From NCBI RefSeq assembly GCF_028993615.1, contig NZ_CP118632.1:2728001-2792000 (forward strand): a DNA stretch of 64,000 nt, in the 5' to 3' direction. Of this stretch, positions 1 to 64,000 are shown piece by piece. The first letter of the stretch is position 1; every line of letters begins with the position of its first letter. The position numbers and the translations under genes were made by a program. Origin of the DNA: Herbaspirillum sp. WKF16 (lineage in GTDB: Bacteria > Pseudomonadota > Gammaproteobacteria > Burkholderiales > Burkholderiaceae_D). The notes under the pieces are model-generated. The model was not told the origin of the DNA and ran no database searches. It was given only the letters and a program-made list of their open reading frames with translations.

Positions 1-315
1 TTCTCGCTGCCGGGCTACGCGGCCTACGCCGCGATGAAGGGCGGCGTCGAGGTGATGACGCGCTACATGGCCAAGGAATTCGGCGCGCGCGGCATCGCCG
101 TCAACACGGTGGCGCCGGGCGCGATCGAAACCGACTTCGGCGGCGGCCGCGTGCGCGACAACGCCGAGCTCAACGCCTTCGTCGCCGGCCAGACCGCCCT
201 GGGCCGCGCCGGCCTGCCGGAAGACATCGGCGCCGCGGTGGTCTCGCTGCTGCGTCCGGACAACGGCTGGATCAATGCCCAGCGCATCGAGGTCTCGGGC
301 GGCATGCTGATCTGA
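1..315 (+). CDS. SDR family oxidoreductase, C-terminal part (cut by window edge)
   Basis: The frame is open from the first base and ends in TGA. It carries the short-chain dehydrogenase active-site pattern YxxxK (YAAMK, residues 9-13 of the visible part), followed by the usual helix and a VNTVAPGAIETDF segment, where the PG motif contacts the cofactor. The C-terminus ends in the classical 'INAQRIEVSGGML' pattern. It is therefore a classical NAD(P)-dependent SDR of the FabG-like type. The substrate cannot be told, because the Rossmann glycine motif and most of the substrate pocket lie outside the window. No terminator is obvious after the stop. Confidence 0.85.
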   Translation, partial: FSLPGYAAYAAMKGGVEVMTRYMAKEFGARGIAVNTVAPGAIETDFGGGRVRDNAELNAFVAGQTALGRAGLPEDIGAAVVSLLRPDNGWINAQRIEVSGGMLI

Positions 316-801
316 CCCGCGCCGCCGTCCCGCCACCCCGCCTGCGCGCGGCGATCATCGCATCGCCGCGCGCAGCGCATCCCCCGTCGGACAGCTTTCA
401 TCGCGCCGAGCCCTTCGCAACGCCCGTCAGGCGCTGTCGCGGCCCTGTCGCCTCGGCTTCGTTTCGCTTGCGCCACCCTTTTCCCACGCGCCGCGACCAC
501 ATCGTGAACACCCCGCGCGCCAACGATTGCAAAGGTCTCTCCATTGTGTTGCGGATTGGATTGTGCTCGGGTAACATCGCTCGGCGTTGATCTAGAAATT
601 CTTCGATAAATCAGCGAGTTCCGCGCAATTGGTATGTTGACCGAATGGTCATACCAATGCACAGATCGCCGAAGGCAACGCAGGAGAAATCGCAACCGCG
701 CCAGTGCGGTTGCATGAGGATAGGCGCCGCTGAGACCGGGCCGGCCGCGCGCCGGCTCCGATCGTCCGGGCGTCCGAGGCGGAGTACGAATAGGGGGCGG
801 T
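316..801. other. Intergenic region, no gene seen; contains a nested inverted repeat
   Basis: The 486 bases between the SDR gene and the periplasmic binding protein gene show no convincing reading frame on either strand. The only clear structure is the inverted repeat at 628-658, listed separately. The stretch around 530-660 is less GC-rich than its surroundings, as expected for a promoter region, but I cannot identify a -35/-10 pair with confidence. Confidence 0.5.
628..658. promoter_or_regulatory. Inverted repeat resembling a FadR/PdhR-type GntR operator
   Basis: ATTGGTAT (628-635) is matched by ATACCAAT (651-658), with GACC (639-642) and GGTC (647-650) nested inside and a GAAT loop. The right part, 644-658, reads AATGGTCATACCAAT. 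This is close to the TGGTnnnACCA core recognised by FadR-subfamily GntR regulators such as PdhR and LldR. It lies about 145 bases upstream of the coupled binding-protein and c-di-GMP genes. Regulator identity is inference; no GntR gene is visible in the window. Confidence 0.4.
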
Positions 802-1632
802 ATTTTCAGTCAATTTTTCAGCAATCGCGCATGGCGCGCCTGCCTCGGCGCTGCTGCCGTTCTGACTGTCCTGTACGGACTTGCTTGCACCGCGTTCGCC
901 GCCGGCCCGGATTGCTCGCGTCCCTACACCCTGGCCCTGCATGACCACGGCCTGCTGTATTCCGCCCCGACCGATACCGGTATCGACAAGGACTTCGCCG
1001 ACGAGCTGATTCGCCGCAGCGGCTGCAAGGTCAACGTCAGCCTGATGTCGCGCGCCCGCATCTGGCAACTGATCGAGTCCGGCGCGCTGGACTTCAGCCT
1101 GTCGGGCATCTCCAACCGCGAGCGCGAGCAGTTCGCCTCCTTCGCCTGGTACTTCAGCAACAAGTACTACCTGCTGGTGCGCAAGGATTCCGGCATCACG
1201 CGCCTGGAAGACTTCGCCCGCAACGAGCGCTTCCAGCTCGGCGTGATCCGCAGCTTCCGCTACAGCGATAACGCCAACCGCCTGGTAGACCGGCTGGCCT
1301 CATCCAACCGCGTCAGCCTGGCCGGCGGGCTGGAGCCGCTGTACGAGGCGCTGCTGCTCAACCGCATCCAGGGCATGATCATGGAACCCTTCGACTACCC
1401 CGCCGTGCAGGAAAAGCGCATCCGCGACGTCACCTCCATCATCAGCTTCAACGACCCTTCGGTGCCGCACGGCCTGATCATGTCCAAGAAGGCCCTGCCG
1501 CCGGCGGAGCAGGAAAAATGGCGCGCGCTGGTGGACGGCATGCTGGCCGACGGCACCGTGCGCAAGATCTTCGAGAAATACTTCAACCCGGAACTGGCGG
1601 CTTCGATGGTTGAATTCCAGGGCAAGCCGTGA
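802..1632 (+). CDS. Periplasmic solute-binding protein, family 3 (SBP_bac_3-like), with non-canonical start
   Basis: The reading frame runs from a stop at 721 to TGA at 1630-1632. The protein has a hydrophobic signal sequence (residues about 12-32, ending TAFA-AG), then an amino-acid-binding-type periplasmic fold with the 'SGISNREREQ..F' and 'GLIMSK' segments typical of family 3. No ATG, GTG or TTG precedes the signal peptide in this frame. ATT at 802 has a GGGGG ribosome-binding site six bases upstream and is my choice; CTG at 730 is the alternative. About 276 residues. The stop overlaps the GTG of the next gene (GTGA), so the two are translationally coupled. It probably binds a small periplasmic ligand for the adjacent sensor rather than serving an ABC transporter, since no permease is nearby. 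Confidence 0.75.
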   Translation: MFSQFFSNRAWRACLGAAAVLTVLYGLACTAFAAGPDCSRPYTLALHDHGLLYSAPTDTGIDKDFADELIRRSGCKVNVSLMSRARIWQLIESGALDFSLSGISNREREQFASFAWYFSNKYYLLVRKDSGITRLEDFARNERFQLGVIRSFRYSDNANRLVDRLASSNRVSLAGGLEPLYEALLLNRIQGMIMEPFDYPAVQEKRIRDVTSIISFNDPSVPHGLIMSKKALPPAEQEKWRALVDGMLADGTVRKIFEKYFNPELAASMVEFQGKP

Positions 1633-4600
1633 ACTGGATACGCCTGATACTGCTGCCGCTGCTGATCCTGTTCACCGGGTTCGGCGTCACCTGGGTGGCC
1701 TGGGACCACGAACGCCAGGCCTCGCACAAGGAACTGCATTCGCAGTTCGCCTCGGCCCTGCGCGAGACGGTCAGCCGCATCGAACAGCGCATGGCCTCCT
1801 ATGAGCAGATGCTGCACGGCGTGCAGGGACTGATCTCGGCCACCGGCGCGATCGACCGCAACGACTTCCACGACTACGTCAGCGCGCTCAACCTGGACGC
1901 CAACTTCTCCGGCATCCAGGCCATCAGCGTGGAGGAATGGACCCCGGCCGCGCGCCTGGACGCGCACATGGCGCGCATGCGCAAGCAGGGCGTGGACGAC
2001 TACGAGATCCGCCCGGCCGGCGAGCGCAACGCCTATGCGCCGATGGTGCTGCTGGAGCCCTACGTCGGCCGCAACCGCATTCCCTTCGGCTTCGACCATT
2101 GGTCCGACCCGGTGCGCCGCGTGGCCATGGAAAAGGCGCGCGACTCCGGCATGGCCGCCATCTCGGGCAAGATCGAGCTCGACCTGGAGAACGGCGGCAA
2201 GACCGAGCCGTCCTTCCTGATGTACCTGCCGCTGTATGAGCGCGGCAAGCCGCAGGCCACCATCGCCGAACGCCGCGCCAGCCTGGTGGGCTGGGTGCAT
2301 GCGGTGTTCCGCATGACCGACGTGATCGCCAGCCTGTACGGCGAGAGCGCGCGCGGCATTTCGTTCGCGCTCTACGACGGCGTCGAGCCGGCCCCCGGCG
2401 CCCTGCTCTACCGCTCGCATGACGACGGGCCGCAGATGCTGCCGCAGCGTATCTCGTCCACCGAATACCTGGTCGTGGCCAACCACAACTGGACGCTCAC
2501 GATGAGCTCGCAGGACAGCTTTACCCTGCAGTACGGCCGCAATGCCGAACACCTGATCGCCGCCACCGGCATCGGCATGAGCATGACGCTGGCGCTGCTG
2601 GCCTGGCTGATGATGTCCTCGCGGGTGCGCGCGGTGCGCCTGGCGCAGAAGATGACCACCGAGCTGCGCGCCAGCGAGGAGCAGTTCCGCGCCATCGCCG
2701 ACTGCACCGTCAACTGGGAAATCTGGTGGGGCCTGGACGGCCGCCCGCGCTGGGTCAACCATGCGGTGCGCGACTATACCGGCTACAGCGTCGAGGAATG
2801 CCTGGCGATGAAGGATATCGTCGCCACCATCGTCTATCCGGAAGACGAGCGGCGCATCCGCGCCGAACTGGAGCGCTGCATGGACGGCCAGCGGCGCGAG
2901 GACGTCGAGTTCCGCTGCGTGCGCAAGGACGGCTCGGTGTTCTGGCTGGCGCTGTCGTCGGCGCCGATCACCGATGCGCAGGGCGCCTTCACGGGTTTCC
3001 GCACCAGCAGCCGCGACATCACCGAACGCAAGCAGATCGAGGCCGAGCTGCGCATCTCGGCGGTGGCCTTCGACTCGCGCGAGGGCATGCTGATCACCGA
3101 CGCCGGCAGCAAGATCCTGCGCGTGAACAAGGCCTTCACCGAGATCACCGGCTACAGCGCCGAGGAAATCGTCGGCAAGCATCCCAACATCCTGCGCTCG
3201 GACCGCCACGGCCCGGCCTTCTTCCAGGAGATGCGCGAGAGCATCCGCCGCTTCGGCAAGTGGCAGGGCGAAATCTGGGACCGCCGCAAGAACGGCGAGA
3301 TCTATCCGGAATGGCTGACCATCTCCGCCGTGAAGAACAAGGACGGCAACGTCACGCACTACGTCAGCACCCACCACGACATCAGCGACCGCAAGCTGGC
3401 CGAGGAGCGCATCCGCGAGCTGGCCTTCTTCGACGCCCTCACGCGCCTGCCCAACCGCACGCTGCTGCTGGATCGCCTCAAGCAAGCCATCGCGCTGTCG
3501 GGCCGCACCAAGAGCTGCGGCGCGCTGCTGTTCATCGACCTGGATCACTTCAAGACCCTGAACGACACGGTCGGCCACGAGAAAGGGGACCTGCTGCTCA
3601 AGCAGGTGGCGCAACGCCTGGTGGCCAGCGTGCGCGAAAACGATACCGTGGCGCGCGTGGGCGGCGACGAGTTCGTGGTGGTGCTGGAAGGCTTGAACGA
3701 GCACCTGCAGGAAGCCGCCAACCAGACCAAGGCCGTGGGCGAGAAGATCCTGGCCGCGCTGGGCAGCACCTACCAGCTCGACGAGGTCGAATACCGCACC
3801 ACCGCCAGCGTCGGCGCCACGGTGTTCCGCGGCCGCCAGGCGGCGGTGGACGAGCTGATGAAACAGGCCGACCTGGCCATGTACAAGGCCAAGGAAACCG
3901 GCCGCAACGCGCTGCGCTTCTTCGACCCTGCGATGCAGACCGTGGTGCTGGAACGCGCCGCGCTGGAAGCCGGCCTGCGCAAGGCGATCGAGGGCGACCA
4001 GCTGCTGCTGCACTACCAGCCGCAGGTAGTCGAGGGCGGCCGCGTCACCGGCGCCGAGGTACTGGTGCGCTGGCAGCATCCGCAGCGCGGCATGGTGCCG
4101 CCGGGCGACTTCATCCCCCTGGCCGAAGAGACCGGCCTGATCCTCTCGCTGGGCAACTGGGTGCTGGAAACCGCCTGCCGCCAGCTGGCCGCCTGGTCGC
4201 AGGCGCCGCAGACCGCGCACCTGACCATCGCCGTCAACGTCAGCGCCCAGCAGTTCCGCGAGGCCGATTTCGTACAGGCGGTGCTGGAGGTGATCGAACG
4301 CACCGGCGCCAATCCCAAGCGCTTGAAGCTGGAGCTTACCGAGAGCCTGCTGGTGGACAACGTGGAAGACATCATCCAGAAGATGTTCGCGCTCAAGGCC
4401 TATGGCGTGGAGTTCTCGCTGGACGATTTCGGCATCGGTTACTCCTCGCTGTCCTACCTCAAGCGGCTGCCGCTGAATCAGCTTAAAATCGACCAGTCTT
4501 TCGTGCGCGACGTCTTGATCGATCCCAACGATGCATCGATCGCCAAGACCATCGTCAACCTCGCCCAGAGCCTGGGCCTGGGCGTCATCGCCGAGGGCGT

Positions 4601-4739
4601 GGAAACCGATGCCCAGCGCAGCTTCCTGGCCGATGCCGGATGCCATGCCTACCAGGGTTATTTCTTCTGCCGCCCGGTGACGGTCGATGCCTTCGAGAAG
4701 TTCGCGCAGGAATTCGATCCCCAATTCACCGCCGCATAG
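1629..4739 (+). CDS. CHASE-PAS-PAS-GGDEF-EAL membrane sensor (c-di-GMP synthesis and hydrolysis)
   Basis: 1036 residues. The N-terminal membrane segment (about 5-25) is followed by a periplasmic CHASE-type domain (about 40-300), a second membrane segment (about 309-332), two PAS domains (about 345-465 and 475-600), a GGDEF domain with intact GGDEF at 678-682, and an EAL domain (about 780-1025). A product-inhibition RxxD motif (REND) sits five residues before GGDEF. The EAL signature appears as E-V-L in GAEVLVRWQHP and the metal loop as SLDDFGIGYSSLSYL, so both halves look catalytically competent. It should make and/or break cyclic di-GMP in the cytoplasm in response to a periplasmic signal. 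The GTG start overlaps the stop of the binding-protein gene, suggesting the two form one sensory unit. Confidence 0.93.
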   Translation: MNWIRLILLPLLILFTGFGVTWVAWDHERQASHKELHSQFASALRETVSRIEQRMASYEQMLHGVQGLISATGAIDRNDFHDYVSALNLDANFSGIQAISVEEWTPAARLDAHMARMRKQGVDDYEIRPAGERNAYAPMVLLEPYVGRNRIPFGFDHWSDPVRRVAMEKARDSGMAAISGKIELDLENGGKTEPSFLMYLPLYERGKPQATIAERRASLVGWVHAVFRMTDVIASLYGESARGISFALYDGVEPAPGALLYRSHDDGPQMLPQRISSTEYLVVANHNWTLTMSSQDSFTLQYGRNAEHLIAATGIGMSMTLALLAWLMMSSRVRAVRLAQKMTTELRASEEQFRAIADCTVNWEIWWGLDGRPRWVNHAVRDYTGYSVEECLAMKDIVATIVYPEDERRIRAELERCMDGQRREDVEFRCVRKDGSVFWLALSSAPITDAQGAFTGFRTSSRDITERKQIEAELRISAVAFDSREGMLITDAGSKILRVNKAFTEITGYSAEEIVGKHPNILRSDRHGPAFFQEMRESIRRFGKWQGEIWDRRKNGEIYPEWLTISAVKNKDGNVTHYVSTHHDISDRKLAEERIRELAFFDALTRLPNRTLLLDRLKQAIALSGRTKSCGALLFIDLDHFKTLNDTVGHEKGDLLLKQVAQRLVASVRENDTVARVGGDEFVVVLEGLNEHLQEAANQTKAVGEKILAALGSTYQLDEVEYRTTASVGATVFRGRQAAVDELMKQADLAMYKAKETGRNALRFFDPAMQTVVLERAALEAGLRKAIEGDQLLLHYQPQVVEGGRVTGAEVLVRWQHPQRGMVPPGDFIPLAEETGLILSLGNWVLETACRQLAAWSQAPQTAHLTIAVNVSAQQFREADFVQAVLEVIERTGANPKRLKLELTESLLVDNVEDIIQKMFALKAYGVEFSLDDFGIGYSSLSYLKRLPLNQLKIDQSFVRDVLIDPNDASIAKTIVNLAQSLGLGVIAEGVETDAQRSFLADAGCHAYQGYFFCRPVTVDAFEKFAQEFDPQFTAA

Positions 4740-4748
4740 GAAAAGCAC

Positions 4749-5456
4749 ATGAGCAACGTATTCACAGGCCTGCCCATCAACAGCAAGTGGCCCGCGCAGC
4801 ATCCCGAGCGTATCCAGCTGTATTCTCTGCCCACTCCCAACGGCGTGAAGGTATCGATCATGCTGGAAGAGACCGGCCTGCCCTACGAGCCGCACCTGGT
4901 CAGCTTCGATAGCAACGACCAGTTCTCGCCCGAGTTCCTGTCGCTGAACCCGAACAACAAGATCCCCGCGATCATCGACCCCAATGGCCCGGGCGGCCGG
5001 CCGCTGTCGCTGTTCGAGTCGGGCGCGATCCTGATCTACCTGGCCGAGAAAAGCGGCAAGTTCATCCCGGCCGATCCGGCCGAGCGCTACCAGGTGATCC
5101 AGTGGGTGATGTTCCAGATGGGCGGCGTTGGCCCGATGTTCGGCCAGCTCGGTTTCTTCCACCGCTTCGCCGGCAAGGAATATGAAGACAAGCGCCCGCG
5201 CGACCGTTACGTCAACGAATCCAAGCGCCTGCTGGGCGTGATGGACAAGCGCCTGGCCGACAGCAAGTGGCTGGGCGGCGACGAGTACTCGATCGCCGAC
5301 ATCGCCACCTTCCCCTGGGTGCGCAACCTGGTCGGTTTCTACGAGGCCGGCGAGCTGGTCGGCTTCAAGGACTTCCCCAACGTGCAGCGCGCGCTGGAAG
5401 CCTTCGTCGCGCGTCCGGCGGTGGCCAAGGGCCTCAATATCCCTGCCCGCGGCTGA
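4749..5456 (+). CDS. Glutathione S-transferase family protein (YghU/YfcG-like)
   Basis: 235 residues. The N-terminal thioredoxin-like domain (about 20-105) contains LYSLPTPNGVKVSIMLEE and the glutathione-contacting FESGAILIYLAEK segment. An all-helical C-terminal domain follows, with 'WVMFQMGGVGPMFGQ' and 'YSIADIATFPWVRN'. These segments are characteristic of the YghU/YfcG disulfide-bond oxidoreductase group of bacterial GSTs. It probably acts on glutathione disulfides or peroxides in the cytoplasm. The ATG follows the previous stop by 9 bases with AGGA upstream, so it may be co-transcribed with the c-di-GMP gene, although the functions are unrelated. A strong terminator follows. Confidence 0.88.
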   Translation: MSNVFTGLPINSKWPAQHPERIQLYSLPTPNGVKVSIMLEETGLPYEPHLVSFDSNDQFSPEFLSLNPNNKIPAIIDPNGPGGRPLSLFESGAILIYLAEKSGKFIPADPAERYQVIQWVMFQMGGVGPMFGQLGFFHRFAGKEYEDKRPRDRYVNESKRLLGVMDKRLADSKWLGGDEYSIADIATFPWVRNLVGFYEAGELVGFKDFPNVQRALEAFVARPAVAKGLNIPARG

Positions 5457-5489
5457 ACGCCGCGCCGGACCGTTCCCGGGACGAACACG

Positions 5490-5521
5490 ATGGCCGGCCC
5501 TGCGGGAGCCGGCCATTTTTT
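5490..5521 (+). terminator. Rho-independent terminator after the GST gene
   Basis: ATGGCCGGC pairs perfectly with GCCGGCCAT across a CCTGCGGGA loop and is followed by TTTTTTC. It ends the transcript that includes the binding protein, the c-di-GMP protein and the GST. Confidence 0.85.
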
Positions 5522-5614
5522 CATCGGCCGCATGTAAATCCCCTTCCCGCATCGAAGGCAAAGCATTAACATCGCGTCAACATCCATGACAGCTGCGACT
5601 GCCCCGCTTGCCCC

Positions 5615-6619
5615 ATGACGATCCGCATCCTGCCCCGAACCGCCCTTCTCGCCGCGCTGTGCGGCGCCTTCGCCGGCTTGCCGGCCATCCCGTCCCAGGC
5701 GGTCGACCTGTCGCTCAAGACGGTGCGCGTGGGCAGCCTGTCGCGCGCCTACTTCTCGGAGCGCGGCGGCCAGGGCGAGCCCAGGCCGCTGCTGATCGCG
5801 CTGCACGCGAGCAGCTCCACAGGCTCGCTGATGGCGCGCAGCACCGGCCTGACCGAGATCGCCGAGGCCGCCGGCTACATGGTGGTGTATCCCAACGGCA
5901 CCGGGCTGACCATCGACGCCCGCACCTGGAATTCGGGCGGCTGCTGCGGCTACGCCCAGATGCACAAGGTGGATGACGTGGCCTTCATCCGCGCGCTGAT
6001 CGACAAGCTCGCCGCCGAAGGCCTGGCCGACCGCAAGCGGGTCTACCTTGCGGGCCTGTCCAACGGCGGCATGATGGCCTATCGCCTGGCGGCCGAGGCG
6101 CCCGAGCTGTTCAAGGGCGTGGCGGTGGTGAGCGCAGTGCTGGACATCCCGCCGGAGAGCGTGAAGACCGGCGTGCCGGTGCTGCATATCCACGGCAGCG
6201 ACGATCCCTTCATCCCCTTCCTGGGCGGCATCGGCAGCAAGGAACCCTCGCAGGTGCCGCGCCAGTCGGTGGCCAGGACCATCGACGCCTGGGTCAAGGC
6301 CAACGGCGCCGATCCCAAGCCGGAAGTCAGCGACATCGCCGACGCCGCCGGCGACGGCACCACGGTGCGCCAGTACACCTACCGCAGCAAGACCGACACC
6401 CAGGCCGTGGTGCTCTACGAGATCAAGGGCGGCGGCCACAACTGGCCGGGCAGCGTGGCGCCGATGATCAACGGCGGCAAGACCTCCCAGAACCTGGACG
6501 CCTCGCGTGTCATCGTCGATTTCTTCAATCGCCATGGCGGCGGCAAGCCGGCCGAGGCGACCGAGGACAACCTGCCGCCCGGCGCCGCGCCGCTCAAACC
6601 GGAGACGCCGGCAAGATGA
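5615..6619 (+). CDS. Secreted PHB depolymerase/feruloyl-esterase-family hydrolase (LpqC-type)
   Basis: 334 residues with a signal peptide (about 1-30, ending IPSQA-VD). The alpha/beta-hydrolase core has the oxyanion segment LLIALHASSS, the 'MVVYPNGTG' strand, a nucleophile elbow GLSNGG with Ser149, an acid in GSDDPF and a catalytic His in GGGHNWPG. This set matches the LpqC/poly(3-hydroxybutyrate) depolymerase family of extracellular esterases. Likely substrates are polyesters, short oligoesters or acyl-carbohydrates; which one cannot be told. The last about 30 residues are a low-complexity Pro/Ala-rich tail. It stands alone between a terminator and a tiny membrane-protein gene. Confidence 0.85.
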   Translation: MTIRILPRTALLAALCGAFAGLPAIPSQAVDLSLKTVRVGSLSRAYFSERGGQGEPRPLLIALHASSSTGSLMARSTGLTEIAEAAGYMVVYPNGTGLTIDARTWNSGGCCGYAQMHKVDDVAFIRALIDKLAAEGLADRKRVYLAGLSNGGMMAYRLAAEAPELFKGVAVVSAVLDIPPESVKTGVPVLHIHGSDDPFIPFLGGIGSKEPSQVPRQSVARTIDAWVKANGADPKPEVSDIADAAGDGTTVRQYTYRSKTDTQAVVLYEIKGGGHNWPGSVAPMINGGKTSQNLDASRVIVDFFNRHGGGKPAEATEDNLPPGAAPLKPETPAR

Positions 6620-6676
6620 TGGCCACCGGCAACGAAATCGCACTATCATAGCGGGCAGCGTTCAACCAACATCGCC

Positions 6677-6838
6677 ATGACAATGAAAAGACTCATCACC
6701 AGCATCCTGATCGCCGTCGTGCTTTACTTCCTGCTGCCCTTCGTGACCAAGTTCATTCCGCAGTACCGCCTGGCGGTGTGGTGCATCAGCGCCGGCATCG
6801 TTTCCTTCGCGGTCTCGGCGCTGATGGACAGGGTCTGA
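6677..6838 (+). CDS. Small membrane protein, 53 residues
   Basis: An ATG (6677) and a second ATG six bases later open a 53-residue frame ending TGA at 6836-6838. The peptide has two hydrophobic segments: residues about 6-23 (ITSILIAVVLYFLLPF) and about 33-49 (LAVWCISAGIVSFAVSAL). A short basic link, including KFIPQYR, lies between them. It looks like a real two-helix inner-membrane protein. I do not recognise a family and propose no function. It is convergent with the sugar operon, whose last stop lies 60 bases away. Confidence 0.6.
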   Translation: MTMKRLITSILIAVVLYFLLPFVTKFIPQYRLAVWCISAGIVSFAVSALMDRV

Positions 6839-6898
6839 AGCAAGACAAAAGAAGCATACAAATGGAGATCTGTGAGCCAGTTGTTTGACAAGAAAGTC

Positions 6899-8023
6899 CT
6901 ACTTGGCGTCAACAGCCGCATGAGTTCTGCGCGGCCCCGCGAGCGGCCTCAACCAATCGCTATGTTCTTCGCAGAACAATCCACCGTTCATGCCTTGGCG
7001 TCGCACGATGGCAGGATGGCAGGTGTCCTGATCAGCCACCGCCATGGCAAAGCGGCGGAACTCCTCTTCGCTGGCATCGGTTGGCATCATGAACTCCAAG
7101 AAGGCGTCTCGTGGCAGGTCGGCGATCAATTCCGGACACATATAGGCACAAAACGCAAAGGTTCGGTCGTAGGTTCTCGTGTGGTAAACCACATCAGTGG
7201 ACTTGCCTGAAAAAGGCAACAACACGGAGATGTTGGTAAAGTCCCCCCCCACCGTTTGAAAATACTGAAATCCATGGGGCAAGCTGATCATTCGTCCTGC
7301 GATACTGACCAGCGTCAATCCCAGCCGCAGTGGCACCTCGATCGGAATAGTATTGGCAACAGGCATCAGCGACGGCCGGTAGCGCCCACCGGTCATGTTG
7401 CAATAGACCTTACAACCGTTCTCATTGAGGCGTTCAGCCAAGGATTCCCATAACATGTCCGGGAATTGTTCATTCACCGTATTGGCGGATGGGAACAAGA
7501 TGACAGATTTTCCCGGTTCCAAGCCGATCTCATCTGCATATCGGCGCGCTTCGAGCTCCCACTCTCGTGGCACCTGCGGACGTTCGATCGGCGCATCCCA
7601 TGGCAACATCAGGATATGTCGGTACACATCGTTAAACGATAGTCCACCTCGTCCCGGATATTTGTAGAGATACGTCAGTCTGTCCGCACGCGCATCGCCC
7701 AGGAAATAAGGAAACGCGGCAAAAGGTACATCCACCTCAAACTGATCTGGCGGAAAATAACGCATCATCCCGTCCATTTCCTCCTTCGATACTTCTATCA
7801 CCTGCTCGAAACGACCTGGATACATGCTCGTGATGGGGGAGTGCTCCGGCCGTATCACCATGGTGATGCCATACCCGTGAGTCTCGATAAAAGACTTTGC
7901 AAAACCGCACATCATTGCGGTTTCCCCGATAGCGCCTGGATTCATGATTATCCAGGTCCGCTTCTCCGGATGCCTGAGTTTTCTGAGTATCGCGTCGTAG
8001 TTTGCTTTTCTTTGGATGTTCAT
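6899..8023 (-). CDS. GT9-like (heptosyltransferase-fold) protein, last gene of the sugar operon
   Basis: 374 residues from the ATG at 8023. An earlier in-frame start at 8089 would overlap the upstream gene by 59 bases, so I prefer the internal ATG, 7 bases after the upstream stop. The N-terminal MNPGAIGETAMMCGF resembles the first loop of glycosyltransferase family 9. The middle 'VILFPSANTVNEQFPDMLW' resembles the sugar-nucleotide loop of the second Rossmann domain. Other GT9 hallmarks are weak, so it may be a diverged transferase of the heptose-like sugar made by this operon, or a non-catalytic relative. The base composition is clearly lower in GC than the flanking genes. Confidence 0.5.
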   Translation of the reverse strand: MNIQRKANYDAILRKLRHPEKRTWIIMNPGAIGETAMMCGFAKSFIETHGYGITMVIRPEHSPITSMYPGRFEQVIEVSKEEMDGMMRYFPPDQFEVDVPFAAFPYFLGDARADRLTYLYKYPGRGGLSFNDVYRHILMLPWDAPIERPQVPREWELEARRYADEIGLEPGKSVILFPSANTVNEQFPDMLWESLAERLNENGCKVYCNMTGGRYRPSLMPVANTIPIEVPLRLGLTLVSIAGRMISLPHGFQYFQTVGGDFTNISVLLPFSGKSTDVVYHTRTYDRTFAFCAYMCPELIADLPRDAFLEFMMPTDASEEEFRRFAMAVADQDTCHPAIVRRQGMNGGLFCEEHSDWLRPLAGPRRTHAAVDAK

Positions 8024-8030
8024 CGTCTTT

Positions 8031-8843
8031 TTAGCTCTTTGAATCAGTTCGGATTTCCCGAAGACCGTGTGCCAAACGTTCCAGTTCACACGCCATTGGC
8101 GCAGTCAACTGAGCCCATGCGGCATGATTCTCAGGCAATGCGGAAGGCATCGAAAAATCGTCCTGGGCCTCGCGCCAACTGGCGACTGTTCCAATATCGC
8201 GATGATAGTCATCATTGAGATACGTGAAGATTCTACCCACAAAATAGGGAATCACTTCGGTGCTGAAGTCAACTTCGGCGCGCTCGAGGGATGCAATGAA
8301 CTGCAGCACTTCCGGCTCTAGGATATAAACGGCAGCATTGGCCAAGTCGCCCGGTGGATTGTCAACTTTCTCATGAAATCCCTGCACTATCCCCGCCGAG
8401 TCCAATTCGACGATCCCACATGACCGGGGATTAGAAGTATGGAACAGCATCATGGTCAATGCAGTACCAGCCGGCCGCTGCTCATGCGCTGCGATGAAAT
8501 CGCGGCAATTAAAACGGGTGAGATTGTCTGCGTGAATCAGCAAAACCCGGTGACCGGAAAAAAAATCGCGATTTGCGACCAATGTTCCCCCGGTTCCCAG
8601 CAGGCGCTCTTCATGAACGAGTTTCACTAGGCCACTCCAAGTGCTGCGAGCAAGATACTCTCTCACCAAGGACGCCCGGTAGTGGGTGTTGACAAGGATG
8701 TCCTCAATTCCTTGCGAAAAGAGGTTTTCGAGCCAAAAATCGAGCAGCGGTCGGCCATTGATTGGCACCAGACATTTCGGCAAGAGATCGGTTAATGGCT
8801 TCAGGCGCGTCCCCAATCCTGCACTGAGCAACAACGCACGCAT
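8031..8843 (-). CDS. Sugar-1-phosphate nucleotidyltransferase (RmlA/HddC-like)
   Basis: 270 residues from ATG at 8843; a TTG six bases upstream overlaps the previous stop and is less likely. The N-terminus has the nucleotidyltransferase signature LSAGLGTRLKPLT with a Lys at LPKCLVPINGRPLL, then 'EERLLGTGGTL' and the metal-binding Asp in LIHADNL. It lacks the C-terminal left-handed beta-helix of GlmU-type enzymes. The family joins an NTP to a sugar-1-phosphate. Context with a GmhA-like isomerase and an HldE-like kinase makes a GDP- or CDP-heptose-type product plausible (HddC-like), but nucleotide and sugar specificity cannot be read from sequence. It is tightly packed between neighbours. Confidence 0.8.
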   Translation of the reverse strand: MRALLLSAGLGTRLKPLTDLLPKCLVPINGRPLLDFWLENLFSQGIEDILVNTHYRASLVREYLARSTWSGLVKLVHEERLLGTGGTLVANRDFFSGHRVLLIHADNLTRFNCRDFIAAHEQRPAGTALTMMLFHTSNPRSCGIVELDSAGIVQGFHEKVDNPPGDLANAAVYILEPEVLQFIASLERAEVDFSTEVIPYFVGRIFTYLNDDYHRDIGTVASWREAQDDFSMPSALPENHAAWAQLTAPMACELERLAHGLREIRTDSKS

Positions 8844-8845
8844 CG

Positions 8846-10327
8846 TCAATCCACCAATTCCGTTGAAATATCCTTCAGGGACAATGGAGTATTACCCACT
8901 CGCCCAACCTGGCATGACGCCGCTATTGCACCGAGATACATGCTCTGCCAAATATCGGCGCCAAGCGCCAACGCCATGGAACAACAAGTCAACAAACTGT
9001 CGCCGGCGCCGGCAGGATCTTTCGGCGCCATGTTGAACGCCGGTAATCGGTCGGTATGCCAAGCATCCTGAACCATGGAATGAGCGATCATCCCTTCCGC
9101 ACCCAAGGTCATCAGTATGTTTTTCGCTCCGGACTTCTTGAGAAGCTTCTCCGCTAGGACGACCAGTCCGGAATCGAAGTCCCCCACCGCGAGGCGAGCC
9201 TCCCTTTCGGTCGGGGTCAACAGCATCATATCTCCGAAGCGTGACACGTCGCCAACCTGAGATGACGACTGGCTATCAGCCACCATCAGGACGCCCCTAC
9301 GCTTGCACAACGAGATGACTTCGTCCACCAGGACTTGAGGCAGACAACCATAGTTGAAATCCGAAAAAATCAATAAATCCGTTTTGTTCAGTGACTTTTT
9401 GACGGCTGCCAGCAATTTATCAGCCAACTCTCGGCCAATCGGATGCTGGCGCAGATGACTGACCCGCAACAGAGTCTTACCGCTGGCCCGGTAACGCTGC
9501 TTAAGCGTCGTGGGGCGGCTATCGTCTTTGAGCAACAGTGCTGATACACGATATTCTTCAAGTCGCTCCTTCGCAAACGTCGAAGCAGCATCGCCACCGG
9601 CAACCGTGAAGTAGCGGACCTCTGCACCTAGACTCCCGGCATGAGCAGCGACGATTCCCGCTCCGCCCACAAAACGGTCTGATTGTATCGGCGTCACGAC
9701 CAAGGTAGGATCTTCTTGCGACATCCCCAGCGCATCGCAGTTGATATATTCGTCAACGATCAAATCTCCCAACACCGTCACCCTGAGCCCCGAAAATCGC
9801 TGCGTGATGGCGCGCAGTCCGGACTTGGTGAACCCATGGCGTACAGGGAAATCCTGCGGCAATATAATCGACGAGAAATTCGGCTCGGCCATCTCGCGCT
9901 TGAGAAGGTCCATTGACGAAAATCGCATTTCGCCGGAACTGAACAACAGCTTTCCTCCGTAGCTTTCTACCGCAGTCTGCTCAGGATTGGACTGTGACTC
10001 GTGCTCACGTCCCTTTACTACGATAGTCGGCTGCAACAGCGTGATGATGGATTCCGGCGAATCGGCCATCCCAAATGTGTAGTCAACCAACCCAATGGAA
10101 CGCATGCTTTCGAGACGAAGCTCTTGTGGAACCATTGTCCCGTCGGTGTGATCGTTACTGATACCGACAACCAGAAAGTCTCCGCACTCGGCGGCGAATT
10201 GCAGCAAGCGGAGATGCCCCGGATGAATCGTGTTGAAATTCCCCGAGACGAAGACAATGCGCTTATCCTCGCCGGCAAGCCGTCTGATTAGTTCTACTTC
10301 CCGTTGAACCGCCGCCATGGCATTCAT
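8846..10327 (-). CDS. Bifunctional nucleotidyltransferase-PfkB kinase, HldE-like with reversed domain order
   Basis: 493 residues. An N-terminal cytidylyltransferase-like domain (about 22-160) carries the HxGH nucleotide motif as HPGH at 35-38 and a 'VVGISND' strand. A PfkB-type sugar kinase follows (about 180-490), with GDLIVDEYI, GGAGIVAAHAGSLGAEV and the catalytic DPAGAGDS motif near 437-444. HldE of E. coli has the kinase first and the nucleotidyltransferase second, so this is the reverse. By analogy it would phosphorylate C-1 of a heptose-7-phosphate-like sugar and later nucleotidylate a sugar-1-phosphate. The start overlaps the upstream stop as ATGA. Whether both reactions serve one pathway is inference. 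Confidence 0.82.
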   Translation of the reverse strand: MNAMAAVQREVELIRRLAGEDKRIVFVSGNFNTIHPGHLRLLQFAAECGDFLVVGISNDHTDGTMVPQELRLESMRSIGLVDYTFGMADSPESIITLLQPTIVVKGREHESQSNPEQTAVESYGGKLLFSSGEMRFSSMDLLKREMAEPNFSSIILPQDFPVRHGFTKSGLRAITQRFSGLRVTVLGDLIVDEYINCDALGMSQEDPTLVVTPIQSDRFVGGAGIVAAHAGSLGAEVRYFTVAGGDAASTFAKERLEEYRVSALLLKDDSRPTTLKQRYRASGKTLLRVSHLRQHPIGRELADKLLAAVKKSLNKTDLLIFSDFNYGCLPQVLVDEVISLCKRRGVLMVADSQSSSQVGDVSRFGDMMLLTPTEREARLAVGDFDSGLVVLAEKLLKKSGAKNILMTLGAEGMIAHSMVQDAWHTDRLPAFNMAPKDPAGAGDSLLTCCSMALALGADIWQSMYLGAIAASCQVGRVGNTPLSLKDISTELVD

Positions 10328-11388
10328 CGAGGCGTCTCCATATTCCCATCAATTTCGATCAGCGGCCGTCCAACCCTGTGGTGTTCCATGTCATCCAGTG
10401 CCTCGTTGATCTGCGCCAAGCTGTAGCGGCGCGTCAGCAATTTCTCCAGCGGCAATTTCCCGTCCAAATATAACTTTGCGAAAAGCGGTATATCACGATC
10501 GGGGTTGCTCCCTCCCCCCCAGCTTCCGCGAATCTGTTTACCGCAAATCAGTTCGAAGGGATCGATGGAAATTCGCGTACCATGTTCCGGATGAGAGGCG
10601 AATACACAAGTTCCCCCGCTGCGCCGCACGGAGGCGAAGGCCTGCTCAATCACTGCTGCCTGGCCCGAAGCTTCAATTGCGTAGTCGACACCCATACCGC
10701 CCGTCAACGCCTTGATGGCGGCTACCGGGTCTACCTGTCGGGCATTGATAGCATCGGTCGCGCCCAGCGATTGCGCCAGCAACAATTTGTCTTCCTCCAC
10801 ATCCACCGCGATGACCCGAGCGCAATCGAACAGCTTGGTCGCCATCAATGCGCTCATTCCTATGCCACCAAGGCCGAAGACCGCGATTGTATTCCCCGGC
10901 ACGGGCCTGATGTCGTTCGTTACAATGCCGGCTCCGGTAGGAATGGCGCATCCGAATAGCACAGCGACGTCAAGAGGAATACCGGCTGGCAACGGCACCA
11001 CACGGTTTTCGGACACCAAGGCGTACTCGTTGAAGGTAGTCACGCCGCCGGCATTAATGGCAGAATGCCTAGGACAATTGCATTCGTAACGCACGCCGCC
11101 GCCGTCGAGGCCCTCTCCCCTGATCCAACCCAAGACGACTAAATCCCCGGGCGAGACCTTGGTCACTCCATCCCCCACAGAAATCACCCGGCCCGACCCC
11201 TCGTGCCCCAGCATGTGGGGAAGATAGGCATCGGGTCCACGCTTCCCCCGCACTTCCATCAACTGGCTGTGGCACACGCCGCTATATGCCAGCTTCACCA
11301 GAAGCTGGCCTCGTTGCGGAGCTGCCAATGCGACACCATTGACAATGCTTAGCGGTTGACCGGTCTCGGTCAGAACGGCAGCCTTCAT
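10324..11388 (-). CDS. Zinc-type alcohol/polyol dehydrogenase (MDR family)
   Basis: 354 residues from ATG at 11388; an upstream in-frame extension reads into the previous gene and is rejected. Catalytic zinc ligands are visible in GVCHSQ, GHEGSG and GCAIPTGAG, and the NAD(P)-binding glycine motif is FGLGGIGM. The usual four-cysteine structural zinc loop is missing: only CNCPRH is present there. It most resembles class III/benzyl-alcohol-type dehydrogenases. In this operon it probably oxidises or reduces a hydroxyl or aldehyde on the sugar or on the added carbon chain. It ends in an ATGA overlap with the HldE-like gene. Confidence 0.83.
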   Translation of the reverse strand: MKAAVLTETGQPLSIVNGVALAAPQRGQLLVKLAYSGVCHSQLMEVRGKRGPDAYLPHMLGHEGSGRVISVGDGVTKVSPGDLVVLGWIRGEGLDGGGVRYECNCPRHSAINAGGVTTFNEYALVSENRVVPLPAGIPLDVAVLFGCAIPTGAGIVTNDIRPVPGNTIAVFGLGGIGMSALMATKLFDCARVIAVDVEEDKLLLAQSLGATDAINARQVDPVAAIKALTGGMGVDYAIEASGQAAVIEQAFASVRRSGGTCVFASHPEHGTRISIDPFELICGKQIRGSWGGGSNPDRDIPLFAKLYLDGKLPLEKLLTRRYSLAQINEALDDMEHHRVGRPLIEIDGNMETPR

Positions 11389-11411
11389 GTGCAGTGGTTG
11401 GGACGGATCTC

Positions 11412-12269
11412 TCACCAAGGCATCTCCGCCTTGGTACTGATGAAGATACCGCCTTCTTTGTACGATATCGGCATGTGCGCGAAGTCCCTGACCGACTGCC
11501 ATCCAAGTTTTTGGGCAAAAATGTTGATGGAGCTACCGTCAAACTTATCGAACACATCTCGAGCGTTTTCGGGCGAGCCAATTTCAACGAAGGCATCGAT
11601 ACGGTCCCAGTCTTCCAGCTCGATGGCCTTGAGGATTACCGCCTCGTGTCCTTCCGCATCGATTTTGAGGAAATCGACGCGTTTGACAATATCCTTGATG
11701 TCAAGAACATCGACATCGAACCGCTCAAGATCTCCATATGGGCTAGCCTTGGCGCCGGCAAGATGACTGCTGGTGGTATTGCCAAGGACACGCACGAATT
11801 GCATCTGGCCGACCTTCTCCGATACGGCCGCCTTATACACTTTGGCATTGGTGACATCGTTCAGTGCCAGATTACGCATCAGCTTGTCATAGTGAGCTGG
11901 GTCCGGTTCGAACGCTTCTACTTCGCATCCCGCCCTGGACAGCAGGACAGTATGCAGCCCCATGTTTGCGCCAATATCGGCAGCGCGCTGATAACGCCCC
12001 TTGTTGCGGTAATAGAAAGCGAACATTAACAGCTCGTCCAAGCCAAACAAATCGATCGAGTCGATTGCCCCCATCTTTTCATAAGGTAGCGTCAACTCGC
12101 CAAACTCAGCGAGGAGAACCGGTTTGCCAGCCTCAAAGACAGGCTTTGCTTCCAGAAAGGCCTGTTTGACCACTCCATCGACAAAACTATAGAACGCGCT
12201 GCCTCGCGGGTGTTGGGCAGGATTCGTGGCCAGGAATTCCAACAGTGTTTCAAAGCGGTCTAATAGCAT
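11412..12269 (-). CDS. FkbM-family methyltransferase
   Basis: 285 residues from ATG at 12269, preceded by GAGAG; a TTG at 12281 overlapping the previous stop is possible. The SAM-binding motif I is ADIGANMGLHTVLLS, motif II is EAFEPDPAHYDKLM, and 'VDFLKIDAEGHEAVILKA' is the diagnostic FkbM segment. FkbM enzymes O-methylate hydroxyls on polyketides and on sugars of lipopolysaccharides or capsules. Here it probably methylates the sugar produced by the operon, or a glycan containing it. It lies 8 bases after the acetolactate-synthase-like gene. Confidence 0.85.
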   Translation of the reverse strand: MLLDRFETLLEFLATNPAQHPRGSAFYSFVDGVVKQAFLEAKPVFEAGKPVLLAEFGELTLPYEKMGAIDSIDLFGLDELLMFAFYYRNKGRYQRAADIGANMGLHTVLLSRAGCEVEAFEPDPAHYDKLMRNLALNDVTNAKVYKAAVSEKVGQMQFVRVLGNTTSSHLAGAKASPYGDLERFDVDVLDIKDIVKRVDFLKIDAEGHEAVILKAIELEDWDRIDAFVEIGSPENARDVFDKFDGSSINIFAQKLGWQSVRDFAHMPISYKEGGIFISTKAEMPW

Positions 12270-12277
12270 CTCGACTC

Positions 12278-14044
12278 TCAATTTTCAAAAGAACGTAAGG
12301 CCACGAGTTTTTCCCGTGGCATGAGGGGCATTTGGTCGTCCAGCGGCGCTCCAGACTTGAGCACCGGATAAAGCTTTTGGTCTATGCGAATCTCGACGTT
12401 GCAAAATACCGGCCCGGGTCTGCGATAGACCTCATCCAATCGCCGGGTAATATGTGCGCTGTCATCGATGGTAATAACCGGTAGCCCCATGGCGGCCGCC
12501 ACAGCCCGAAAGTCCGACAGACCAAGTCCGGAGTTCGGATCGACGCCTGCGTAGTGCCCTTCCAGCCAAGTTTCCAATGTCTGCTTTTGAATTCCGTGCG
12601 AATGGTTATTGAACAAGATAATCTTGATCGGCAGTCCATGACGCACCACGGTAGCCAGCTCTCCCAGGCATAACTGCAGCCCGCCATCACCGATGATGCA
12701 GGTAATGGGTGAACCAGGGGCGGCAAAAGCTCCCCCGATGGCAGCGGGCACCGCGTAACCCATAGGGGTGAAATTCCATGCCGAAAGCAAGCGCTGCCGG
12801 GCCTTGACGCGCAGGTTGTTGCAGGTCCACGTCAGATTGCCGCCCGTATCGACAAAGATAATCTCGTCGTCCGCCAGAGCATCCGACAGTGCCCGTACAA
12901 AATGATTGGCATCGACAAAGCCCGAACCGGCGGCGGGTTCTGGGAGAACGTCCTCAGGCAACTCTCGCCTCCAATGTGCGATCTTGGATAACCAGGCCGA
13001 AATGTCCGGTGGCACGAAGTCCGAAGCGACAGAAACGGCAGCCCGGAGGAATTCTTCCATGGATGCATGGATACGCTCCGAGATCTCGATACCGTAGCCA
13101 TCGAATTTATCCATTTCACCCCGATCAATGTCGACCATAACAATACGCGCGCTTGGAGCGAAATCCTTGAGCGCGCCGCCCGTCAGGTTTTGTGACAACC
13201 TGGTTCCAAGGCAAATCAACAAGTCGGCATTTTGTACGACGAAATTGCCAAGTCGCGAACCATATACCCCAAAGGTGCCGATGCGATTGGTCCAGTCCGA
13301 CGGCAGCAAATCCAGTCCTGCCCAAGTCTGCACTACCGGCACTTCAATGTCGCGCAAGAAAGCTCGCAGCTCTTCCGTCCTGCGCGGAGTACTAAAACCT
13401 CCGCCGACGACGATGACGGGCCTCCGGGCCGAACTGATCTGCTGCAGCAATGTCTTCACCTGCTGCAGGAGCAGCGATGGCAATGTGTGGGCGGCCTCAA
13501 CAACTTCGGATCCCACTGCGGCTTCGACATCAGCTCGTTGCAGATCGTCTGGTATGTCGATGAGCACCGGGCCGGGGCGTCCACCGCGCGCCGCAAGATA
13601 CGCATGCTCAAGAGCCGTGCCGATCTCCTTGGGGTCAGCAATCTGCTGCGCGGACTTGGTCACGCTCGAATAGATGGAGAGCGTATCGGTCTCCTGGAAG
13701 CCCACTTGGCGCACCTGCCGCGCCCCTTTCAGGCGGTTGGTTGCAACCTGCCCGGTTAGCATCAGCGTCGGCACAGAATCGTAGTAGGAGCAACACACAC
13801 CGGTCAGAAGATTGGTGGCGCCGGGGCCAGACGTCACCACACACGCCCCGACCTGACCCGAGACTCGATAGTAGCCGTCCGCAGCGATCGCGGCGGATTG
13901 CTCGTGCGCCATGAACACTGGTTGTACTTCCGGGTGCCTGGATGCCGAATCGAACAAATGCACAGCTGCGCCGCCGGACATGCCAAACACATGCTTGGTG
14001 CCTTGCAGATGGAGATAATCAATCACATAGTCGCTTAATTTCAT
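12278..14044 (-). CDS. Thiamine-diphosphate-dependent acetolactate-synthase-like enzyme
   Basis: 588 residues from ATG at 14044 with GGGGG seven bases upstream; an ATG at 14056 is the alternative. It has the full three-domain ThDP fold: PYR domain with the catalytic Glu in FMAHEQSAAIAADGY, central domain ('IVVGGGFS'), and PP domain with the ThDP motif GDGGLQLCLGEL ending in NN (ILFNNHSHG). The family ligates an acyl group from pyruvate or another 2-oxoacid onto an acceptor. No small regulatory subunit is nearby and the context is nucleotide sugars, so it is unlikely to be IlvB for valine synthesis. YerE, which adds an acetyl branch to a CDP-sugar in yersiniose synthesis, is the known precedent for such an enzyme in a sugar operon. 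Confidence 0.82.
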   Translation of the reverse strand: MKLSDYVIDYLHLQGTKHVFGMSGGAAVHLFDSASRHPEVQPVFMAHEQSAAIAADGYYRVSGQVGACVVTSGPGATNLLTGVCCSYYDSVPTLMLTGQVATNRLKGARQVRQVGFQETDTLSIYSSVTKSAQQIADPKEIGTALEHAYLAARGGRPGPVLIDIPDDLQRADVEAAVGSEVVEAAHTLPSLLLQQVKTLLQQISSARRPVIVVGGGFSTPRRTEELRAFLRDIEVPVVQTWAGLDLLPSDWTNRIGTFGVYGSRLGNFVVQNADLLICLGTRLSQNLTGGALKDFAPSARIVMVDIDRGEMDKFDGYGIEISERIHASMEEFLRAAVSVASDFVPPDISAWLSKIAHWRRELPEDVLPEPAAGSGFVDANHFVRALSDALADDEIIFVDTGGNLTWTCNNLRVKARQRLLSAWNFTPMGYAVPAAIGGAFAAPGSPITCIIGDGGLQLCLGELATVVRHGLPIKIILFNNHSHGIQKQTLETWLEGHYAGVDPNSGLGLSDFRAVAAAMGLPVITIDDSAHITRRLDEVYRRPGPVFCNVEIRIDQKLYPVLKSGAPLDDQMPLMPREKLVALRSFEN

Positions 14045-14062
14045 ATATGCCCCCATTCCCGG

Positions 14063-14860
14063 TCAAGATCTTCGCCGCAGCTTGTAGATATCGGGATTGC
14101 GCTTCAAATGTTCCGTAAAATCGAGATCGCGCCAACTGTCATGCACCAAAGAAAAATTCCGGCCTCCCACAGCGTCCCTGTCCGCGCGAATGCACCAATC
14201 GATGCATTGGGCAACATCTTCCACGCTGGCGCCCTTTGCTTGTGCGCCAGCCAGATATTCCCGAGTTCGATCAAAATTGGCCCCGGCTGCCTCTCCTGCC
14301 GCCAGCGTCTGCCGGTGTATCTTGGTATCTACCCAGCCGGTGCCAATGATGGACACCTGCAGCTCAGGACATTCGCTGTCGAGCAATTCCGTCATCTTTA
14401 TCAGCGACATTTTGCCAATGCAATAAGCTGAATAATTATCGAAGGTGCCATTAGTGCCACCACCGGCGAAGAAAATGAGCTTGGGACGCTCTCCGCGCAA
14501 ACCATACACTGCGTGCAACACCCGCAGCTGCGACGTCGAATTGGTCAACACGCTGCGTTCCCATGTATCGAAATCGAGCGAAAAGAACTTGCCTATGGGT
14601 TCTAGCAGGCCAGGAGCGCTGATCAATACATCCCAGCGGAAATCGACTTGTTCCAATTGTCGGGCGAAGTCACTGACTTGCTCCTTGGAATTGATGTCAA
14701 GAGGGAACAGAACGGCGCCTTTTTGCTCCAGACGCTTTATTCTTTCGTCCTTTTGGCGATATGAGCCATAGACGATTGCCCCCTGACTCAGATGGTGCTC
14801 AACCAAATGGGCGCCGATATCGCTGCCTGCGGCCACGACCAAAACACGCGGTGCAGCCAT
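14063..14860 (-). CDS. SDR family oxidoreductase
   Basis: 265 residues. The cofactor motif is VVAAGSDIGAHL, a variant of TGxxxGIG, and the active-site pair is YCIGK. The usual catalytic Ser, about 13 residues before the Tyr, falls in a glycine run (FFAGGGTNGT), so a Thr may replace it. It probably reduces a keto group formed by one of the neighbouring ThDP enzymes or a keto-sugar. The ATG overlaps the stop of the E1 beta gene by one base (TGATG), so translation is coupled. The C-terminus is an unusual basic tail ending KLRRRS. Confidence 0.8.
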   Translation of the reverse strand: MAAPRVLVVAAGSDIGAHLVEHHLSQGAIVYGSYRQKDERIKRLEQKGAVLFPLDINSKEQVSDFARQLEQVDFRWDVLISAPGLLEPIGKFFSLDFDTWERSVLTNSTSQLRVLHAVYGLRGERPKLIFFAGGGTNGTFDNYSAYCIGKMSLIKMTELLDSECPELQVSIIGTGWVDTKIHRQTLAAGEAAGANFDRTREYLAGAQAKGASVEDVAQCIDWCIRADRDAVGGRNFSLVHDSWRDLDFTEHLKRNPDIYKLRRRS

Positions 14861-15939
14861 CAGAAGGGTCCGGTGAACCAGGAACCTGGGACATCGTGCG
14901 GTACCGGCTCCGCAAGGCGGACTGCAACATCGGCCCGATCAAGTTGAAGCATGTCTAGTACTTGGCGAGCTACGTCCCCTGCCCGGATGTAGAATCCCGC
15001 TGTCATCCCAAAACTCGTCGGTTCGGGAACATCCGGCATGGCCAATCTCGCAGGAGGCGCTGTCAAACTGCTCATGCGTTGCATCGCTACCCTGGCGACG
15101 ATTTCGCCTGCAATCGATCCGGTCTGGGCTCCAGTGTCAAGCACCAATAACTTGCCGGTCTTTTCAACGGAGGCAAAAATTGCGGGCCAATCTATGGGAT
15201 TCACACAGCGCAGATCGAGAATTTCACAAGATACTCCTCGCTCTTCAAGGTAGTTCGCGGCATGCAGCGCTTCGATTGTCATGTAGGACATACTCACAAT
15301 CGTAATATCGCCGCCTTCGCGGGCGATTCGCAAGGGACCTATCTCTACACGTGCGTCGCCCTCGGGCACCTCACCTATAGTGTTATGCAACCAGCGATGT
15401 TCAATGAAGACTACCGGATTGGGATCGAAAATTGAGGCCAGCAATAGCCCCTTGGCATCAGCGGGAGACGATGGCATGACCACCTTGAGCCCGGGAATAT
15501 GGGCAAACCATGCCTGAAGGTTTTGTGAATGCGTAGGACCTTGCCCCCACCCGCGGCCAAGAATCAGGCGAATGGTGATCGGTACAGAACGCTGTCCGTC
15601 AAACATGTAGAACCACTTGGCCGCATTGTTGACCAATTGGTCCATCGCCAGCAAAAAGAAATCCAGCCTTTGGTGACACATGACTGGACGAATCCCATTG
15701 AGCGAAGCTCCGATAGCGACACCTGTCATGGCATTTTCGGAGAGCGGCATGTCGAACACGCGGTCGTTGCCGAACCGCTCCTGTAACCCCAGCGTCGTAC
15801 CGAAAATACCTTTGGGATCGTCAGTACCAAGGCCATAACAAATGACATTGTCATCGGCAGCAAGCGCGATTTGCAGAGCTTCATTGATCGCTTTGGAAAA
15901 ACTCAATTGCCTCGATGTAGCTTGATTTGATTCACGCAT
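14860..15939 (-). CDS. 2-oxoacid dehydrogenase-type E1 component, beta subunit
   Basis: 359 residues from ATG at 15939 (8-base overlap with the alpha gene); ATG at 15957 is also possible. The transketolase-like pyrimidine-binding domain carries DMPLSENAMTGVAIGASLNG with the ThDP-contacting Glu. 'PITIRLILGRGWGQGPTHSQ' and the C-terminal 'TIVSMSYMTIEAL' are typical of PdhB/AcoB proteins. Beta pairs with alpha as a heterotetramer that decarboxylates a 2-oxoacid. No lipoyl E2 or E3 gene is present, so the activated aldehyde is probably passed directly to a carbonyl acceptor, not to CoA. That transfer is inference. Confidence 0.85.
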   Translation of the reverse strand: MRESNQATSRQLSFSKAINEALQIALAADDNVICYGLGTDDPKGIFGTTLGLQERFGNDRVFDMPLSENAMTGVAIGASLNGIRPVMCHQRLDFFLLAMDQLVNNAAKWFYMFDGQRSVPITIRLILGRGWGQGPTHSQNLQAWFAHIPGLKVVMPSSPADAKGLLLASIFDPNPVVFIEHRWLHNTIGEVPEGDARVEIGPLRIAREGGDITIVSMSYMTIEALHAANYLEERGVSCEILDLRCVNPIDWPAIFASVEKTGKLLVLDTGAQTGSIAGEIVARVAMQRMSSLTAPPARLAMPDVPEPTSFGMTAGFYIRAGDVARQVLDMLQLDRADVAVRLAEPVPHDVPGSWFTGPF

Positions 15940-16897
15940 AGATTCTTGTATGAGCATCTCCCGCGTCCGGAAAGGGAGATTCGATCGCAAAGTGGAAGGC
16001 AGCCTCGGTTTCTCTCTGAATCGAGTCTTCGACGGATGCGATCTGTTCGTCGGTGAGCAAGCCTTCCAACAAGAGCTTCTGGCGCTGACGCGCTATCGGT
16101 TCCAGTGCACGGTTCTTAAGATATTCCTGCTCCGTCCGGTAACCGATATCATTATCGAAATTCGGCCCGCAATGCTCACGCCAACGATAGGTGTCGAACT
16201 CCAAAAAGCGAGGACCACCTCCTTCGCGGATTTGGGCAATGGCTGACTCAATCAGACCAAACACGGTTTCGACATCGTTGCCATCGCCATGGGCAGCATC
16301 TACGCCAATGGCCTGAGCCAATTCGAATATTCGCCGCCCCACAGGCTGGCGCACGTGCAATGGCGAGTAGACCGAATAAAGATTATTTTCGCAAATGAAC
16401 AGCACCGGCAATTTTCTTACGGCAGCAAAATTGAGAGACTCGAAAAAGACACCTGTCTCAACCGCCCCGTCGCCCAAGAAGACGCAACTTACTTGGTCGC
16501 CGCCGGAAAGTTTAATCGACAAGCCCAGACCGACACCGACCGGAATTGTATTGCCGACAATCGCTGTGCTTCCCATGAAACCGACCGATTCGTCGATCAG
16601 ATGCATAGATCCGCCACGCCCACCTGCACAACCCGTTTTCTTGCCGTAAATTTCAGCAAGCATTGCGGGCAGATCACCGCCCTTACCTAGATAATGTCCA
16701 TGGGCTCGATGGCCACTGACAGCGAAATCGCTGCGCCTCAGCGCCAGGCCGGCTGCCGTAGAAACGGCCTCCTGTCCACTGCACAAGTGCACAGGGCAGC
16801 GCATGGCCTGCTCGGCATAGCGAGCACTGATTGCCTCTTCCACATGCCGGATGCGCATCATACCGAACAGCAACTGGCGAGCAATGTCCGGCGTCAT
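15932..16897 (-). CDS. 2-oxoacid dehydrogenase-type E1 component, alpha subunit
   Basis: 321 residues from ATG at 16897, which overlaps the upstream stop as ATGA; an earlier in-frame start is not needed. ThDP-binding motif GDG at 142-144 ends in NN at 171-172, the classical spacing. 'GHRAHGHYLGKG' and 'GGRGGSMHL' are conserved E1 alpha segments (PdhA/AcoA type). It forms the ThDP-binding half of the two-subunit enzyme with the next gene. Isolated E1 pairs without E2/E3 are unusual and argue for a carboligase role in sugar synthesis rather than an energy-metabolism complex. Confidence 0.87.
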   Translation of the reverse strand: MTPDIARQLLFGMMRIRHVEEAISARYAEQAMRCPVHLCSGQEAVSTAAGLALRRSDFAVSGHRAHGHYLGKGGDLPAMLAEIYGKKTGCAGGRGGSMHLIDESVGFMGSTAIVGNTIPVGVGLGLSIKLSGGDQVSCVFLGDGAVETGVFFESLNFAAVRKLPVLFICENNLYSVYSPLHVRQPVGRRIFELAQAIGVDAAHGDGNDVETVFGLIESAIAQIREGGGPRFLEFDTYRWREHCGPNFDNDIGYRTEQEYLKNRALEPIARQRQKLLLEGLLTDEQIASVEDSIQRETEAAFHFAIESPFPDAGDAHTRIYA

Positions 16898-17553
16898 GGA
16901 ATGAACCAATAATAGTCGCCCGTATATCCGACCTCGTCGAAGAATGCCTTCCATTCGTCGACATGCATTATTGTTTGCGCAGTCAGATTCCAGGCATACA
17001 TCCGCTTCTTTTCTTCATCGGTGCGATATGCGTCGACCGTTATATAGGAATGTCCTTTGCTGACGCGCTCGATCTCTCGCAAGGCGCGTGCGCAATCGTC
17101 CCTGCCCAAGTTATGGATCGTATTGATCGAGATGACCACGTCGAAAGAATCATTGGGAAACTCCAGATTTCGCGCGTCTCCGACCTGCACATACGGACGC
17201 ATGTCCTCAATGGCGTTTTCGACAGCGTACGAGGATATGTCGATGCCCTTGACCACGATGCCGGGAATCAGCTCGGCCAGATCATGCATCATGAACCCCT
17301 TTGCGCATCCCACATCCAACACAGAGCTGGCGCCAGACAATCCGAAATGCTCCTGAAAAGTCGGAATTACCGGCTGCCAGAACCGCGGAAAATAATTGAA
17401 TCCCCCGTACCCGACTCGTCGATCACCGTCGAAGAAATCGCGACCGAATTGACGCGCCAGTGCGCGATCGGCCTCCGTTTTTTCATTTCCGCGCTCTTCG
17501 ACATTACGCTTGGCTTTGGGATAATTGACTAGCAGATCGATTTCTTGCTTCAA
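16894..17553 (-). CDS. Class I SAM-dependent methyltransferase with TTG start
   Basis: 219 residues. Motif I is VLDVGCAKGFMMHDL, motif II is VKGIDISSYAVENA, and the later 'FDVVISINTIHNLG' is typical of Methyltransf_11 proteins. No ATG occurs before motif I. TTG at 17553 has GGAG at a good distance and is the best start. In a sugar operon such an enzyme usually performs N-, O- or C-methylation of a nucleotide sugar, and this position cannot be predicted. It ends in ATGA overlap with E1 alpha and begins 11 bases after the upstream dehydratase gene. Confidence 0.82.
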   Translation of the reverse strand: MKQEIDLLVNYPKAKRNVEERGNEKTEADRALARQFGRDFFDGDRRVGYGGFNYFPRFWQPVIPTFQEHFGLSGASSVLDVGCAKGFMMHDLAELIPGIVVKGIDISSYAVENAIEDMRPYVQVGDARNLEFPNDSFDVVISINTIHNLGRDDCARALREIERVSKGHSYITVDAYRTDEEKKRMYAWNLTAQTIMHVDEWKAFFDEVGYTGDYYWFIP

Positions 17554-17564
17554 AATTGACTCCG

Positions 17565-18557
17565 TTATGGCTTATGGATGTAATTCATTTCTTGCTGCGA
17601 CAGTACATCAAAGTGCTCATCCACCCATTTGATAACCTCGTCAATGCCTTCTTCGAGCTGTACATGATCTTTCCACTTTAGAGTAGTCCGAAGTTTGGAA
17701 CTATCCAGCAGATAGGCGGCATCCTTGCCTAGCCGTTCTCCGACGACTTCAACATGCTTATCGAAGTCCACGTTCATGCGCTCGCAGATCATTTCCACGA
17801 GGGCCCGGATAGTGATGGCCCGCTGCGTGGAAATATGATAGACCTGTCCGTCCACACCGTCGCGCGCAATCTTAAGCGTTGCATCCGACACGTCGTCGAT
17901 GTGAATGAAGGAACGGCTAGATACTCCTCCACCATGCAATTGGATTTTTTTACCCAGTCGAATGAACAATACCGTGCGGGGAATGATGCGATATAACTGC
18001 TGACCTGGTCCGTACACGTTGGCCGCACGAGTCCACACCACAGGAAAGCGGTAAGCAGCATGGAATGTGCGAAGGCTCATGTCGGCCGCGGCACGTGACA
18101 CCGCGTAGGGAGTGCTCGGATTGAAATTCGTTTCTTCACCCACGAAACCCGTACAACTGCCATATACCTCTGGAGTCGAGATATGAACATACCTGTCTAG
18201 GAACGTGAAATGCCTAAGTCGATCATGCAACCGGACTGTCGATACCACATTGGTCTGAAACCAGTGATCGGGGTTTTGCCAACTCTCGGCAACCATGCTC
18301 TGGGCCGCGAAATTGACCACGTAACGCGGCTTGATCTCGGCGATCAGATTAATGATCCCTTCAAGATCCTGATTAAGGTCGAGCCGTCGAAATTGGAAAT
18401 CAGGTTGTGCCCCGCCCCACCGATATGGAAGAAATGCATCCGTCGGCTCATCGGAGCGGCTCACCCCGACTACGCGGGAACCTTCCTTAAGCGCCGCGAA
18501 GCAAAAGCTGGAACCGGAGAATGAATTGGATCCTATGACGAAGAAAGTATCTCGCAT
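17565..18557 (-). CDS. NAD-dependent epimerase/dehydratase with YxxxR in the active site
   Basis: 330 residues from ATG at 18557, one base after the upstream stop. The Rossmann motif FVIGSNSFSGSSF is a variant GxxxxxG. 'VVNFAAQSMVAESW', 'YVHISTPEVYG' and 'RAANVYGPGQ' are typical of GDP-mannose or dTDP-glucose 4,6-dehydratases. The catalytic Tyr lies in TPYAVSRAAADM, giving YxxxR in place of YxxxK. 'HVEVVGERLGKDAAYLLDSSKL' resembles the substrate-binding C-terminus of these enzymes. It probably dehydrates or epimerises an NDP-sugar, unless the Lys-to-Arg change alters or abolishes activity. Confidence 0.82.
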   Translation of the reverse strand: MRDTFFVIGSNSFSGSSFCFAALKEGSRVVGVSRSDEPTDAFLPYRWGGAQPDFQFRRLDLNQDLEGIINLIAEIKPRYVVNFAAQSMVAESWQNPDHWFQTNVVSTVRLHDRLRHFTFLDRYVHISTPEVYGSCTGFVGEETNFNPSTPYAVSRAAADMSLRTFHAAYRFPVVWTRAANVYGPGQQLYRIIPRTVLFIRLGKKIQLHGGGVSSRSFIHIDDVSDATLKIARDGVDGQVYHISTQRAITIRALVEMICERMNVDFDKHVEVVGERLGKDAAYLLDSSKLRTTLKWKDHVQLEEGIDEVIKWVDEHFDVLSQQEMNYIHKP

Positions 18558-18558
18558 T

Positions 18559-19167
18559 TCAACTGACAGTCTTGGCTGGTAAAGGATTTTCACAAAGCCA
18601 TTGCATGATCATGTGACCCAAGATGACTTGCATGTCTTCCGCGATCTGCATGTCATCAATCGCGAAATGAATCGGCAAATCCGCCAAGCCAAGGGCGCGG
18701 CCACCGCTATAGCCAAGAAGGGCGCAGGATTTAACACCCATGACCCTGGCTTGTTCAAGCACCTTGACAATATTGGGAGAGTTTCCGCTCCCAGATAACA
18801 CAATCAGCAGATCATCTGCGTGCGCCTGTACCGCGAGCTGCTCAGAATAAATGTTGTCGTAACCAATATCATTGGCCAAACAGGTCAACACCGCAGGATT
18901 GGCTGACAACGACAAAACTCGCATGCCCCCGCCGGTGCGTTTTGCAATACCATACAAGAAATCGTTGGCCAGATGATTGGCATTGCCGGCACTGCCGCCG
19001 TTACCGCAAAAAAACACCTGCCGGCCATTCATCCAACATTGCCGCATCTCTTGGGCCAACTGCGCCGCACCGGACCAATCCGTTTCATCAAGCAGTTTTT
19101 GCAGGCGAGACGCGTATTGCCTGAAGGTGTGTGTATCCAGATTCGGCGCAAGCATCACGGCACTCAT
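18559..19167 (-). CDS. SIS-domain phosphoheptose isomerase-like protein (GmhA family)
   Basis: 202 residues from ATG at 19167, overlapping the upstream stop as ATGA. GmhA-like segments are VFFCGNGGSAGNANHLANDF, CLANDIGYDNIYSEQL, LIVLSGSGNSPNIVKVLEQA and an EDMQVILGHMI tail that carries the catalytic His region. GmhA converts sedoheptulose-7-phosphate to D-glycero-manno-heptose-7-phosphate. As a dedicated copy inside a sugar operon it probably supplies a heptose phosphate to the HldE-like kinase. Other SIS sugars are possible because DiaA-type proteins share the fold. Confidence 0.83.
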   Translation of the reverse strand: MSAVMLAPNLDTHTFRQYASRLQKLLDETDWSGAAQLAQEMRQCWMNGRQVFFCGNGGSAGNANHLANDFLYGIAKRTGGGMRVLSLSANPAVLTCLANDIGYDNIYSEQLAVQAHADDLLIVLSGSGNSPNIVKVLEQARVMGVKSCALLGYSGGRALGLADLPIHFAIDDMQIAEDMQVILGHMIMQWLCENPLPAKTVS

Positions 19168-20111
19168 GCTTTGGGCGCCAGGACGGTTTGCTCCATCCAC
19201 TTTAGGTTGTAATAGCGATCTTCGTCCTTTAACTCCCCACCGCGATATTTATCGATGATTTCCGTGATCGCCATCTCCACAGACTTGGATGGTTTGAATC
19301 CGGTCGCCAGCAGCTTGTCGGAATTGACCCGATAAGAGCGAGGGTCGCTGGATTCGGTCACTACGATTTCCACTGGAATATGCCGCGCCACCATCTGCGC
19401 AATCTCCAGAATGGAAATATTCTCGAACCCGGCGTTATAGACACCGGTTAACTCGGGATGATCGATCAGATGCAAATACACGTCTGTAATGTCATCGATA
19501 TGGATATTGGGACGAACCTGTGTGCCGCCGAACACTGTAATTTTCCCCTTCGACAGTGCTTGCATAGTCAACAAATTGACAGACACATCGAGCCGCATAC
19601 GCGGTGAATACCCGCAAACCGTCGCCGGACGCACGATCTGGACAATCATGCGATCACGATAGCTCAGCAATACCGGTTCCGAAACCATCTTGGTCTTGTT
19701 GTATTCAGAAATTGGCTTGAGTTCAAGGTCTTCAGTAACTTGCGGCTCATTCTTGACGCCATAGACGCTGCCAGAAGAGGCATAGATGAACTGTTTGACT
19801 CCCTTACGCACCGCTTTATCCGCCAGTTGCATTGTGGCCAGCGCGCTGATTTCCCAAGTTAATTTTGGATCCAGATCTCCGCAAGGATCATTGGCCACTG
19901 ACGATAGATGAATGATGATATCGACGCCGTCGAGAGAGATCGCATCTATATCTCGCACATCGCCTTTGATAATCGTCAAGCCAGGATGAGGCTGCAAATA
20001 GTTACCAAACCATTGGGCATCCAGCGCATGCACCTTATAGCCACGCGCCAATAATTTTGGAACCAGAACGGTTCCTTTGTAACCACATGCGCCTGTCACC
20101 AAAATCTTCAT
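19164..20111 (-). CDS. NAD-dependent sugar epimerase/dehydratase, first gene of the sugar operon
   Basis: 315 residues with GGGGA six bases before the ATG. The Rossmann motif is TGACGYKGTVL, the strand with the catalytic Ser/Thr is FIYASSGSVYG and the active-site pair is YNKTK. 'VRPATVCGYSPRMRLDV' and 'VRPNIHIDDITDVYLHL' are typical of extended SDRs acting on nucleotide sugars. It is transcribed leftward and leads thirteen genes that are mostly separated by 4-base overlaps or a few bases. The precise reaction (4-epimerase, 4,6-dehydratase or reductase) cannot be told. Confidence 0.85.
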   Translation of the reverse strand: MKILVTGACGYKGTVLVPKLLARGYKVHALDAQWFGNYLQPHPGLTIIKGDVRDIDAISLDGVDIIIHLSSVANDPCGDLDPKLTWEISALATMQLADKAVRKGVKQFIYASSGSVYGVKNEPQVTEDLELKPISEYNKTKMVSEPVLLSYRDRMIVQIVRPATVCGYSPRMRLDVSVNLLTMQALSKGKITVFGGTQVRPNIHIDDITDVYLHLIDHPELTGVYNAGFENISILEIAQMVARHIPVEIVVTESSDPRSYRVNSDKLLATGFKPSKSVEMAITEIIDKYRGGELKDEDRYYNLKWMEQTVLAPKA

Positions 20112-20152
20112 ATATCCCCGTTTATCGACCAGTGAAACTTCGAAACGACGGA

Positions 20153-20158
20153 ATTATA
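20153..20158 (-). promoter_or_regulatory. Candidate -10 box of the 13-gene sugar operon
   Basis: On the minus strand the hexamer is a perfect TATAAT, 42 bases before the first ATG, which gives a leader of about 35 bases. The -35 region is poor and is occupied by a G8 tract (20171-20178) next to TCGGAC, so spacing or an activator may control the promoter. This is a prediction from sequence only. Confidence 0.4.
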
Positions 20159-20187
20159 TCGATGCGCCTGCCCCCCCCGTCCGATAA

Positions 20188-20201
20188 ATAGAGCGCTCTA
20201 T
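20188..20201. promoter_or_regulatory. 14-bp perfect palindrome upstream of the sugar operon
   Basis: ATAGAGCGCTCTAT is a perfect palindrome centred about 40 bases upstream of the candidate -10 box. C6 (20203-20208) and C8 (20171-20178) tracts flank it. It could be a dimer-binding operator; no cognate regulator can be named. Confidence 0.4.
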
Positions 20202-20325
20202 GCCCCCCAAAAGCAATTTTGGCCGGCACTACTCACGAAAATATTGCAATTTAAACATCATCGCATTTTTAGTTGCACCATGGAGATACTGAAATATCTG
20301 AATCGCTCGAATAAGCCATATCCCC

Positions 20326-20360
20326 CAAAAAAATGAGGCCATCCTTGGGCCTCATTTTTT
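20326..20360 (-). terminator. Terminator after the Trp/Gly-rich secreted protein gene
   Basis: AAATGAGGCC pairs with GGCCTCATTT, interrupted by a short loop (ATCCTTG region). A-runs and T-runs on both sides make it work in either direction. Leftward, it ends the gene at 20408-20812 and insulates the sugar operon promoter. Confidence 0.8.
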
Positions 20361-20407
20361 CCCAGTGCGTGCGACCGGGCATTCGTCAATCTTGATTGTG
20401 CATCAGC

Positions 20408-20812
20408 TCAACCGCACTCGCCGCGGCGCTCGTGCCCCGGCGGGCAGTGATGGCCGTGGCGCTCGTAGCCATGGCGCGGTGGCGGCGCCGCCGGACGGGG
20501 CGGCGGACCGCCGCGCCAGCCGCCGCGATCCAGCTCCCAGCCGTGCGGGCCTTCATGCCAGACCGGCTGGGCGTAGGCATAGCCGCGGCGCTCGCGCACC
20601 CAGCGGCCGCTGCGCCAGTAGTGGGCATGGCCGTTCCAGTCCCAGTAGCCGGGCACCCAGACGTAGCCATGGCGCGGCGGCGGCAGGCGCTCGGCGCGCG
20701 GCGGCGGCGGCGCGCCGATGTTGATGTTGACGGAAACCTGGGCTTGCGCCTCAGGCAGCAAGGCGGCCGACGATGCGGCCGCCAGGACGATGGCGAGTAT
20801 TATTTTTTTCAT
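20408..20812 (-). CDS. Secreted Trp/Gly-rich protein with WxxGxW-like repeats
   Basis: 134 residues. The signal peptide ends near QAQ at residue 25 and is followed by VSVNINIG and a proline-rich link. Aromatic repeats such as VWVPGYWDW, HYWRSGRWVRERRGY and HGWELDRGGWRGG match the YXWGXW/WXXGXW repeat group of small exported proteins found in many proteobacteria. The tail is rich in His, Pro and Arg. The cellular role is unknown. Location is periplasm or outer surface by the signal peptide. The opposite-strand frame lacks such features. Confidence 0.78.
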   Translation of the reverse strand: MKKIILAIVLAAASSAALLPEAQAQVSVNINIGAPPPPRAERLPPPRHGYVWVPGYWDWNGHAHYWRSGRWVRERRGYAYAQPVWHEGPHGWELDRGGWRGGPPPRPAAPPPRHGYERHGHHCPPGHERRGECG

Positions 20813-20970
20813 GATGTTCCATGATGCGGGTGAAGATACGGATGAGACCGGCCAACGCGCGGCGCGGTTCCTGAAGAGCCCCGTCGCGGTTGCCGCGAGA
20901 CAATAACATCCTTCGCCGCCGCGCGCAGGCTTGAACTACAATCCGGAGATCCGTCCTTTCGCGCATCGCC

Positions 20971-21792
20971 ATGACCGCCATCCGCCACTCTTCCCGAGAC
21001 TGGGTGCTGAGCGCGCCGCAGTCGCCGCGCATGGAACGCATCGAGGCCTATTTCAGCGGCCGCGGCTACGACTTCCACCGCCATGACACCTACGCCATCG
21101 GCCGCACACTGGCCGGCGTGCAAAGCTTCCACTACCGGGGCGAGCTGCGCCACAGCATGCCGGGCGGCTCCATCATCCTGCATCCCGACGAGCTGCACGA
21201 CGGCCAGGCCGGCCACCGCGACGGCTTTCGCTACCGCATGATCTACGTGCAGCCGGCCTTGCTGCAGCAAGCCCTGGGCGGGCGCGCGCTGCCCTACATC
21301 GAGACCGGCCTGTCGCAGGATCCGCGCCTGTTCCATACCATCGACACCCTGTTGCGCGGCATGGACCGCCGGCTCGACGACCAGGAGGAGGAAGACGCCC
21401 TCTACGACCTGGCGCAGGCCATGAGCGCGGTGGCCGGCACGCCCCGCGCACGCAGGTCCCTCGACTTCGCCGGCGCCGAACGGGCGCGTGAGCTGATCCT
21501 CGCCTCGCTGGAGCGCCAGGTCACGCTGGACGAGCTCAGCGCCGTCAGCGGCAACGACCGCTGGAGCCTGTCCCGGGATTTTCGCGCGCTGTACGGCACC
21601 AGCCCCTATCGCTATTTGACCATGCGCCGGCTGGAGCTGGCGCGCAGGATGGCGGCGGCAGGCGCCGACCTGGCTTCGGCGGCGGCGGCGGCGGGCTTCT
21701 CCGACCAGAGCCACATGACGCGCCACTTCGTGCGCGCCTACGGGCTGGCGCCCGGCGCCTGGCTGCGCATGCTCAGGGCGCGCGCACGCTGA
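20971..21792 (+). CDS. AraC-family transcriptional regulator
   Basis: 273 residues. The N-terminal AraC_binding cupin (about 15-150) contains DFHRHDTYAIGRTLAGVQSF and 'PGGSIILHPDELHDGQAG'. The C-terminal double helix-turn-helix (about 170-265) has LDELSAVSGNDRWSLSRDFR and 'AAAAAGFSDQSHMTRHFVR'. The domain order is that of ligand-responsive AraC activators. The downstream cupin gene on the same strand, about 100 bases away, is a possible target. The ligand is unknown. Confidence 0.88.
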   Translation: MTAIRHSSRDWVLSAPQSPRMERIEAYFSGRGYDFHRHDTYAIGRTLAGVQSFHYRGELRHSMPGGSIILHPDELHDGQAGHRDGFRYRMIYVQPALLQQALGGRALPYIETGLSQDPRLFHTIDTLLRGMDRRLDDQEEEDALYDLAQAMSAVAGTPRARRSLDFAGAERARELILASLERQVTLDELSAVSGNDRWSLSRDFRALYGTSPYRYLTMRRLELARRMAAAGADLASAAAAAGFSDQSHMTRHFVRAYGLAPGAWLRMLRARAR

Positions 21793-21891
21793 GGCCGCTT
21801 GCGAAGTGCAAGCGCCAGAGTTGCACAATCGTTCAAGACGCGGCTTCGCGCGCCGCCTAGACTGGGCGCTTTCCATCGAAGGGAGCGCCCC

Positions 21892-22272
21892 ATGCCTGCA
21901 ACATCCACCCGCCGCCAAGCGGTCAACCTCGCCCATAAATTCTCGCTGTTCAGCGAACAGTGGTCGCAGAAGATCATCGCCGAGATGAACGACTACCAGT
22001 TCAAGCTGGCGCGCCTGCAAGGCGAATTCATCTGGCACACGCATGCCGACACCGACGAGGCCTTCATCGTGGTCGAGGGCGAACTGCGCATCGAGTTCCG
22101 CGACGGCGAGGTGACGCTGCGCACCGGCGAGATGTACGTCGTGCCCAAGGGACGCGAGCACAAGCCGGTGGCCGAAAGGGAGGTCAAGCTGTTGCTGGTC
22201 GAGCCGCGCGGCACGCCCAACACCGGCGACCAGGGCGGAGCGCGCACCACGCCGGGCGACGTCTGGATCTGA
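21892..22272 (+). CDS. Small cupin-domain protein
   Basis: 126 residues from ATG at 21892 with GGGAG upstream; the longer frame reads into a non-coding leader. A single cupin barrel shows both conserved motifs: WHTHADTDEAFIVVEGELRI and GEMYVVPKGREHKPVA, which supply metal-binding His and Glu residues. Such proteins are often mannose-6-phosphate-isomerase-like or stress-related cupins of unknown substrate. The C-terminal part is polar and probably disordered. It is convergent with alaC across a shared terminator. Confidence 0.82.
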   Translation: MPATSTRRQAVNLAHKFSLFSEQWSQKIIAEMNDYQFKLARLQGEFIWHTHADTDEAFIVVEGELRIEFRDGEVTLRTGEMYVVPKGREHKPVAEREVKLLLVEPRGTPNTGDQGGARTTPGDVWI

Positions 22273-22282
22273 ACCTTGCATG

Positions 22283-22312
22283 AAAAACGGCGCCCCGCAT
22301 GGCGCCGTTTCT
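22283..22312. terminator. Bidirectional terminator between the cupin gene and alaC
   Basis: AAACGGCGCC pairs perfectly with GGCGCCGTTT across CCGCAT, with an A-run on one side and T-rich sequence on the other. It suits both converging transcripts. Confidence 0.7.
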
Positions 22313-22332
22313 CATGCGGGAAGCGCTTCGCC

Positions 22333-23607
22333 TCAGCCGCCCCTGGCCGCCTTGAACATAGTCTTGATGCCGCGCACCGCCTGGCGGATGCGCGCCTCGT
22401 TCTCGATCAGCGCGAAACGCACGTACTCATCGCCGTACTCGCCGAAGCCGATGCCGGGCGAGACGCATACCTTGGCCTGCTCCATCAGTATCTTGGAGAA
22501 CTCCAGCGAACCGAGGGCGCGATAGGGTTCCGGAATCCGCGCCCAGATGTACATCGAGGCCTTGGGCACGTCCACCATCCAGCCCGCTTCGTGCAGGCCC
22601 TTGACCAGCACGTTGCGGCGCTTCTCGTAGTTGGCGCGGATCTCTTCCACGCAAGACTGGTCGCCTTCCAGCGCGGCGATCGCGGCCACCTGCACCGGCG
22701 TGAAGCTGCCGTAGTCGTGGTAGCTCTTGATGCGCGCCAGCGCCGCCACCAGCTTGCTGTTGCCGACCATGAAACCGATCCGCCAGCCGGCCATGTTGTA
22801 GCTCTTGGAGAGCGTGAAGAACTCCACCGCGACGTCGCGCGCGCCGGGCACCTGCATGATGGACGGCGCCTTCCAGCCGTCGAAGGTGATATCGGCGTAG
22901 GCCAGGTCGTGCACCACCAGGATATTGTGCTCGCGCGCCAGCGCCACCACGCGCTCGAAGAACTCCAGCTCGACGCATTGCGCAGTCGGGTTGGAGGGGA
23001 AGCCCAGCACCATCATCTTGGGCTTGGGATAGCTCTCGCGCACCGCGCGCTCCAGCTCGGCGAAGAAGTCGACGTCCGGGCTCATGCGCACCGAACGGAT
23101 ATTGGCGCCGGCGATCACCGCGCCGTAGATGTGGATCGGGTAGCTGGGATTGGGCACCAGCACGGTGTCGCCCTTGTCCAGCGTGGCCAGCATGAGGTGC
23201 GCCAGGCCTTCCTTGGAGCCGATGGTGACGATGGCTTCGCTGTCGGGATCGAAGTCGACCTCGTAGCGCGACTTGTACCAGTGCGCGATCGCGCGGCGCA
23301 GGCGGGGGATGCCCTTGGAGGACGAATACCCGTGCGTGTCCGGTCGCTGCGCCACCTCCACCAGCTTGGCGACGATGTGCGGCGGCGTGGCGCCGTCCGG
23401 ATTGCCCATGGACATGTCGATGATGTCCTCACCGCGACGGCGCGCGGCCATCTTGAGTTCGGCGGTGATGTTGAAGACGTAGGGCGGCAGCCGCTCGATG
23501 CGCGGGAAGCTGACCGGGATGGCGGTGCCGGAAGAAGCGGGAGAAGAAGCGGGAGAAGAAACGTCAGGCGTGCGCGAAGGGTCGCGCGAATCTGCGGATT
23601 GCGTCAT
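22333..23607 (-). CDS. alaC: Alanine-synthesising aminotransferase AlaC (class I/II, PLP)
   Basis: 424 residues from ATG at 23607; a GTG four codons upstream is possible. The fold-type I aminotransferase has the PLP-binding Lys in [15 protein letters not shown] and other family residues in [18 protein letters not shown] and GFPSNPTAQ. The sequence matches the AlaC/YfdZ group, which makes alanine from pyruvate using glutamate. It has an unusual Ser/Pro/Ala-rich N-terminal extension (about residues 8-28) with a short direct repeat. It appears monocistronic, ending at a shared terminator. Confidence 0.87.
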
Positions 23608-23818
23608 GGTGGCTTTCACGTAAGCGCCCGGAACCGTCCGAGCGACGTTGGAACAGATGTTCCGCGAACGATTCTATGCGGGATCGTCCGCACGCACAAT
23701 ACGCGCACCGCATTTTCTTCAGCGCCGCGGGCGCATGCAAGGCAACGGCGCGGCGCCGACTGCGGCGCCGCGCGTTTCCTTCCCCTCCTCCCCACGGCAT
23801 TCCCCTCGCGGCCGCGGC
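23608..23818. other. Intergenic region with a GC-rich hairpin
   Basis: CGCGGCGCCG (23749-23758) pairs perfectly with CGGCGCCGCG (23763-23772) over a 4-base loop. There is no good T-run in the leftward direction, so termination of the upstream ligase/ABC operon here is uncertain. Otherwise nothing is seen. Confidence 0.4.
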
Positions 23819-25099
23819 TCACTCGTACTTGCGCGCGTCCTCGATCACCTTGCCGTCGTTGGGCAGGCTGCCCGGGCCCACCAGCAATACCTCGCCGCGC
23901 AGCTTGGTCACCTCGCGCAGACTGCCGGCCACCGCGGACACGTCGACCGCAGGGTTCTCCGGGTCGCCGACTTCGCAGTGCAGCGTCATCACGTCGTTGG
24001 CCATCTCGCCGCTGACCACCAGGCGCGCGCGGATCAGGTCGCCATGGCGGCGCAACACATCGGCCACCTGCGAGGGATGCACGAACATGCCGCGCACCTT
24101 GGTGGTCTGGTCGGCGCGCCCCATCCAGCCCTTGATGCGGGTGTTGGTGCGCCCGCAGGGCGAGGCGTCGGCCATCACCGCCGAGAGGTCGCCGGTGCCG
24201 AAGCGGATCAGCGGATAGTCGGGATTGAACGAGGTCACCACCACCTCGCCCACCTCGCCCGCGGCCACCGGATCGCCGGTGCCGGGGCGCACGATCTCCA
24301 GGATCAGCTCCTCGTCCAGCACCATGCCGGGATGGACCGCCCCTTCGCTCATGGTTTCGTAGGCAATGTTGCCGATGTCGGCCGAGGCGTACAGCTGCAG
24401 CACCTGCGGCACGCCGTGCTCATGGAACCAGGCGCGCAACGACGGCGGCAAGGCCTCCGCGCTCACCAGCGCGCGCTGCACGCTGGAAATGTCGGCGCCG
24501 ATCTCCTGCGCCTTCTCGATGATGATCTTGAGGAAGGACGGCGTGCCGACGTAAGCGTCGGGCTTCAATGCCGCCATCGCGTTGACCTGCAATTCGGTCT
24601 GGCCGATGCCGGCCGGGATCACCGCGCAGCCCAGCCTGGCCGCCGCGCCTTCGACCATGAAGGCGGCTGGCGTGAAATGGTAGGCGAAGCAGTTCTGCAG
24701 GATGTGGCCGGCCTGCAGGCCGAGCGCCTTCATCGGGCTGGCGAAGCGCCACCAGTCGGCGCCGTGCCCCTCCGGATCGTAGATCGGGCCGGGCGAGACG
24801 AACAGCCGCCGCAACTGCCTGGCCGGCGTGGTGTTCAGGCCGCCGAAGGGCGTCTCGCGCGTTTGCAGCGCCTTGAGATCGGACTTGCGCGTCACCGGCA
24901 AGCGCGCGAGATCGGCGCGTGAGCGCACCGCCCTGGCGTCGACGCCGTGCAGGATGCGCGCCCATCCGGGCGCTGCCTGCGCGCGCGCCAGCAATTGCGG
25001 CAGGCGCTGCATGAGCTGCTCTTCGCGCTGTTGCGCATCGCGCCGCTCCAGCGCGTCCAGTTCCGCCAGGATCTGGCTGGGATTGGCCATGTTACCCAT
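23819..25099 (-). CDS. PaaK-like adenylate-forming CoA ligase
   Basis: 426 residues from ATG at 25099 with GAGGGGA upstream; the longer GTG start overlaps livF. It has the phenylacetate-CoA-ligase architecture: 'LPVTRKSDL', a motif region 'FVSPGPIYDPEGHG', 'VSAEALPPSLRAW', 'LYASADIGNIAYET', 'RFGTGDLSAV' and a C-terminal domain with TKVRGMFVHPSQV. PaaK-type enzymes activate aromatic or dicarboxylic acids with CoA through an acyl-AMP. It is the last gene of the ABC transporter cluster, which suggests that an imported carboxylate is activated. Substrate unknown. Confidence 0.83.
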   Translation of the reverse strand: MGNMANPSQILAELDALERRDAQQREEQLMQRLPQLLARAQAAPGWARILHGVDARAVRSRADLARLPVTRKSDLKALQTRETPFGGLNTTPARQLRRLFVSPGPIYDPEGHGADWWRFASPMKALGLQAGHILQNCFAYHFTPAAFMVEGAAARLGCAVIPAGIGQTELQVNAMAALKPDAYVGTPSFLKIIIEKAQEIGADISSVQRALVSAEALPPSLRAWFHEHGVPQVLQLYASADIGNIAYETMSEGAVHPGMVLDEELILEIVRPGTGDPVAAGEVGEVVVTSFNPDYPLIRFGTGDLSAVMADASPCGRTNTRIKGWMGRADQTTKVRGMFVHPSQVADVLRRHGDLIRARLVVSGEMANDVMTLHCEVGDPENPAVDVSAVAGSLREVTKLRGEVLLVGPGSLPNDGKVIEDARKYE

Positions 25100-25113
25100 A
25101 TCGTCCCCTCGCC

Positions 25114-25935
25114 TCACGCCAGCCAGCGCTTGCGGCGGCGATAGAATTTCATGTCGCGGAAGTTCTTGCGGCCGGCGGCCGAGACGCCCAGGTAGAACTC
25201 CTTGACGTCCTCGTTATCCGACAGATCCTGCGCCGCCCCTTCCATCACCACCCGGCCGTTCTCCAGGATGTAGCCGAAGTCGGCGTAGCGCAGCGCCACC
25301 ATGGTGTTCTGCTCGGCCAGCAGGAACGACACCTTCTCCTTGGTGTTCAAGTCCCTGACAATCTCGAAGATCTCTTCGACGATCTGCGGCGCCAGGCCCA
25401 TCGAGGGCTCGTCCAGCAAGATCATCGAGGGCTTGGCCATCATGGCGCGGCCGATGGCCGTCATCTGCTGCTCGCCGCCGGAGGTGTAGCCCGACTGCGA
25501 TTTGCGCCTGACCTTCAGGCGCGGGAAGTAGTCGTAGATCTTTTCCAGCTCCTGCTTCACCTCGGCGTTGCTGATGCCGCGCGTGTAGGCGCCGGTCAGC
25601 AGGTTCTCCTCCACCGTCAGGTGGCCGAAGCAGTGCCGCCCTTCCATCACCTGGATCACGCCGCGCTTGACCAGGTCGTTGGGCGTCATGCTGTCGACCC
25701 GCTCGCCGCGGAACTCGATGCTGCCCTTGGTGACGTCGCCGCGTTCGGCGCGCAGCAGGTTGGAGATGGCCTTGAGCGTGGTGCTCTTGCCGGCGCCGTT
25801 GGCGCCCAGGAGCGCCACGATCTTGCCCTCGGGCACGTCCAGGGAGACGCCTTTCAGGACCAGGATCACGTGGTCGTAGATGACCTCGATATTGTTGATC
25901 GACAGCGCCGTGCTGGTGTTGACATTCATGTTCAT
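25114..25935 (-). CDS. livF: HAAT-family ABC transporter ATPase (LivF-type)
   Basis: 273 residues from ATG at 25935; the upstream extension is not conserved in character. Walker A is GANGAGKST, the Q-loop/'VIQVMEGRHCFGHLT' region is LivF-like, the signature is SGGEQQM and Walker B is MILLDEPS. The C-terminal 40 residues (after FYLGVS) form a basic tail ending YRRRKRWLA, longer than usual for LivF. It energises the permease pair LivH/LivM together with LivG. It is co-transcribed between the binding protein and the PaaK-like gene. Confidence 0.9.
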   Translation of the reverse strand: MNMNVNTSTALSINNIEVIYDHVILVLKGVSLDVPEGKIVALLGANGAGKSTTLKAISNLLRAERGDVTKGSIEFRGERVDSMTPNDLVKRGVIQVMEGRHCFGHLTVEENLLTGAYTRGISNAEVKQELEKIYDYFPRLKVRRKSQSGYTSGGEQQMTAIGRAMMAKPSMILLDEPSMGLAPQIVEEIFEIVRDLNTKEKVSFLLAEQNTMVALRYADFGYILENGRVVMEGAAQDLSDNEDVKEFYLGVSAAGRKNFRDMKFYRRRKRWLA

Positions 25936-25996
25936 TCGCAATCCAAAAAAGCGCCGGCGGCGGTTGGGAGACGTGCAATACCGCCGGCGCAAGCGC

Positions 25997-27319
25997 CTAC
26001 TTCATGCAGGCAGGAGTAATGCCCTTTTCCTTTGCGTATTTGGCAGCGGAAGCCTTGAACAGCGGGTGGATCAGGTTCTTGTTGCCCTCGATCCAGTCCG
26101 ACACCAGCACCCACTTGGCGCCGTCCCACTGCTGGATCTTCACCTTGCCCGAACCCTCATGGTTGTCGCACGAGGTCTTGATCTCGGGCAGCAAGCCGGT
26201 CGCGCCGAGCTGCTGCAGGCGGGCATTGGTGATGTTCAGGTTCTCCAGGCCCCAGCGCACCTGCTCGCCGCTCATCACCTTGCCTTTGCCGAACTTGTCC
26301 TGCGCGGTGCGCACGCCCTCGACGGTGGCGATGGCCGCCGACACGCCGCGGTTGTACAGCACCGAGCCGAGCTTGTTCTTGTCCTGCATGTTGCCTTTGC
26401 CCGCGCCGTAGACCACCTTGTCGATGTCGGCGATCACCGGCACGTCGCGGCCGGCGACGTTCCAGGTGGCCGACAGGTAGCCCTTGGCGGCGTCCCCCGC
26501 GGGCACCGTGTCTTCCTCGGAGCCGGCCCACCAGGAACCGACGATCTTGTCGCGCGCGAAGCCGACCTTCTGCGCCGCCTTCAGCGCGGTCTGGTTCATC
26601 ACGCCCCAGCCCCAGAAGATCACGTAGTCGGGGTTCTCCTGGCGGATGCGCAGCCACTGCGCGCCCTGCTCGTTGCCGGGGTGCGCCACCGGGATTTCCA
26701 CCAGCTTGAACTTGCCGATCGAGGACTCAGCCTGCAGCGCCACGATGGGTTCCTTGCCGTAGGCCGAGTCGTGATACAGGAACACGATTTTCTTGCCGGC
26801 CAGCGAGCCGCCGTTCTTGCCGGCCAGGTACTTGACGATGGCCGAGACCTGCATCTGGTAGGTGGTCACCAGCGGGAAGGCGTACGGGAACACCGAGCCG
26901 TCCACCGCGTCGGTGCGGCCGTAGCCGATCATCAGCAGCGGCACCTTGTCCTCGGCGGTCTTGTCGATCAGCGCGTAGGAAATGCCGGTGGCCATCGGGT
27001 TGATGGCGGTGCCCTTGGTGGTGGCGTTCTTGTTCTTCATGCGCTCGTAGCACTCCACGCCCTTGGCGTTGTTGTACTCGGTCTCGCACTCCTCCCAGGA
27101 CAGCTTGACGCCGTTGATGCCGCCGTCCTTCAAGTTGACGTAGTTCAAGTAGTCCACGTAGCCGCCGTAGTAGGACTGGCCGTTGGTGCCGTAAGGGCCG
27201 ACCCGGTAGCTGGGAATGGCGATGAACTGGTCGCTGCTTTGCGCCGCCGCAGGTAGCGCGGCCGACAGCAGGCCCGCAGCGCAGGCGCCTGCAAGCATCA
27301 GGTGTTTCAGTCGCTTCAT
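25997..27319 (-). CDS. HAAT-family periplasmic substrate-binding protein (LivK-type)
   Basis: 440 residues with a clear signal peptide (cleavage near PAAAQ-SS). The Peripla_BP_6 fold shows 'PSYRVGPYGTNGQSYYGG', 'KNATTKGTAINPMATG', 'LLMIGYGRTDAVDG' and 'KIVFLYHDSAYGKEP'. It is longer than E. coli LivK (about 370) and resembles the binding proteins of HAAT systems that carry aromatic acids, amides or related compounds. With two flanking acyl-CoA ligases, a carboxylic acid is a more likely ligand than leucine. This is inference. Confidence 0.87.
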   Translation of the reverse strand: MKRLKHLMLAGACAAGLLSAALPAAAQSSDQFIAIPSYRVGPYGTNGQSYYGGYVDYLNYVNLKDGGINGVKLSWEECETEYNNAKGVECYERMKNKNATTKGTAINPMATGISYALIDKTAEDKVPLLMIGYGRTDAVDGSVFPYAFPLVTTYQMQVSAIVKYLAGKNGGSLAGKKIVFLYHDSAYGKEPIVALQAESSIGKFKLVEIPVAHPGNEQGAQWLRIRQENPDYVIFWGWGVMNQTALKAAQKVGFARDKIVGSWWAGSEEDTVPAGDAAKGYLSATWNVAGRDVPVIADIDKVVYGAGKGNMQDKNKLGSVLYNRGVSAAIATVEGVRTAQDKFGKGKVMSGEQVRWGLENLNITNARLQQLGATGLLPEIKTSCDNHEGSGKVKIQQWDGAKWVLVSDWIEGNKNLIHPLFKASAAKYAKEKGITPACMK

Positions 27320-27408
27320 GGTCTCGTCTCCTTTTGTATTGTCGTTGCCGACTTATGCTGTACCGGAACCCCGGCCCTTCCAACTCATGAATTTCCGTGC
27401 GCGGCCCC

Positions 27409-28485
27409 TCAGTGCGGGAACGGCCACAGGCGCAATTTTTCCTTGGCGATCTGCCACAGCCGCGCCAGGCCGTGCGGCTCGGCGATCAGGAAGAAGATGA
27501 TCAGCGCGCCGAACACCATCAGCTGGATGTGCGACACCGTGGCGTTGGTGAACGGCAGGTGCAGCAGCGCGGCCAGCGGCGGCAGGACGTTGTCGAGGAA
27601 GATCGGCAGCAGCAGGATGAAGGCCGAGCCCAGGAAGGAACCGAGGATGCTGCCCACCCCGCCGATGATGATCATGAACAGGATGCGGAACGAGAGGTCC
27701 AGCGAGAAGCCGTCCGGCTCGACCGAGCCCAGGTAGCAGAACGCGTACAAGGCGCCGGCCACGCCGCAGAAGAAGGAGCTCACCGCGAAGGCGGTCAGCT
27801 TGGTGCGCATCAGCGGGATGCCGATCACCTCGGCCGCCACGTCCATGTCGCGCACCGCCATCCAGGCGCGCCCGGTGGAAGAGCGCACCAGGTTCTTGGC
27901 CAGCAGCGCCATGGCGCACACGATGCCCAGCACGAACAGGTACTTCCTGACCGGCGTGTCGATGGCCAGGCCGAACAGGTCGATCTTGGGCGTGCTGATC
28001 ACGCCCGAGGAGCTGTTGTTGGAGAACCAGGGGAATTTGGTCAGCGCCCACACCACGAAGAACTGCGCCGCCAGCGTCGCCACGGCCAGGTAGAAACCCT
28101 TGATGCGCAGCGAGGGCAAGCCGAACAATACGCCCACCAGCGCGGCGCAGCCGCCGGCCAGGATGAAGGTCAGCAGGATGGGAATGCCCTCCACCCGCAG
28201 CTGGAAGTTGTAGGCGGCGTAGGCGCCGACCGCCATGAAGGCGGCCGAGCCCAGCGAGAGCTGGCCGGCGTAGCCGGTCAGGACGTTGAGCCCCAGCGCC
28301 GCCAGCGCAAACACCAGGAAGGGAATCAGGATCGCGGAGAACCAGTATTCGCTGCCGAGGAAAGGCACTGCGATGAAGGCGAAGGCCATGAACAGCGCGA
28401 AGACGATGCGATCCTGGCGGATCGGGAAGATCTGGCTGTCGGCGATGTAGCTTGTCTTGAATTGTCCTGCTTCACGGTACAGCAT
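27409..28485 (-). CDS. livM: HAAT-family ABC transporter permease (LivM-type)
   Basis: 358 residues from ATG at 28485 with GGAG eight bases upstream; an in-frame TTG at 28506 is less likely. About nine to ten hydrophobic segments are visible, with the BPD_transp_2 signature 'LNVLTGYAGQLSLGSAAFMAVGAY' region and the 'ELLTRTKLTAFAVSSFFCG' type of motif near the EAA loop. It forms the membrane channel with LivH. The C-terminal segment after the last helix is soluble. Confidence 0.88.
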   Translation of the reverse strand: MLYREAGQFKTSYIADSQIFPIRQDRIVFALFMAFAFIAVPFLGSEYWFSAILIPFLVFALAALGLNVLTGYAGQLSLGSAAFMAVGAYAAYNFQLRVEGIPILLTFILAGGCAALVGVLFGLPSLRIKGFYLAVATLAAQFFVVWALTKFPWFSNNSSSGVISTPKIDLFGLAIDTPVRKYLFVLGIVCAMALLAKNLVRSSTGRAWMAVRDMDVAAEVIGIPLMRTKLTAFAVSSFFCGVAGALYAFCYLGSVEPDGFSLDLSFRILFMIIIGGVGSILGSFLGSAFILLLPIFLDNVLPPLAALLHLPFTNATVSHIQLMVFGALIIFFLIAEPHGLARLWQIAKEKLRLWPFPH

Positions 28486-28512
28486 GGCGTATCTCCAATG
28501 TATCAACTAGCT

Positions 28513-28651
28513 GTCGTCCCTGCGAAAGCAGGGACCCAGCGTCGATCAACCTGCGGTGGCGCATCACATACGCCACTGGGTTCCTGCGTTCGCAGGAACG
28601 ACACCTCATTTGCAATCCAATCTCCGCCGTTCTCGCCAAAGCAGGAACGAC
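28513..28651. repeat. Dispersed-type inverted repeat (REP-like) between livH and livM
   Basis: The 27-base arm 28513-28539 (GTCGTCCCTGCGAAAGCAGG...) is repeated inverted at 28576-28602 with few mismatches. A partial third copy of the core AAAGCAGGAACGAC lies at 28638-28651. The core TCCTGCGnnnGCAGGA matches a type of short interspersed repeat common in Burkholderiales genomes. It is the only large gap inside an otherwise compact operon, and it could stabilise mRNA or partly terminate transcription. Confidence 0.75.
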
Positions 28652-28664
28652 ACGCCCTCTCGGC

Positions 28665-29579
28665 TCACACCCGGTCGATATGCCGCTCGCCGAACAGCCC
28701 TTCCGGCCGTACCAGCAGGAACAGCAGCGCGAACACATACGGGAACCAGCCCTCGATGCCGCCGAAGTTGCCGCCGAAGGCGTCCTGCATGACCGGTGGG
28801 ATGTAGATCTCGGCCAGCTTCTCGGAGGCGCCGATGATGAGCCCGCCGACGATGGCCCCGGGAATCGAGGTGAAGCCGCCCAGGATCAGCACCGGCAGCG
28901 CCTTCAGGGCGGTCATGGTCAGCGCGAACTGCACGCCGTTGCGCGAGCCCCAGAGCAGGCCCGCGATCAGCGCGACAAAGCCGGCCACGCCCCACACCAC
29001 GGCCCAGATGTGCTGCAGCGGAATGCCCAGCGACAGCGCCGCCTGGTGGTCGTCGGCCACGGCGCGCAGCGCGCGGCCGACCTTGGTCTTCTGGAAAAAC
29101 AGCGCCAGCGCCGCCACCAGCGCCACCACCATGCCGGAGGCGAACAGGTCGAACTTGGAGATGCCGATGCCCAGGCTGTCCATCACCGACATGATCGGTT
29201 CGTCGACGATGCCCAGGTCGATCGGCCGCACCTCGCTGCCGAACAGCAAGGGGCCCAGGCCTTCGAGGAAGAAGGTCAGGCCGATGGTGGCCATGAACAG
29301 GGTGATCGGCGGCTGGTTGACCAGCTTGCGCAGCACGAAGCGCTCGGTCGCCAGCCCCACCAGGATCATCACCGCGAAGGCGCCGATGATGGCAGCCCAC
29401 ATCGGCATGCCCTTCTCCATCAGGCCCACCACCGCCAGCGCGGCGAAATAGACCATCGCGCCCTGGGCGAAGTTGAACACGCCCGAGGCCTTGTAGATCA
29501 GCACGAAGCCCAGCGCCACCAGTGAATACATGAGCCCGGAGAGCAGGCCGCTCAGGGTCACTTCGAGAAAGAATTGCAT
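28665..29579 (-). CDS. livH: HAAT-family ABC transporter permease (LivH-type)
   Basis: 304 residues. AAGGAGACGAT precedes the ATG, an excellent ribosome-binding site. About eight membrane segments are visible with 'YSLVALGFVLIYKASGVFNFAQGAMVYF', the typical LivH start, here split by helix boundaries. The EAA-like loop appears in 'RALRAVADDHQAALSLGIP'. It pairs with LivM to form the translocation path. Confidence 0.9.
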   Translation of the reverse strand: MQFFLEVTLSGLLSGLMYSLVALGFVLIYKASGVFNFAQGAMVYFAALAVVGLMEKGMPMWAAIIGAFAVMILVGLATERFVLRKLVNQPPITLFMATIGLTFFLEGLGPLLFGSEVRPIDLGIVDEPIMSVMDSLGIGISKFDLFASGMVVALVAALALFFQKTKVGRALRAVADDHQAALSLGIPLQHIWAVVWGVAGFVALIAGLLWGSRNGVQFALTMTALKALPVLILGGFTSIPGAIVGGLIIGASEKLAEIYIPPVMQDAFGGNFGGIEGWFPYVFALLFLLVRPEGLFGERHIDRV

Positions 29580-29638
29580 ATCGTCTCCTTGCTGCGTTTT
29601 TCTTGTTCTTCTGTTGTCTTGTCTTGCGGCCGCCGCGC

Positions 29639-30532
29639 TCAGTGCGAGGTGCCGAGATAGGCCTTGATCACTTCCTCGTTGGCCATCACTTCGTCGGGCG
29701 TGCCGTCGCCGATCTTCTTGCCGTAGTCCAGCACCACCACGCGGTCGGAGATGTCCATCACCACGCCCATGTCGTGTTCGATCAGCACGATGGTGGTGCC
29801 GAACTGGTCATTGACGTCGAGGATGAAGCGGCACATGTCCTGCTTCTCTTCCACGTTCATGCCGGCCATCGGCTCGTCCAGCAGCAGCATGCCGGGCTCG
29901 GCGGCCAGCGCGCGCGCCAGCTCGACGCGCTTTTGCAGGCCGTAAGGCAGGCGCCCGACCGGCGTCTTGCGGATGTGCTGGATCTCGAGGAAATCGATCA
30001 CCTCCTCCACCTTGTGGCGATGCTCCATCTCCTCGCGCCGCGCCGCGCCCCACCAGATGGCGTTGGCGAACAGGCCCGAGCGCATCTTGGTGTTGCGTCC
30101 GGTCATGATGTTGTCCAGCACGCTCATGCCCTTGAACAGCGCGATGTTCTGGAAGGTGCGCGCGATCCCCTGGCGCGCGATGGCGCTGGGATGCATGCCG
30201 CGGCGCTCCTGTCCGCGGTAGACGATGCTGCCCTTCTGCGGATGGTAGACGCCGTTGATGACGTTGATCATCGAACTCTTGCCGGCGCCGTTGGGGCCGA
30301 TGATGGCGCGGATCTCATGCTCGCGCACGTTGAAGGAGATATCGGTGAGCGCCTTCACGCCGCCGAAGGACAGCGAGATGTTCTGCAGGTCGAGGATCAC
30401 CTCGCCGATGCGGCGGCCGTTGGCGGCCATGGCCGGCGCCGCCGAGTCGGGACTGATGTCGGGACTGGATACGGGCGGCATCCCGGAGGGGATGATTTCT
30501 GCGGTCATGTGTCGTTTCATGGTCGTGTTCAT
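29639..30532 (-). CDS. livG: HAAT-family ABC transporter ATPase (LivG-type)
   Basis: 297 residues. Walker A is GPNGAGKSS, the Q-loop region is GIARTFQNIALF, Walker B is MLLLDEPMAGMN and the H-loop is VLIEHDMGVVM. The signature loop reads LPYGLQKRVELARAL, so LSGGQ is replaced by LPYGLQK, a variant common in LivG proteins. The N-terminal 45 residues before VILDLQNIS are Pro/Ser/Ala-rich and unusual. Several ATGs (30532, 30520, 30508) could be the start. It partners with LivF. Confidence 0.88.
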   Translation of the reverse strand: MNTTMKRHMTAEIIPSGMPPVSSPDISPDSAAPAMAANGRRIGEVILDLQNISLSFGGVKALTDISFNVREHEIRAIIGPNGAGKSSMINVINGVYHPQKGSIVYRGQERRGMHPSAIARQGIARTFQNIALFKGMSVLDNIMTGRNTKMRSGLFANAIWWGAARREEMEHRHKVEEVIDFLEIQHIRKTPVGRLPYGLQKRVELARALAAEPGMLLLDEPMAGMNVEEKQDMCRFILDVNDQFGTTIVLIEHDMGVVMDISDRVVVLDYGKKIGDGTPDEVMANEEVIKAYLGTSH

Positions 30533-30618
30533 TCAGCGTTGGTCTTGGTGCTGCTGCGCTGTTGGCCGGAGGCTGCTTCCGGGGCGATGGCTGCGGTGGC
30601 GTGCGGACCGGGACAGGT

Positions 30619-32580
30619 TCAGGCCGCGCTCTTGAGCGCGCCGAAGGTCCTGGCCTCGGCGATCTTCAGGTCGGCCGAGATCATGCCCTGCCGGCCATCC
30701 TCGAACTTCACCTGGGTCTCGATATACTGCGTGCCGCGGCCGTCGTACAGGGCCTCGATCAGCACCCCGTACTTCTCGGCGATGAAGCCGCGCCGCACCT
30801 TGCGCGTGCGGGTCAGCTCCTCGTCGTCCGGATCGAGCTCCTTGTGCAGGATCAGGAAGCGGTGGATCTGCGAGTCCGCCAGCAGCGGATCGGCCACCAG
30901 GTCGCCGTTGACCTTCTCCACGCACTCGCGCACCAGCTCGTAGACCGCCGGGTTGGCGGCCAGGTCGGTATAGCCGCTGTACGGCAGGTTGCGCCGCTCG
31001 GCCCAGTTGCCGACCGCGTCCATGTCGATGTTGATGAAGGCCATGCATTGCTCGCGGCCGTTGCCGAAGGTGACCGCTTCCTTGATGAAGGGGAAGAACT
31101 TCAGCTTGTTCTCGATGTACTTGGGCGCGAACATGCTGCCGCAGGCCATCTTGCCGACATCCTTGGCGCGGTCGATGATCTTGAGGTGGCCGTCGCTGTC
31201 GAAGAAGCCGGCGTCGCCGGTGTGGAAGTAGCCCTGCGGGTCGATCGCCTCGGCGGTGGCATCGGGCCGCTTGAAGTATTCCTTCATCAGCCCCGGCGAG
31301 CGCACCAGCACTTCGCCGTTGTCGTCGATGCGCACCTCGACGCCTTTCATCGGGCGCCCGACGCTGTCGAGCTTGACGTCGCCGGACGGCTGCATGCAGA
31401 CCGTCACGCAGGTCTCGGTCATGCCGTAGAGCTGCTTCAGGTTGATGCCCATGGAGCGGTAGAAGTCGAACAGGTCGGGGCCGATGGCCTCGCCGCCGGT
31501 ATAGGCCACGCGCAGACGCGACATGCCCAGCACGTTCTTCAGCGGGCCATAGACCAGCAGGTTGCCCAGCGCATATTGGAGGCGATCGAGGAGCGACACG
31601 CCCGGCTTGCCGTCCAGGATGCGCATGCCCATGCGGCGCGCCACGCGCATGAAGCCGTGGAACATGCGGCGCTTGATCCAGCCGGCGTCCTCGATGCGGA
31701 TCATCACCTGGGTGAGGATGTTCTCGTAGATGCGCGGCGGCGCGAAATAATAGGTCGGCCCGATCTCGCGCAGGTCGCTCATCACGGTGTTGGGCGACTC
31801 CGGGCAGTTCAAACAGAAGCCCGCCACGTGCTGCTGCGCGAACGAGTAGAGGAAGTCGCCGACCCAGGCCAGCGGCAGGTAGCAGAGGATGTCGTCGTCC
31901 TCATTGAGCCCGTCGAACTCCACCAGCGTGCGCGCGGTGGCGATCATCGCGCGGTGCGAGTGGCACACGCCCTTGGGCTTGCCGGTGGTGCCGGAGGTGT
32001 AGAGGATGATGGCGACGTCGTCGGGCGTGCCGGCATCGACCTCGCCCATGAAGAAATCGGGATGCTGGCGATCGTAGGCGCGGCCCAGTTCCTGCACGCG
32101 GGCGAACGACAGCAGCTCGGGCTGGTGGTAGTTGCGCATGCCGCGTTCGTCGTCGTAAATGACGTGCGCGATGCGCGGCAGGCTTTGCTTGATCTCGAAG
32201 ACCTTGTCGACCTGCTCCTGGTCTTCGGCCATGACGAAGTCGACATTGGCATCGGTGAGCACGTAGGCCATGTCGGCCGCCGGCGCATCCTGGTACAGCG
32301 GCACCGGCACGCCGCCCAGCGCCTGCGCGGCCGACATCGCCCAGTACAGGCGTGGGCAGTTGTTGCCGATGATGGCCAGGCTCATGCCGCGCTTGAATCC
32401 CAGCGCGGCCAATCCGCAGGCGAACGCCCTGACCTCGTCGGCCACCTGCCGCCAGCTCGTGGCCTGCCAGATGCCCAGGTCCTTCTCGCGGAAGGCGGCG
32501 CGCTGTCCGCGCGTTTGCGCGTGCGCCAGCAGCAGCCGCGGAAACGTCGCCGCTTCCGTGTCGTGTCTCGTCTCCACCAT
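30619..32580 (-). CDS. Long-chain acyl-CoA synthetase-like AMP-forming ligase
   Basis: 653 residues, with AAGAAGGTGGGA upstream of the ATG. The AMP-binding P-loop is LYTSGTTGKPKGV and the other core motifs are LYGMTETCV and FHTGDAGFFDSDG. The family catalytic Lys region lies near the C-terminus (about 600-625). The length and motifs match FadD15/FAA1-type long-chain fatty acid ligases. First gene of the transporter operon, divergent from a Crp/Fnr regulator. It probably traps an imported or membrane-derived acid as a CoA thioester. The chain length cannot be read from sequence. Confidence 0.87.
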   Translation of the reverse strand: MVETRHDTEAATFPRLLLAHAQTRGQRAAFREKDLGIWQATSWRQVADEVRAFACGLAALGFKRGMSLAIIGNNCPRLYWAMSAAQALGGVPVPLYQDAPAADMAYVLTDANVDFVMAEDQEQVDKVFEIKQSLPRIAHVIYDDERGMRNYHQPELLSFARVQELGRAYDRQHPDFFMGEVDAGTPDDVAIILYTSGTTGKPKGVCHSHRAMIATARTLVEFDGLNEDDDILCYLPLAWVGDFLYSFAQQHVAGFCLNCPESPNTVMSDLREIGPTYYFAPPRIYENILTQVMIRIEDAGWIKRRMFHGFMRVARRMGMRILDGKPGVSLLDRLQYALGNLLVYGPLKNVLGMSRLRVAYTGGEAIGPDLFDFYRSMGINLKQLYGMTETCVTVCMQPSGDVKLDSVGRPMKGVEVRIDDNGEVLVRSPGLMKEYFKRPDATAEAIDPQGYFHTGDAGFFDSDGHLKIIDRAKDVGKMACGSMFAPKYIENKLKFFPFIKEAVTFGNGREQCMAFINIDMDAVGNWAERRNLPYSGYTDLAANPAVYELVRECVEKVNGDLVADPLLADSQIHRFLILHKELDPDDEELTRTRKVRRGFIAEKYGVLIEALYDGRGTQYIETQVKFEDGRQGMISADLKIAEARTFGALKSAA

Positions 32581-32781
32581 CGTCCCACCTTCTTTTTGTA
32601 GGTTCGGAGGATGCTCCCGTGATGCAGGAGATCCGGTGTCGGGTCAGTCTGTGCCGCATTGCTTACGCCGCTCTTACTGCCGTTGCCGCGTCGCCGTGCG
32701 TGCCAGCCGCCCTGTCTTTTTCATGACTGCTTTTCTGCGATGATAGTAGAGGCAGTTGTTGCCAGCGGTTGTCATCTCACC

Positions 32782-32791
32782 GACAATTGTC
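32782..32791. promoter_or_regulatory. Perfect palindrome in the divergent acyl-CoA ligase/Crp regulator region
   Basis: GACAATTGTC is a 10-bp perfect palindrome 28 bases before the Crp/Fnr start codon. The minus strand also contains TTGACA overlapping it and a second TGACAA copy 13 bases away. This is a plausible operator for the adjacent regulator, but it is short. Confidence 0.35.
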
Positions 32792-32818
32792 AAACTTTCG
32801 ATATTGCGACGCATCATC

Positions 32819-33496
32819 ATGGAGACATCAATAAGAAGCATGCTGAAGAAAAGCATCTGGGCGCAGGCGCTGACGGAAGATCAGCTGGCCCGGGTCGAAT
32901 CCGAAGTGTTCAGCCGCAAGATCCCCGCCGGCGGTTATGTCTGCCGCAAGGGCGATCCGGTGACGCATTGGATAGGCGTGCATGAAGGCTTGCTGAAGAT
33001 GAGCAGCGTCTCGCCCGAAGGCAAGACGGTGTCGTTCGCCGGCATGGCCAACGGCGGCTGGCTGGGCGAGGGTTCGCTGCTCAAGGACGAGCCGCGCAAG
33101 TACGATGTGGTGGCGCTGCGCGAGAGCGAGCTGATCTACATGCCCAAGGCCACCTACACCTGGCTGCTGGACAATAGCATCCCCTTCAACCGTTTTCTGG
33201 TGACGCAGCTGAACGAGCGTCTCGGCCTGTTCATCTCGCTGGTGGAATACGACCGCATGCTGGAGCCCGATGCACGCGTGGCGCGCTGTTTGGCGGCGCT
33301 GTTCAATCCCTATCTCAATCCCGGCATCGGATTGAACCTGCAGATTTCCCAGGAGGAAGTGGGCAACCTCTCCGGCACGTCCCGCCAGCGCGCCAACCAG
33401 GCGCTGCAAGTGCTGGAAAAAGCCGGCCTGCTGAAGGTGGACTACGGCAGCATCACCATCAACGACCTCGACGGCCTGCGCCAGTTTCACGCCTGA
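32819..33496 (+). CDS. Crp/Fnr-family transcriptional regulator
   Basis: 225 residues from ATG at 32819; a longer frame from 32756 covers the divergent promoter and is rejected. The cyclic-nucleotide-binding-like domain (about 15-130) has 'YVCRKGDPVTHWIGVHEGLLKM', the helical dimer interface follows, and the C-terminal winged helix (about 155-220) reads ISQEEVGNLSGTSRQRANQA. The N-terminal domain lacks the four Fnr iron-sulfur cysteines. The phosphate-binding pattern of true Crp is not obvious, so the effector may be an acyl-CoA or another ligand. Divergent position makes the ligase/ABC operon the likely target. Confidence 0.87.
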   Translation: METSIRSMLKKSIWAQALTEDQLARVESEVFSRKIPAGGYVCRKGDPVTHWIGVHEGLLKMSSVSPEGKTVSFAGMANGGWLGEGSLLKDEPRKYDVVALRESELIYMPKATYTWLLDNSIPFNRFLVTQLNERLGLFISLVEYDRMLEPDARVARCLAALFNPYLNPGIGLNLQISQEEVGNLSGTSRQRANQALQVLEKAGLLKVDYGSITINDLDGLRQFHA

Positions 33497-33540
33497 CGCC
33501 GCCTCGCGCACGCTGGCTGAGCGCGACTGCCGCGGACGTA

Positions 33541-33567
33541 AAAAAAGCTGCCCGGGGCAGCTTTTTT
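33541..33567. terminator. Bidirectional terminator between converging genes
   Basis: AAAAAAGCTGCCC pairs with GGGCAGCTTTTTT through a near-zero loop, giving a stem with A-run and T-run on both sides. It serves the Crp/Fnr gene rightward and the response-regulator gene leftward. Confidence 0.88.
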
Positions 33568-33573
33568 ATTGGT

Positions 33574-34050
33574 TCACTGGCTGGTGGCGAGCCGTCCGGG
33601 CTGGCTGCCCTCGCCGCCGCGCGCAGGCCGGTTGCGGTTGAGCCAGTAGACGCCGGTGTCGGCCACGGTGCCCATGAACTCCTTGGGATCGGTGCACTTC
33701 ACGACATAGCCGTTGGCGCCCAGTTCGTAGCTGTGGTCGATGTCGCGCTGGTCGTCCGAGGACGAGAACATCACCACCGGGATGTGGGAGGTGGCCGAAT
33801 TGGACTTGATGATCTTCAGGAAATCATGGCCGCTCATCAGCGGCAGGTTCAAGTCCAGCAGGATCAGGTACGGATGCAGGTCCTTGCGATCCGCATATCC
33901 CCCCTGGAAGAAGAATTCCTCCGCCAGTTCTGCGTCGGCAAACCAGGTCATGTTGTCCGCAAGCTTGCGGGTACCCAGCGCCAGGCGGGTCAACTCGGCC
34001 ACTTCGGGGCTGTCGTCGACGAGGATGATGTCGTATTGCTCGATATCCAT
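33574..34050 (-). CDS. Single-domain response regulator (CheY/Rcp1-like)
   Basis: 158 residues from ATG at 34050. The receiver domain has acidic residues in ILVDDSPEV, phosphoacceptor Asp66 in LLDLNLP, the switch Ser in VVMFSSSDD and the Lys in GYVVKCTDP. 'LLDLNLPLMSGHDFLKIIK' resembles Rcp1-type regulators that work with phytochrome-like kinases. There is no output domain; the last about 30 residues are a polar tail. It is the fourth gene of a minus-strand signalling group and probably receives phosphate from one of the two kinases. Confidence 0.87.
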   Translation of the reverse strand: MDIEQYDIILVDDSPEVAELTRLALGTRKLADNMTWFADAELAEEFFFQGGYADRKDLHPYLILLDLNLPLMSGHDFLKIIKSNSATSHIPVVMFSSSDDQRDIDHSYELGANGYVVKCTDPKEFMGTVADTGVYWLNRNRPARGGEGSQPGRLATSQ

Positions 34051-34401
34051 ATAAGGATCGCTTTCTTCAGTAAGTTTCAAGCTGGAACTATTGTTGTTGG
34101 TTTGACCACGTTCCCGGCCTCCCCGTCCGCATCGCACCGCGCCCGCGTGCCGCGGATCTTTCCGCCATGCACCTGTTCACGCCACTACCGCCTCTCAGCA
34201 ATGTTGTCCAACATCGGCGAACCGCTTGAAAACCAGTGCCGACGCCGATTTCAGCACTGTGAGGCGATTATTGCACAGGCACTTTCAAAAGGAATCAGAA
34301 TTTTCCTGAGAGCCATGAAAAGCGCCTGAAATGCTTTCCGGCCAGAATTTTCCCAGGCCCTTTTCGCCTGTTCCTGTTGCTATCCGATCTACGCGCCGGG
34401 C
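34051..34401. other. Intergenic region, nothing recognised
   Basis: The 351 bases between the two response-regulator genes are clearly lower in GC at 34180-34340 than the genes around them. I see no reading frame of coding character, no strong terminator and no clear promoter. The size suggests that the CheY-like gene has its own promoter here. Confidence 0.5.
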
Positions 34402-35052
34402 TCACTTGTCGGGCGTGGCGATGCCGGTGCGAATGGCATAGCGCACCAGCCCGGGCACGTCGCGGATGTCCAGCCGGTCCATCAATTGCGCCCGGTGCGT
34501 TTCGATGGTCTTGGCGCTGACGTTGAGCTGGTAGGCGATCTCCTTGGTGTTGTTGCCCTCGGCGATCAGCTGCAGGATCTCGCGTTGTCGCGGCGTCAAT
34601 ACTTCCACCGGCGTGCCGTTCTGCGCCACGCGCTTCATGTAGTTGTCCAGCGCCTCGCGCGAGATGTGCGAGTCCAGGTACTGGCGGCCATGCTTGACCT
34701 CGTAGAGCGCCTTCTCCAGCTCGGTGGCCGCGGAGTCCTTGAACAGGTAGCCGTTGGCGCCGGCGTTGAGCGCCTGCATCACGTACTCCTCGCTGCCGTA
34801 CATGGAGAGCATCAGGAAGCGCGTGGTCGGATAGTCGCCGCGCAGGCGGCGCAGCGCCTCCAGGCCGTTCATGCCTTTCATGGCGATGTCCATCACCACC
34901 AGGTCGGGTTTCAGGCTGCCTATCATTTCGATCACCTCGGCGCCGTCCGACGCTTCGCCGACCACTTCCACTCCCGGCATGGCCGCCAGCAGCGCCTTGA
35001 TGCCGCTGCGCACGAGCGCGTGATCATCGGCCAGCATGATGCGAGTCAACAT
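34402..35052 (-). CDS. NarL/FixJ-family response regulator
   Basis: 216 residues from ATG at 35052, eight bases after a perfect AGGAGG; ATG at 35058, which overlaps the kinase stop as ATGA, is two codons earlier but too close to the ribosome-binding site. The receiver domain has Asp55 in LVVMDIAMKG and Lys in YLFKDSA. A LuxR-type helix-turn-helix follows with LTPRQREILQLIAEGNNTKE and AKTIETHRAQLMDRL. It is the DNA-binding partner of the upstream HisKA_3 kinase. Confidence 0.92.
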   Translation of the reverse strand: MLTRIMLADDHALVRSGIKALLAAMPGVEVVGEASDGAEVIEMIGSLKPDLVVMDIAMKGMNGLEALRRLRGDYPTTRFLMLSMYGSEEYVMQALNAGANGYLFKDSAATELEKALYEVKHGRQYLDSHISREALDNYMKRVAQNGTPVEVLTPRQREILQLIAEGNNTKEIAYQLNVSAKTIETHRAQLMDRLDIRDVPGLVRYAIRTGIATPDK

Positions 35053-35054
35053 GG

Positions 35055-36518
35055 TCATATCCTCCTCACGATAGGTGCGACCGGCAAATGCATGACGATT
35101 TCCGTCCCCTCGCCGGGCGCTGATGAAATATCCATGGAACCACCCACCAACACCGCGCGCTCTTCCATGTTGAGTATGCCGAAGCTGGTGCCGGAAATGG
35201 CGTTGCTGCGCGCGCGTTCCAGATCGAAGCCGCGACCGTCGTCGCGGATGCTGAGATAGATCTGCTCCTGCTTGCGGTCGATCGTGACCCAGATGTTCTT
35301 GCACTTGGCGTGGCGCAGGATGTTGGTGACCGCTTCCTGCACGATGCGGAAGGCGGTGTTCTCGATGTCGTGGTGCAGGCCGCCGTCGACGCCGCTGCTT
35401 TCGAACCAGCCGTTGACCTCGGCCAGCTTGGACTTCTGCTCGACATAGGCGCGCAGCGCGGCCACCAACCCCAGGTTATCCAGCTGCGGCGGGCGCAGGT
35501 CCAGCGACAGGCTGCGCACCTGGGCCAGCACCGCGGTCACGATGTCGATGCCATTCTGCAGCGACGGGCCTTCCAGGGTGCCGATCTTCTTGATGGTCTC
35601 GAGGTTGATCTTCAGCGCCGTGAGCGACTGGCCGACGTCGTCATGCAGGCCGCGCGCCAGGTGCTGGCGCTCGCGCTCCTGCACTTCGATGACCCGCGAC
35701 GACAGCAGCTGCTGGCGCTGGATCGCCAGCTCCAGCTCGCGCCGCGACTGCTCGCGCTCGGTGACGTCGATCGCCAGGCCGGCCACCATGTCGCCCTTGC
35801 CGTCGCCATAGATGGGAAAGCGCACCACGTCGAGGATGCGCGCGTTGTGGTTGTGGTCGAACACGGTCTCCTGGGTGTGCAGCTCGCGCTTGTCCTCCAG
35901 CACCTTGCGGTCGTTGTCCTGGGACGCCTCGGCGGCGCCGGTGGACATCAGGTCGAAATCGCTGAGGCCGTCCATGTCGCCGGGCGTCATGCCGAAGAAG
36001 GCCGACTGGGCAGGATTGACGTAGCTGTAGCGCAGCTGCGAATCCTTGATCCAGGTCGGCATCGGCGCGGCGTTCATGAAGGCGTTGAAGCGCGCCTGCA
36101 TCTCGCGCAGGGCCTGGGCGCTGGCGCGCTGCTTGCGCCGCGCCTGGGCGTCGCGCAGTTCGCGGTCGACCGCGTGCGGCAGGCGGGCAATCGCGCTCTT
36201 GAGGAAATAATCCTGGGCGCCGGCCTTCATCACCTCGACCGCGGTCTGCTCGCCGATGACGCCCGAGACGATGATGAACGGCGTCTGGTCGTTGTCCTTC
36301 TTGACCAGCTTCAGCGCCTCGACGCCGCTGAAGGTCGGCATCGAGTAGTCGGAAATGACGATGTCCCAGCGCTGCTCGCACAGCGCCGCCAGCAGCGCCG
36401 GCTCGTCGTCCACGCGCTGCCAGGTCGGCTCGAAGCCGCCGCGCTTGAGCTCGCGCACCATCAGCACGGCGTCTTCTTCCATGTCCTCCACAAACAACAC
36501 GCGAAGCGGGATACTCAT
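35055..36518 (-). CDS. Hybrid-type sensor: REC-PAS-HisKA_3-HATPase (NarX/DesK-type kinase)
   Basis: 487 residues from ATG at 36518 with AGAGG upstream. An N-terminal receiver domain carries Asp57 in DIVISDYSMP. A PAS domain follows (about 140-260), then the dimerisation helix with the phosphoacceptor His in RQHLARGLHDDVGQSL and an ATPase domain with DDGRGFD and 'GTSFGILNMEERA'. There is no membrane segment, so it is cytosolic. A receiver in front of the kinase means that it can be controlled by another kinase, probably the upstream CHASE3 protein. It is translationally linked to the NarL-type regulator. Confidence 0.9.
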   Translation of the reverse strand: MSIPLRVLFVEDMEEDAVLMVRELKRGGFEPTWQRVDDEPALLAALCEQRWDIVISDYSMPTFSGVEALKLVKKDNDQTPFIIVSGVIGEQTAVEVMKAGAQDYFLKSAIARLPHAVDRELRDAQARRKQRASAQALREMQARFNAFMNAAPMPTWIKDSQLRYSYVNPAQSAFFGMTPGDMDGLSDFDLMSTGAAEASQDNDRKVLEDKRELHTQETVFDHNHNARILDVVRFPIYGDGKGDMVAGLAIDVTEREQSRRELELAIQRQQLLSSRVIEVQERERQHLARGLHDDVGQSLTALKINLETIKKIGTLEGPSLQNGIDIVTAVLAQVRSLSLDLRPPQLDNLGLVAALRAYVEQKSKLAEVNGWFESSGVDGGLHHDIENTAFRIVQEAVTNILRHAKCKNIWVTIDRKQEQIYLSIRDDGRGFDLERARSNAISGTSFGILNMEERAVLVGGSMDISSAPGEGTEIVMHLPVAPIVRRI

Positions 36519-36590
36519 GGCCTCTGATCTCACGATTTCATTGAACAATGCAGCCCGGCGCCGACGACGCCAGCCTGCGCCCTATTGCGT

Positions 36591-38375
36591 TTATTCCGGC
36601 TCGACCAGGGTCGGCATCAGTCCTTTGCGCGGCAGCGAGAAATAGAAGCTCGCGCCTTCCTTCGGCTTGCTCTCGGCCCACACGCGGCCGGTGTGGCGGA
36701 TCACGATACGCTGCACCAGCGCCAGGCCGATGCCAGTGCCGGCATATTCTTCCTGGCGATGCAGGCGCTGGAAGGTGCCGAACAGCTTGTGGGCATAGCG
36801 CATGTCGAAGCCGACACCGTTGTCGTGCACGCCATAGACGATCTCGTCGTCGTTGAGCTGCATGCTCACGCGCACCAGCGGATGCTCGCTCCTGCTGCTG
36901 AACTTGACGGCATTGCTGAGCAGGTTTTCCCATACCTGGGTAATCAGGCCCCGGTTGGCGACCACGCCGTCCATGGCCGGCAGCTCGAAGTCGACCTCCG
37001 GGTTTTCCTGCTTCAGGCCGGCCACCACCTGGGTCACCAGCTCCTCCATCGAGAAACGCTCCAGCGTGAGTTCGCCGGTGGTCGACTTGGCCAGCTTGAG
37101 CAGGTCGTTGATCAGCTCGTCCATCTTCTTGACGTTGCGGCGAATCACCTGCAGCTGTTCGCGCCCCTTGTCGTCGAGGGCCTCGGCGTAGTCTTCCTCG
37201 AGGATCATGGCATAACCGGAAATGGCGCGCAGCGGCGCGCGCAGGTCGTGCGAGACCGAATAGGAGAAACTTTCCAGTTCGCGGTTCACGCTATGCAGGT
37301 GCAGCGCCTGGCGCTTGAGGTCGGCATTGAGCGCCTCGATTTCGTCTTCGGCCTGCTTGCGCTCCGAAATGTCGTACATCACGGTGCGGCTGATCAGGCG
37401 CCCGCTCTCCTGGTTCGGCACTGCGGTGGCATTGACCAGCGCGGTGAACTCCGTGCCGTCGGCGCGCCGGTAGTTCAGGTCGACGCCGTTGATCTCCCGG
37501 CGCAGCAGGAACTGCGGCAGCAGCTCGCGGGTATAGAGCTCGGCGCTTTCCGGCGTCATCAGGTCGGCGTGCGTCAGCTTGCCCACCACCTGTCCGCGGG
37601 TGTAGCCCAGCCACTTCAGTTCGGTGTCGTTGATCTTGATGATCTTCTTGTCGGTCTCATCGACCGAGTGGTAACCGCAGGGCGCATTGTTGTACAGGTC
37701 CTCGATCTCGTCCGAGTAGGCCTGCGCGCGTTGCTGGGCTTCCACGCGGCGCCACATCTCGCGCCTGAGCTTGCTGTAGACCAGCACCAGCAGCGCCACA
37801 CTGAGCAGGCTGCCGCCGACCACGGTGAGGATGGTGACGTCGGCGCTGGTGGCGGTCTCCTGCGAGCGTGTGGCCAGCAAGGCGTTTTCGGCGCCCTTCA
37901 TCTCGGCGAAGTTGGCGCGGATGTCGTCGCTGAGCGACTTGCCCGCAAGCAGTTGCGCCTGGGCCACCGTCGAATTCATTTCCAACAGGCCGCGCGCCAT
38001 CATCAGGCGCTGCGTGATCATGTCTTCGGTGGCGGTAAGCCGCTTCATCTGCTCCGGGTTGTCGCGCATCATGCGGCGCAGTTCATGCATCAGCGAATTG
38101 AGCTGGCGCACTCCCGCCTCGAAATTGCCGCGATATTCGTCATTGCCCGACAGGGCATAGCCGCGCGCGCTGCTGACCGTGTCGCGCAGCGTGGAATGGG
38201 CCTCCTCCAGCACGTTGAGCACCGTGTGCGTGTGCTGGACCCAGACGGCGCGCTCCTCGAAGTCGCGCACGCTGTAGAAGGAAAAAGCGGCCACCCCCAC
38301 CGACAGCATCAGCGCCAGAAAGAAGAATATGGCCGTGCTGGTGGTTGCCAGCCTGGTTTTATTGAAGATCGGCAT
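36591..38375 (-). CDS. CHASE3-PAS-HisKA-HATPase membrane sensor histidine kinase
   Basis: 594 residues from ATG at 38375; a TTG nine codons upstream is less likely. The first membrane segment lies at about 12-33. A helical CHASE3-like periplasmic domain (about 35-180, 'SARGYALSGNDEYRGNF') follows, then a second membrane segment (about 187-207), a PAS domain (about 220-350), the H-box SYSVSHDLRAPLRAISGYA and an ATPase domain with DNGVGFDM and GTGIGLALVQRI. The H-box is of the phytochrome-like type. It is first in a four-gene signalling group whose other members hold three receiver domains. Confidence 0.9.
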   Translation of the reverse strand: MPIFNKTRLATTSTAIFFFLALMLSVGVAAFSFYSVRDFEERAVWVQHTHTVLNVLEEAHSTLRDTVSSARGYALSGNDEYRGNFEAGVRQLNSLMHELRRMMRDNPEQMKRLTATEDMITQRLMMARGLLEMNSTVAQAQLLAGKSLSDDIRANFAEMKGAENALLATRSQETATSADVTILTVVGGSLLSVALLVLVYSKLRREMWRRVEAQQRAQAYSDEIEDLYNNAPCGYHSVDETDKKIIKINDTELKWLGYTRGQVVGKLTHADLMTPESAELYTRELLPQFLLRREINGVDLNYRRADGTEFTALVNATAVPNQESGRLISRTVMYDISERKQAEDEIEALNADLKRQALHLHSVNRELESFSYSVSHDLRAPLRAISGYAMILEEDYAEALDDKGREQLQVIRRNVKKMDELINDLLKLAKSTTGELTLERFSMEELVTQVVAGLKQENPEVDFELPAMDGVVANRGLITQVWENLLSNAVKFSSRSEHPLVRVSMQLNDDEIVYGVHDNGVGFDMRYAHKLFGTFQRLHRQEEYAGTGIGLALVQRIVIRHTGRVWAESKPKEGASFYFSLPRKGLMPTLVEPE

Positions 38376-38893
38376 CTTTTTCTTTGTGCTGCAAGGTTCC
38401 AAGGTTTCCGCTTATCTTCATGCGCATCCTTACGCTCCTGCCTTCGAGCCCTGGCGCGCAGGCATAGTTTCGGGCATTGCGCCTGCTGCTCGCCCAGTCA
38501 CATTCCGAACTTACTACTTTGTTACCACCGATGTCGACTGAATCCTGCACCCTTGCATCAGGCGCGGTGTGTTCGACCACTCTTGAATTGCGTCAACCGC
38601 AGGGATGCGCGCTCACCGCTCACCGATGCGGGCGAACCGCCACGTATCGCGAGGGCGTCACGCCAGCGCGTGCAGAAGCTTCTGAGATATCCCCTGAACA
38701 ACAGATGCGACATGTTGATGAGTTCGCATTTGCTTAATGCCATCAAATGTTTTCATTCAAGCAGCAAGATTCGTCATCGTCCCGCTTTTTTCGTTTTTCA
38801 AGCTGTTGCGTCCCTGCACTTTTATAGTTTTTATTCGAATTTATTCTATAATAGTCTCAACCCAAATCTGTTACTAGACGGCATCCTTCAATA
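38376..38893. other. Intergenic region; AT-rich promoter zone of the pilus operon
   Basis: About 518 bases between divergent genes. The right third (38740-38890) is markedly AT-rich compared with the rest of the window. No convincing small gene is seen. A candidate -10 box is listed separately. Confidence 0.5.
38847..38852 (+). promoter_or_regulatory. Candidate -10 box of the pilus operon
   Basis: A perfect TATAAT lies 41 bases before the ATG of the first pilin gene inside an AT-rich tract. No good -35 hexamer stands 16-18 bases upstream, so an activator or UP-like element may be involved. Confidence 0.45.
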
Positions 38894-39382
38894 ATGAAAA
38901 AAATACATGTTTTCATGCTTGCAGCCGGACTAGCCCTGTCGTTCGGTGCGGACAGCTTCGCGGCGTCGGTCAACGGCAACCTGACCATGACCGCCGTGGT
39001 GACCGCGCAGTGCGTCGTACAGAGCGCGGCGCTGCCGTTCGGCGTGTACAACTCCAGCGCGATCCAGCAAAACGCCCAGATCGGCGTGACCTGCTCCAAC
39101 GGCACCAGCTATACGGTGAGCCTGGATGCCGGCGCGGGAACCGGCGCCAGCACGGCAAGCCGTAAACTGGCCAACGCCGACGGCAGCAGCACGCTGAACT
39201 ACGCGCTGTATCAAGATGCGGCCCGCACCAAATCCTGGGGTAACGCCAACGGCGCCGACACCATCAGCGGTGTGGGCAGCGGCGTGTCCCAGACCATCCC
39301 GGTGTATGGCTATATCCCATCCGGACAAGCCGCGCGCGCCGGCAGCTACAGCGACGTCGTGGCCATCACCCTGTCCTACTGA
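38894..39382 (+). CDS. Spore coat U-domain pilin, probable major subunit of an archaic (Csu-type) pilus
   Basis: 162 residues with a signal peptide (ending SFA-AS, about residue 23). The SCPU domain has the two cysteines of the fold (AQCVV and VTCSNG), the 'LNYALYQDAARTKSWG' strand and the C-terminal donor-type ending 'SYSDVVAITLSY'. Such proteins are the subunits of archaic chaperone-usher pili such as Csu of Acinetobacter. As the first gene, with a hairpin behind it, it is the likely main shaft subunit. It is exported to the periplasm and assembled at the outer membrane. Confidence 0.87.
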   Translation: MKKIHVFMLAAGLALSFGADSFAASVNGNLTMTAVVTAQCVVQSAALPFGVYNSSAIQQNAQIGVTCSNGTSYTVSLDAGAGTGASTASRKLANADGSSTLNYALYQDAARTKSWGNANGADTISGVGSGVSQTIPVYGYIPSGQAARAGSYSDVVAITLSY

Positions 39383-39410
39383 ACCGCCAGCCCGTTTTTC
39401 TCTTGCCAGC

Positions 39411-39443
39411 AAATGGCGCGCTCCGCGAGGATGCGCGCCATTT
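39411..39443 (+). terminator. Hairpin between the major pilin and chaperone genes (possible attenuator)
   Basis: AAATGGCGCGC pairs perfectly with GCGCGCCATTT over an 11-base loop. The following sequence CCGTTTGT is a weak T-run, so partial termination is likely. That would give more pilin than assembly proteins. Confidence 0.6.
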
Positions 39444-39654
39444 CCGTTTGTGCGGGCCATTGCGCTTAACTCCCTGCTTGTTTGGAGATAGTCTGCCAAA
39501 ATGAAAATGCCGGTCACCATCAATCACGCTTAGAATTAACTTTCAATCAAATTCTGTGGTGAGCGTGCAACCAAAAGCATTACTAGAATCACATTTCGTT
39601 TTACTCTAGAAACAATATCGAGATACCTGACAACTAAATCGGAGTTTTCGCACA

Positions 39655-40383
39655 GTGACGAGAACCATCATTCAGAGACTGGCTCGGGTATGGCCAATAG
39701 TCTGCGTCGCCGCAGCTGGGGTATGCGGTACAGCACATGCTTCCAACTTCGAGATCGCTCCGGTGGTGCTGGAGCTGTCGTCTTCGCGCACTGCCGGTGT
39801 GGTGAAGATCGTCAACAACGACAATCACGATGTCTCGCTGCAACTGCGCGCCTTCGAGTGGAACCAGAGCGACAACAAGGATGACCTGCAGCCGACGCAG
39901 AACCTGATCATCAGCCCGCCAGTGTTCAGCCTGGCGCCGGGCGCTTCCCAGGTGATCCGCATCGTCTCCAAGCAGCCTTCCGGTCCCAACGAGATCGCGT
40001 TCCGCATGCTGATCGACGAGATCCCGTCGGCGGCCGAAGGCGCCACCATCAACTTTAAATTCCGCATTTCCATGCCGGTGTTCATCGCGGCCAACGGCGT
40101 GTCCAAGCTGCAGATGGATTACTCCCTGCACGCCGGCAAGCCGGCCAAGCTGATCGTGCGCAACACCGGCAACCGGCGCGCGCGCTTGCTGGACCTGGCG
40201 TTCACCCTGCCCAACGGCAAGAAGATCACCCCCCCGGCCGGTGGCAATCCCTACACGCTGGCAGGAATCACCCGCCAGTACCTGATCGAAACTGATACCC
40301 CGCTGGCGGCCGGCAGCAAGGTCAAGATGACCGCGACAGGCGACTCGGGTCCGATTGAAACCGAACTGACCGTGGCGCCTTGA
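39655..40383 (+). CDS. Archaic pilus periplasmic chaperone (CsuC-like)
   Basis: 242 residues with GTG start and a signal peptide (ending AHA-SN). The PapD-type N-domain shows 'FEIAPVVLELSSSRTAGVVKI' in pieces, 'SPPVFSLAPGASQVIRI' and 'RMLIDEIP', and the C-domain is shorter, as in archaic chaperones. It holds pilin subunits in the periplasm and donates the missing strand. The stop overlaps the TTG start of the usher gene. Confidence 0.88.
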   Translation: MTRTIIQRLARVWPIVCVAAAGVCGTAHASNFEIAPVVLELSSSRTAGVVKIVNNDNHDVSLQLRAFEWNQSDNKDDLQPTQNLIISPPVFSLAPGASQVIRIVSKQPSGPNEIAFRMLIDEIPSAAEGATINFKFRISMPVFIAANGVSKLQMDYSLHAGKPAKLIVRNTGNRRARLLDLAFTLPNGKKITPPAGGNPYTLAGITRQYLIETDTPLAAGSKVKMTATGDSGPIETELTVAP

Positions 40384-42677
40384 GACGACGGCTGTCACAT
40401 TGGATCACCCTCGCCTCCCTGGTCATGCTGAGCGCCTTGGCGCGCGCCGCCGAACCGGGGGATGAGGCTTTACTGCTGGAAGTATCGATCAACGGCCGCG
40501 GCACCGACCTGGTAGTGCAATTCACGCGTCGGCAGCAGACGCTGTACACCACGGTGTCCGAACTGCGCAGCCTCAAATTGAAGGTCGACGGAACGGACAA
40601 CGACCTGGTCGCGCTGAACACGATCGCGACCCGCATCCAACTCGACGAGGCCGCCGCCAAGGTCAACCTCGACATCCCGGCACGGTTCATGAACACCACC
40701 GATATCGACGCCAACATCAGCACCAGCAATGTCCCGCTGTCGCCGGGCGGGCGCGGGCTGGTGCTGAACTACGACCTGCTGGCCACCTCCAGCCAGGGCA
40801 TACACGCCTTGGGCGGCCTGTTCGACGGGCGCTGGTTCGCCGGCAGCGGCGTGTTCAGCACCACCGGCCTGGGCTACCTGGGCAACAGCGGCGGCGTCTC
40901 GGCGCGGTTGGAGACGACCTACACCTATTCCGAACCGGCCTCGTTGCGGCGCTATCGCGTGGGCGACGTCATCAACGGCAGCCTCGCGTGGAGCCGTTCG
41001 GTGCGCCTGGGCGGCTTCCAGTTCGCGTCGGACTTCAACCTGCGTCCCGACCTGGTCCGCTTCCCCACGCCTTCGCTGGGCGGCGAGACGGTGGTGCCGT
41101 CGACGGTGGACCTGTTCGTCAACGGCGTTCGCCAGCTGTCGCAACCGGTGCCGCCGGGACCGTTCGACATCCGCCAGCCGCCGATTGCCAGCGGCGCGGG
41201 CCAGATTGCCGTGGCGGTCACCGATGAGCTGGGCCGGCAGACCCTGCGCACCATCAATTTCTACGCGACCGACCGCCTGCTCAAGGAAGGCCTGAACTCC
41301 TATTCGGCCGAAGGCGGCTGGGTGCGCCGCAATTACGCGCTGCGCAGCAACGACTATGGCCAATTTGCGATGTCCGGCACCGCGCGGCGCGGCATGAGCG
41401 ATTGGCTGACGCTGGAGACGCACGCCGAGGCCATGCGCGGGCTCAAGCTACTGGGCGGCGGCGCGGTGTTCAACCTGAACAGCCGGGCCGTGCTGGCGAC
41501 CGCGCTGGCCACCAGCAGCTCGGATGCCGGCTCGGGCCAGCAGGTCTCGGTGGCCATCGAGCGCAATGCCAATCCGATCAGCATGTCGCTCACCCGCATC
41601 CAGGCCACCCGCCATTACCAGGACATCGGCGCAATCCAGGGCGCCCCGGTCTCGCGCTCCTCGACCATCGCCACCCTGGGCTTGAGCCTGGGCAGCGCCG
41701 GTTCGCTGAGCATGGCCTATGCCATGACCAAGAGCCCGATCCTCTTCACCGACCTGGGCACCACGGGCTTGTCAGATAGCGAGACGCTGACCCTGACCTA
41801 TTTCAAATCGGTCGGCGCCGCCTCCAACCTCTACATGACCGCCTTCCGCGACTTCCGCAACAGCGGCTACGGCGCGACGGTGGGCGTGATCATTCCGTTC
41901 GGCGGCCGCGACGCCGGCGGCGTCAGCGTGAACAACAACAATGGCCAGCGGACCACCTCGGTGCAGGCCAGCCGCCCGACCATCGCCATCGGCGACGTCG
42001 GCTGGCAACTGCAGGACACCGAGGGCAGCTACCGGCAGCGCCTGGGCCAGCTGAGCTACAAGAGCCGCTACGGCAGCTTCAATGCCGCCACCGCGCAATC
42101 GGGCAACGTGACCAGCCAGCGCGTCGGGGCGCGCGGCTCCTTCGCCATGATGGATGGCGGCGTATTCGCCTCCGACTGGATCGAGGACAGCTTTGCGGTG
42201 GTCAACGCCAGCGGCGTGAAGAACGTCGGCATCTACACCGAGAACCGCTACGCAGGCCGCACCGACGACAACGGCCAGCTGTTGCTGACCGACCTGCGCG
42301 CCTACGACATCAACAAGATCTCGGTCGATGTCCTCGACCTGCCGCTCACGCTGCAGCTGGACCAGACCGACCAGTACATCAAGCCGCGCGACCGCTCCGG
42401 CGTGCTGGTCAACTTCACCGCCAAGAAAGCCTCCGACGTGACCATCACGCTCAAGGACGCCGCCGGCAATTACATCCCCATGGGCGCATCGATCCGGGTC
42501 AGGGAAACCGGCCTGCAGGCCCCGGTCGGCTATGACGGCGTGAGCTACCTGCAGGAACTCGCGCCGGTGAACACGCTGGACGTATTGCTGCCCTCGGGCG
42601 GCCAATGCCACGCAACCCTCACACCGCCCACCCGCTCCGAAGGCGGCATGACCAATGAAGTCGTGGTGTGTCAATGA
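40380..42677 (+). CDS. Outer-membrane usher of an archaic chaperone-usher pilus (CsuD-like)
   Basis: 765 residues starting at TTG, which overlaps the chaperone stop (TTGA), so translation is coupled. A signal peptide (to about residue 24, ALARA-AE) is followed by an N-terminal domain, a long beta-barrel, a plug region ('VPSTVDLFVNGVRQ', 'VAVTDELGRQTLRTINFY') and C-terminal domains ending in VVVCQ. It recruits chaperone-subunit complexes and secretes the pilus. It is slightly shorter than FimD-type ushers, as expected for the archaic group. Confidence 0.9.
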   Translation: MRRRLSHWITLASLVMLSALARAAEPGDEALLLEVSINGRGTDLVVQFTRRQQTLYTTVSELRSLKLKVDGTDNDLVALNTIATRIQLDEAAAKVNLDIPARFMNTTDIDANISTSNVPLSPGGRGLVLNYDLLATSSQGIHALGGLFDGRWFAGSGVFSTTGLGYLGNSGGVSARLETTYTYSEPASLRRYRVGDVINGSLAWSRSVRLGGFQFASDFNLRPDLVRFPTPSLGGETVVPSTVDLFVNGVRQLSQPVPPGPFDIRQPPIASGAGQIAVAVTDELGRQTLRTINFYATDRLLKEGLNSYSAEGGWVRRNYALRSNDYGQFAMSGTARRGMSDWLTLETHAEAMRGLKLLGGGAVFNLNSRAVLATALATSSSDAGSGQQVSVAIERNANPISMSLTRIQATRHYQDIGAIQGAPVSRSSTIATLGLSLGSAGSLSMAYAMTKSPILFTDLGTTGLSDSETLTLTYFKSVGAASNLYMTAFRDFRNSGYGATVGVIIPFGGRDAGGVSVNNNNGQRTTSVQASRPTIAIGDVGWQLQDTEGSYRQRLGQLSYKSRYGSFNAATAQSGNVTSQRVGARGSFAMMDGGVFASDWIEDSFAVVNASGVKNVGIYTENRYAGRTDDNGQLLLTDLRAYDINKISVDVLDLPLTLQLDQTDQYIKPRDRSGVLVNFTAKKASDVTITLKDAAGNYIPMGASIRVRETGLQAPVGYDGVSYLQELAPVNTLDVLLPSGGQCHATLTPPTRSEGGMTNEVVVCQ

Positions 42678-42693
42678 ATCCATTGGAGCCCTC

Positions 42694-43164
42694 ATGAAAA
42701 CGCTCTTCACATTGCTGCTCATGCTCTGCCTCGGCGCCGCCTGCGCCACGGCGCAGGCCCAGGGCTGCACGGCCTCGGCGTCAACGCTCTCGTTCGGCAC
42801 CTACAACCCGCAATCCAGCACCCCGGTCGAAAACACCGGCAACATCACCGTCACTTGCCAGGCCACGATTTCGCTGCTGATCACCTATACGGTCAAGCTC
42901 AGCGCCGGCAACAGCGGCGCATATGCCCAACGCAAGATGCTCGCCGGCACGTCGGCCATGAACTACCAGGCCTACCTGGATGCGACGCGCTCCACGATCT
43001 GGGGCGACGGCTCGTCGAGCACCAATTACATCCTCGACGGCTACCTGCTCCAGGTGCTCACGCCGGTCGTCAAGACATATACCGTCTACGGAAAAATCCC
43101 CGGCAGCCAGAACATCGCCGCCGGTTCTTACACCGACACCTTGACCATCCTGGTCTCGTATTAG
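42694..43164 (+). CDS. Single-domain spore coat U pilin
   Basis: 156 residues from ATG at 42694 with GGAG five bases upstream. The signal peptide ends near AQAQ-GC. The SCPU domain contains GCTASASTLSFGTYNP, VTCQATISLL and the ending SYTDTLTILVSY. In typical Csu operons this position holds a two-domain tip adhesin of about 330 residues, whereas this gene has only one domain. It may be a minor or tip-adaptor subunit. It is 16 bases downstream of the usher gene. Confidence 0.85.
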   Translation: MKTLFTLLLMLCLGAACATAQAQGCTASASTLSFGTYNPQSSTPVENTGNITVTCQATISLLITYTVKLSAGNSGAYAQRKMLAGTSAMNYQAYLDATRSTIWGDGSSSTNYILDGYLLQVLTPVVKTYTVYGKIPGSQNIAAGSYTDTLTILVSY

Positions 43165-43372
43165 CCTGGAAACGATGACGGGCGGCAAGCTTCTTGCCGC
43201 CATTGCTGCATTTCCGCCGCAATTCAGGTTTTCCCTGAGCTCGTCGGCGCCGCTTTCAGGAATCCCCGGATGCCGTCGAAGCCGTCAGAAAATTAAAGTG
43301 TCTCCATACCCGCTGCACACAGAAGTTCTCGCACAGGGCGAGGACAGCGCAGGGATCCACAGGAGAATCAAC

Positions 43373-43870
43373 ATGTTTTTTGCCAAGAAAAATCGCTTCG
43401 TCTGCGCATCCATCGCCGCTGTCATGCTGGCTTCCTCGGCCCCGTCGCACGCGGCCACGGCCAGCGCCTCGCTGACGATCAGCGCCTCGGTGGTCGCCGC
43501 CTGCACCGTGGTCGGTTCGGCGATCGCCTTCGGCGCCTACACCCAGGCGCTGGTGAACCAGACCGGCAGCATCACGGTGCTGTGCACCAACGGCACCAGC
43601 TACAACGTCGGCCTTGACGCCGGCACCGGCAGCGGCTCGACGGTCACCAGCCGCAAGATGAGCGCCACCGGCGGCGGCACGCTGAACTACGCGCTGTACC
43701 GCGACTCGGGCCGCACCAACAACTGGGGTTCGACCATCGGCACCGACACGCAGACCGGCACCGGCTCGGGCCTGGTGCAAACGCTGACGGTGTACGGCCA
43801 GATCGCGGCCGCGCAGACGCCGCTGGCCGGCGCCTACTCGGACACCGTGACCGTCACGCTGACCTACTGA
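43373..43870 (+). CDS. Spore coat U-domain pilin
   Basis: 165 residues from ATG at 43373 with AGGAGAATCAAC upstream; the longer frame from 43175 lacks a ribosome-binding site. The signal peptide ends SHA-AT. The domain is close to the first pilin (NGTSYNVGLDAGTGSGSTVT, LNYALYRDSGRTNNWGS), which points to a gene duplication. It could be an alternative or second shaft subunit. It has its own intergenic leader of about 200 bases and a terminator behind. Confidence 0.85.
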   Translation: MFFAKKNRFVCASIAAVMLASSAPSHAATASASLTISASVVAACTVVGSAIAFGAYTQALVNQTGSITVLCTNGTSYNVGLDAGTGSGSTVTSRKMSATGGGTLNYALYRDSGRTNNWGSTIGTDTQTGTGSGLVQTLTVYGQIAAAQTPLAGAYSDTVTVTLTY

Positions 43871-43973
43871 TCATCGATTCAACGGCGGCATGCGCCGCCG
43901 GCAATAAATCCCGGAGGGGTTCGGGATGCAAGACGCAAGGCTTTATATCGGGGCTAAACCCGGAGGGGGATGC

Positions 43974-44006
43974 GGCGCACTTCGCGAGGAGTGCGCCGTT
44001 TTTTTT
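43974..44006 (+). terminator. Terminator of the pilus operon
   Basis: GGCGCAC pairs perfectly with GTGCGCC over a TTCGCGAGGA loop, followed by G and a run of eight T. It is oriented for rightward transcripts. Confidence 0.88.
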
Positions 44007-44033
44007 GCTCGGAAAATTCTGCCGCGCAAAAAG

Positions 44034-44064
44034 AAAAAGCCCTGTTCGATGAACAGGGCTTTTA
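44034..44064 (-). terminator. Third copy of the tRNA-Asp terminator
   Basis: On the minus strand, GCCCTGTTC pairs with GAACAGGGC across ATC and is followed by TTTTTCTTTTT. Identical to the copies at 44195-44225 and 44356-44386. Confidence 0.8.
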
Positions 44065-44199
44065 TCTGGCGGAGTGGACGGGGCTCTCCCACATGCTGCA
44101 GGCCGCGGAATCGCTTGCAAGCGATTCCCTTCTCGCCCCGCCGGGAGCCGCGCAGGCGGCTCCCTCCACTCCGCTGTTTTTGCTGCGCAAAAAGAAAAA
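44039..44199 (-). repeat. 161-bp tandem repeat, distal copy
   Basis: This unit matches 44200-44360 at 160 of 161 positions; the one difference is C at 44090 against T at 44251. It contains the last 20 bases of the tRNA-Asp gene, a perfect 22-bp palindrome around TTGCAA, a GGGAGCCGC/GCGGCTCCC hairpin and, at its edge, the tRNA terminator. A short partial match (GCGCAAAAAGAAAAA) continues to its left. No mobility gene is present. Confidence 0.93.
44067..44172 (-). ncRNA. Candidate tRNA-like RNA, distal copy (106 nt)
   Basis: Read leftward, the segment begins GGAGTGGA and ends TCCACTCCGCCA. The ends therefore pair as an 8-bp acceptor-like stem with a GCCA overhang, reproducing the tRNA-Asp acceptor stem. 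Inside are two hairpins (GGGAGCCGC/GCGGCTCCC and GGAATCGC/GCGATTCC) and a GGGGC/GCCCC helix. It lacks normal D, anticodon and T arms. Expression is unproven. Confidence 0.45.
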
Positions 44200-44225
44200 G
44201 CCCTGTTCGATGAACAGGGCTTTTA
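44195..44225 (-). terminator. Second copy of the tRNA-Asp terminator
   Basis: Same stem-loop and T-run as the first terminator, at the junction of the two 161-bp units. Confidence 0.8.
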
Positions 44226-44360
44226 TCTGGCGGAGTGGACGGGGCTCTCCTACATGCTGCAGGCCGCGGAATCGCTTGCAAGCGATTCCCTTCTCGCCCC
44301 GCCGGGAGCCGCGCAGGCGGCTCCCTCCACTCCGCTGTTTTTGCTGCGCAAAAAGAAAAA
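44200..44360 (-). repeat. 161-bp tandem repeat, proximal copy
   Basis: First full unit behind tRNA-Asp, almost identical to 44039-44199. The boundary with the tRNA is seamless: the tRNA 3' end and terminator (44361-44408) form the start of a third, partial unit, and similarity stops inside the T arm. Each unit has conserved hairpins, which suggests that selection or recent duplication keeps them alike. Confidence 0.93.
44228..44333 (-). ncRNA. Candidate tRNA-like RNA, proximal copy (106 nt)
   Basis: Same fold as the distal copy, with one base different in a predicted unpaired segment (A for G on the RNA strand). It would be transcribed by read-through from tRNA-Asp past the first terminator and could be released by tRNA-processing enzymes that recognise the acceptor stem. 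This is inference from sequence. Confidence 0.45.
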
Positions 44361-44386
44361 GCCCTGTTCGATGAACAGGGCTTTTA
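44356..44386 (-). terminator. First terminator after tRNA-Asp
   Basis: GCCCTGTTC/GAACAGGGC stem with an ATC loop, followed on the minus strand by TTTTTCTTTTT, just behind the CCA end of tRNA-Asp. Confidence 0.85.
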
Positions 44387-44388
44387 TC

Positions 44389-44465
44389 TGGCGGAGTGGA
44401 CGGGGCTCGAACCCGCGACCCCCGGCGTGACAGGCCGGTATTCTAACCAACTGAACTACCACTCC
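44389..44465 (-). tRNA. tRNA-Asp (GTC)
   Basis: 77 bases including encoded CCA. The acceptor stem is GGAGTGG/CCACTCC, the D arm contains AGTTCAGTTGGTTAGAAT, the anticodon loop is CTGTCAC with anticodon GTC, and the T arm is CGGGTTCGAGCCCCG-like. It follows tRNA-Val on the same strand after 25 bases, so the two are probably one transcript. Confidence 0.97.
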
Positions 44466-44490
44466 TAAAACTTGCTCGACTGCCTGGTGC

Positions 44491-44566
44491 TGGTGGGCGC
44501 TGAGAGGCTCGAACTCCCGACCTAAGCCTTGTAAGGGCTCCGCTCTACCAACTGAGCTAAGCGCCC
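44491..44566 (-). tRNA. tRNA-Val (TAC)
   Basis: 76 bases including encoded CCA. The acceptor stem is GGGCGCT/AGCGCCC, the anticodon stem-loop is GCCCTTACAAGGC with anticodon TAC and the T loop has GTTCGAG. First tRNA of the Val-Asp pair, 46 bases after hupB. Confidence 0.97.
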
Positions 44567-44612
44567 GGCTACCTTAACAGTCTGCCGCCATGTCACTGGC
44601 GACGAAAGAACG

Positions 44613-44885
44613 TTATTTTATAGCATCTTTCAGGCCTTTGCCAGCCTTAAATTTAGGAACCTTCGAAGCCTTGATCTTGATCGCGGCGCCGGTCTGGGGA
44701 TTGCGGCCGGTGCGGGCCGCGCGCTGGCCGACGGCGAAGGTGCCGAACCCGACCAGGGTCACGGTGCCGTTCTTCTTCAGCGTGGTCTTCACCGCTCCGA
44801 TGAATGCGTCCACCGCGCGGCCGGCTGCGGCCTTGGAGATGTCTGCCGCATCGGCAATGTGTTCAATCAGTTCGCCTTTATTCAC
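44613..44885 (-). CDS. hupB: DNA-binding protein HU (HupB-type)
   Basis: 90 residues, the normal HU length. The N-terminal helices [20 protein letters not shown] and the beta-arm with [19 protein letters not shown] and '[19 protein letters not shown]' are diagnostic. It binds and bends DNA as a dimer and compacts the nucleoid. Location behind lon is the conserved clpX-lon-hupB order. It appears to have its own promoter in the 270-base gap before it. Confidence 0.96.
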
Positions 44886-45104
44886 TTACGCCCCTTGTAC
44901 AAATAAGTTTGTTTATTGGTGACAGCGTTTGCGACTCAACGACAGAGCCCCCTCACCGTCGATTGCCTTGCGGAAAAATTCCGCAAGCGGCTATTAAACA
45001 AGCCGCAAAACCAGGTGTCAAGCGGCTTTGCGCCATTTGCGGTGATTTTCAGGGGCGGCGCTCATTTTCCTGACGGAAATCAAATGCGCCCAGCCGCGGG
45101 ACAA

Positions 45105-45132
45105 TAAAAAAGCGCCTCCGAAGAGGCGCTTT
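45105..45132 (-). terminator. Terminator after lon
   Basis: Leftward, AAGCGCCTCTT/GAGGCGCTT forms the stem and TTTTTTATT follows. It separates lon from hupB. Confidence 0.85.
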
Positions 45133-45156
45133 CGAGGGCAGATACCTGAGCCGGGA

Positions 45157-47565
45157 TCAGTGCTTGACCACCGGATCGGTCGCACCGTCCTTGGCGGCGA
45201 CGGTCGACTCGACGATGGCCTCGTCTTCCGGCAGCGGCGCCGGTTGACGCTCCAGCGCCACTTCCAGCACCTTGTCGATCCAGCGCACCGGAATGATCTC
45301 GAGCTTGTTCTTGACGTTGTCCGGAATCTCGGCAAGGTCCTTCACGTTCTGCTCGGGAATGAGCACCGTCTTGATGCCGCCGCGATGCGCCGCCAGCAGC
45401 TTTTCCTTCAGGCCGCCGATGGGCAGCACTTCGCCCCGCAGCGTGATCTCGCCGGTCATCGCCACATCCGCGCGCACCGGGATGCCGCTGAAGATGGATA
45501 CCAGCGCGGTGGTCATCGCGATGCCCGCGGACGGACCGTCTTTGGGCGTGGCGCCTTCGGGCACGTGGATGTGGATGTCGCTCTTCTCGAACACTTCGTT
45601 CTTGATGCCCAGCTTGCGGGCACGGCTGCGCACCACCGTGCGGGCCGCTTCGATCGATTCCTTCATCACGTCGCCCAGGGTACCGGTGCGGATGATCTGG
45701 CCCTTGCCGGGCATGTTCACCGCCTCGATGGTCAGCAGATCGCCGCCCACCTCGGTCCATGCCAGGCCGACCACCTGGCCGATCTGGTTTTCCTTCTCGG
45801 CGATGCCGAAGTCGAAGCGGCGCACGCCCAGGAACTTGTCCAGGTTGCGCGACGTAACGGCGACCTTCTTCTCCTGCTTCTTCAGCAGCAGCAGCTTGAC
45901 TACCTTGCGGCAGATCTTCGAGACTTCGCGTTCCAGCGAACGCACGCCGGCTTCACGGGTGTAGTAGCGGATGATGTCGCGGATCGCCGATTCGGCGACG
46001 CTGATCTCGCCCTCCTTCAGGCCGTTGTTCTTGATCTGCTTGGGCAGCAGGTAGCGCTGCGCAATGCTGGTCTTCTCGTCCTCGGTGTAACCCGACAGGC
46101 GGATCACTTCCATCCGGTCCAGCAGCGCCGGCGGGATGTTGAACGAGTTCGAGGTCGCCACGAACATCACATCGGAGAGGTCGAAATCGACTTCGATGTA
46201 GTGGTCGGAGAAGGTGTGGTTCTGTTCCGGATCGAGCACTTCCAGCAATGCCGACGACGGGTCGCCGCGGAAGTCCATGCCCAGCTTGTCGATTTCGTCG
46301 AGCAGGAACAGCGGGTTGCGCACACCGACCTTGGACAGGCTCTGCAGGATCTTGCCCGGCATCGAACCGATGTAGGTGCGGCGGTGACCGCGGATTTCCG
46401 CTTCATCGCGCACGCCGCCCAGGGCCATGCGCACGAACTTGCGGTTCGTGGCGCGGGCGATCGACTGGCCCAGCGACGTCTTGCCGACGCCCGGGGGACC
46501 GACGAAGCACAGGATCGGCGCCTTGAGCTTGTCGACGCGCTGTTGCACGGCGAGATACTCGAGAATGCGTTCCTTGACCTTGTCCAGGCCATAGTGGTCG
46601 CCTTCCAGCACCTTCTCGGCGTTGGACAGGTCGTTGTTGACCTTGGACTTTTTCTTCCACGGCAAGCCGACCAGGGTGTCGATGTAGTTGCGCACCACGG
46701 TGGCCTCGGCCGACATGGGCGACATCAGCTTGAGCTTCTTGAGCTCGCCCTGGGCCTTTTCCAGCGCTTCCTTGGGCATCTTGGCGGCCAGGATCTTCTT
46801 CTCCAGCTCTTCCATGTCGGCGCCGTCTTCGCCTTCGCCAAGTTCCTTCTGGATGGCCTTGACCTGCTCGTTCAGGTAGTACTCGCGCTGGGATTTCTCC
46901 ATCTGGCGCTTGACGCGGCCGCGGATGCGCTTCTCCACCTGCAGGATGTCCAGTTCGCCTTCCAGCTGGCCGAGCAGGTGCTCGTAACGCTTGGCGACGT
47001 TGAAGATCTCCAGGATGACCTGCTTCTGCTCGAGCTTCAGCGGCAGGTGCGCGGCAATGGTGTCGGCCAGGCGGCCGGCGTCGTCGATGCCGGCCAGCGA
47101 GGTCAGGATCTCAGGCGGGATCTTCTTGTTCAGTTTCACGTACTGGTCGAACTGCTGCACGATGGTGCGGCGCATTGCCTCGACTTCCGCTTCGTCGCCC
47201 TGCTCCGACTCGACCGGGGTCAGGTCGGCCACGAAGTGGGTTTCCAGTTCGCTGATGTGATGGATGCGTGCGCGCTGCGCGCCTTCGACCAGCACCTTCA
47301 CGGTGCCGTCGGGCAGCTTCAGCATTTGCAGGATATTGGCCACGCAGCCGATTTCGTAGATATCGTCAGCCGAAGGCTCGTCCTTGGCGGCGGCTTTCTG
47401 GGCCGCGAGCATGATGCTCTTGCCCTGTTCCATGGCCGCTTCCAATGCCTTGATCGACTTCGGGCGGCCGACGAAGAGCGGAATCACCATGTGCGGGAAG
47501 ACCACCACATCCCGTAACGGCAACAGCGGCAATTGCGATTGTTCTGTAAGTATTGGAGTCGTCAT
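45157..47565 (-). CDS. lon: ATP-dependent protease Lon
   Basis: 802 residues from ATG at 47565; the longer frame reads into the promoter. The N-terminal substrate-binding LON domain begins LPLLPLRDVVVFPHMVIPLF. The AAA+ domain has Walker A GPPGVGKTS, and the protease domain has catalytic Ser679 in DGPSAG and Lys722 in IGGLKEK, the same numbers as in E. coli Lon. It degrades misfolded and regulatory proteins in the cytoplasm. It is separated from clpX by a terminator, so it has its own promoter; a TTGACA with a weak -10 stands near 47636-47664. Confidence 0.97.
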   Translation of the reverse strand: MTTPILTEQSQLPLLPLRDVVVFPHMVIPLFVGRPKSIKALEAAMEQGKSIMLAAQKAAAKDEPSADDIYEIGCVANILQMLKLPDGTVKVLVEGAQRARIHHISELETHFVADLTPVESEQGDEAEVEAMRRTIVQQFDQYVKLNKKIPPEILTSLAGIDDAGRLADTIAAHLPLKLEQKQVILEIFNVAKRYEHLLGQLEGELDILQVEKRIRGRVKRQMEKSQREYYLNEQVKAIQKELGEGEDGADMEELEKKILAAKMPKEALEKAQGELKKLKLMSPMSAEATVVRNYIDTLVGLPWKKKSKVNNDLSNAEKVLEGDHYGLDKVKERILEYLAVQQRVDKLKAPILCFVGPPGVGKTSLGQSIARATNRKFVRMALGGVRDEAEIRGHRRTYIGSMPGKILQSLSKVGVRNPLFLLDEIDKLGMDFRGDPSSALLEVLDPEQNHTFSDHYIEVDFDLSDVMFVATSNSFNIPPALLDRMEVIRLSGYTEDEKTSIAQRYLLPKQIKNNGLKEGEISVAESAIRDIIRYYTREAGVRSLEREVSKICRKVVKLLLLKKQEKKVAVTSRNLDKFLGVRRFDFGIAEKENQIGQVVGLAWTEVGGDLLTIEAVNMPGKGQIIRTGTLGDVMKESIEAARTVVRSRARKLGIKNEVFEKSDIHIHVPEGATPKDGPSAGIAMTTALVSIFSGIPVRADVAMTGEITLRGEVLPIGGLKEKLLAAHRGGIKTVLIPEQNVKDLAEIPDNVKNKLEIIPVRWIDKVLEVALERQPAPLPEDEAIVESTVAAKDGATDPVVKH

Positions 47566-47676
47566 GGCGGGCCTTATCAAAGAATACTGTGAATGATGTT
47601 GGCACGAGTGATCAAAACACAAGTCCGGCAGAGCTAAAAATCACGGCCGGAAGACCGATGTCAAGATCGCAACAAA

Positions 47677-47717
47677 ATAAAAAAAGCCACACACGAAGTT
47701 TCCTCCGGGTGGCTTTT
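47677..47717 (-). terminator. Terminator after clpX
   Basis: On the minus strand AAAAGCCAC pairs with GTGGCTTTT around a 16-19-base loop and is followed by TTTATTTTG. It lies between clpX and the lon promoter region. Confidence 0.7.
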
Positions 47718-47859
47718 CGATGGAAGCCAGAGTAAATTCCGCCGGTTCATTTTACCGCTTTTGCGGCTACCGGACTGTGTGCGGCCTTTTTGCGGAATGC
47801 CGCGCATCTTCATGCGCGGCATCACCGCTCCTGCGACACCCGTCGCCTGACCAATACGA

Positions 47860-49125
47860 TCAGGCGCCGGACACCTTCGGCTGGTCGTGGTAGATCATCA
47901 GCGGCTTGGCGCCGTTGGTGATGGTGTTCTCGTCGACCACGATCTTGGCCACATTCTGCTGGCTGGGCAATTCATACATCACGTCGAGCAAGGCATGCTC
48001 CAGGATCGAGCGCAATCCGCGCGCGCCGGTCTTGCGCGCCAGCGCCTTCTTGGCGATGGCATGCATGGCCGCCGGACGGATTTCCAGCTCCGCGCCTTCC
48101 ATCTGCAGCAGCTTGGCGTATTGCTTGATCAGGGCGTTCTTCGGCTCGACCAGGATCTGGATCAGGGCTTCCTCATCCAGTTCGTTCAGGGTGGCGATGA
48201 CCGGCAGGCGGCCGACCAGCTCTGGAATCAGGCCGAACTTGACCAAATCTTCCGGCTCGGCGTTGAGCAGCACCTCGGAATTGGTCTTCTGGGTCTGGCT
48301 CTTCACGCTGGCCGAGAAACCGATGCCGCTCTTCTCGGAGCGATCGGAAATGATCTTGGCCAGGCCGTCGAAAGCGCCGCCGCAGATGAACATGATGTTG
48401 GTCGTGTCGATCTGCACGAAGTCCTGGTTCGGATGCTTGCGGCCGCCCTGCGGCGGCACCGACGCCATGGTGCCTTCGATGAGCTTGAGCAAGGCTTGCT
48501 GCACGCCTTCGCCGGAGACGTCGCGCGTGATGGACGGGTTATCCGACTTGCGGGAGATCTTGTCGATCTCATCGATGTAGACGATGCCGCGCTGCGCCTT
48601 CTCGACTTCGTAATTGCAATTCTGGAGCAGTTTCTGGATGATGTTCTCGACGTCCTCGCCGACATAGCCGGCTTCGGTCAGCGTGGTCGCGTCGGCGATC
48701 ACGAACGGGACGTTGAGCATGCGCGCCAGCGTCTGCGCCAGCAGGGTCTTGCCGGAGCCGGTCGGGCCCACCAGCAGGATGTTGCTCTTGGCAAGCTCGA
48801 CATCGTCCTTCTTGCCGAGGTGCTTCAGGCGCTTGTAGTGGTTGTACACCGCCACCGACAGGATGCGCTTGGCGGTGGATTGCCCGATGACGTACTGGTC
48901 CAGCAGGTCGCTGATTTCCTGCGGCGTCGGCAGGTCCGACTTGGCGCCCGGAACGGCTTCCACGCTGGCAGCTTCATCACGGATGATGTCATTGCACAGG
49001 TCGATGCATTCGTCGCAGATGAAGACCGAAGGGCCGGCGATCAGCTTCTTGACTTCGTGCTGGCTTTTGCCGCAGAAGGAGCAATAAAGCAACTTTTCGC
49101 CGCTGGAGGATTTTTTCTCAGACAT
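47860..49125 (-). CDS. clpX: ATP-dependent Clp protease ATP-binding subunit ClpX
   Basis: 421 residues. The N-terminal zinc-binding domain has four cysteines in [10 protein letters not shown] and [10 protein letters not shown]. Walker A is GPTGSGKT, Walker B lies in [10 protein letters not shown], and the ClpP-docking IGF-type loop is [12 protein letters not shown]. It unfolds tagged substrates and feeds them to ClpP. Its gene lies 241 bases downstream of clpP and behind a clpP terminator. Confidence 0.97.
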
Positions 49126-49304
49126 AGAGCTACAAGGATAGAATTTACGACTTGATCATACCCGCGAAATACGGATTCGTCACGGCTTGGTCATTTTTCG
49201 ACGCCAACCCTTGATTCCGGTTCGCTTCATGACACTTATATGTCATCGAGACGCCGATTTATCAAGGAAACAGAGCCCGAAAAGCCTCTCTTTGCGGAAT
49301 CCGC

Positions 49305-49343
49305 AAAAAAAATGCCCGGACGGCAATCCATCCGGGCATTTTT
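49305..49343 (-). terminator. Terminator after clpP
   Basis: AAATGCCCGGA pairs with TCCGGGCATTT over a loop containing CGGCAATCCA, with T-runs on the minus strand. Strong and close to the stop. Confidence 0.85.
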
Positions 49344-49366
49344 ATGCGGTTTACCGCGATGCCGAC

Positions 49367-49993
49367 TCAAGCGCGCTCGGTCAGCACCTTGTCGATCAGG
49401 CCATACTCCACGGCGGCGTCGGCCGACATGAAGTTGTCGCGATCGGTGTCGCGTGCGATCTTCTCCACGTCCTGGCCGGTGCGTTCGGCCAGAATGCCGT
49501 TGAGGCGTTCGCGCAGGTACAGGATTTCGCGTGCCTGGATCTCGATGTCGGATGCCTGGCCCTGGGCGCCGCCCAAGGGCTGGTGAATCATGATGCGAGA
49601 GTTCGGCAGCGAGAAACGCTTGCCCTTGGCGCCTGCCGCCAGCAGGAAGGCGCCCATGGACGCGGCCAGGCCGGTGCACAGCGTCGACACTTGCGGCTTG
49701 ATGAACTGCATGGTGTCGAAGATCGCCATGCCGGCCGAGACCGAGCCGCCCGGCGAGTTGATGTACAGCGAAATGTCCTTGTCCGGATTTTCGCTTTCCA
49801 GGAACAGCAACTGGGCGACGATCACGTTGGCGGTTGCGTCATTGACCGGTCCGACCAGGAAAATGATGCGTTCCTTCAGCAGGCGCGAGTAGATGTCGTA
49901 CGCGCGCTCGCCGCGACCGCTCTGTTCGATCACCATCGGCACCATGCCGAGCATTTGCGTGTCCAGTGCGGAACCTCTGATCAGACCTGTCAT
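49367..49993 (-). CDS. clpP: ATP-dependent Clp protease proteolytic subunit ClpP
   Basis: 208 residues. Catalytic triad Ser112 (GLAASMGAF), His137 (IMIHQPLGG) and Asp186, with the same spacing as the E. coli enzyme. The oxyanion segment is [14 protein letters not shown]. It forms a tetradecameric chamber that works with ClpX. Transcribed downstream of tig with a 52-base gap, possibly as one transcript. Confidence 0.97.
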
Positions 49994-50045
49994 GTGTGCA
50001 TCCTTAGCGTAAAAATGTTTTCCGATACTACGCGAGAAAACCCGA

Positions 50046-51395
50046 TTACGCTTGCGCCTGATTGCCCATCAGCTCGTCGAACGAAACCGGCTTTTCCGAA
50101 ACCTTGGCTTTGCCGAGAACGTAGTTGACGACGTTTTCTTCCAAAACAAGAGCTTCGACTTCGGCCAGGCGGCGACGGTCGGAGAAGTAGTACTTCAGCA
50201 CTTGCTGCGGGTCTTCGTAGCTTTGCGCGAAATCTTCGATCTGCGCCTTGACCTGGTCTTCGGTGGCTTCCAGCTTGTTGGCCTTGACCACTTCCGCCAG
50301 GATCAGGCCCAGGCGCACGCGGCGCTCGGCCTGCGCGGTGAACAGTTCGCGGGGCAGCTGCATGACCTTCGGGTCCATGCCGCGCTGCGCCATGTCCTGC
50401 TTGGCCATTTCAGCCAGGCGCTCGACGTCCTGCTCGACCAGCGCCTTCGGCACTTCCAGTTCGCTGGCCTTGATCAGGGCGTTCATCACGCTGTCCTTGG
50501 TCTGGGCCTTGGTGCGGGCGGAAACTTCGCGCTCCAGGTTCTTCTTGATGTCTTCGCGCATCTTGCCCAGGTCACCGTCTTCGATGCCCAGCGATTGCGC
50601 GAACACGGCGTCGACTTCAGGCATGTGCGCCCATTCGACCTTCTTCAGGGTGATGGTGAATTCGGCAGTCTTGCCGGCCACGTCCTTGCCGTGGTAATCC
50701 TCGGGGAAAGCCAGCGGGAAGACCTTCGATTCGCCGACCTTCAGGCCGATGGTGGCGGCTTCGAATTCCGGCAGCATGCGGCCTTCGCCCAGCACGAACG
50801 GGAAGGCGTCGGCCTTGCCGCCCTGGAATTCCACGCCGTCGATCTTGCCCACGAAGTCCACGGTCACGCGGTCGCCGTTTTGCGCCGACTGGTCAGCGCC
50901 GCCGTCGCCGTGCGCGCCCTGCTCGCCCTTGACGTGGTAGTGCACGCGCTGCTTGCGCAGGATGTCGATGGTCTTGTCGATTTCAGCGTCGGAGACCGAT
51001 GCCACGGTCTTCTCGACTTCGGCGCCGGCCAGGTCGCCGACGGCCACTTCCGGATAGACTTCGAAGGTGGCGTTGAAGGCCAGCTGGCCTTCACCGGCTT
51101 CTTCGCTGGTCTTCGGCTCGATCGAGGGGAAACCTGCCACGCGCAGGTTGTTCTCGACGGCGGCGTCGTTGAATGCGCGGCCGACCTTGTCGTTCAGCAC
51201 TTCGGTTTCGACCTGGTAGCCGAACTGTGCGGCAACCATCTTCATCGGCACTTTACCCGGACGGAAACCCGGCGCCTTGGCAGTGCGCGCGCGCACCTTC
51301 AGGCGCTTTTCCACTTCAGCCTGAACATCGGCCAGCGGGAAAGACAGGGTCATACGACGTTCGAGTTTGCTCAGGGTTTCGACTGCAGTTGCCAT
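50046..51395 (-). CDS. tig: Trigger factor (ribosome-associated chaperone)
   Basis: 449 residues. The ribosome-binding domain contains the [12 protein letters not shown] signature, the FKBP-type prolyl isomerase domain (about 165-255) contains '[14 protein letters not shown]' and 'FPLAFPEDY', and a helical C-terminal domain follows. The FKBP domain has an inserted Gly/Asp-rich loop ([13 protein letters not shown]). It shields nascent chains at the ribosome exit. It begins the tig-clpP-clpX-lon order. Confidence 0.96.
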
Positions 51396-51656
51396 TTAAA
51401 TCGTCCAAATAATTAAGAATTCTTTAAGCCGAAGCATTCATTTCCCGTCCGCATCGAATGTTTTCCAGACGAAAAACGGCCAGCCCGACCGCGCTAAAGC
51501 TCGCTATTTTATACGCAAAAACCGCCGCGAGTCCAAAATTGCCCTTGCCGCGCCGCAAACAATCCGCAAAGCCCGTGCGCAGGCCGCGAAGCCACGCTGG
51601 CGCGGGCTGCCGCGCTTGCCGTTGCGCCATGGCAAGCCGGCGCGACGCGGGCCGCC

Positions 51657-52145
51657 CTACTTCACCGGAATCGGCTGCGACGCCGCCACCGGCACCGCCG
51701 TGACCGCATTCATCGGGCTGCCGTCGATCAGCTTGTCGGAATAAGTCAGGTAGACCAGCGTATTGCGCTTGGGATCGACCACGCGCACCACGTGCAGGCG
51801 CTTGAACAGGATCGACATGCGCTCGGTAAACACATCTTCCTGCAGCGGCAGCTTGCCGTTGAACTGCACCGTGGCGGCGACCTGGCGGCAGGCGATCGAC
51901 GCCTCGGCCCGATCCTCGGCCAGGCCCACCGTGCCCTTGACGCCGCCGGTGCGGGCCCGCGATACATAACAGGTGACGCCCCCTACCTTGGGATCGTCGT
52001 AGGCCTCGATGACCACCCTGTCGTTCTTGCCCAGCCAGCGGAAGGCCGTGCTGACGTCGGCCAGCTCCTCGGCCAATGCGCCCTGAGCGAGGGATGCGCC
52101 GGCGCACAGCATGGCGCAGGCGAGTGCGTGTAGTTTAGGTTTCAT
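51657..52145 (-). CDS. creA: CreA family secreted protein
   Basis: 162 residues with a signal peptide (ending ALA-EE). The body has the CreA pattern: 'VVIEAYDDPKVGGVTCYVSRA', 'GTVGLAEDRAEASIACRQV', 'EDVFTERMSILFKRLHVVRV' and 'DPKRNTLVYLTYSDKLIDGSP'. Two cysteines probably form a disulfide. CreA proteins are conserved in proteobacteria; their function is not known. The 260 bases behind it, before tig, hold nothing recognisable. Confidence 0.88.
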   Translation of the reverse strand: MKPKLHALACAMLCAGASLAQGALAEELADVSTAFRWLGKNDRVVIEAYDDPKVGGVTCYVSRARTGGVKGTVGLAEDRAEASIACRQVAATVQFNGKLPLQEDVFTERMSILFKRLHVVRVVDPKRNTLVYLTYSDKLIDGSPMNAVTAVPVAASQPIPVK

Positions 52146-52169
52146 GGAATGCCTGCCAGGTTGGATGAA

Positions 52170-52364
52170 TCAATCGGCCATCTTTTCGAAGCGCGGCAGT
52201 TGCTTGCCGTCGACCTCGACCATCTCATGGAACACGGCTTGCGGCCGGATCCACAACCGGCCGTCGGCGGCGCGGTAGACGACCATGGGAGAGAGATCGG
52301 ACTCGAGGATGGCGTCGCCGACGAATTCGTAGATGCCGCCCTTGTAATGGCGATAGCGTGTCAT
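52170..52364 (-). CDS. DUF1653 protein
   Basis: 64 residues from ATG at 52364. RYRHYKGGIYEFVGDAILES is the DUF1653 start, followed by VVYRAADGRLWIRP and FHEMVEVDGK...RFEKM. These small one-domain proteins are widespread and uncharacterised. The ribosome-binding site is weak, and an in-frame extension upstream is not supported by family length. Confidence 0.85.
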   Translation of the reverse strand: MTRYRHYKGGIYEFVGDAILESDLSPMVVYRAADGRLWIRPQAVFHEMVEVDGKQLPRFEKMAD

Positions 52365-52577
52365 GGGAATTGGATAAGCGTAAGTGAACCGAGGCCGCAT
52401 GATACCGCCTGCGCCGCCCTGTCCGCGCGGGCGAAAAGCTTTCCGCAAAAAAACGGACATGGTCATCGGCTTGCAGTACAATAGCGCGCTTTACGAAAAT
52501 GCTACCCGCATCGGTGGCGGCAAATCTGCAGCGGCACCGCTCCCAGACTGCTATCGCGCCGATGTCCGACACCTTCA

Positions 52578-52664
52578 GCGAGGATGGCGAAATTGGTAGA
52601 CGCACCAGGTTTAGGTCCTGACGCCAGCAATGGTGTGGGGGTTCGAGTCCCCCTCCTCGCACCA
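52578..52664 (+). tRNA. tRNA-Leu (TAG)
   Basis: 87 bases with encoded CCA. The acceptor stem is GCGAGGA/TCCTCGC, the anticodon loop is GTTTAGGT with anticodon TAG, a class II variable arm (TGACGCCAGCAATGGTGT) is present and the T loop is GTTCGAG. Confidence 0.97.
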
Positions 52665-52753
52665 GATGATTCCCTGAACACGCGCGCCGCTTTGCCCTGC
52701 ACGTCTTGAACGCGCAGGCAGCGCGGCCTTCAGGTCACTTTCCAGGAACCGCC

Positions 52754-53038
52754 ATGCCCACCCAGGAAGAATTCGACGCGCTCAAGCAAAGCCACAACGC
52801 GCTGCTCAACAAGTTCATCGAAAATAATACCGCCGACCAGATCCTGTTCTCGACGCTGTTCACCGCGGCGGCGGTGCTGTCCAAGGACGGCCGCCAGTTC
52901 ACCGAAGGCGCCATGGGCATCGCCCGTTCTCTGGCCGCACAACTGGGCACCGGCGGCGCCATGCCCAAGGCGCTGCTGGAGACCGTGGAGACCCGCATCG
53001 CCACCATCGAGGCGCTGCTGAAAGACAAGTTCGACTGA
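52754..53038 (+). CDS. Small conserved-type hypothetical protein, 94 residues
   Basis: Begins at ATG 52754 after CAGGAACCGCC; the earlier in-frame start at 52706 lies almost in the tRNA. The protein is soluble, helical and acidic at the start (PTQEEFDALKQSHNALLNKF). A segment with TAAAVLSKDGRQFTEGAMGI follows, and it ends in an amphipathic helix (TRIATIEALLKDKFD). I do not recognise a family. Good codon usage and a ribosome-binding site support it as real. Confidence 0.7.
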   Translation: MPTQEEFDALKQSHNALLNKFIENNTADQILFSTLFTAAAVLSKDGRQFTEGAMGIARSLAAQLGTGGAMPKALLETVETRIATIEALLKDKFD

Positions 53039-53044
53039 TCCCCC

Positions 53045-53066
53045 AAGGGCCGCGCCGGCCCTTTCG
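53045..53066 (+). terminator. Weak hairpin after the 94-residue gene
   Basis: AAGGGCC pairs with GGCCCTT over GCGCC, followed by TCG. The T-run is too short for a confident intrinsic terminator. Confidence 0.4.
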
Positions 53067-53321
53067 AAACCACGGAAACTCACGCGGAAATAGCCGCGCG
53101 GAAATCATTTTCGATGCCCGCAAAGCCTTGCCACGCAAGGCTTGTGGCCAAACCGCACGCAAGCTCATGCGGATGTTTACCGCGCCTGCTTGCTTGTTTA
53201 TCATCCAGCTCAGCCATGAGGGGGATCATGACCTGGCGCTTCGTCCTGAAGCCGCTCTTCCCGGATCCTGGCGTCCACCGAAAAACGGATGAAGCTACTT
53301 GCAAAGGCAGGGTGATCGGTC

Positions 53322-54500
53322 ATGTCGTACGAGATGGTGCATACCTTCGGCTTCAGCGTCTACCTGGTTCTCTTCCTCCTGCTGCTCTGGACCTGCCGCA
53401 TCCCGCGCACCAATTCCGGTTCCGGCTGGTGGGCCGCGTCAATCTTCTTCGCCCTGCTCTCGCGCTTGTCCCTGGTGCTGCTCATCCCCGGCAACGACAT
53501 GCGCACCATCGTCACCGCCTACGCCGCGCTGAACCTGCTGGAGAAGCCCTTCCTGCTGAGCGGCCTTAAGCGTTTCCTCAACCTCGGGACGAACAGCGCC
53601 TGGTTCTGGGCGGCCGCCGGGCTGGGCGAACTCTGGCTGCTGGCGGCGTGGATAGGCGACACCTCGGCGCTGGCGCGCGGCCTCGGGTACTCTCTGGTCA
53701 ATGCCGGATGCATGCTGTACGTGGCGCTGCAATGCCACCGCAACAGCAAGGAAGAGCCGCGCTGGCTGCGCCTGGCCTCCCTGTCGGCGGCGGCCATGGC
53801 GGCGCATTGGGCCTGCGGCCCGCTGCTGGTGGAGCATTACCCGGGCTGGTTCAGGCATGGATTCCTGCTCGGCACGGTGCTCATGCTGCTGGTCTACATG
53901 TCGCTGCTGGCCATGGTGCTCTCGCAATTCCAGCGGCGCTTGCTGGAAGCCGAAGCCAAGGCGCTGGACATGGCCTTCCTCGACCCGCTGACCGGGCTCA
54001 ACAACAAGCGCTACATGAACACCCTGTTCGACCACGCGCTGCTGCTGGCCACGCGGCCGCATCACATGGTGGCGATCTTCTACATCGACCTCGACAATTT
54101 CAAGCCCATCAACGACGCGGCCGGACACCACGTGGGCGACGAGGTGCTCAAGGCCATCGCCCTGCGCATCAAGGGCATCGTGCGCAGCACCGACATCTGC
54201 GCGCGCGTGGGTGGCGATGAATTCATCGTGATCGGCACCCAGCTGGAGAACGAAGCCCAGGCCTTCGAAGTGGCCAAGAAGCTGCTGGCGCAGATGATGC
54301 AGCAGGTGCAGGTCGGCGAATCGCAATACCTGCTGGGCGCCAGCATCGGCATCAGCCTGTATCCGCACCATGCGCGCGACCTGTCCAAGCTGATCCAGTG
54401 CGCCGACAGCGCGATGTACCAGGTCAAGCGCAACGGCAAGAGCGGCTACGAGATCTACAAGGCCCAGCCGGACGGCACTACCCAGGTGCAAGCGGCATAA
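53322..54500 (+). CDS. Membrane-bound diguanylate cyclase
   Basis: 392 residues. The N-terminal half (about 1-205) has six hydrophobic segments, and the C-terminal half is a GGDEF domain with GGDEF at 297-301. A product-inhibition RSTD motif stands five residues upstream, and 'FLDPLTGLNNKRYM' is the usual domain start. It should make cyclic di-GMP in response to a membrane or lipid-related signal. There is no EAL domain. It is followed by hpnC on the same strand after 64 bases, but there is no clear functional link. Confidence 0.92.
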   Translation: MSYEMVHTFGFSVYLVLFLLLLWTCRIPRTNSGSGWWAASIFFALLSRLSLVLLIPGNDMRTIVTAYAALNLLEKPFLLSGLKRFLNLGTNSAWFWAAAGLGELWLLAAWIGDTSALARGLGYSLVNAGCMLYVALQCHRNSKEEPRWLRLASLSAAAMAAHWACGPLLVEHYPGWFRHGFLLGTVLMLLVYMSLLAMVLSQFQRRLLEAEAKALDMAFLDPLTGLNNKRYMNTLFDHALLLATRPHHMVAIFYIDLDNFKPINDAAGHHVGDEVLKAIALRIKGIVRSTDICARVGGDEFIVIGTQLENEAQAFEVAKKLLAQMMQQVQVGESQYLLGASIGISLYPHHARDLSKLIQCADSAMYQVKRNGKSGYEIYKAQPDGTTQVQAA

Positions 54501-54564
54501 GGCGCCGGGACGGCGGGGTTTTCCTTTACTATGCGGGCTGCAAAATCATCCGAAAAGCGCCAGC

Positions 54565-55374
54565 ATGGCCGTCGATCACTACGAAAACTTTCCCGTTGCC
54601 TCGCTGCTCCTGCCGGCCCGCCTGCGCCCTGCGGTCACCGCCATCTACGCCTTCGCGCGCAGCGCCGACGACCTGGCCGATGAAGGCGATGCGCCGGACC
54701 GCGAGCGGCTGGCCGCCTTGCAGGATTACGAAACCCGGCTCGACCTGATCGAGGCCGGCGCTCCAGGCGGCACGCCGATGTTCGATCGCCTCCAGCACAC
54801 CCTCCGCGCGCACCGACTGCCGCTGCAACCGCTGCGCGACCTGCTGTCCGCGTTCAAGCAGGATGTGGTCACCACCCGCTATGCCCGCTACGACGACCTG
54901 CTCGACTACTGCCGCCGCTCCGCCAACCCCGTCGGCGCGTTGATGCTGCATCTCTACGAGACGCCGACCGAACGCAACCTGCGCGATTCGGACGCCATCT
55001 GCAGCGCCCTGCAGTTGATCAATTTCTGGCAGGACATTGCGATCGACTGGCAAAAGGGCCGCATCTACCTGCCGCTGGAAGACCTGCAGCGCTTCGGCGT
55101 GAGCGAAGACGACATTGCCCGCGGCGATGGCGGCGACAATTGGAAGCGCTTGATGCAATTCGAAGTGGAGCGCGCGCGGGCGCTGATGCTGTCAGGCGCG
55201 CCGCTGGCCAAGCGCCTGCCGGGACGCATCGGCTGGGAGCTGCGGCTGGTGGTCCAGGGGGGACTACGGATCCTGGCGCGCATCGAGGCGGCGCAAGGCG
55301 ATGTCTTCCGGCGCCGCCCCAAGCTGGGCCGGGCCGACTGGCTGGTCGTGCTGTGGCGCGCGCTGACGATGTAA
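54565..55374 (+). CDS. hpnC: Squalene synthesis protein HpnC (hydroxysqualene synthase)
   Basis: 269 residues. The trans-isoprenyl diphosphate synthase family motifs are SADDLADEGD near residue 34 and NFWQDIAIDWQKGRIYLP near 155. HpnC converts presqualene diphosphate to hydroxysqualene, the second step of the three-enzyme bacterial route. It is separated from hpnD and hpnE by a reversed HDOD gene, whereas they are usually adjacent. The start ATG follows a poor ribosome-binding site. Confidence 0.93.
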   Translation: MAVDHYENFPVASLLLPARLRPAVTAIYAFARSADDLADEGDAPDRERLAALQDYETRLDLIEAGAPGGTPMFDRLQHTLRAHRLPLQPLRDLLSAFKQDVVTTRYARYDDLLDYCRRSANPVGALMLHLYETPTERNLRDSDAICSALQLINFWQDIAIDWQKGRIYLPLEDLQRFGVSEDDIARGDGGDNWKRLMQFEVERARALMLSGAPLAKRLPGRIGWELRLVVQGGLRILARIEAAQGDVFRRRPKLGRADWLVVLWRALTM

Positions 55375-55420
55375 GGTGCGACGCCGGGAGGGCCAAAGGG
55401 CCGAACCGGCGAAGGCGTGA

Positions 55421-56257
55421 TCAGACCAGCAAGGCCGCCGTCAGCGAGCGGATCTGCTCTTCCGAGTCGTCCAGCAGGCCGCGCAGCGACTGGTCGCCGA
55501 CGTAATCGTCGACCAGGTTCTCGCCGCCGATGCCGGCTTCGGCCACCGAGCGCTGCAGCGGCGAAGGCACCGGCGAGAGCTCCTTGGCCAGCAGCAGCAC
55601 GTCGCCGATGGACTGCGGCGGCAACACGCGCACGCCGTGCCACAGCGACTCGATCGCATCTACCACCGGTTGCGGCACGCCCAGCTTCTTCAAGACGGCG
55701 CGGCCGATCATCTTCTCGCCGTATTCCGCCCAATCCTCGATACCGCCCTCCAGCAGGCCCGGAAACTCATCCGTGCGCGAGAGCAGGTAGAAGCCGCCCA
55801 CCTCATGCACGATGCCGGCGAACATCGCGGTTTCCGGGTCGCCGTTGGTCAGCTTGCCGGTCAGCACGTGGGCGGTCGCCGCAACGTGGGCGCAATGCTC
55901 CCACAGCTGCGCCGACTTGATGCGCATGGCCGGGTTGGAGATGGTGCGTCCCAGCTGGCGCACGATGACCGAGGTGGTGATCGTGTTGAGCGTGCGGAAA
56001 CCCAGCCGCATGACCGCGGTGCGCACGTTGTTGATCTCGCCGCCGGAGCGGTTGTAGGCGGCCGAATTGGCGATGGCCACGGTGCGCGCCGACACCAGCG
56101 GCTCGGCCATCACCAGCTTGGCGGCCTGCTCCAGGTGGCAGTCGGGATCGGCCAATGCCTGCTGCAGCTTGATCGAGGCGCTGACGTTGGCGGGGAACAC
56201 CAGTTCTCCGCGTCCGGCCTGCGATGCGATGTTGCGAAAGATTTCAAGTCTGTCCAT
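55421..56257 (-). CDS. HDOD-domain signalling protein
   Basis: 278 residues, almost entirely one HDOD domain: 'LVMAEPLVSARTVAIANSAAYN', 'AVMRLGFRTLNTITTSVIVRQL', 'LWEHCAHVAATAHVLTGKL' and 'AGIVHEVGGFYLLSR'. In the last segment an HE replaces the HD of true HD phosphohydrolases, so it is probably a non-catalytic signalling module. It lies reversed between hpnC and hpnD. HDOD proteins often accompany c-di-GMP signalling, and a diguanylate cyclase lies nearby. Confidence 0.88.
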   Translation of the reverse strand: MDRLEIFRNIASQAGRGELVFPANVSASIKLQQALADPDCHLEQAAKLVMAEPLVSARTVAIANSAAYNRSGGEINNVRTAVMRLGFRTLNTITTSVIVRQLGRTISNPAMRIKSAQLWEHCAHVAATAHVLTGKLTNGDPETAMFAGIVHEVGGFYLLSRTDEFPGLLEGGIEDWAEYGEKMIGRAVLKKLGVPQPVVDAIESLWHGVRVLPPQSIGDVLLLAKELSPVPSPLQRSVAEAGIGGENLVDDYVGDQSLRGLLDDSEEQIRSLTAALLV

Positions 56258-56503
56258 GACGTCTCCAGCCTCCTTGTAGGTTCGCCTTCGGCTGCCCGGT
56301 CTTCCATGCTCGGATTGTTTTTTTCACAGGGCGTCGATGCCTTGAGCTTAATGGACAAAGCAAGCCGCCGCAATACGATCCGGGCGCCTCGCCATCACCG
56401 CATTTGCCCTGCCGTGCGCACTCGGCTAGCATAGCGCCTTTGCCGGGTCTTGCCGGGCTTCGCCCGCGCGCCGGCCGTGCATCGAACGCAGCCACCGCCA
56501 TCC

Positions 56504-57337
56504 ATGTCTCCAGACGAATACTGCCAGCAGAAGGCCGCCGCCAGCGGCTCCAGCTTCTATTACAGCTTCCTGTTCCTGCCGCCCGAACGCCGGCGCGCGA
56601 TCACGGCGCTGTACGCCTTCTGCCGCGAGGTCGACGACACCGTCGACGAAATCGAGGATCCGATGGTGGCGCGCACCAAGCTGATGTGGTGGCGCAAGGA
56701 AATCGCCGCCATGCTGGAAGGCAATCCCAGCCACCCGGTGACCAAGGCCCTGCATCCGCACGTGGCCACCTACCAGCTCAAGGGCGAACACCTGCAGGCC
56801 ATCATCGACGGCATGGAGATGGACCTCGACCAGAGCCGCTACCTGGACTATCCCGGCCTGCAGCGCTATTGCTGGCATGTGGCCGGCGTGGTCGGCATCC
56901 TCTCGGCCAGCATCTTCGGCCACACCCAGGGCGCGACCCTGCTCTACGCCGAGAAACTCGGCCTGGCCTTCCAGCTCACCAACATCATCCGCGATGTCGG
57001 CGAGGACGGCCGCAAGGGTCGGATCTACCTGCCCGTCAATGAATTGCAGCAGTTCAACGTGACCGCGGCCGACATCCTCAACGGCCGCCACAGCGAGCGC
57101 TTCGAGGCGCTGATGAAATTCCAGGTGCAGCGCGCCCATGCCGCCTACGACGAAGCCATGGCCCTGCTGCCCAAGGCCGACCGCCGCGCCCAGCGCCCCG
57201 GCCTGATGATGGCGGCCATCTACCGCACCGTGCTCGAGGAGATCGAGCGCGACGGCTACCACGTCCTCAACCAGCGCATTTCGCTCACCCCCATCCGCAA
57301 GCTGTGGCTGGCGTGGAAAACCTACGTGTTCGGCTGA
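56504..57337 (+). CDS. hpnD: Presqualene diphosphate synthase HpnD
   Basis: 277 residues from ATG at 56504; an earlier in-frame ATG at 56450 adds an untypical leader. The Asp-rich motifs are CREVDDTVDEIED near residue 45 and NIIRDVGEDGRKGRIYLP near 160. The usual 'FYYSFLFLPPERRRAITALY' start is split around residue 18. HpnD joins two farnesyl diphosphates into presqualene diphosphate. The gene is 19 bases before hpnE. Confidence 0.94.
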   Translation: MSPDEYCQQKAAASGSSFYYSFLFLPPERRRAITALYAFCREVDDTVDEIEDPMVARTKLMWWRKEIAAMLEGNPSHPVTKALHPHVATYQLKGEHLQAIIDGMEMDLDQSRYLDYPGLQRYCWHVAGVVGILSASIFGHTQGATLLYAEKLGLAFQLTNIIRDVGEDGRKGRIYLPVNELQQFNVTAADILNGRHSERFEALMKFQVQRAHAAYDEAMALLPKADRRAQRPGLMMAAIYRTVLEEIERDGYHVLNQRISLTPIRKLWLAWKTYVFG

Positions 57338-57356
57338 TGCCGCACGCGCCTGCCGC

Positions 57357-58685
57357 ATGACAGCCCCACTTCACTACGCCGTCGTCGGCGCCGGCTGGGC
57401 CGGCTGCGCGGCGGCAGTCGGCCTGGCCGCAGCCGGCCACCGCGTCAGCCTGTTCGAAGCCGCGCGCACCCTGGGCGGCCGCGCGCGCCGCGTAGAGGCC
57501 GACGGCCGCGCGCTGGACAACGGCCAGCACATCCTGCTGGGCGCCTACGGCGCCTGCCTGAAGCTGATGAAGCAGGTGGGCGTGCAGCCGTCCCGGGCCT
57601 TGCTGCGCTTGCCGCTGCAGATGCGCTACCCGCTGGGAGCCGGCGCCGACGGCATGGACTTCGTCGCGCCGCGCCTGCCGGCGCCGCTGCACCTGGCCGT
57701 CGCCCTGCTGCGCGCCAAGGGCCTCTCGCGCAGCGACAAGATGTCGCTGGCGCGCTTTTCCAGCAGCGCGCGCTGGATGGGCTGGCAGCTGTACCAGGAC
57801 TGCAGCGTGGCCGAGCTGCTGGAACGCTTCGAGCAGACGCCGCGCCTGATCCGCCTGATGTGGAACCCGCTGTGCATCGCCGCCCTGAACACCCCGCCCG
57901 AGCGCGCCTCGGCCCGGGTCTTCCTGAACGTGCTGCGCGACAGCCTGGGCGCGCGCCGCGCCGCCTCCGACATGCTGATCCCGCGGGTCGACCTGAGCGC
58001 CCTGTTGCCCGACGCGGCGGCCGCCTATCTTGAACGGCACGGCGCACTGGTGCGCGCCGGCACCACGGCAGGCGCCCTGCGCCAGGCCGGCGGCGGCTGG
58101 CGCCTGGACGACCGCCAGGGCGAAAGCCTGGGCGAGTTCGCCGGCGTGGTCCTAGCCACCGGCCCGGAAGCGGCGGCGCAACTGCTCGACGGTATCGCCG
58201 ACACCGCCCCGCTGCGCGCGCTGGCCCATGAACCGATCACCACCTGCTATCTGCAATATGACCCCGGCCTGCGCCTGCCCCGGCCCTTCTATGCGCTGGC
58301 CGACGACCCGCAGCGCCGCGCCTGGGGCCAGTTCGTGTTCGACCGCGGCCAGCTCGGCGCCGATGCCGGCCTGCTGGCAGTCGTGGTGAGCGCGGCCGGC
58401 CATGCCATCGCCGACGGCCATGCCGCGCTGGAAGACGGCGTCGCGCGGCAACTGGCCGCCGACTTCGGCCTGCCGGCATTGGCAAATCCGCAATGGAGCA
58501 AGCTCATCACCGAGAAGCGCGCGACCTTTTCCTGCACGCCGGGATTGCAGCGCCCGGACAATGCCGGCATGCCCGCCGGCCTGGCGCTGGCCGGCGATTA
58601 CGTGGCCGGCGACTACCCGGCCACGCTGGAAGGCGCGGTGCGCAGCGGCATGGCGGCGGCCAGGCTGCTTGCGGGCCGCCGATGA
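57357..58685 (+). CDS. hpnE: Hydroxysqualene dehydroxylase HpnE
   Basis: 442 residues. The N-terminal FAD-binding motif is VVGAGWAGCAAAVGLAAAGH, followed by FEAARTLGGRARR. The amine-oxidase fold continues to a C-terminal FAD segment ALAGDYVAGDYPATLEGAV. HpnE reduces hydroxysqualene to squalene, the last step before squalene-hopene cyclase. The cyclase gene itself is not in this window. Confidence 0.93.
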   Translation: MTAPLHYAVVGAGWAGCAAAVGLAAAGHRVSLFEAARTLGGRARRVEADGRALDNGQHILLGAYGACLKLMKQVGVQPSRALLRLPLQMRYPLGAGADGMDFVAPRLPAPLHLAVALLRAKGLSRSDKMSLARFSSSARWMGWQLYQDCSVAELLERFEQTPRLIRLMWNPLCIAALNTPPERASARVFLNVLRDSLGARRAASDMLIPRVDLSALLPDAAAAYLERHGALVRAGTTAGALRQAGGGWRLDDRQGESLGEFAGVVLATGPEAAAQLLDGIADTAPLRALAHEPITTCYLQYDPGLRLPRPFYALADDPQRRAWGQFVFDRGQLGADAGLLAVVVSAAGHAIADGHAALEDGVARQLAADFGLPALANPQWSKLITEKRATFSCTPGLQRPDNAGMPAGLALAGDYVAGDYPATLEGAVRSGMAAARLLAGRR

Positions 58686-58871
58686 ACCGGGGCTCATCGG
58701 CCTCATATAAAATTTTCATGGATTGCCGGAAATGGATTCACCCCACGCATGGCGGCTTTGATCTAGCATACGGTCACACTCGCAGCAGCCCCGATTCCGG
58801 TTCTTGCCTGCCATCCAAACACCCCGGCGGCGCCTCGTGACGCCGCGTTCCATTCTTACGGAGATAACAAT

Positions 58872-60014
58872 ATGCCGGTCATGACCTGTGTCGAAGACTT
58901 CCGCCTGCTGGCCAAGAAACGCGTTCCCAAGGCCTTCTACGACTACGCCGACAGCGGCTCCTACACCGAAGGCACCTACCGCGCCAACAGCGACGACCTG
59001 GCCGCCATCAAGCTGCGCCAGCGCGTGGCGATCAACGTCGACGACCGCAGCACGCGCACCACCATGATCGGCCACGACGTCACCATGCCGGTGGCGATCG
59101 CCCCCACCGGCCTGACCGGCATGCAATGGGCCAACGGCGAAATGCTGGGCGCCATCGCCGCCGAGAAGTTCGGCATCCCCTTCACGCTGTCGACCATGAG
59201 CATCTGCTCCATCGAAGACGTCGCCAGCGTCACCAAGAAGCCTTTCTGGTTCCAGCTCTACGTGATGCGCGACCGCGGCTTCGTGAAATCGATGATCGAC
59301 CGCGCCAAGGCCGCCAAGTGCTCGGCGCTGGTGCTCACGCTGGACCTGCAGATCCTCGGCCAGCGCCACAAGGACCTGAAGAACGGCATGTCGGTGCCGC
59401 CCAAGCTGACCCTGGACACCCTGCTGGACCTGGCCGGCAAGCCGGGCTGGGCGCTGCGCGCGCTGGGCGGGCGCAAGACCTTCGGCAACCTGGCCGGCCA
59501 CATCAACGGCGGCAACAGCGGCAGCGGCGTGCAAACGCTCTCGAAGTGGACCGCCAGCCAGTTCGACCCGACCCTGAACTGGGACGACGTCGCCTGGATC
59601 AAGGAACAATGGGGCGGCAAGCTGATCCTCAAGGGCATCCTGGACGTGGAAGATGCCAAGATCGCCGCGCAGACCGGCGCCGACGCGCTGGTGGTGTCCA
59701 ACCACGGCGGCCGCCAGCTGGACGGCGCGATGTCGTCGATCCAGGCGCTGCCCCAGATCGCGCAGGCCGTGGGCGACCAGATCGAAGTCTGGTTCGACGG
59801 CGGCATCCGCAGCGGCCAGGACATCCTCAAGGCCACCGCGCTGGGCGCCAAGGGCACCATGATCGGCCGCGCCTTCCTCTACAGCCTGGGCGCCATGGGC
59901 GGCGACGGCGTCTCGCAGATGCTGGAAATCCTGCGCAAGGAGCTCGACGTCAGCATGGCCCTGACCGGCACCAAGGACATCAAGGACGTCGGCCCGCAGA
60001 TCCTCGTGCCCTGA
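58872..60014 (+). CDS. FMN-dependent alpha-hydroxy-acid dehydrogenase (LldD/glycolate-oxidase family)
   Basis: 380 residues. The TIM-barrel family shows VPKAFYDYADSGSYTE at the N-terminus, APTGLTGM for FMN phosphate binding, the catalytic His278 in SNHGGRQLDGA and the C-terminal DGGIRSGQDILKATALGAKGT broken around residue 305. L-lactate is the commonest substrate; mandelate or glycolate remain possible. There is no lactate permease nearby. A terminator follows. Confidence 0.9.
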   Translation: MPVMTCVEDFRLLAKKRVPKAFYDYADSGSYTEGTYRANSDDLAAIKLRQRVAINVDDRSTRTTMIGHDVTMPVAIAPTGLTGMQWANGEMLGAIAAEKFGIPFTLSTMSICSIEDVASVTKKPFWFQLYVMRDRGFVKSMIDRAKAAKCSALVLTLDLQILGQRHKDLKNGMSVPPKLTLDTLLDLAGKPGWALRALGGRKTFGNLAGHINGGNSGSGVQTLSKWTASQFDPTLNWDDVAWIKEQWGGKLILKGILDVEDAKIAAQTGADALVVSNHGGRQLDGAMSSIQALPQIAQAVGDQIEVWFDGGIRSGQDILKATALGAKGTMIGRAFLYSLGAMGGDGVSQMLEILRKELDVSMALTGTKDIKDVGPQILVP

Positions 60015-60047
60015 TCGCCGGGCGCCGGAGCGCTGGTTCAGGCCAAA

Positions 60048-60086
60048 CAAAAATCCCGGACGCCTTGCGGCGCTCCGGGATTTTTT
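60048..60086. terminator. Bidirectional terminator between the alpha-hydroxy-acid dehydrogenase and ankyrin genes
   Basis: AAATCCCGGA pairs with TCCGGGATTT around an inner CGCC/GGCG stem with a TTGC loop, with A-runs on the left and T6 on the right. Confidence 0.9.
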
Positions 60087-60118
60087 ACGTGCGGGGAAAG
60101 GCCTCAGGCCCGCCCGGC

Positions 60119-60811
60119 TTATTGCCGCGGCTTTTGCTGCAGCGCCTCGATCACCTCGGTCTGGCCGTAGCGCCGCGCCAGGTCCATTGCGGTCAGGCCG
60201 TCCTTGTTGACCAGCGTCAGGTCGGCGCCGCCGTCGCGCAGCGCCTCTACCGCCGCGGTCCGGCCGCGCATGGCGGCCAGCATGACCGGGGTCATCTTGT
60301 CGTCCGGCGATTCGGCGTCGATGTACGCCGAGGCATCCAGCAGCAGCTTGACGATGGCCGCGTTGCCGTTGATGGCGGCGTAATGCAGCGCTGCCCAGCC
60401 CTGGCGGTTGACCTCCACCTCGCGCGACAATAGCAGCTTGACCACCGGCACGTTGCCATAGAACGAAGCCAGCATCAGCGGCGTATCGCCGTTGGTGGCC
60501 TGGGCCTCCAGGTTGACGTCGGGGGCGTTGACCAACACCTGGAAGGCCTGCATCGAATCCTCGCGGATCGACAGCATGAGGCCGGTGTAGCCGCGCTTGG
60601 GCTCGATCAGGTTAGGGCCCATGCCGCGCTGCATCAGCTGCTTGAGGAAGTAGACGTTGTCCATGCGGATCGCCTGGAAGTAGTCTTCATAGGCGCCGGC
60701 GCGCGCCGCGCCCGGCAGCAGCAGCGAGGTGTACAGCAGTGCGCGGCCGAGGCCGCGCACGCGCGGGAAGCGAGAGATGCGGGCGCGTATCTTTTCCAGC
60801 AGAGACATCAT
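60119..60811 (-). CDS. Ankyrin-repeat protein, exported
   Basis: 230 residues. A basic N-terminus is followed by a hydrophobic signal-like segment (about residues 20-38, ending AARAGA). About five ankyrin repeats follow, including GDTPLMLASFYGNVPVVKLL, AALHYAAINGNAAIVKLLL and TPVMLAAMRGRTAAVEALR. It probably mediates protein contacts in the periplasm. The partner is unknown. The ATG overlaps the tatD stop (ATGATG), so the two are coupled. Confidence 0.87.
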   Translation of the reverse strand: MMSLLEKIRARISRFPRVRGLGRALLYTSLLLPGAARAGAYEDYFQAIRMDNVYFLKQLMQRGMGPNLIEPKRGYTGLMLSIREDSMQAFQVLVNAPDVNLEAQATNGDTPLMLASFYGNVPVVKLLLSREVEVNRQGWAALHYAAINGNAAIVKLLLDASAYIDAESPDDKMTPVMLAAMRGRTAAVEALRDGGADLTLVNKDGLTAMDLARRYGQTEVIEALQQKPRQ

Positions 60812-61587
60812 TGTTTGATTCCGAACAGCTTGAAGAAATTGGCGGAGGTCTGGCGCGCGAGCTCCTCGACCGGGATGCCGCGCAGGTCGGCGATGAATTC
60901 GCCGACGTGACGCACATAACCGGGCTCATTGGTCTTGCCGCGGAACGGCACCGGCGCTAGGTAGGGCGAATCGGTTTCGATCAGCATGCGCTCCAGCGGG
61001 ATGGTGCGCGCCACCTGCTGCAAATCCCTGGCGGACTTGAAGGTGACGATGCCGGAGAAGGAAATGTAGAAGCCCAGCTCGATGGCCGCGTCCGCCACTT
61101 CCTGGGACTCGGTGAAGCAATGCATCACGCCGGCCGCGCCTCCGGCTTCAGGATTGGCGCCCTCCTCGCGCATGATGCGGATGGTGTCTTCCGAGGCCGA
61201 GCGGGTGTGGATGATGAGCGGCTTGCCGGTCTCGCGCGAGGCGCGGATATGGGTGCGGAAGCGCTCGCGCTGCCACTCCAGGTCGCCCTGCAGGCGGTAG
61301 TAATCCAGCCCGGTCTCGCCGATGGCGACGATGCGCGGATGGTCCGCCAGGCGGACCAGCTGGGCGACGTCCGGTTCGGGCGTGTCCTCGTAGTCGGGAT
61401 GCACGCCGACCGAGGCGTAGATGTTGGGATATTGCTCAGCCAGGGCCAGCACCTGCGGGAAATCGGGCAGGTCGACCGAGACGCACAGCGCATGGCTGAC
61501 CTTGTTCTCGGCCATCTTGCCGAATATCTCGGGCAGGCGGGCGGCCAGGTCGGGGAAATTGATGTGGCAGTGGGAATCGATAAACAT
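60808..61587 (-). CDS. tatD: TatD-family metal-dependent DNase/hydrolase
   Basis: 259 residues. The amidohydrolase-like metal ligands appear in MFIDSHCHINF (His6, His8), GETGLDYYR, IIHTRSASEDT, VMHCFTES and LIETDSPYLAPVPFRGK. This full set is diagnostic for TatD/YcfH proteins, which are 3'-5' exonucleases or DNA repair hydrolases. It is the first gene of a pair with the ankyrin gene. Confidence 0.93.
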   Translation of the reverse strand: MFIDSHCHINFPDLAARLPEIFGKMAENKVSHALCVSVDLPDFPQVLALAEQYPNIYASVGVHPDYEDTPEPDVAQLVRLADHPRIVAIGETGLDYYRLQGDLEWQRERFRTHIRASRETGKPLIIHTRSASEDTIRIMREEGANPEAGGAAGVMHCFTESQEVADAAIELGFYISFSGIVTFKSARDLQQVARTIPLERMLIETDSPYLAPVPFRGKTNEPGYVRHVGEFIADLRGIPVEELARQTSANFFKLFGIKQ

Positions 61588-61660
61588 GGGCGCTATTGTA
61601 AAACGATGCGGCGCGGGTGTCGCGCCCGCTTGCCGTCGCCGGCAGCCGGCGCGCCCGCGC

Positions 61661-62197
61661 TTATTTCGCCACGGGACGCTTGGCCAGCTTGCGCTGCAGG
61701 GTGCGGCGATGCATGTTCAGCGCGCGCGCCGTGGACGAGACGTTGCCCTGGTGCTCGGCCAGCACGCGCTGGATGTGCTCCCATTCCAGCCGGTCCAGCG
61801 AAAGCGGCGTGGCGCCCTCCGCCGACGCGCCGGCGTCGCCCTCGGCCGCATGCGCCATCGCCGAGAGGATGGAATCGACGTTGGCCGGCTTGGCCAGGTA
61901 ATTGTCGGCGCCCGACTTGATCGCCTGCACCGTGGTGGCGATGCTGGCGTAGCCGGTCAGCACCAGCAGGCGCGCCAGCGGCAGCGCCTCGCGCAGCGGC
62001 GAAATCCATTGCAGGCCCGAGTCCTGCGCCAGTTGCAGGTCGATGGTGGCGTAGTCGAAGGCCTCGCGCCGCGCCGCCGCCAGCGCTTCCTCGCCGCTGC
62101 GGGCGACGGTGGCGCGAAAGCCCCGGCGCACCAGCGAACGCGCCAGCGTGTCGGCGAACACATCGTTGTCGTCAAGAATCAGGAAGGCCGCGCTCAT
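61661..62197 (-). CDS. regA: RegA/PrrA/ActR-family response regulator
   Basis: 178 residues. The receiver domain has acidic pair Asp9/Asp10, phosphoacceptor Asp53 in ATIDLQLAQDSG and Lys in NYLAKPANVD. The C-terminus is a Fis-type helix-turn-helix (NVSSTARALNMHRRTLQRKL). This short RegA layout controls redox-responsive genes such as respiratory oxidases. The gene is 28 bases after the RegB-like kinase gene. Confidence 0.9.
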   Translation of the reverse strand: MSAAFLILDDNDVFADTLARSLVRRGFRATVARSGEEALAAARREAFDYATIDLQLAQDSGLQWISPLREALPLARLLVLTGYASIATTVQAIKSGADNYLAKPANVDSILSAMAHAAEGDAGASAEGATPLSLDRLEWEHIQRVLAEHQGNVSSTARALNMHRRTLQRKLAKRPVAK

Positions 62198-62225
62198 GGG
62201 ATCTCAGCGTCTCACATCAAAAGGG

Positions 62226-63557
62226 TCAGGATACGGGAAACTGCAATTCGGCCACCGTGCCCGCGCCTACCGCCGAGCGCAGGCGCAGCTTGCCGCCCAT
62301 GTGGGCGGCGGCGGCAAAGGCCAGCAGCAGGCCGATGCCCTTGCCGCCCGAGCTGCTGGCGACCGGCGCATGGCCCAGCCGCGCCAGCAGTTCCGGAGCG
62401 ATACCGCTGCCGTTGTCGGCAATCCGGATGATCGCGGCGCGCGGCCGCTCCTGCGCATCGGCGCCGTCGCCGGCATCGGTTTCCAGCGACAGGCGCACCT
62501 CGCCCTCATGGCCGTGCTGGCGGATCGCCTGCGCGGCATTGTCGAGCAAGGTCAACAGGATCTGCGACAGGTCCTGCAACTGGCCGGCGCACACGCCCTC
62601 CTGCCTCAGGTCGGCCGCCAGCAGCACGGCCGGATGGCGCAGCCGCCAGCCGTCGATCAGCGTGGCCAGCCACGGCCCCAGCGGCGCGCTGCGGTCGTCC
62701 GGGGCGTCGGCGTCCAGGCGCATGCTCTCCAGCGCGGCCTTGCACACCGCGATCTGCTCCTCGACCACCCGCAGGTCTTCCTCATACAGCGCCAGCGCGG
62801 CATTGCCGGCCATGTCGCGTCGCATCTCGCCGGCGATCACGGCCACCGTCGACAGCGGCGTATTGAGCGCATGCGCCGCGCCCGCCGCCTGCGTGCCCAG
62901 CGCCAGGATGCGCTGGCCCTGCAGCTGGCGCTCGCGCGCCTGCGCCAGCTGGCCGTCGCGCGAGCGCACGGCGGCGGCGATGCGGGTGACGAACCAGGTG
63001 ATCAGCAGCGCCGAGATCGAGAAGTTGATCCACATCCCGGCCAGGTGGTAGGCCATTGCCTGGCCGTGGTCGTGGATATGCAGCGGCTCGTAGAAATAGA
63101 CCAGCCCCGAATACGCGGCCAGCGCGCACAGCGCCAGCGACAGCGCATAAGGCCAGGCCAGCGTGGCCGCGCCCGCCGCCAACGCCGGCAGGTAGAAGGA
63201 GACGAAGGGATTGGTGGCGCCGCCCGAGAAATACAGCAGCGCCGACAGCAGCGCCAGGTCCAGCAGCAGTTGCAGGAACAGCTCGCCCTGCCCGGCCGGC
63301 CGCGCCCAGCGCATGCGCCCCAGCGTGACGATGTTGAGCGCCGCCTGCAGGAGGATCAAGGCCAGCAAAACCGGCAGCGGCAAGGCGATCTCCAGCCAGA
63401 AATGCGCGCCCGCCAGCACCACCAGCTCGCCGGCGATGGTGGCCCAGCGCAGCCAGAACAGGCGGGACAGCAACTGATGCTGCGGCAGCGCGCCGGAGGA
63501 GGATGCGTTCAGCGTCGGTCCGATGACGGATTGGACGGCCTGGAAGGATGACTGCAT
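62226..63557 (-). CDS. regB: RegB/PrrB-family redox sensor histidine kinase
   Basis: 443 residues from ATG at 63557; ribosome-binding site weak. About six membrane segments are visible, with the quinone-linked family signature SGGATNPF between them. The H-box is AAGAAHALNTPLSTVAVIAGE in two overlapping parts, and the ATPase domain has DNGSGI and GGKGIGLLLA. A cysteine in IAVCKAALESM lies where RegB has its redox-active cysteine (to confirm by alignment). It senses respiratory state and phosphorylates RegA. Confidence 0.9.
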   Translation of the reverse strand: MQSSFQAVQSVIGPTLNASSSGALPQHQLLSRLFWLRWATIAGELVVLAGAHFWLEIALPLPVLLALILLQAALNIVTLGRMRWARPAGQGELFLQLLLDLALLSALLYFSGGATNPFVSFYLPALAAGAATLAWPYALSLALCALAAYSGLVYFYEPLHIHDHGQAMAYHLAGMWINFSISALLITWFVTRIAAAVRSRDGQLAQARERQLQGQRILALGTQAAGAAHALNTPLSTVAVIAGEMRRDMAGNAALALYEEDLRVVEEQIAVCKAALESMRLDADAPDDRSAPLGPWLATLIDGWRLRHPAVLLAADLRQEGVCAGQLQDLSQILLTLLDNAAQAIRQHGHEGEVRLSLETDAGDGADAQERPRAAIIRIADNGSGIAPELLARLGHAPVASSSGGKGIGLLLAFAAAAHMGGKLRLRSAVGAGTVAELQFPVS

Positions 63558-63577
63558 GGCGTGATTGGACAGGCCGC

Positions 63578-63784
63578 TCAACCGCGCCCGTCCGCGCCCG
63601 CCTCGCGCTTGCACAGGTGATACGCCATCACCGCAATCGGCGTGGCGATGGCCGCCCACGCCAGCCAGTGCCATACGCCCTGGCCCAGCAAGGCGGCCAG
63701 CAGCCCGAAGGCGGTCAATACGCCCAGCAGGATGGGCATGCCCCACAGGCGCAGGAATTCGGATTGTCCGGATTGGGGGTTCAT
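63578..63784 (-). CDS. Small membrane protein, 68 residues, upstream of regB
   Basis: ATG at 63784 after GAGAAAGAG. Two hydrophobic segments are seen: MPILLGVLTAFGLLAALLG and WHWLAWAAIATPIAVMAYHL. A short charged tail follows (CKREAGADGRG). Proteins of this size and pattern are often found next to PepSY membrane proteins, as here. The function is unknown. The gap to regB is only 20 bases, so they may be co-transcribed. Confidence 0.75.
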   Translation of the reverse strand: MNPQSGQSEFLRLWGMPILLGVLTAFGLLAALLGQGVWHWLAWAAIATPIAVMAYHLCKREAGADGRG

Positions 63785-63854
63785 GAGCGCAAACTCTTTC
63801 TCAGTATTTCTCAGTATTGGATGCAGGATGGGCGCGCAATGGCAACGCGCGCCC

Positions 63855-64000
63855 TCATTTTACCGCCAGCGGCGGCGCGGCTTTGGCGTGCAGCATCTCC
63901 AGCCGCCGGCGCGACTGCCCGCGCCGCGCGAACCACAGGTAGACGCCGCTGCCCAGCACCGCCAGCGTGGCCAGGTCGAGCGCGGCCCACATCAGTTTCA
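63855..64000 (-). CDS. PepSY-type membrane protein, C-terminal end (cut by window edge)
   Basis: The minus-strand frame is open at the right edge and ends TGA at 63855-63857. It shows a membrane helix with MWAALDLATLAVLGSGVYLW followed by FARRGQSRRRLEML. This matches the final helix of PepSY-associated membrane proteins (often reductase-like or iron-uptake-related). Only about 48 residues are visible, so the assignment is tentative. Confidence 0.6.
   Translation of the reverse strand, partial: KLMWAALDLATLAVLGSGVYLWFARRGQSRRRLEMLHAKAAPPLAVK

Follow-up and report, generated by a model that had tools for sequence, protein, structure and literature searches.

The rtT repeats are best known from one Escherichia coli locus, and their role is poorly understood. 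In E. coli K-12, four matches to the Rfam family RtT (RF00391) lie at tyrT/tyrV with a spacing of 178 bp, and the tyrT unit consists of a complement of the tRNA-Tyr end (GGGGAAGGAT), the motif GAGAAG, hairpins and a copy of that end (AATCCTTCCCCCACCACCA). The annotated RttR RNA of E. coli has its 3′ end at the final base of the CCA of this copy, and the computed fold of the whole unit (z = –0.85) was no better than those of shuffles. Across the species, RtT units occupied 1 to 9 places per genome (median 2) in 4,680 of 5,426 genomes.

According to the accessible portions of the cited papers, tyrT releases RtT as an RNA that has been tied to the stringent response, and the Actinobacillus RtT adjoins tRNA-Asn and tRNA-Lys genes (PMC4986893). 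In addition, rtT-like clusters overlap BIMEs (PMC2965389), RtT contains a tandem GA motif (PMC7657543), and the E. coli rrA, rrB and rrF small RNAs lie between two rRNA-operon terminators (PMC8144298). As far as their accessible portions go, open-licence PMC papers held no report of tRNA-matched arms or of the element described below.

A tandem array downstream of tRNA-Asp

In the 64,000-nt stretch of the Herbaspirillum sp. WKF16 genome analysed here (the window), TRF revealed a single array at 44020-44408 with a period of 161 bp, 2.4 copies and 99% matches, confirming the tandem units 3′ of tRNA-Asp on which the original prediction was built. Scored against the first unit, the units at 44039-44199 and 44200-44360 matched at 100% and 99%, so that the two full units indeed differ by one substitution, as had been claimed. 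The third array match (44361-44408) comprises the terminator and the last 20 bases of tRNA-Asp and is, again as foreseen, the tRNA end itself. The features concerned are as follows:

44491..44566, minus strand: tRNA-Val(TAC), the upstream tRNA of the same cluster (ARAGORN, Rfam tRNA)
44389..44465, minus strand: tRNA-Asp(GTC), the host tRNA, of which nt 56-76 (44389-44409) are copied in the units (ARAGORN, Rfam tRNA)
44357..44385, minus strand: terminator 1, in the trailer of the real tRNA-Asp (terminator-like site)
44200..44360, minus strand: repeat unit 1, in the register of the original prediction (TRF, unit alignment)
44196..44224, minus strand: terminator 2 (terminator-like site)
44039..44199, minus strand: repeat unit 2 (unit alignment)
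44035..44063, minus strand: terminator 3 (terminator-like site)

The three terminator-like sequences are identical and, together with the unit alignments, they bear out that every unit carries a terminator and the last 20 bases of tRNA-Asp. An exact 63-bp direct repeat, composed of these 20 bases and 43 bases of the trailer, lies on both sides of each 98-bp insert. The sole promoter-like site found is located outside the array, and a terminator stands between tRNA-Asp and each unit in the window. The tRNA-Val/tRNA-Asp pair, whose order recurs in relatives, is flanked in one direction by hupB, lon and clpX and in the other by a chaperone-usher cluster that includes two SCPU-domain genes.

Because the genome is a single contig of 4,986,464 bp, its second tRNA-Asp locus has its own two units (4361001-4361152 and 4361168-4361319, each 92% identical), and units also occur in other species, the array is unlikely to be an assembly artefact. 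Specifically, the search of related genomes that the original prediction had proposed recovered one or two units at the tRNA-Asp of other species.

Each unit closes a tRNA-like structure

The original prediction had recognised the repeats, the tail copy and the terminators correctly, and had overlooked an inverted arm, the hairpins, the other host tRNAs and the spread of the element through the family. In tRNA sense, the insert carries the acceptor-strand complement GGAGTGG, a single A, a hairpin of 9 bp with the loop CUGC and the T-stem strand complement; these are followed by a palindrome of 20 bases, the sequence GCGG, another, short hairpin and the tail copy (tRNA nt 56-76, CCA included). 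Each unit thereby holds a complement of the tRNA 3′ end that is interrupted by hairpin 1 and pairs with the tail copy, enclosing two more hairpins. The order of the parts is that of a tRNA, i.e. acceptor strand, D/anticodon substitute, T-stem strand, enlarged T loop, T-stem strand, acceptor strand and CCA. The parts were placed as follows:

44327..44333, minus strand: acceptor arm of unit 1, complement of tRNA nt 66-72 (sequence, fold, aligned register)
44304..44325, minus strand: hairpin 1 of unit 1, 9 bp, CUGC loop, in place of the D and anticodon arms (fold, sequence, alignment)
44293..44302, minus strand: T-stem arm of unit 1, complement of tRNA nt 59-65, then GAG opposite AGA (purine mismatches; fold, sequence, alignment)
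44269..44288, minus strand: hairpin 2 of unit 1, a perfect palindrome (fold, sequence, alignment)
44249..44263, minus strand: hairpin 3 of unit 1, 5 bp, conserved G-U pair (fold, sequence, alignment)
44228..44248, minus strand: copy of tRNA nt 56-76 with CCA in unit 1, 20/21 identical (sequence, tail-copy screen)
44166..44172, minus strand: acceptor arm of unit 2 (unit 1 position minus 161)
44143..44164, minus strand: hairpin 1 of unit 2 (sequence)
44108..44127, minus strand: hairpin 2 of unit 2 (sequence)
44088..44102, minus strand: hairpin 3 of unit 2 (sequence)
44067..44087, minus strand: copy of tRNA nt 56-76 with CCA in unit 2, 20/21 identical (sequence, tail-copy screen)

The only difference between the two units falls in hairpin 3, where the pair is retained (U-A to U-G). 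The computed fold of the unit reached –88.5 kcal/mol (z = –6.3), and none of 200 shuffles was as good. A degenerate whole tRNA, that is a tRNA pseudogene, is excluded, as the copy covers nt 56-76 only and a conserved hairpin replaces the D and anticodon arms.

Covariation was assessed in an alignment (A1) of 28 hand-picked sequences out of 33 picked, with L032, L047, L052, L065 and L074 left out, and with three cut instances and eight degenerate loci dropped before alignment. Among these 28 sequences, 27 of the 40 pairs showed change on both sides, and 165 cells carried a double change versus 54.6 in column shuffles. Moreover, 92% of the cells were paired, compared with 35-43% when the partners were slid. 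Changes on both sides were seen in 6/8 pairs of the acceptor helix, 9/9 of hairpin 1, 5/10 of the T helix, 6/8 of hairpin 2 and 1/5 of hairpin 3. This covariation supports the predicted closed structure of the unit.

Tail copy and arms follow the host tRNA

In almost all cases examined the element is rebuilt from the adjacent tRNA, which the tail copy and, mostly, the 5′ arm follow. Of 344 distinct tRNA genes, mostly taken from loci chosen for holding the element and thus no measure of its prevalence, 118 had a tail copy of at least 17/21. The first copy was identical to the adjacent tRNA at 21/21 positions in 90 of them and at 20/21 in 22, which brings 112 of the 118 to 20-21 identical bases, while the tail of another amino acid's tRNA matched in only 56 of 1711 tries. 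In 99 tRNA-Asp elements, drawn as in the other tracking counts from related species and so not independent events, the copy equalled the gene at the variable nt 60 in all 99 and at the variable nt 68 in 98, and the 5′ arm paired with nt 60 in 97 (93 Watson-Crick, 4 G-U).

With the acceptor arm in a fixed register, 5.59 of 7 positions paired with the element's own copy, compared with 3.69 for copies belonging to tRNAs of other amino acids, and at least 5/7 were paired in 91 of 123 elements versus 34% upon swapping. T-stem arms paired at 4.42/5 with their own copy versus 3.72/5 with swapped ones, but these arms, like those of the nt 60 count, were placed by best pairing with their own copy, which biases the comparison towards it. 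An exact complement of at least 8 bases preceded 81 of 140 copies; in 2800 swapped and 2800 shuffled controls it was present 348 and 180 times, respectively. Fewer than 5/7 acceptor positions were paired in the remaining 32 of the 123 elements, several Massilia loci included, and some Herbaspirillum copies are devoid of the CCA end, indicating that neither feature is strictly needed.

Two sets of loci with altered tails were observed in addition. Elements of the Asp type (L031, L054, L078) and the Glu type (L052, L076, L080, L085, L086, L088) have a common altered 3′ end across several species, in which the tail copy is lost or replaced (e.g. GGACGCGCAGCGTTCGTTA) and the hairpins are retained though the CCA end is gone. 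In the distal unit of L013 and in L022, the tail copy carries common changes (TGCCGCTGC instead of GTCCGCTCC) and the arm shows no compensation.

Occurrence in the genome, genus, family and order

A covariance model built here (R1) found eight units at five tRNA loci of the WKF16 genome itself, hosted by two tRNA-Asp, two tRNA-Leu(CAG) and one tRNA-Glu. A model-free tail-copy screen covered 38 distinct tRNA genes there, with identical ones entered once (the genome has 56 tRNA matches overall), and detected ungapped copies behind three, namely tRNA-Asp and both tRNA-Leu(CAG). No ungapped copy was found behind the other 35, two of which have an altered copy: that of the second tRNA-Asp lacks one base, and that of a tRNA-Glu is truncated.

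Within the genus, the core pattern was present in 30 of 34 genomes, and the reversed control pattern gave one match overall. At up to four substitutions and any distance, the loci collected yielded 71 distinct core instances, 64 of which had a tRNA upstream on the same strand (Asp 36, Glu 15, Ser 13); the remaining seven comprise four that begin close to the end of a contig and three decayed ones. R1 matched 115 of 195 genomes of the family, in 28 of 44 genera. At the level of the order it matched 14 of 300 genomes, of which eight do not belong to the family, and some of these matches were weak. Of 29 loci checked (L111-L139), 28 had a same-strand tRNA 35-179 nt upstream, and the 29th starts 144 nt from a contig end. 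The matches listed in the contig scan (80 of 120 stretches) included Massilia, Herminiimonas, Burkholderia, Cupriavidus, Noviherbaspirillum, Undibacterium, Oxalicibacterium, Telluria and others, and some of these listed matches were chance hits within genes of unrelated bacteria. Overall, the hosts are tRNA-Asp, tRNA-Glu, tRNA-Ser (GCT, GGA, TGA, CGA), tRNA-Leu(CAG) and tRNA-Arg(CCG), with partial elements behind Thr(TGT) and SeC tRNAs outside the family.

A separate array of seven 139-bp tandem units (95% matches, with inverted repeats) was noticed in the WKF16 genome about 90 bp downstream of the tRNA-Glu element (L110:4290-5263, C1 about 1751290-1752263). Rfam microRNA models matched it on both strands below the gathering score.

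The elements remain with their tRNAs

We compared 56 positions of hairpin 1 and the core among 61 instances from the genus. Instances at the same tRNA in different genomes differed at 7.4 positions, whereas instances at different tRNAs within a genome differed at 18.2 and those for which both tRNA and genome were different at 19.5; for the same tRNA type within a genome the figure was 3.2. The cores therefore cluster by tRNA rather than by genome, suggesting that the elements stay with their tRNAs, with no recent hopping seen between tRNA types. In 80 of the 118 tRNA genes with a copy, and in none of the shuffles, the trailer after the copy equalled that after the gene (at least 30/40 bases), as tandem duplication would produce. 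Arrays of two to five near-identical copies stand behind 16 of the 118. The repeated trailer, together with the way in which the copies follow tRNA-Asp variants across species, supports the recent duplication or homogenisation that had been proposed for the near-identical units.

The window contains no integrase, and each of the genome's five PF00589 matches is located beyond its limits and more than 40 kb from every element. There is no gene or cargo in the 98-bp insert. A blastn search with both units against 50,697 phage and 72,556 plasmid records returned no match, which disfavours a phage or plasmid origin and, along with the distant integrases, agrees with the earlier judgement that a phage attachment remnant was less likely. 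Mobilisation by a RAYT was also rejected: the genome holds one PF01797 gene (Y1, RAYT-like), the core is absent from its 3.3-kb locus at up to seven substitutions, and the only two inverted-repeat places at that locus are unrelated to the core.

Two elements without a tRNA deserve mention. At L055 (G005:C1:2111179-2112694), an element of the tRNA-Ser(GCT) type is found without its tRNA, preceded by a 14-base tRNA-Ser end and trailer; its own tail copy is decayed and an integrase match lies about 1 kb away. Because the tRNA is absent from the 7 kb examined at this locus, an island insertion is probable. In a Lacisediminimonas MAG (L202:7120-7225), a solitary element with no tRNA ahead sits where a truncated integrase meets the end of an EAL-domain gene. 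It is possibly a trace of movement; however, with these flanks we rejected an insertion into an integrase gene, and the locus gives no clean evidence of transposition.

RNA or DNA

Counts of wobble pairs were rechecked with a fixed acceptor register and Watson-Crick-only placement of the arms. In hairpin 3, a G-U pair in tRNA sense was present in 25 of the 28 aligned sequences, and a further count gave 134 G-U and no A-C cells for this hairpin. The T-stem contained 96 G-U versus 11 A-C (105 versus 14 for the T helix overall). This excess stems from nt 64 and 65, which alone account for 91 G-U and 2 A-C, compared with 14 G-U and 12 A-C at the other eight T-helix positions, and the argument for RNA from wobble pairs is therefore weak. 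Unselected acceptor arms gave 55 G-U and 60 A-C in the fixed register, and 24 G-U and 46 A-C under best-pairing placement. Hairpins 1 and 2 are nearly all Watson-Crick (G-U in 5 of 1104 and 5 of 1163 cells), which fits DNA palindromes or correction by template switching.

This recheck lowered our confidence in an RNA from somewhat above even to somewhat below it and made an element acting at the DNA level a little less improbable than before. It also moved a selfish element slightly upward and an attachment-site origin minutely so, at a level that stays very low, and turned a phylum-wide class of tRNA-end-tracking RNAs from unlikely into more unlikely.

Origin and possible role

The explanation that we favour, with a confidence just short of even, is a resident, vertically inherited, RtT-like structured element, the tail of which is kept equal to the host tRNA and which perhaps acts as RNA. 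We infer such action, and its mode, from the sequences. Read-through of terminator 1 would give an RNA containing the unit, and the tRNA-like end of this RNA might be trimmed at the CCA by tRNA 3′ maturation enzymes, a step proposed on account of where the annotated E. coli RttR ends. Recombination between the direct repeats could keep the tail copy equal to the tRNA gene, the 5′ arm would follow through selection for pairing, and unequal exchange would expand and contract the array. The product is likely, yet this is a guess, to serve as a small RNA or as a decoy for proteins that handle tRNA 3′ ends. A wider reading, which we consider rather unlikely, is that there is a class of tRNA-end-tracking RNAs across Pseudomonadota, with RtT elsewhere in the class and in one family outside it, and an undescribed branch in Burkholderiaceae. 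Each copy would then rebuild the acceptor/T-arm end of its own host, be matured like a tRNA end and act as a tRNA-specific decoy or sensor for the enzymes of that tRNA.

The array might alternatively be the work of a miniature selfish element living at tRNA 3′ ends. Such an element would insert downstream of a tRNA, preserve the gene by duplicating its end, and maintain itself through tandem duplication. The 63-bp direct repeat bounding each insert in the window, the trailer repeated in 80 of 118 cases, arrays of up to five near-identical units, the occurrence of one core behind several tRNAs and the solitary copy by a truncated integrase in the Lacisediminimonas MAG are all in keeping with this. 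However, the clustering of cores by tRNA shows no recent hopping between tRNA types, phage and plasmid records lack a match, and the locus of the sole Y1-type gene is without the core. We also know of no enzyme that copies its target's own end into both arms, and overall we deem a selfish element unlikely. Still less probable to us is that the palindromes act as DNA behind a highly transcribed tRNA, as sites for protein binding or supercoiling or as back-up terminators, in the manner of BIME/REP. Near-perfect palindromes with scarcely any G-U pairs, acceptor arms without wobble bias, repeated terminators and, in the accessible text of PMC2965389, the link of rtT-like clusters to BIMEs agree with such a role, which nevertheless leaves unexplained why arms and tail copy the neighbouring tRNA and why hairpin 3 has a conserved sense-strand G-U, and which also has to face the tRNA ahead of 28 of 29 loci checked.

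Att sites typically show a tRNA 3′ end as a direct repeat, and the tRNA-Ser end remnant ahead of the G005 element, with its integrase match nearby, would suit a remnant of phage or island attachment sites. We nonetheless give such a remnant very little probability: the repeats recur at a distance of 161 bp and enclose a conserved structured core, the genome's own integrases and the phage and plasmid records argue against it as described above, and so do R1 matches in 115 of 195 family genomes (counted irrespective of any islands at the individual loci). As to a meaningless recent tandem duplication that arose by chance, the one-base difference between the two units speaks for it, whereas covariation across species and the core in 30 of 34 genus genomes refute it, leaving it practically negligible.

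These results have several implications. The RtT plan occurs behind ten tRNA anticodons in Burkholderiales (two of them with partial elements) and behind several more in RtT relatives, the rule that copy and arm follow the host tRNA is open to test by mutation, and natural variants reveal which parts are kept and which are dispensable. R1 now provides a covariance model where a search of Rfam gave no corresponding family. For annotation, additional CCA-ended tRNA tails could mislead att-site calls, the mapping of tRNA fragments and assembly.

Comparison with known systems

The element resembles tRNA-targeted integrative elements in that the tRNA 3′ end is repeated on both sides, and differs from them in its 98-bp insert, which has a conserved structured core and neither integrase nor cargo; with no integrase nearby and no cargo between the repeats, it does not belong to phage or island attachment sites. 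Like BIME/REP sequences with RAYT, it comprises short intergenic palindromes, but it is tied to tRNA genes and has tRNA-matched arms, and all eight model matches in the WKF16 genome lie behind tRNAs. Membership of REP/BIME with RAYT was rejected, given the lack of dispersed copies and a sole RAYT-like gene without flanking core. In the accessible text on rrA, rrB and rrF, a stable-RNA operon is likewise followed by a terminator, a short RNA segment and a second terminator, yet that text does not mention tRNA end copies or matched arms for them.

By score, the element is not a member of RtT (RF00391). The RtT model had no match at the gathering score in the window, where only tRNA was found, and it had none in the whole genome; no Rfam family matched the window array. 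At E<=1, five element loci likewise gave no RtT match, which appeared in E. coli only. Conversely, R1 reached a best E of 0.07 on 15 of the 31 RtT loci, and because none did better we do not claim homology. The core sequence and the set of hairpins differ, as does the spacing (178 versus 161 bp), and the RtT folds seen had no hairpin splitting the arm, unlike the element of the window.

Across the phylum, the RtT model matched 46 of 398 genomes, with 29 of these exceeding the Rfam cut-off, and a tail copy was present in 23 of 30 fetched loci, behind Tyr, Pro, Lys, Gln and Ser tRNAs. With E. coli included, complements of at least 8 bases lay ahead of 28 of 33 RtT copies, versus 48 of 570 with swapped tRNAs and 31 of 660 in shuffled sequence, so matching arms are also a property of RtT. 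As a side observation, RtT matches lay behind Ser and Gln tRNAs in f79, a family with draft genomes of 1-3 Mb that belongs to another class than the window (L321-L332 and others), several of these loci with matching arms.

Both RtT and the present element consist of tandem units downstream of a tRNA gene, with a CCA-bearing copy of its 3′ end and a variable copy number. In both, an upstream complement of the tRNA end closes a multi-hairpin structure (the acceptor arm being weak in 32 of 123 elements), and a purine stretch (GAGAAG-like) lies by the T-stem arm; the tandem GA motif described for RtT is comparable to the purine mismatches by the T-stem in the Asp-type element of Herbaspirillum. 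So far as our searches go, the element represents an undescribed RtT-like family of Burkholderiaceae that is built on the same plan and falls outside RtT by score. The parallel with E. coli tyrT drawn in the original prediction thus holds and goes deeper than was claimed, with a common plan of 3′-end complement, structured core and CCA-ended copy in tandem.
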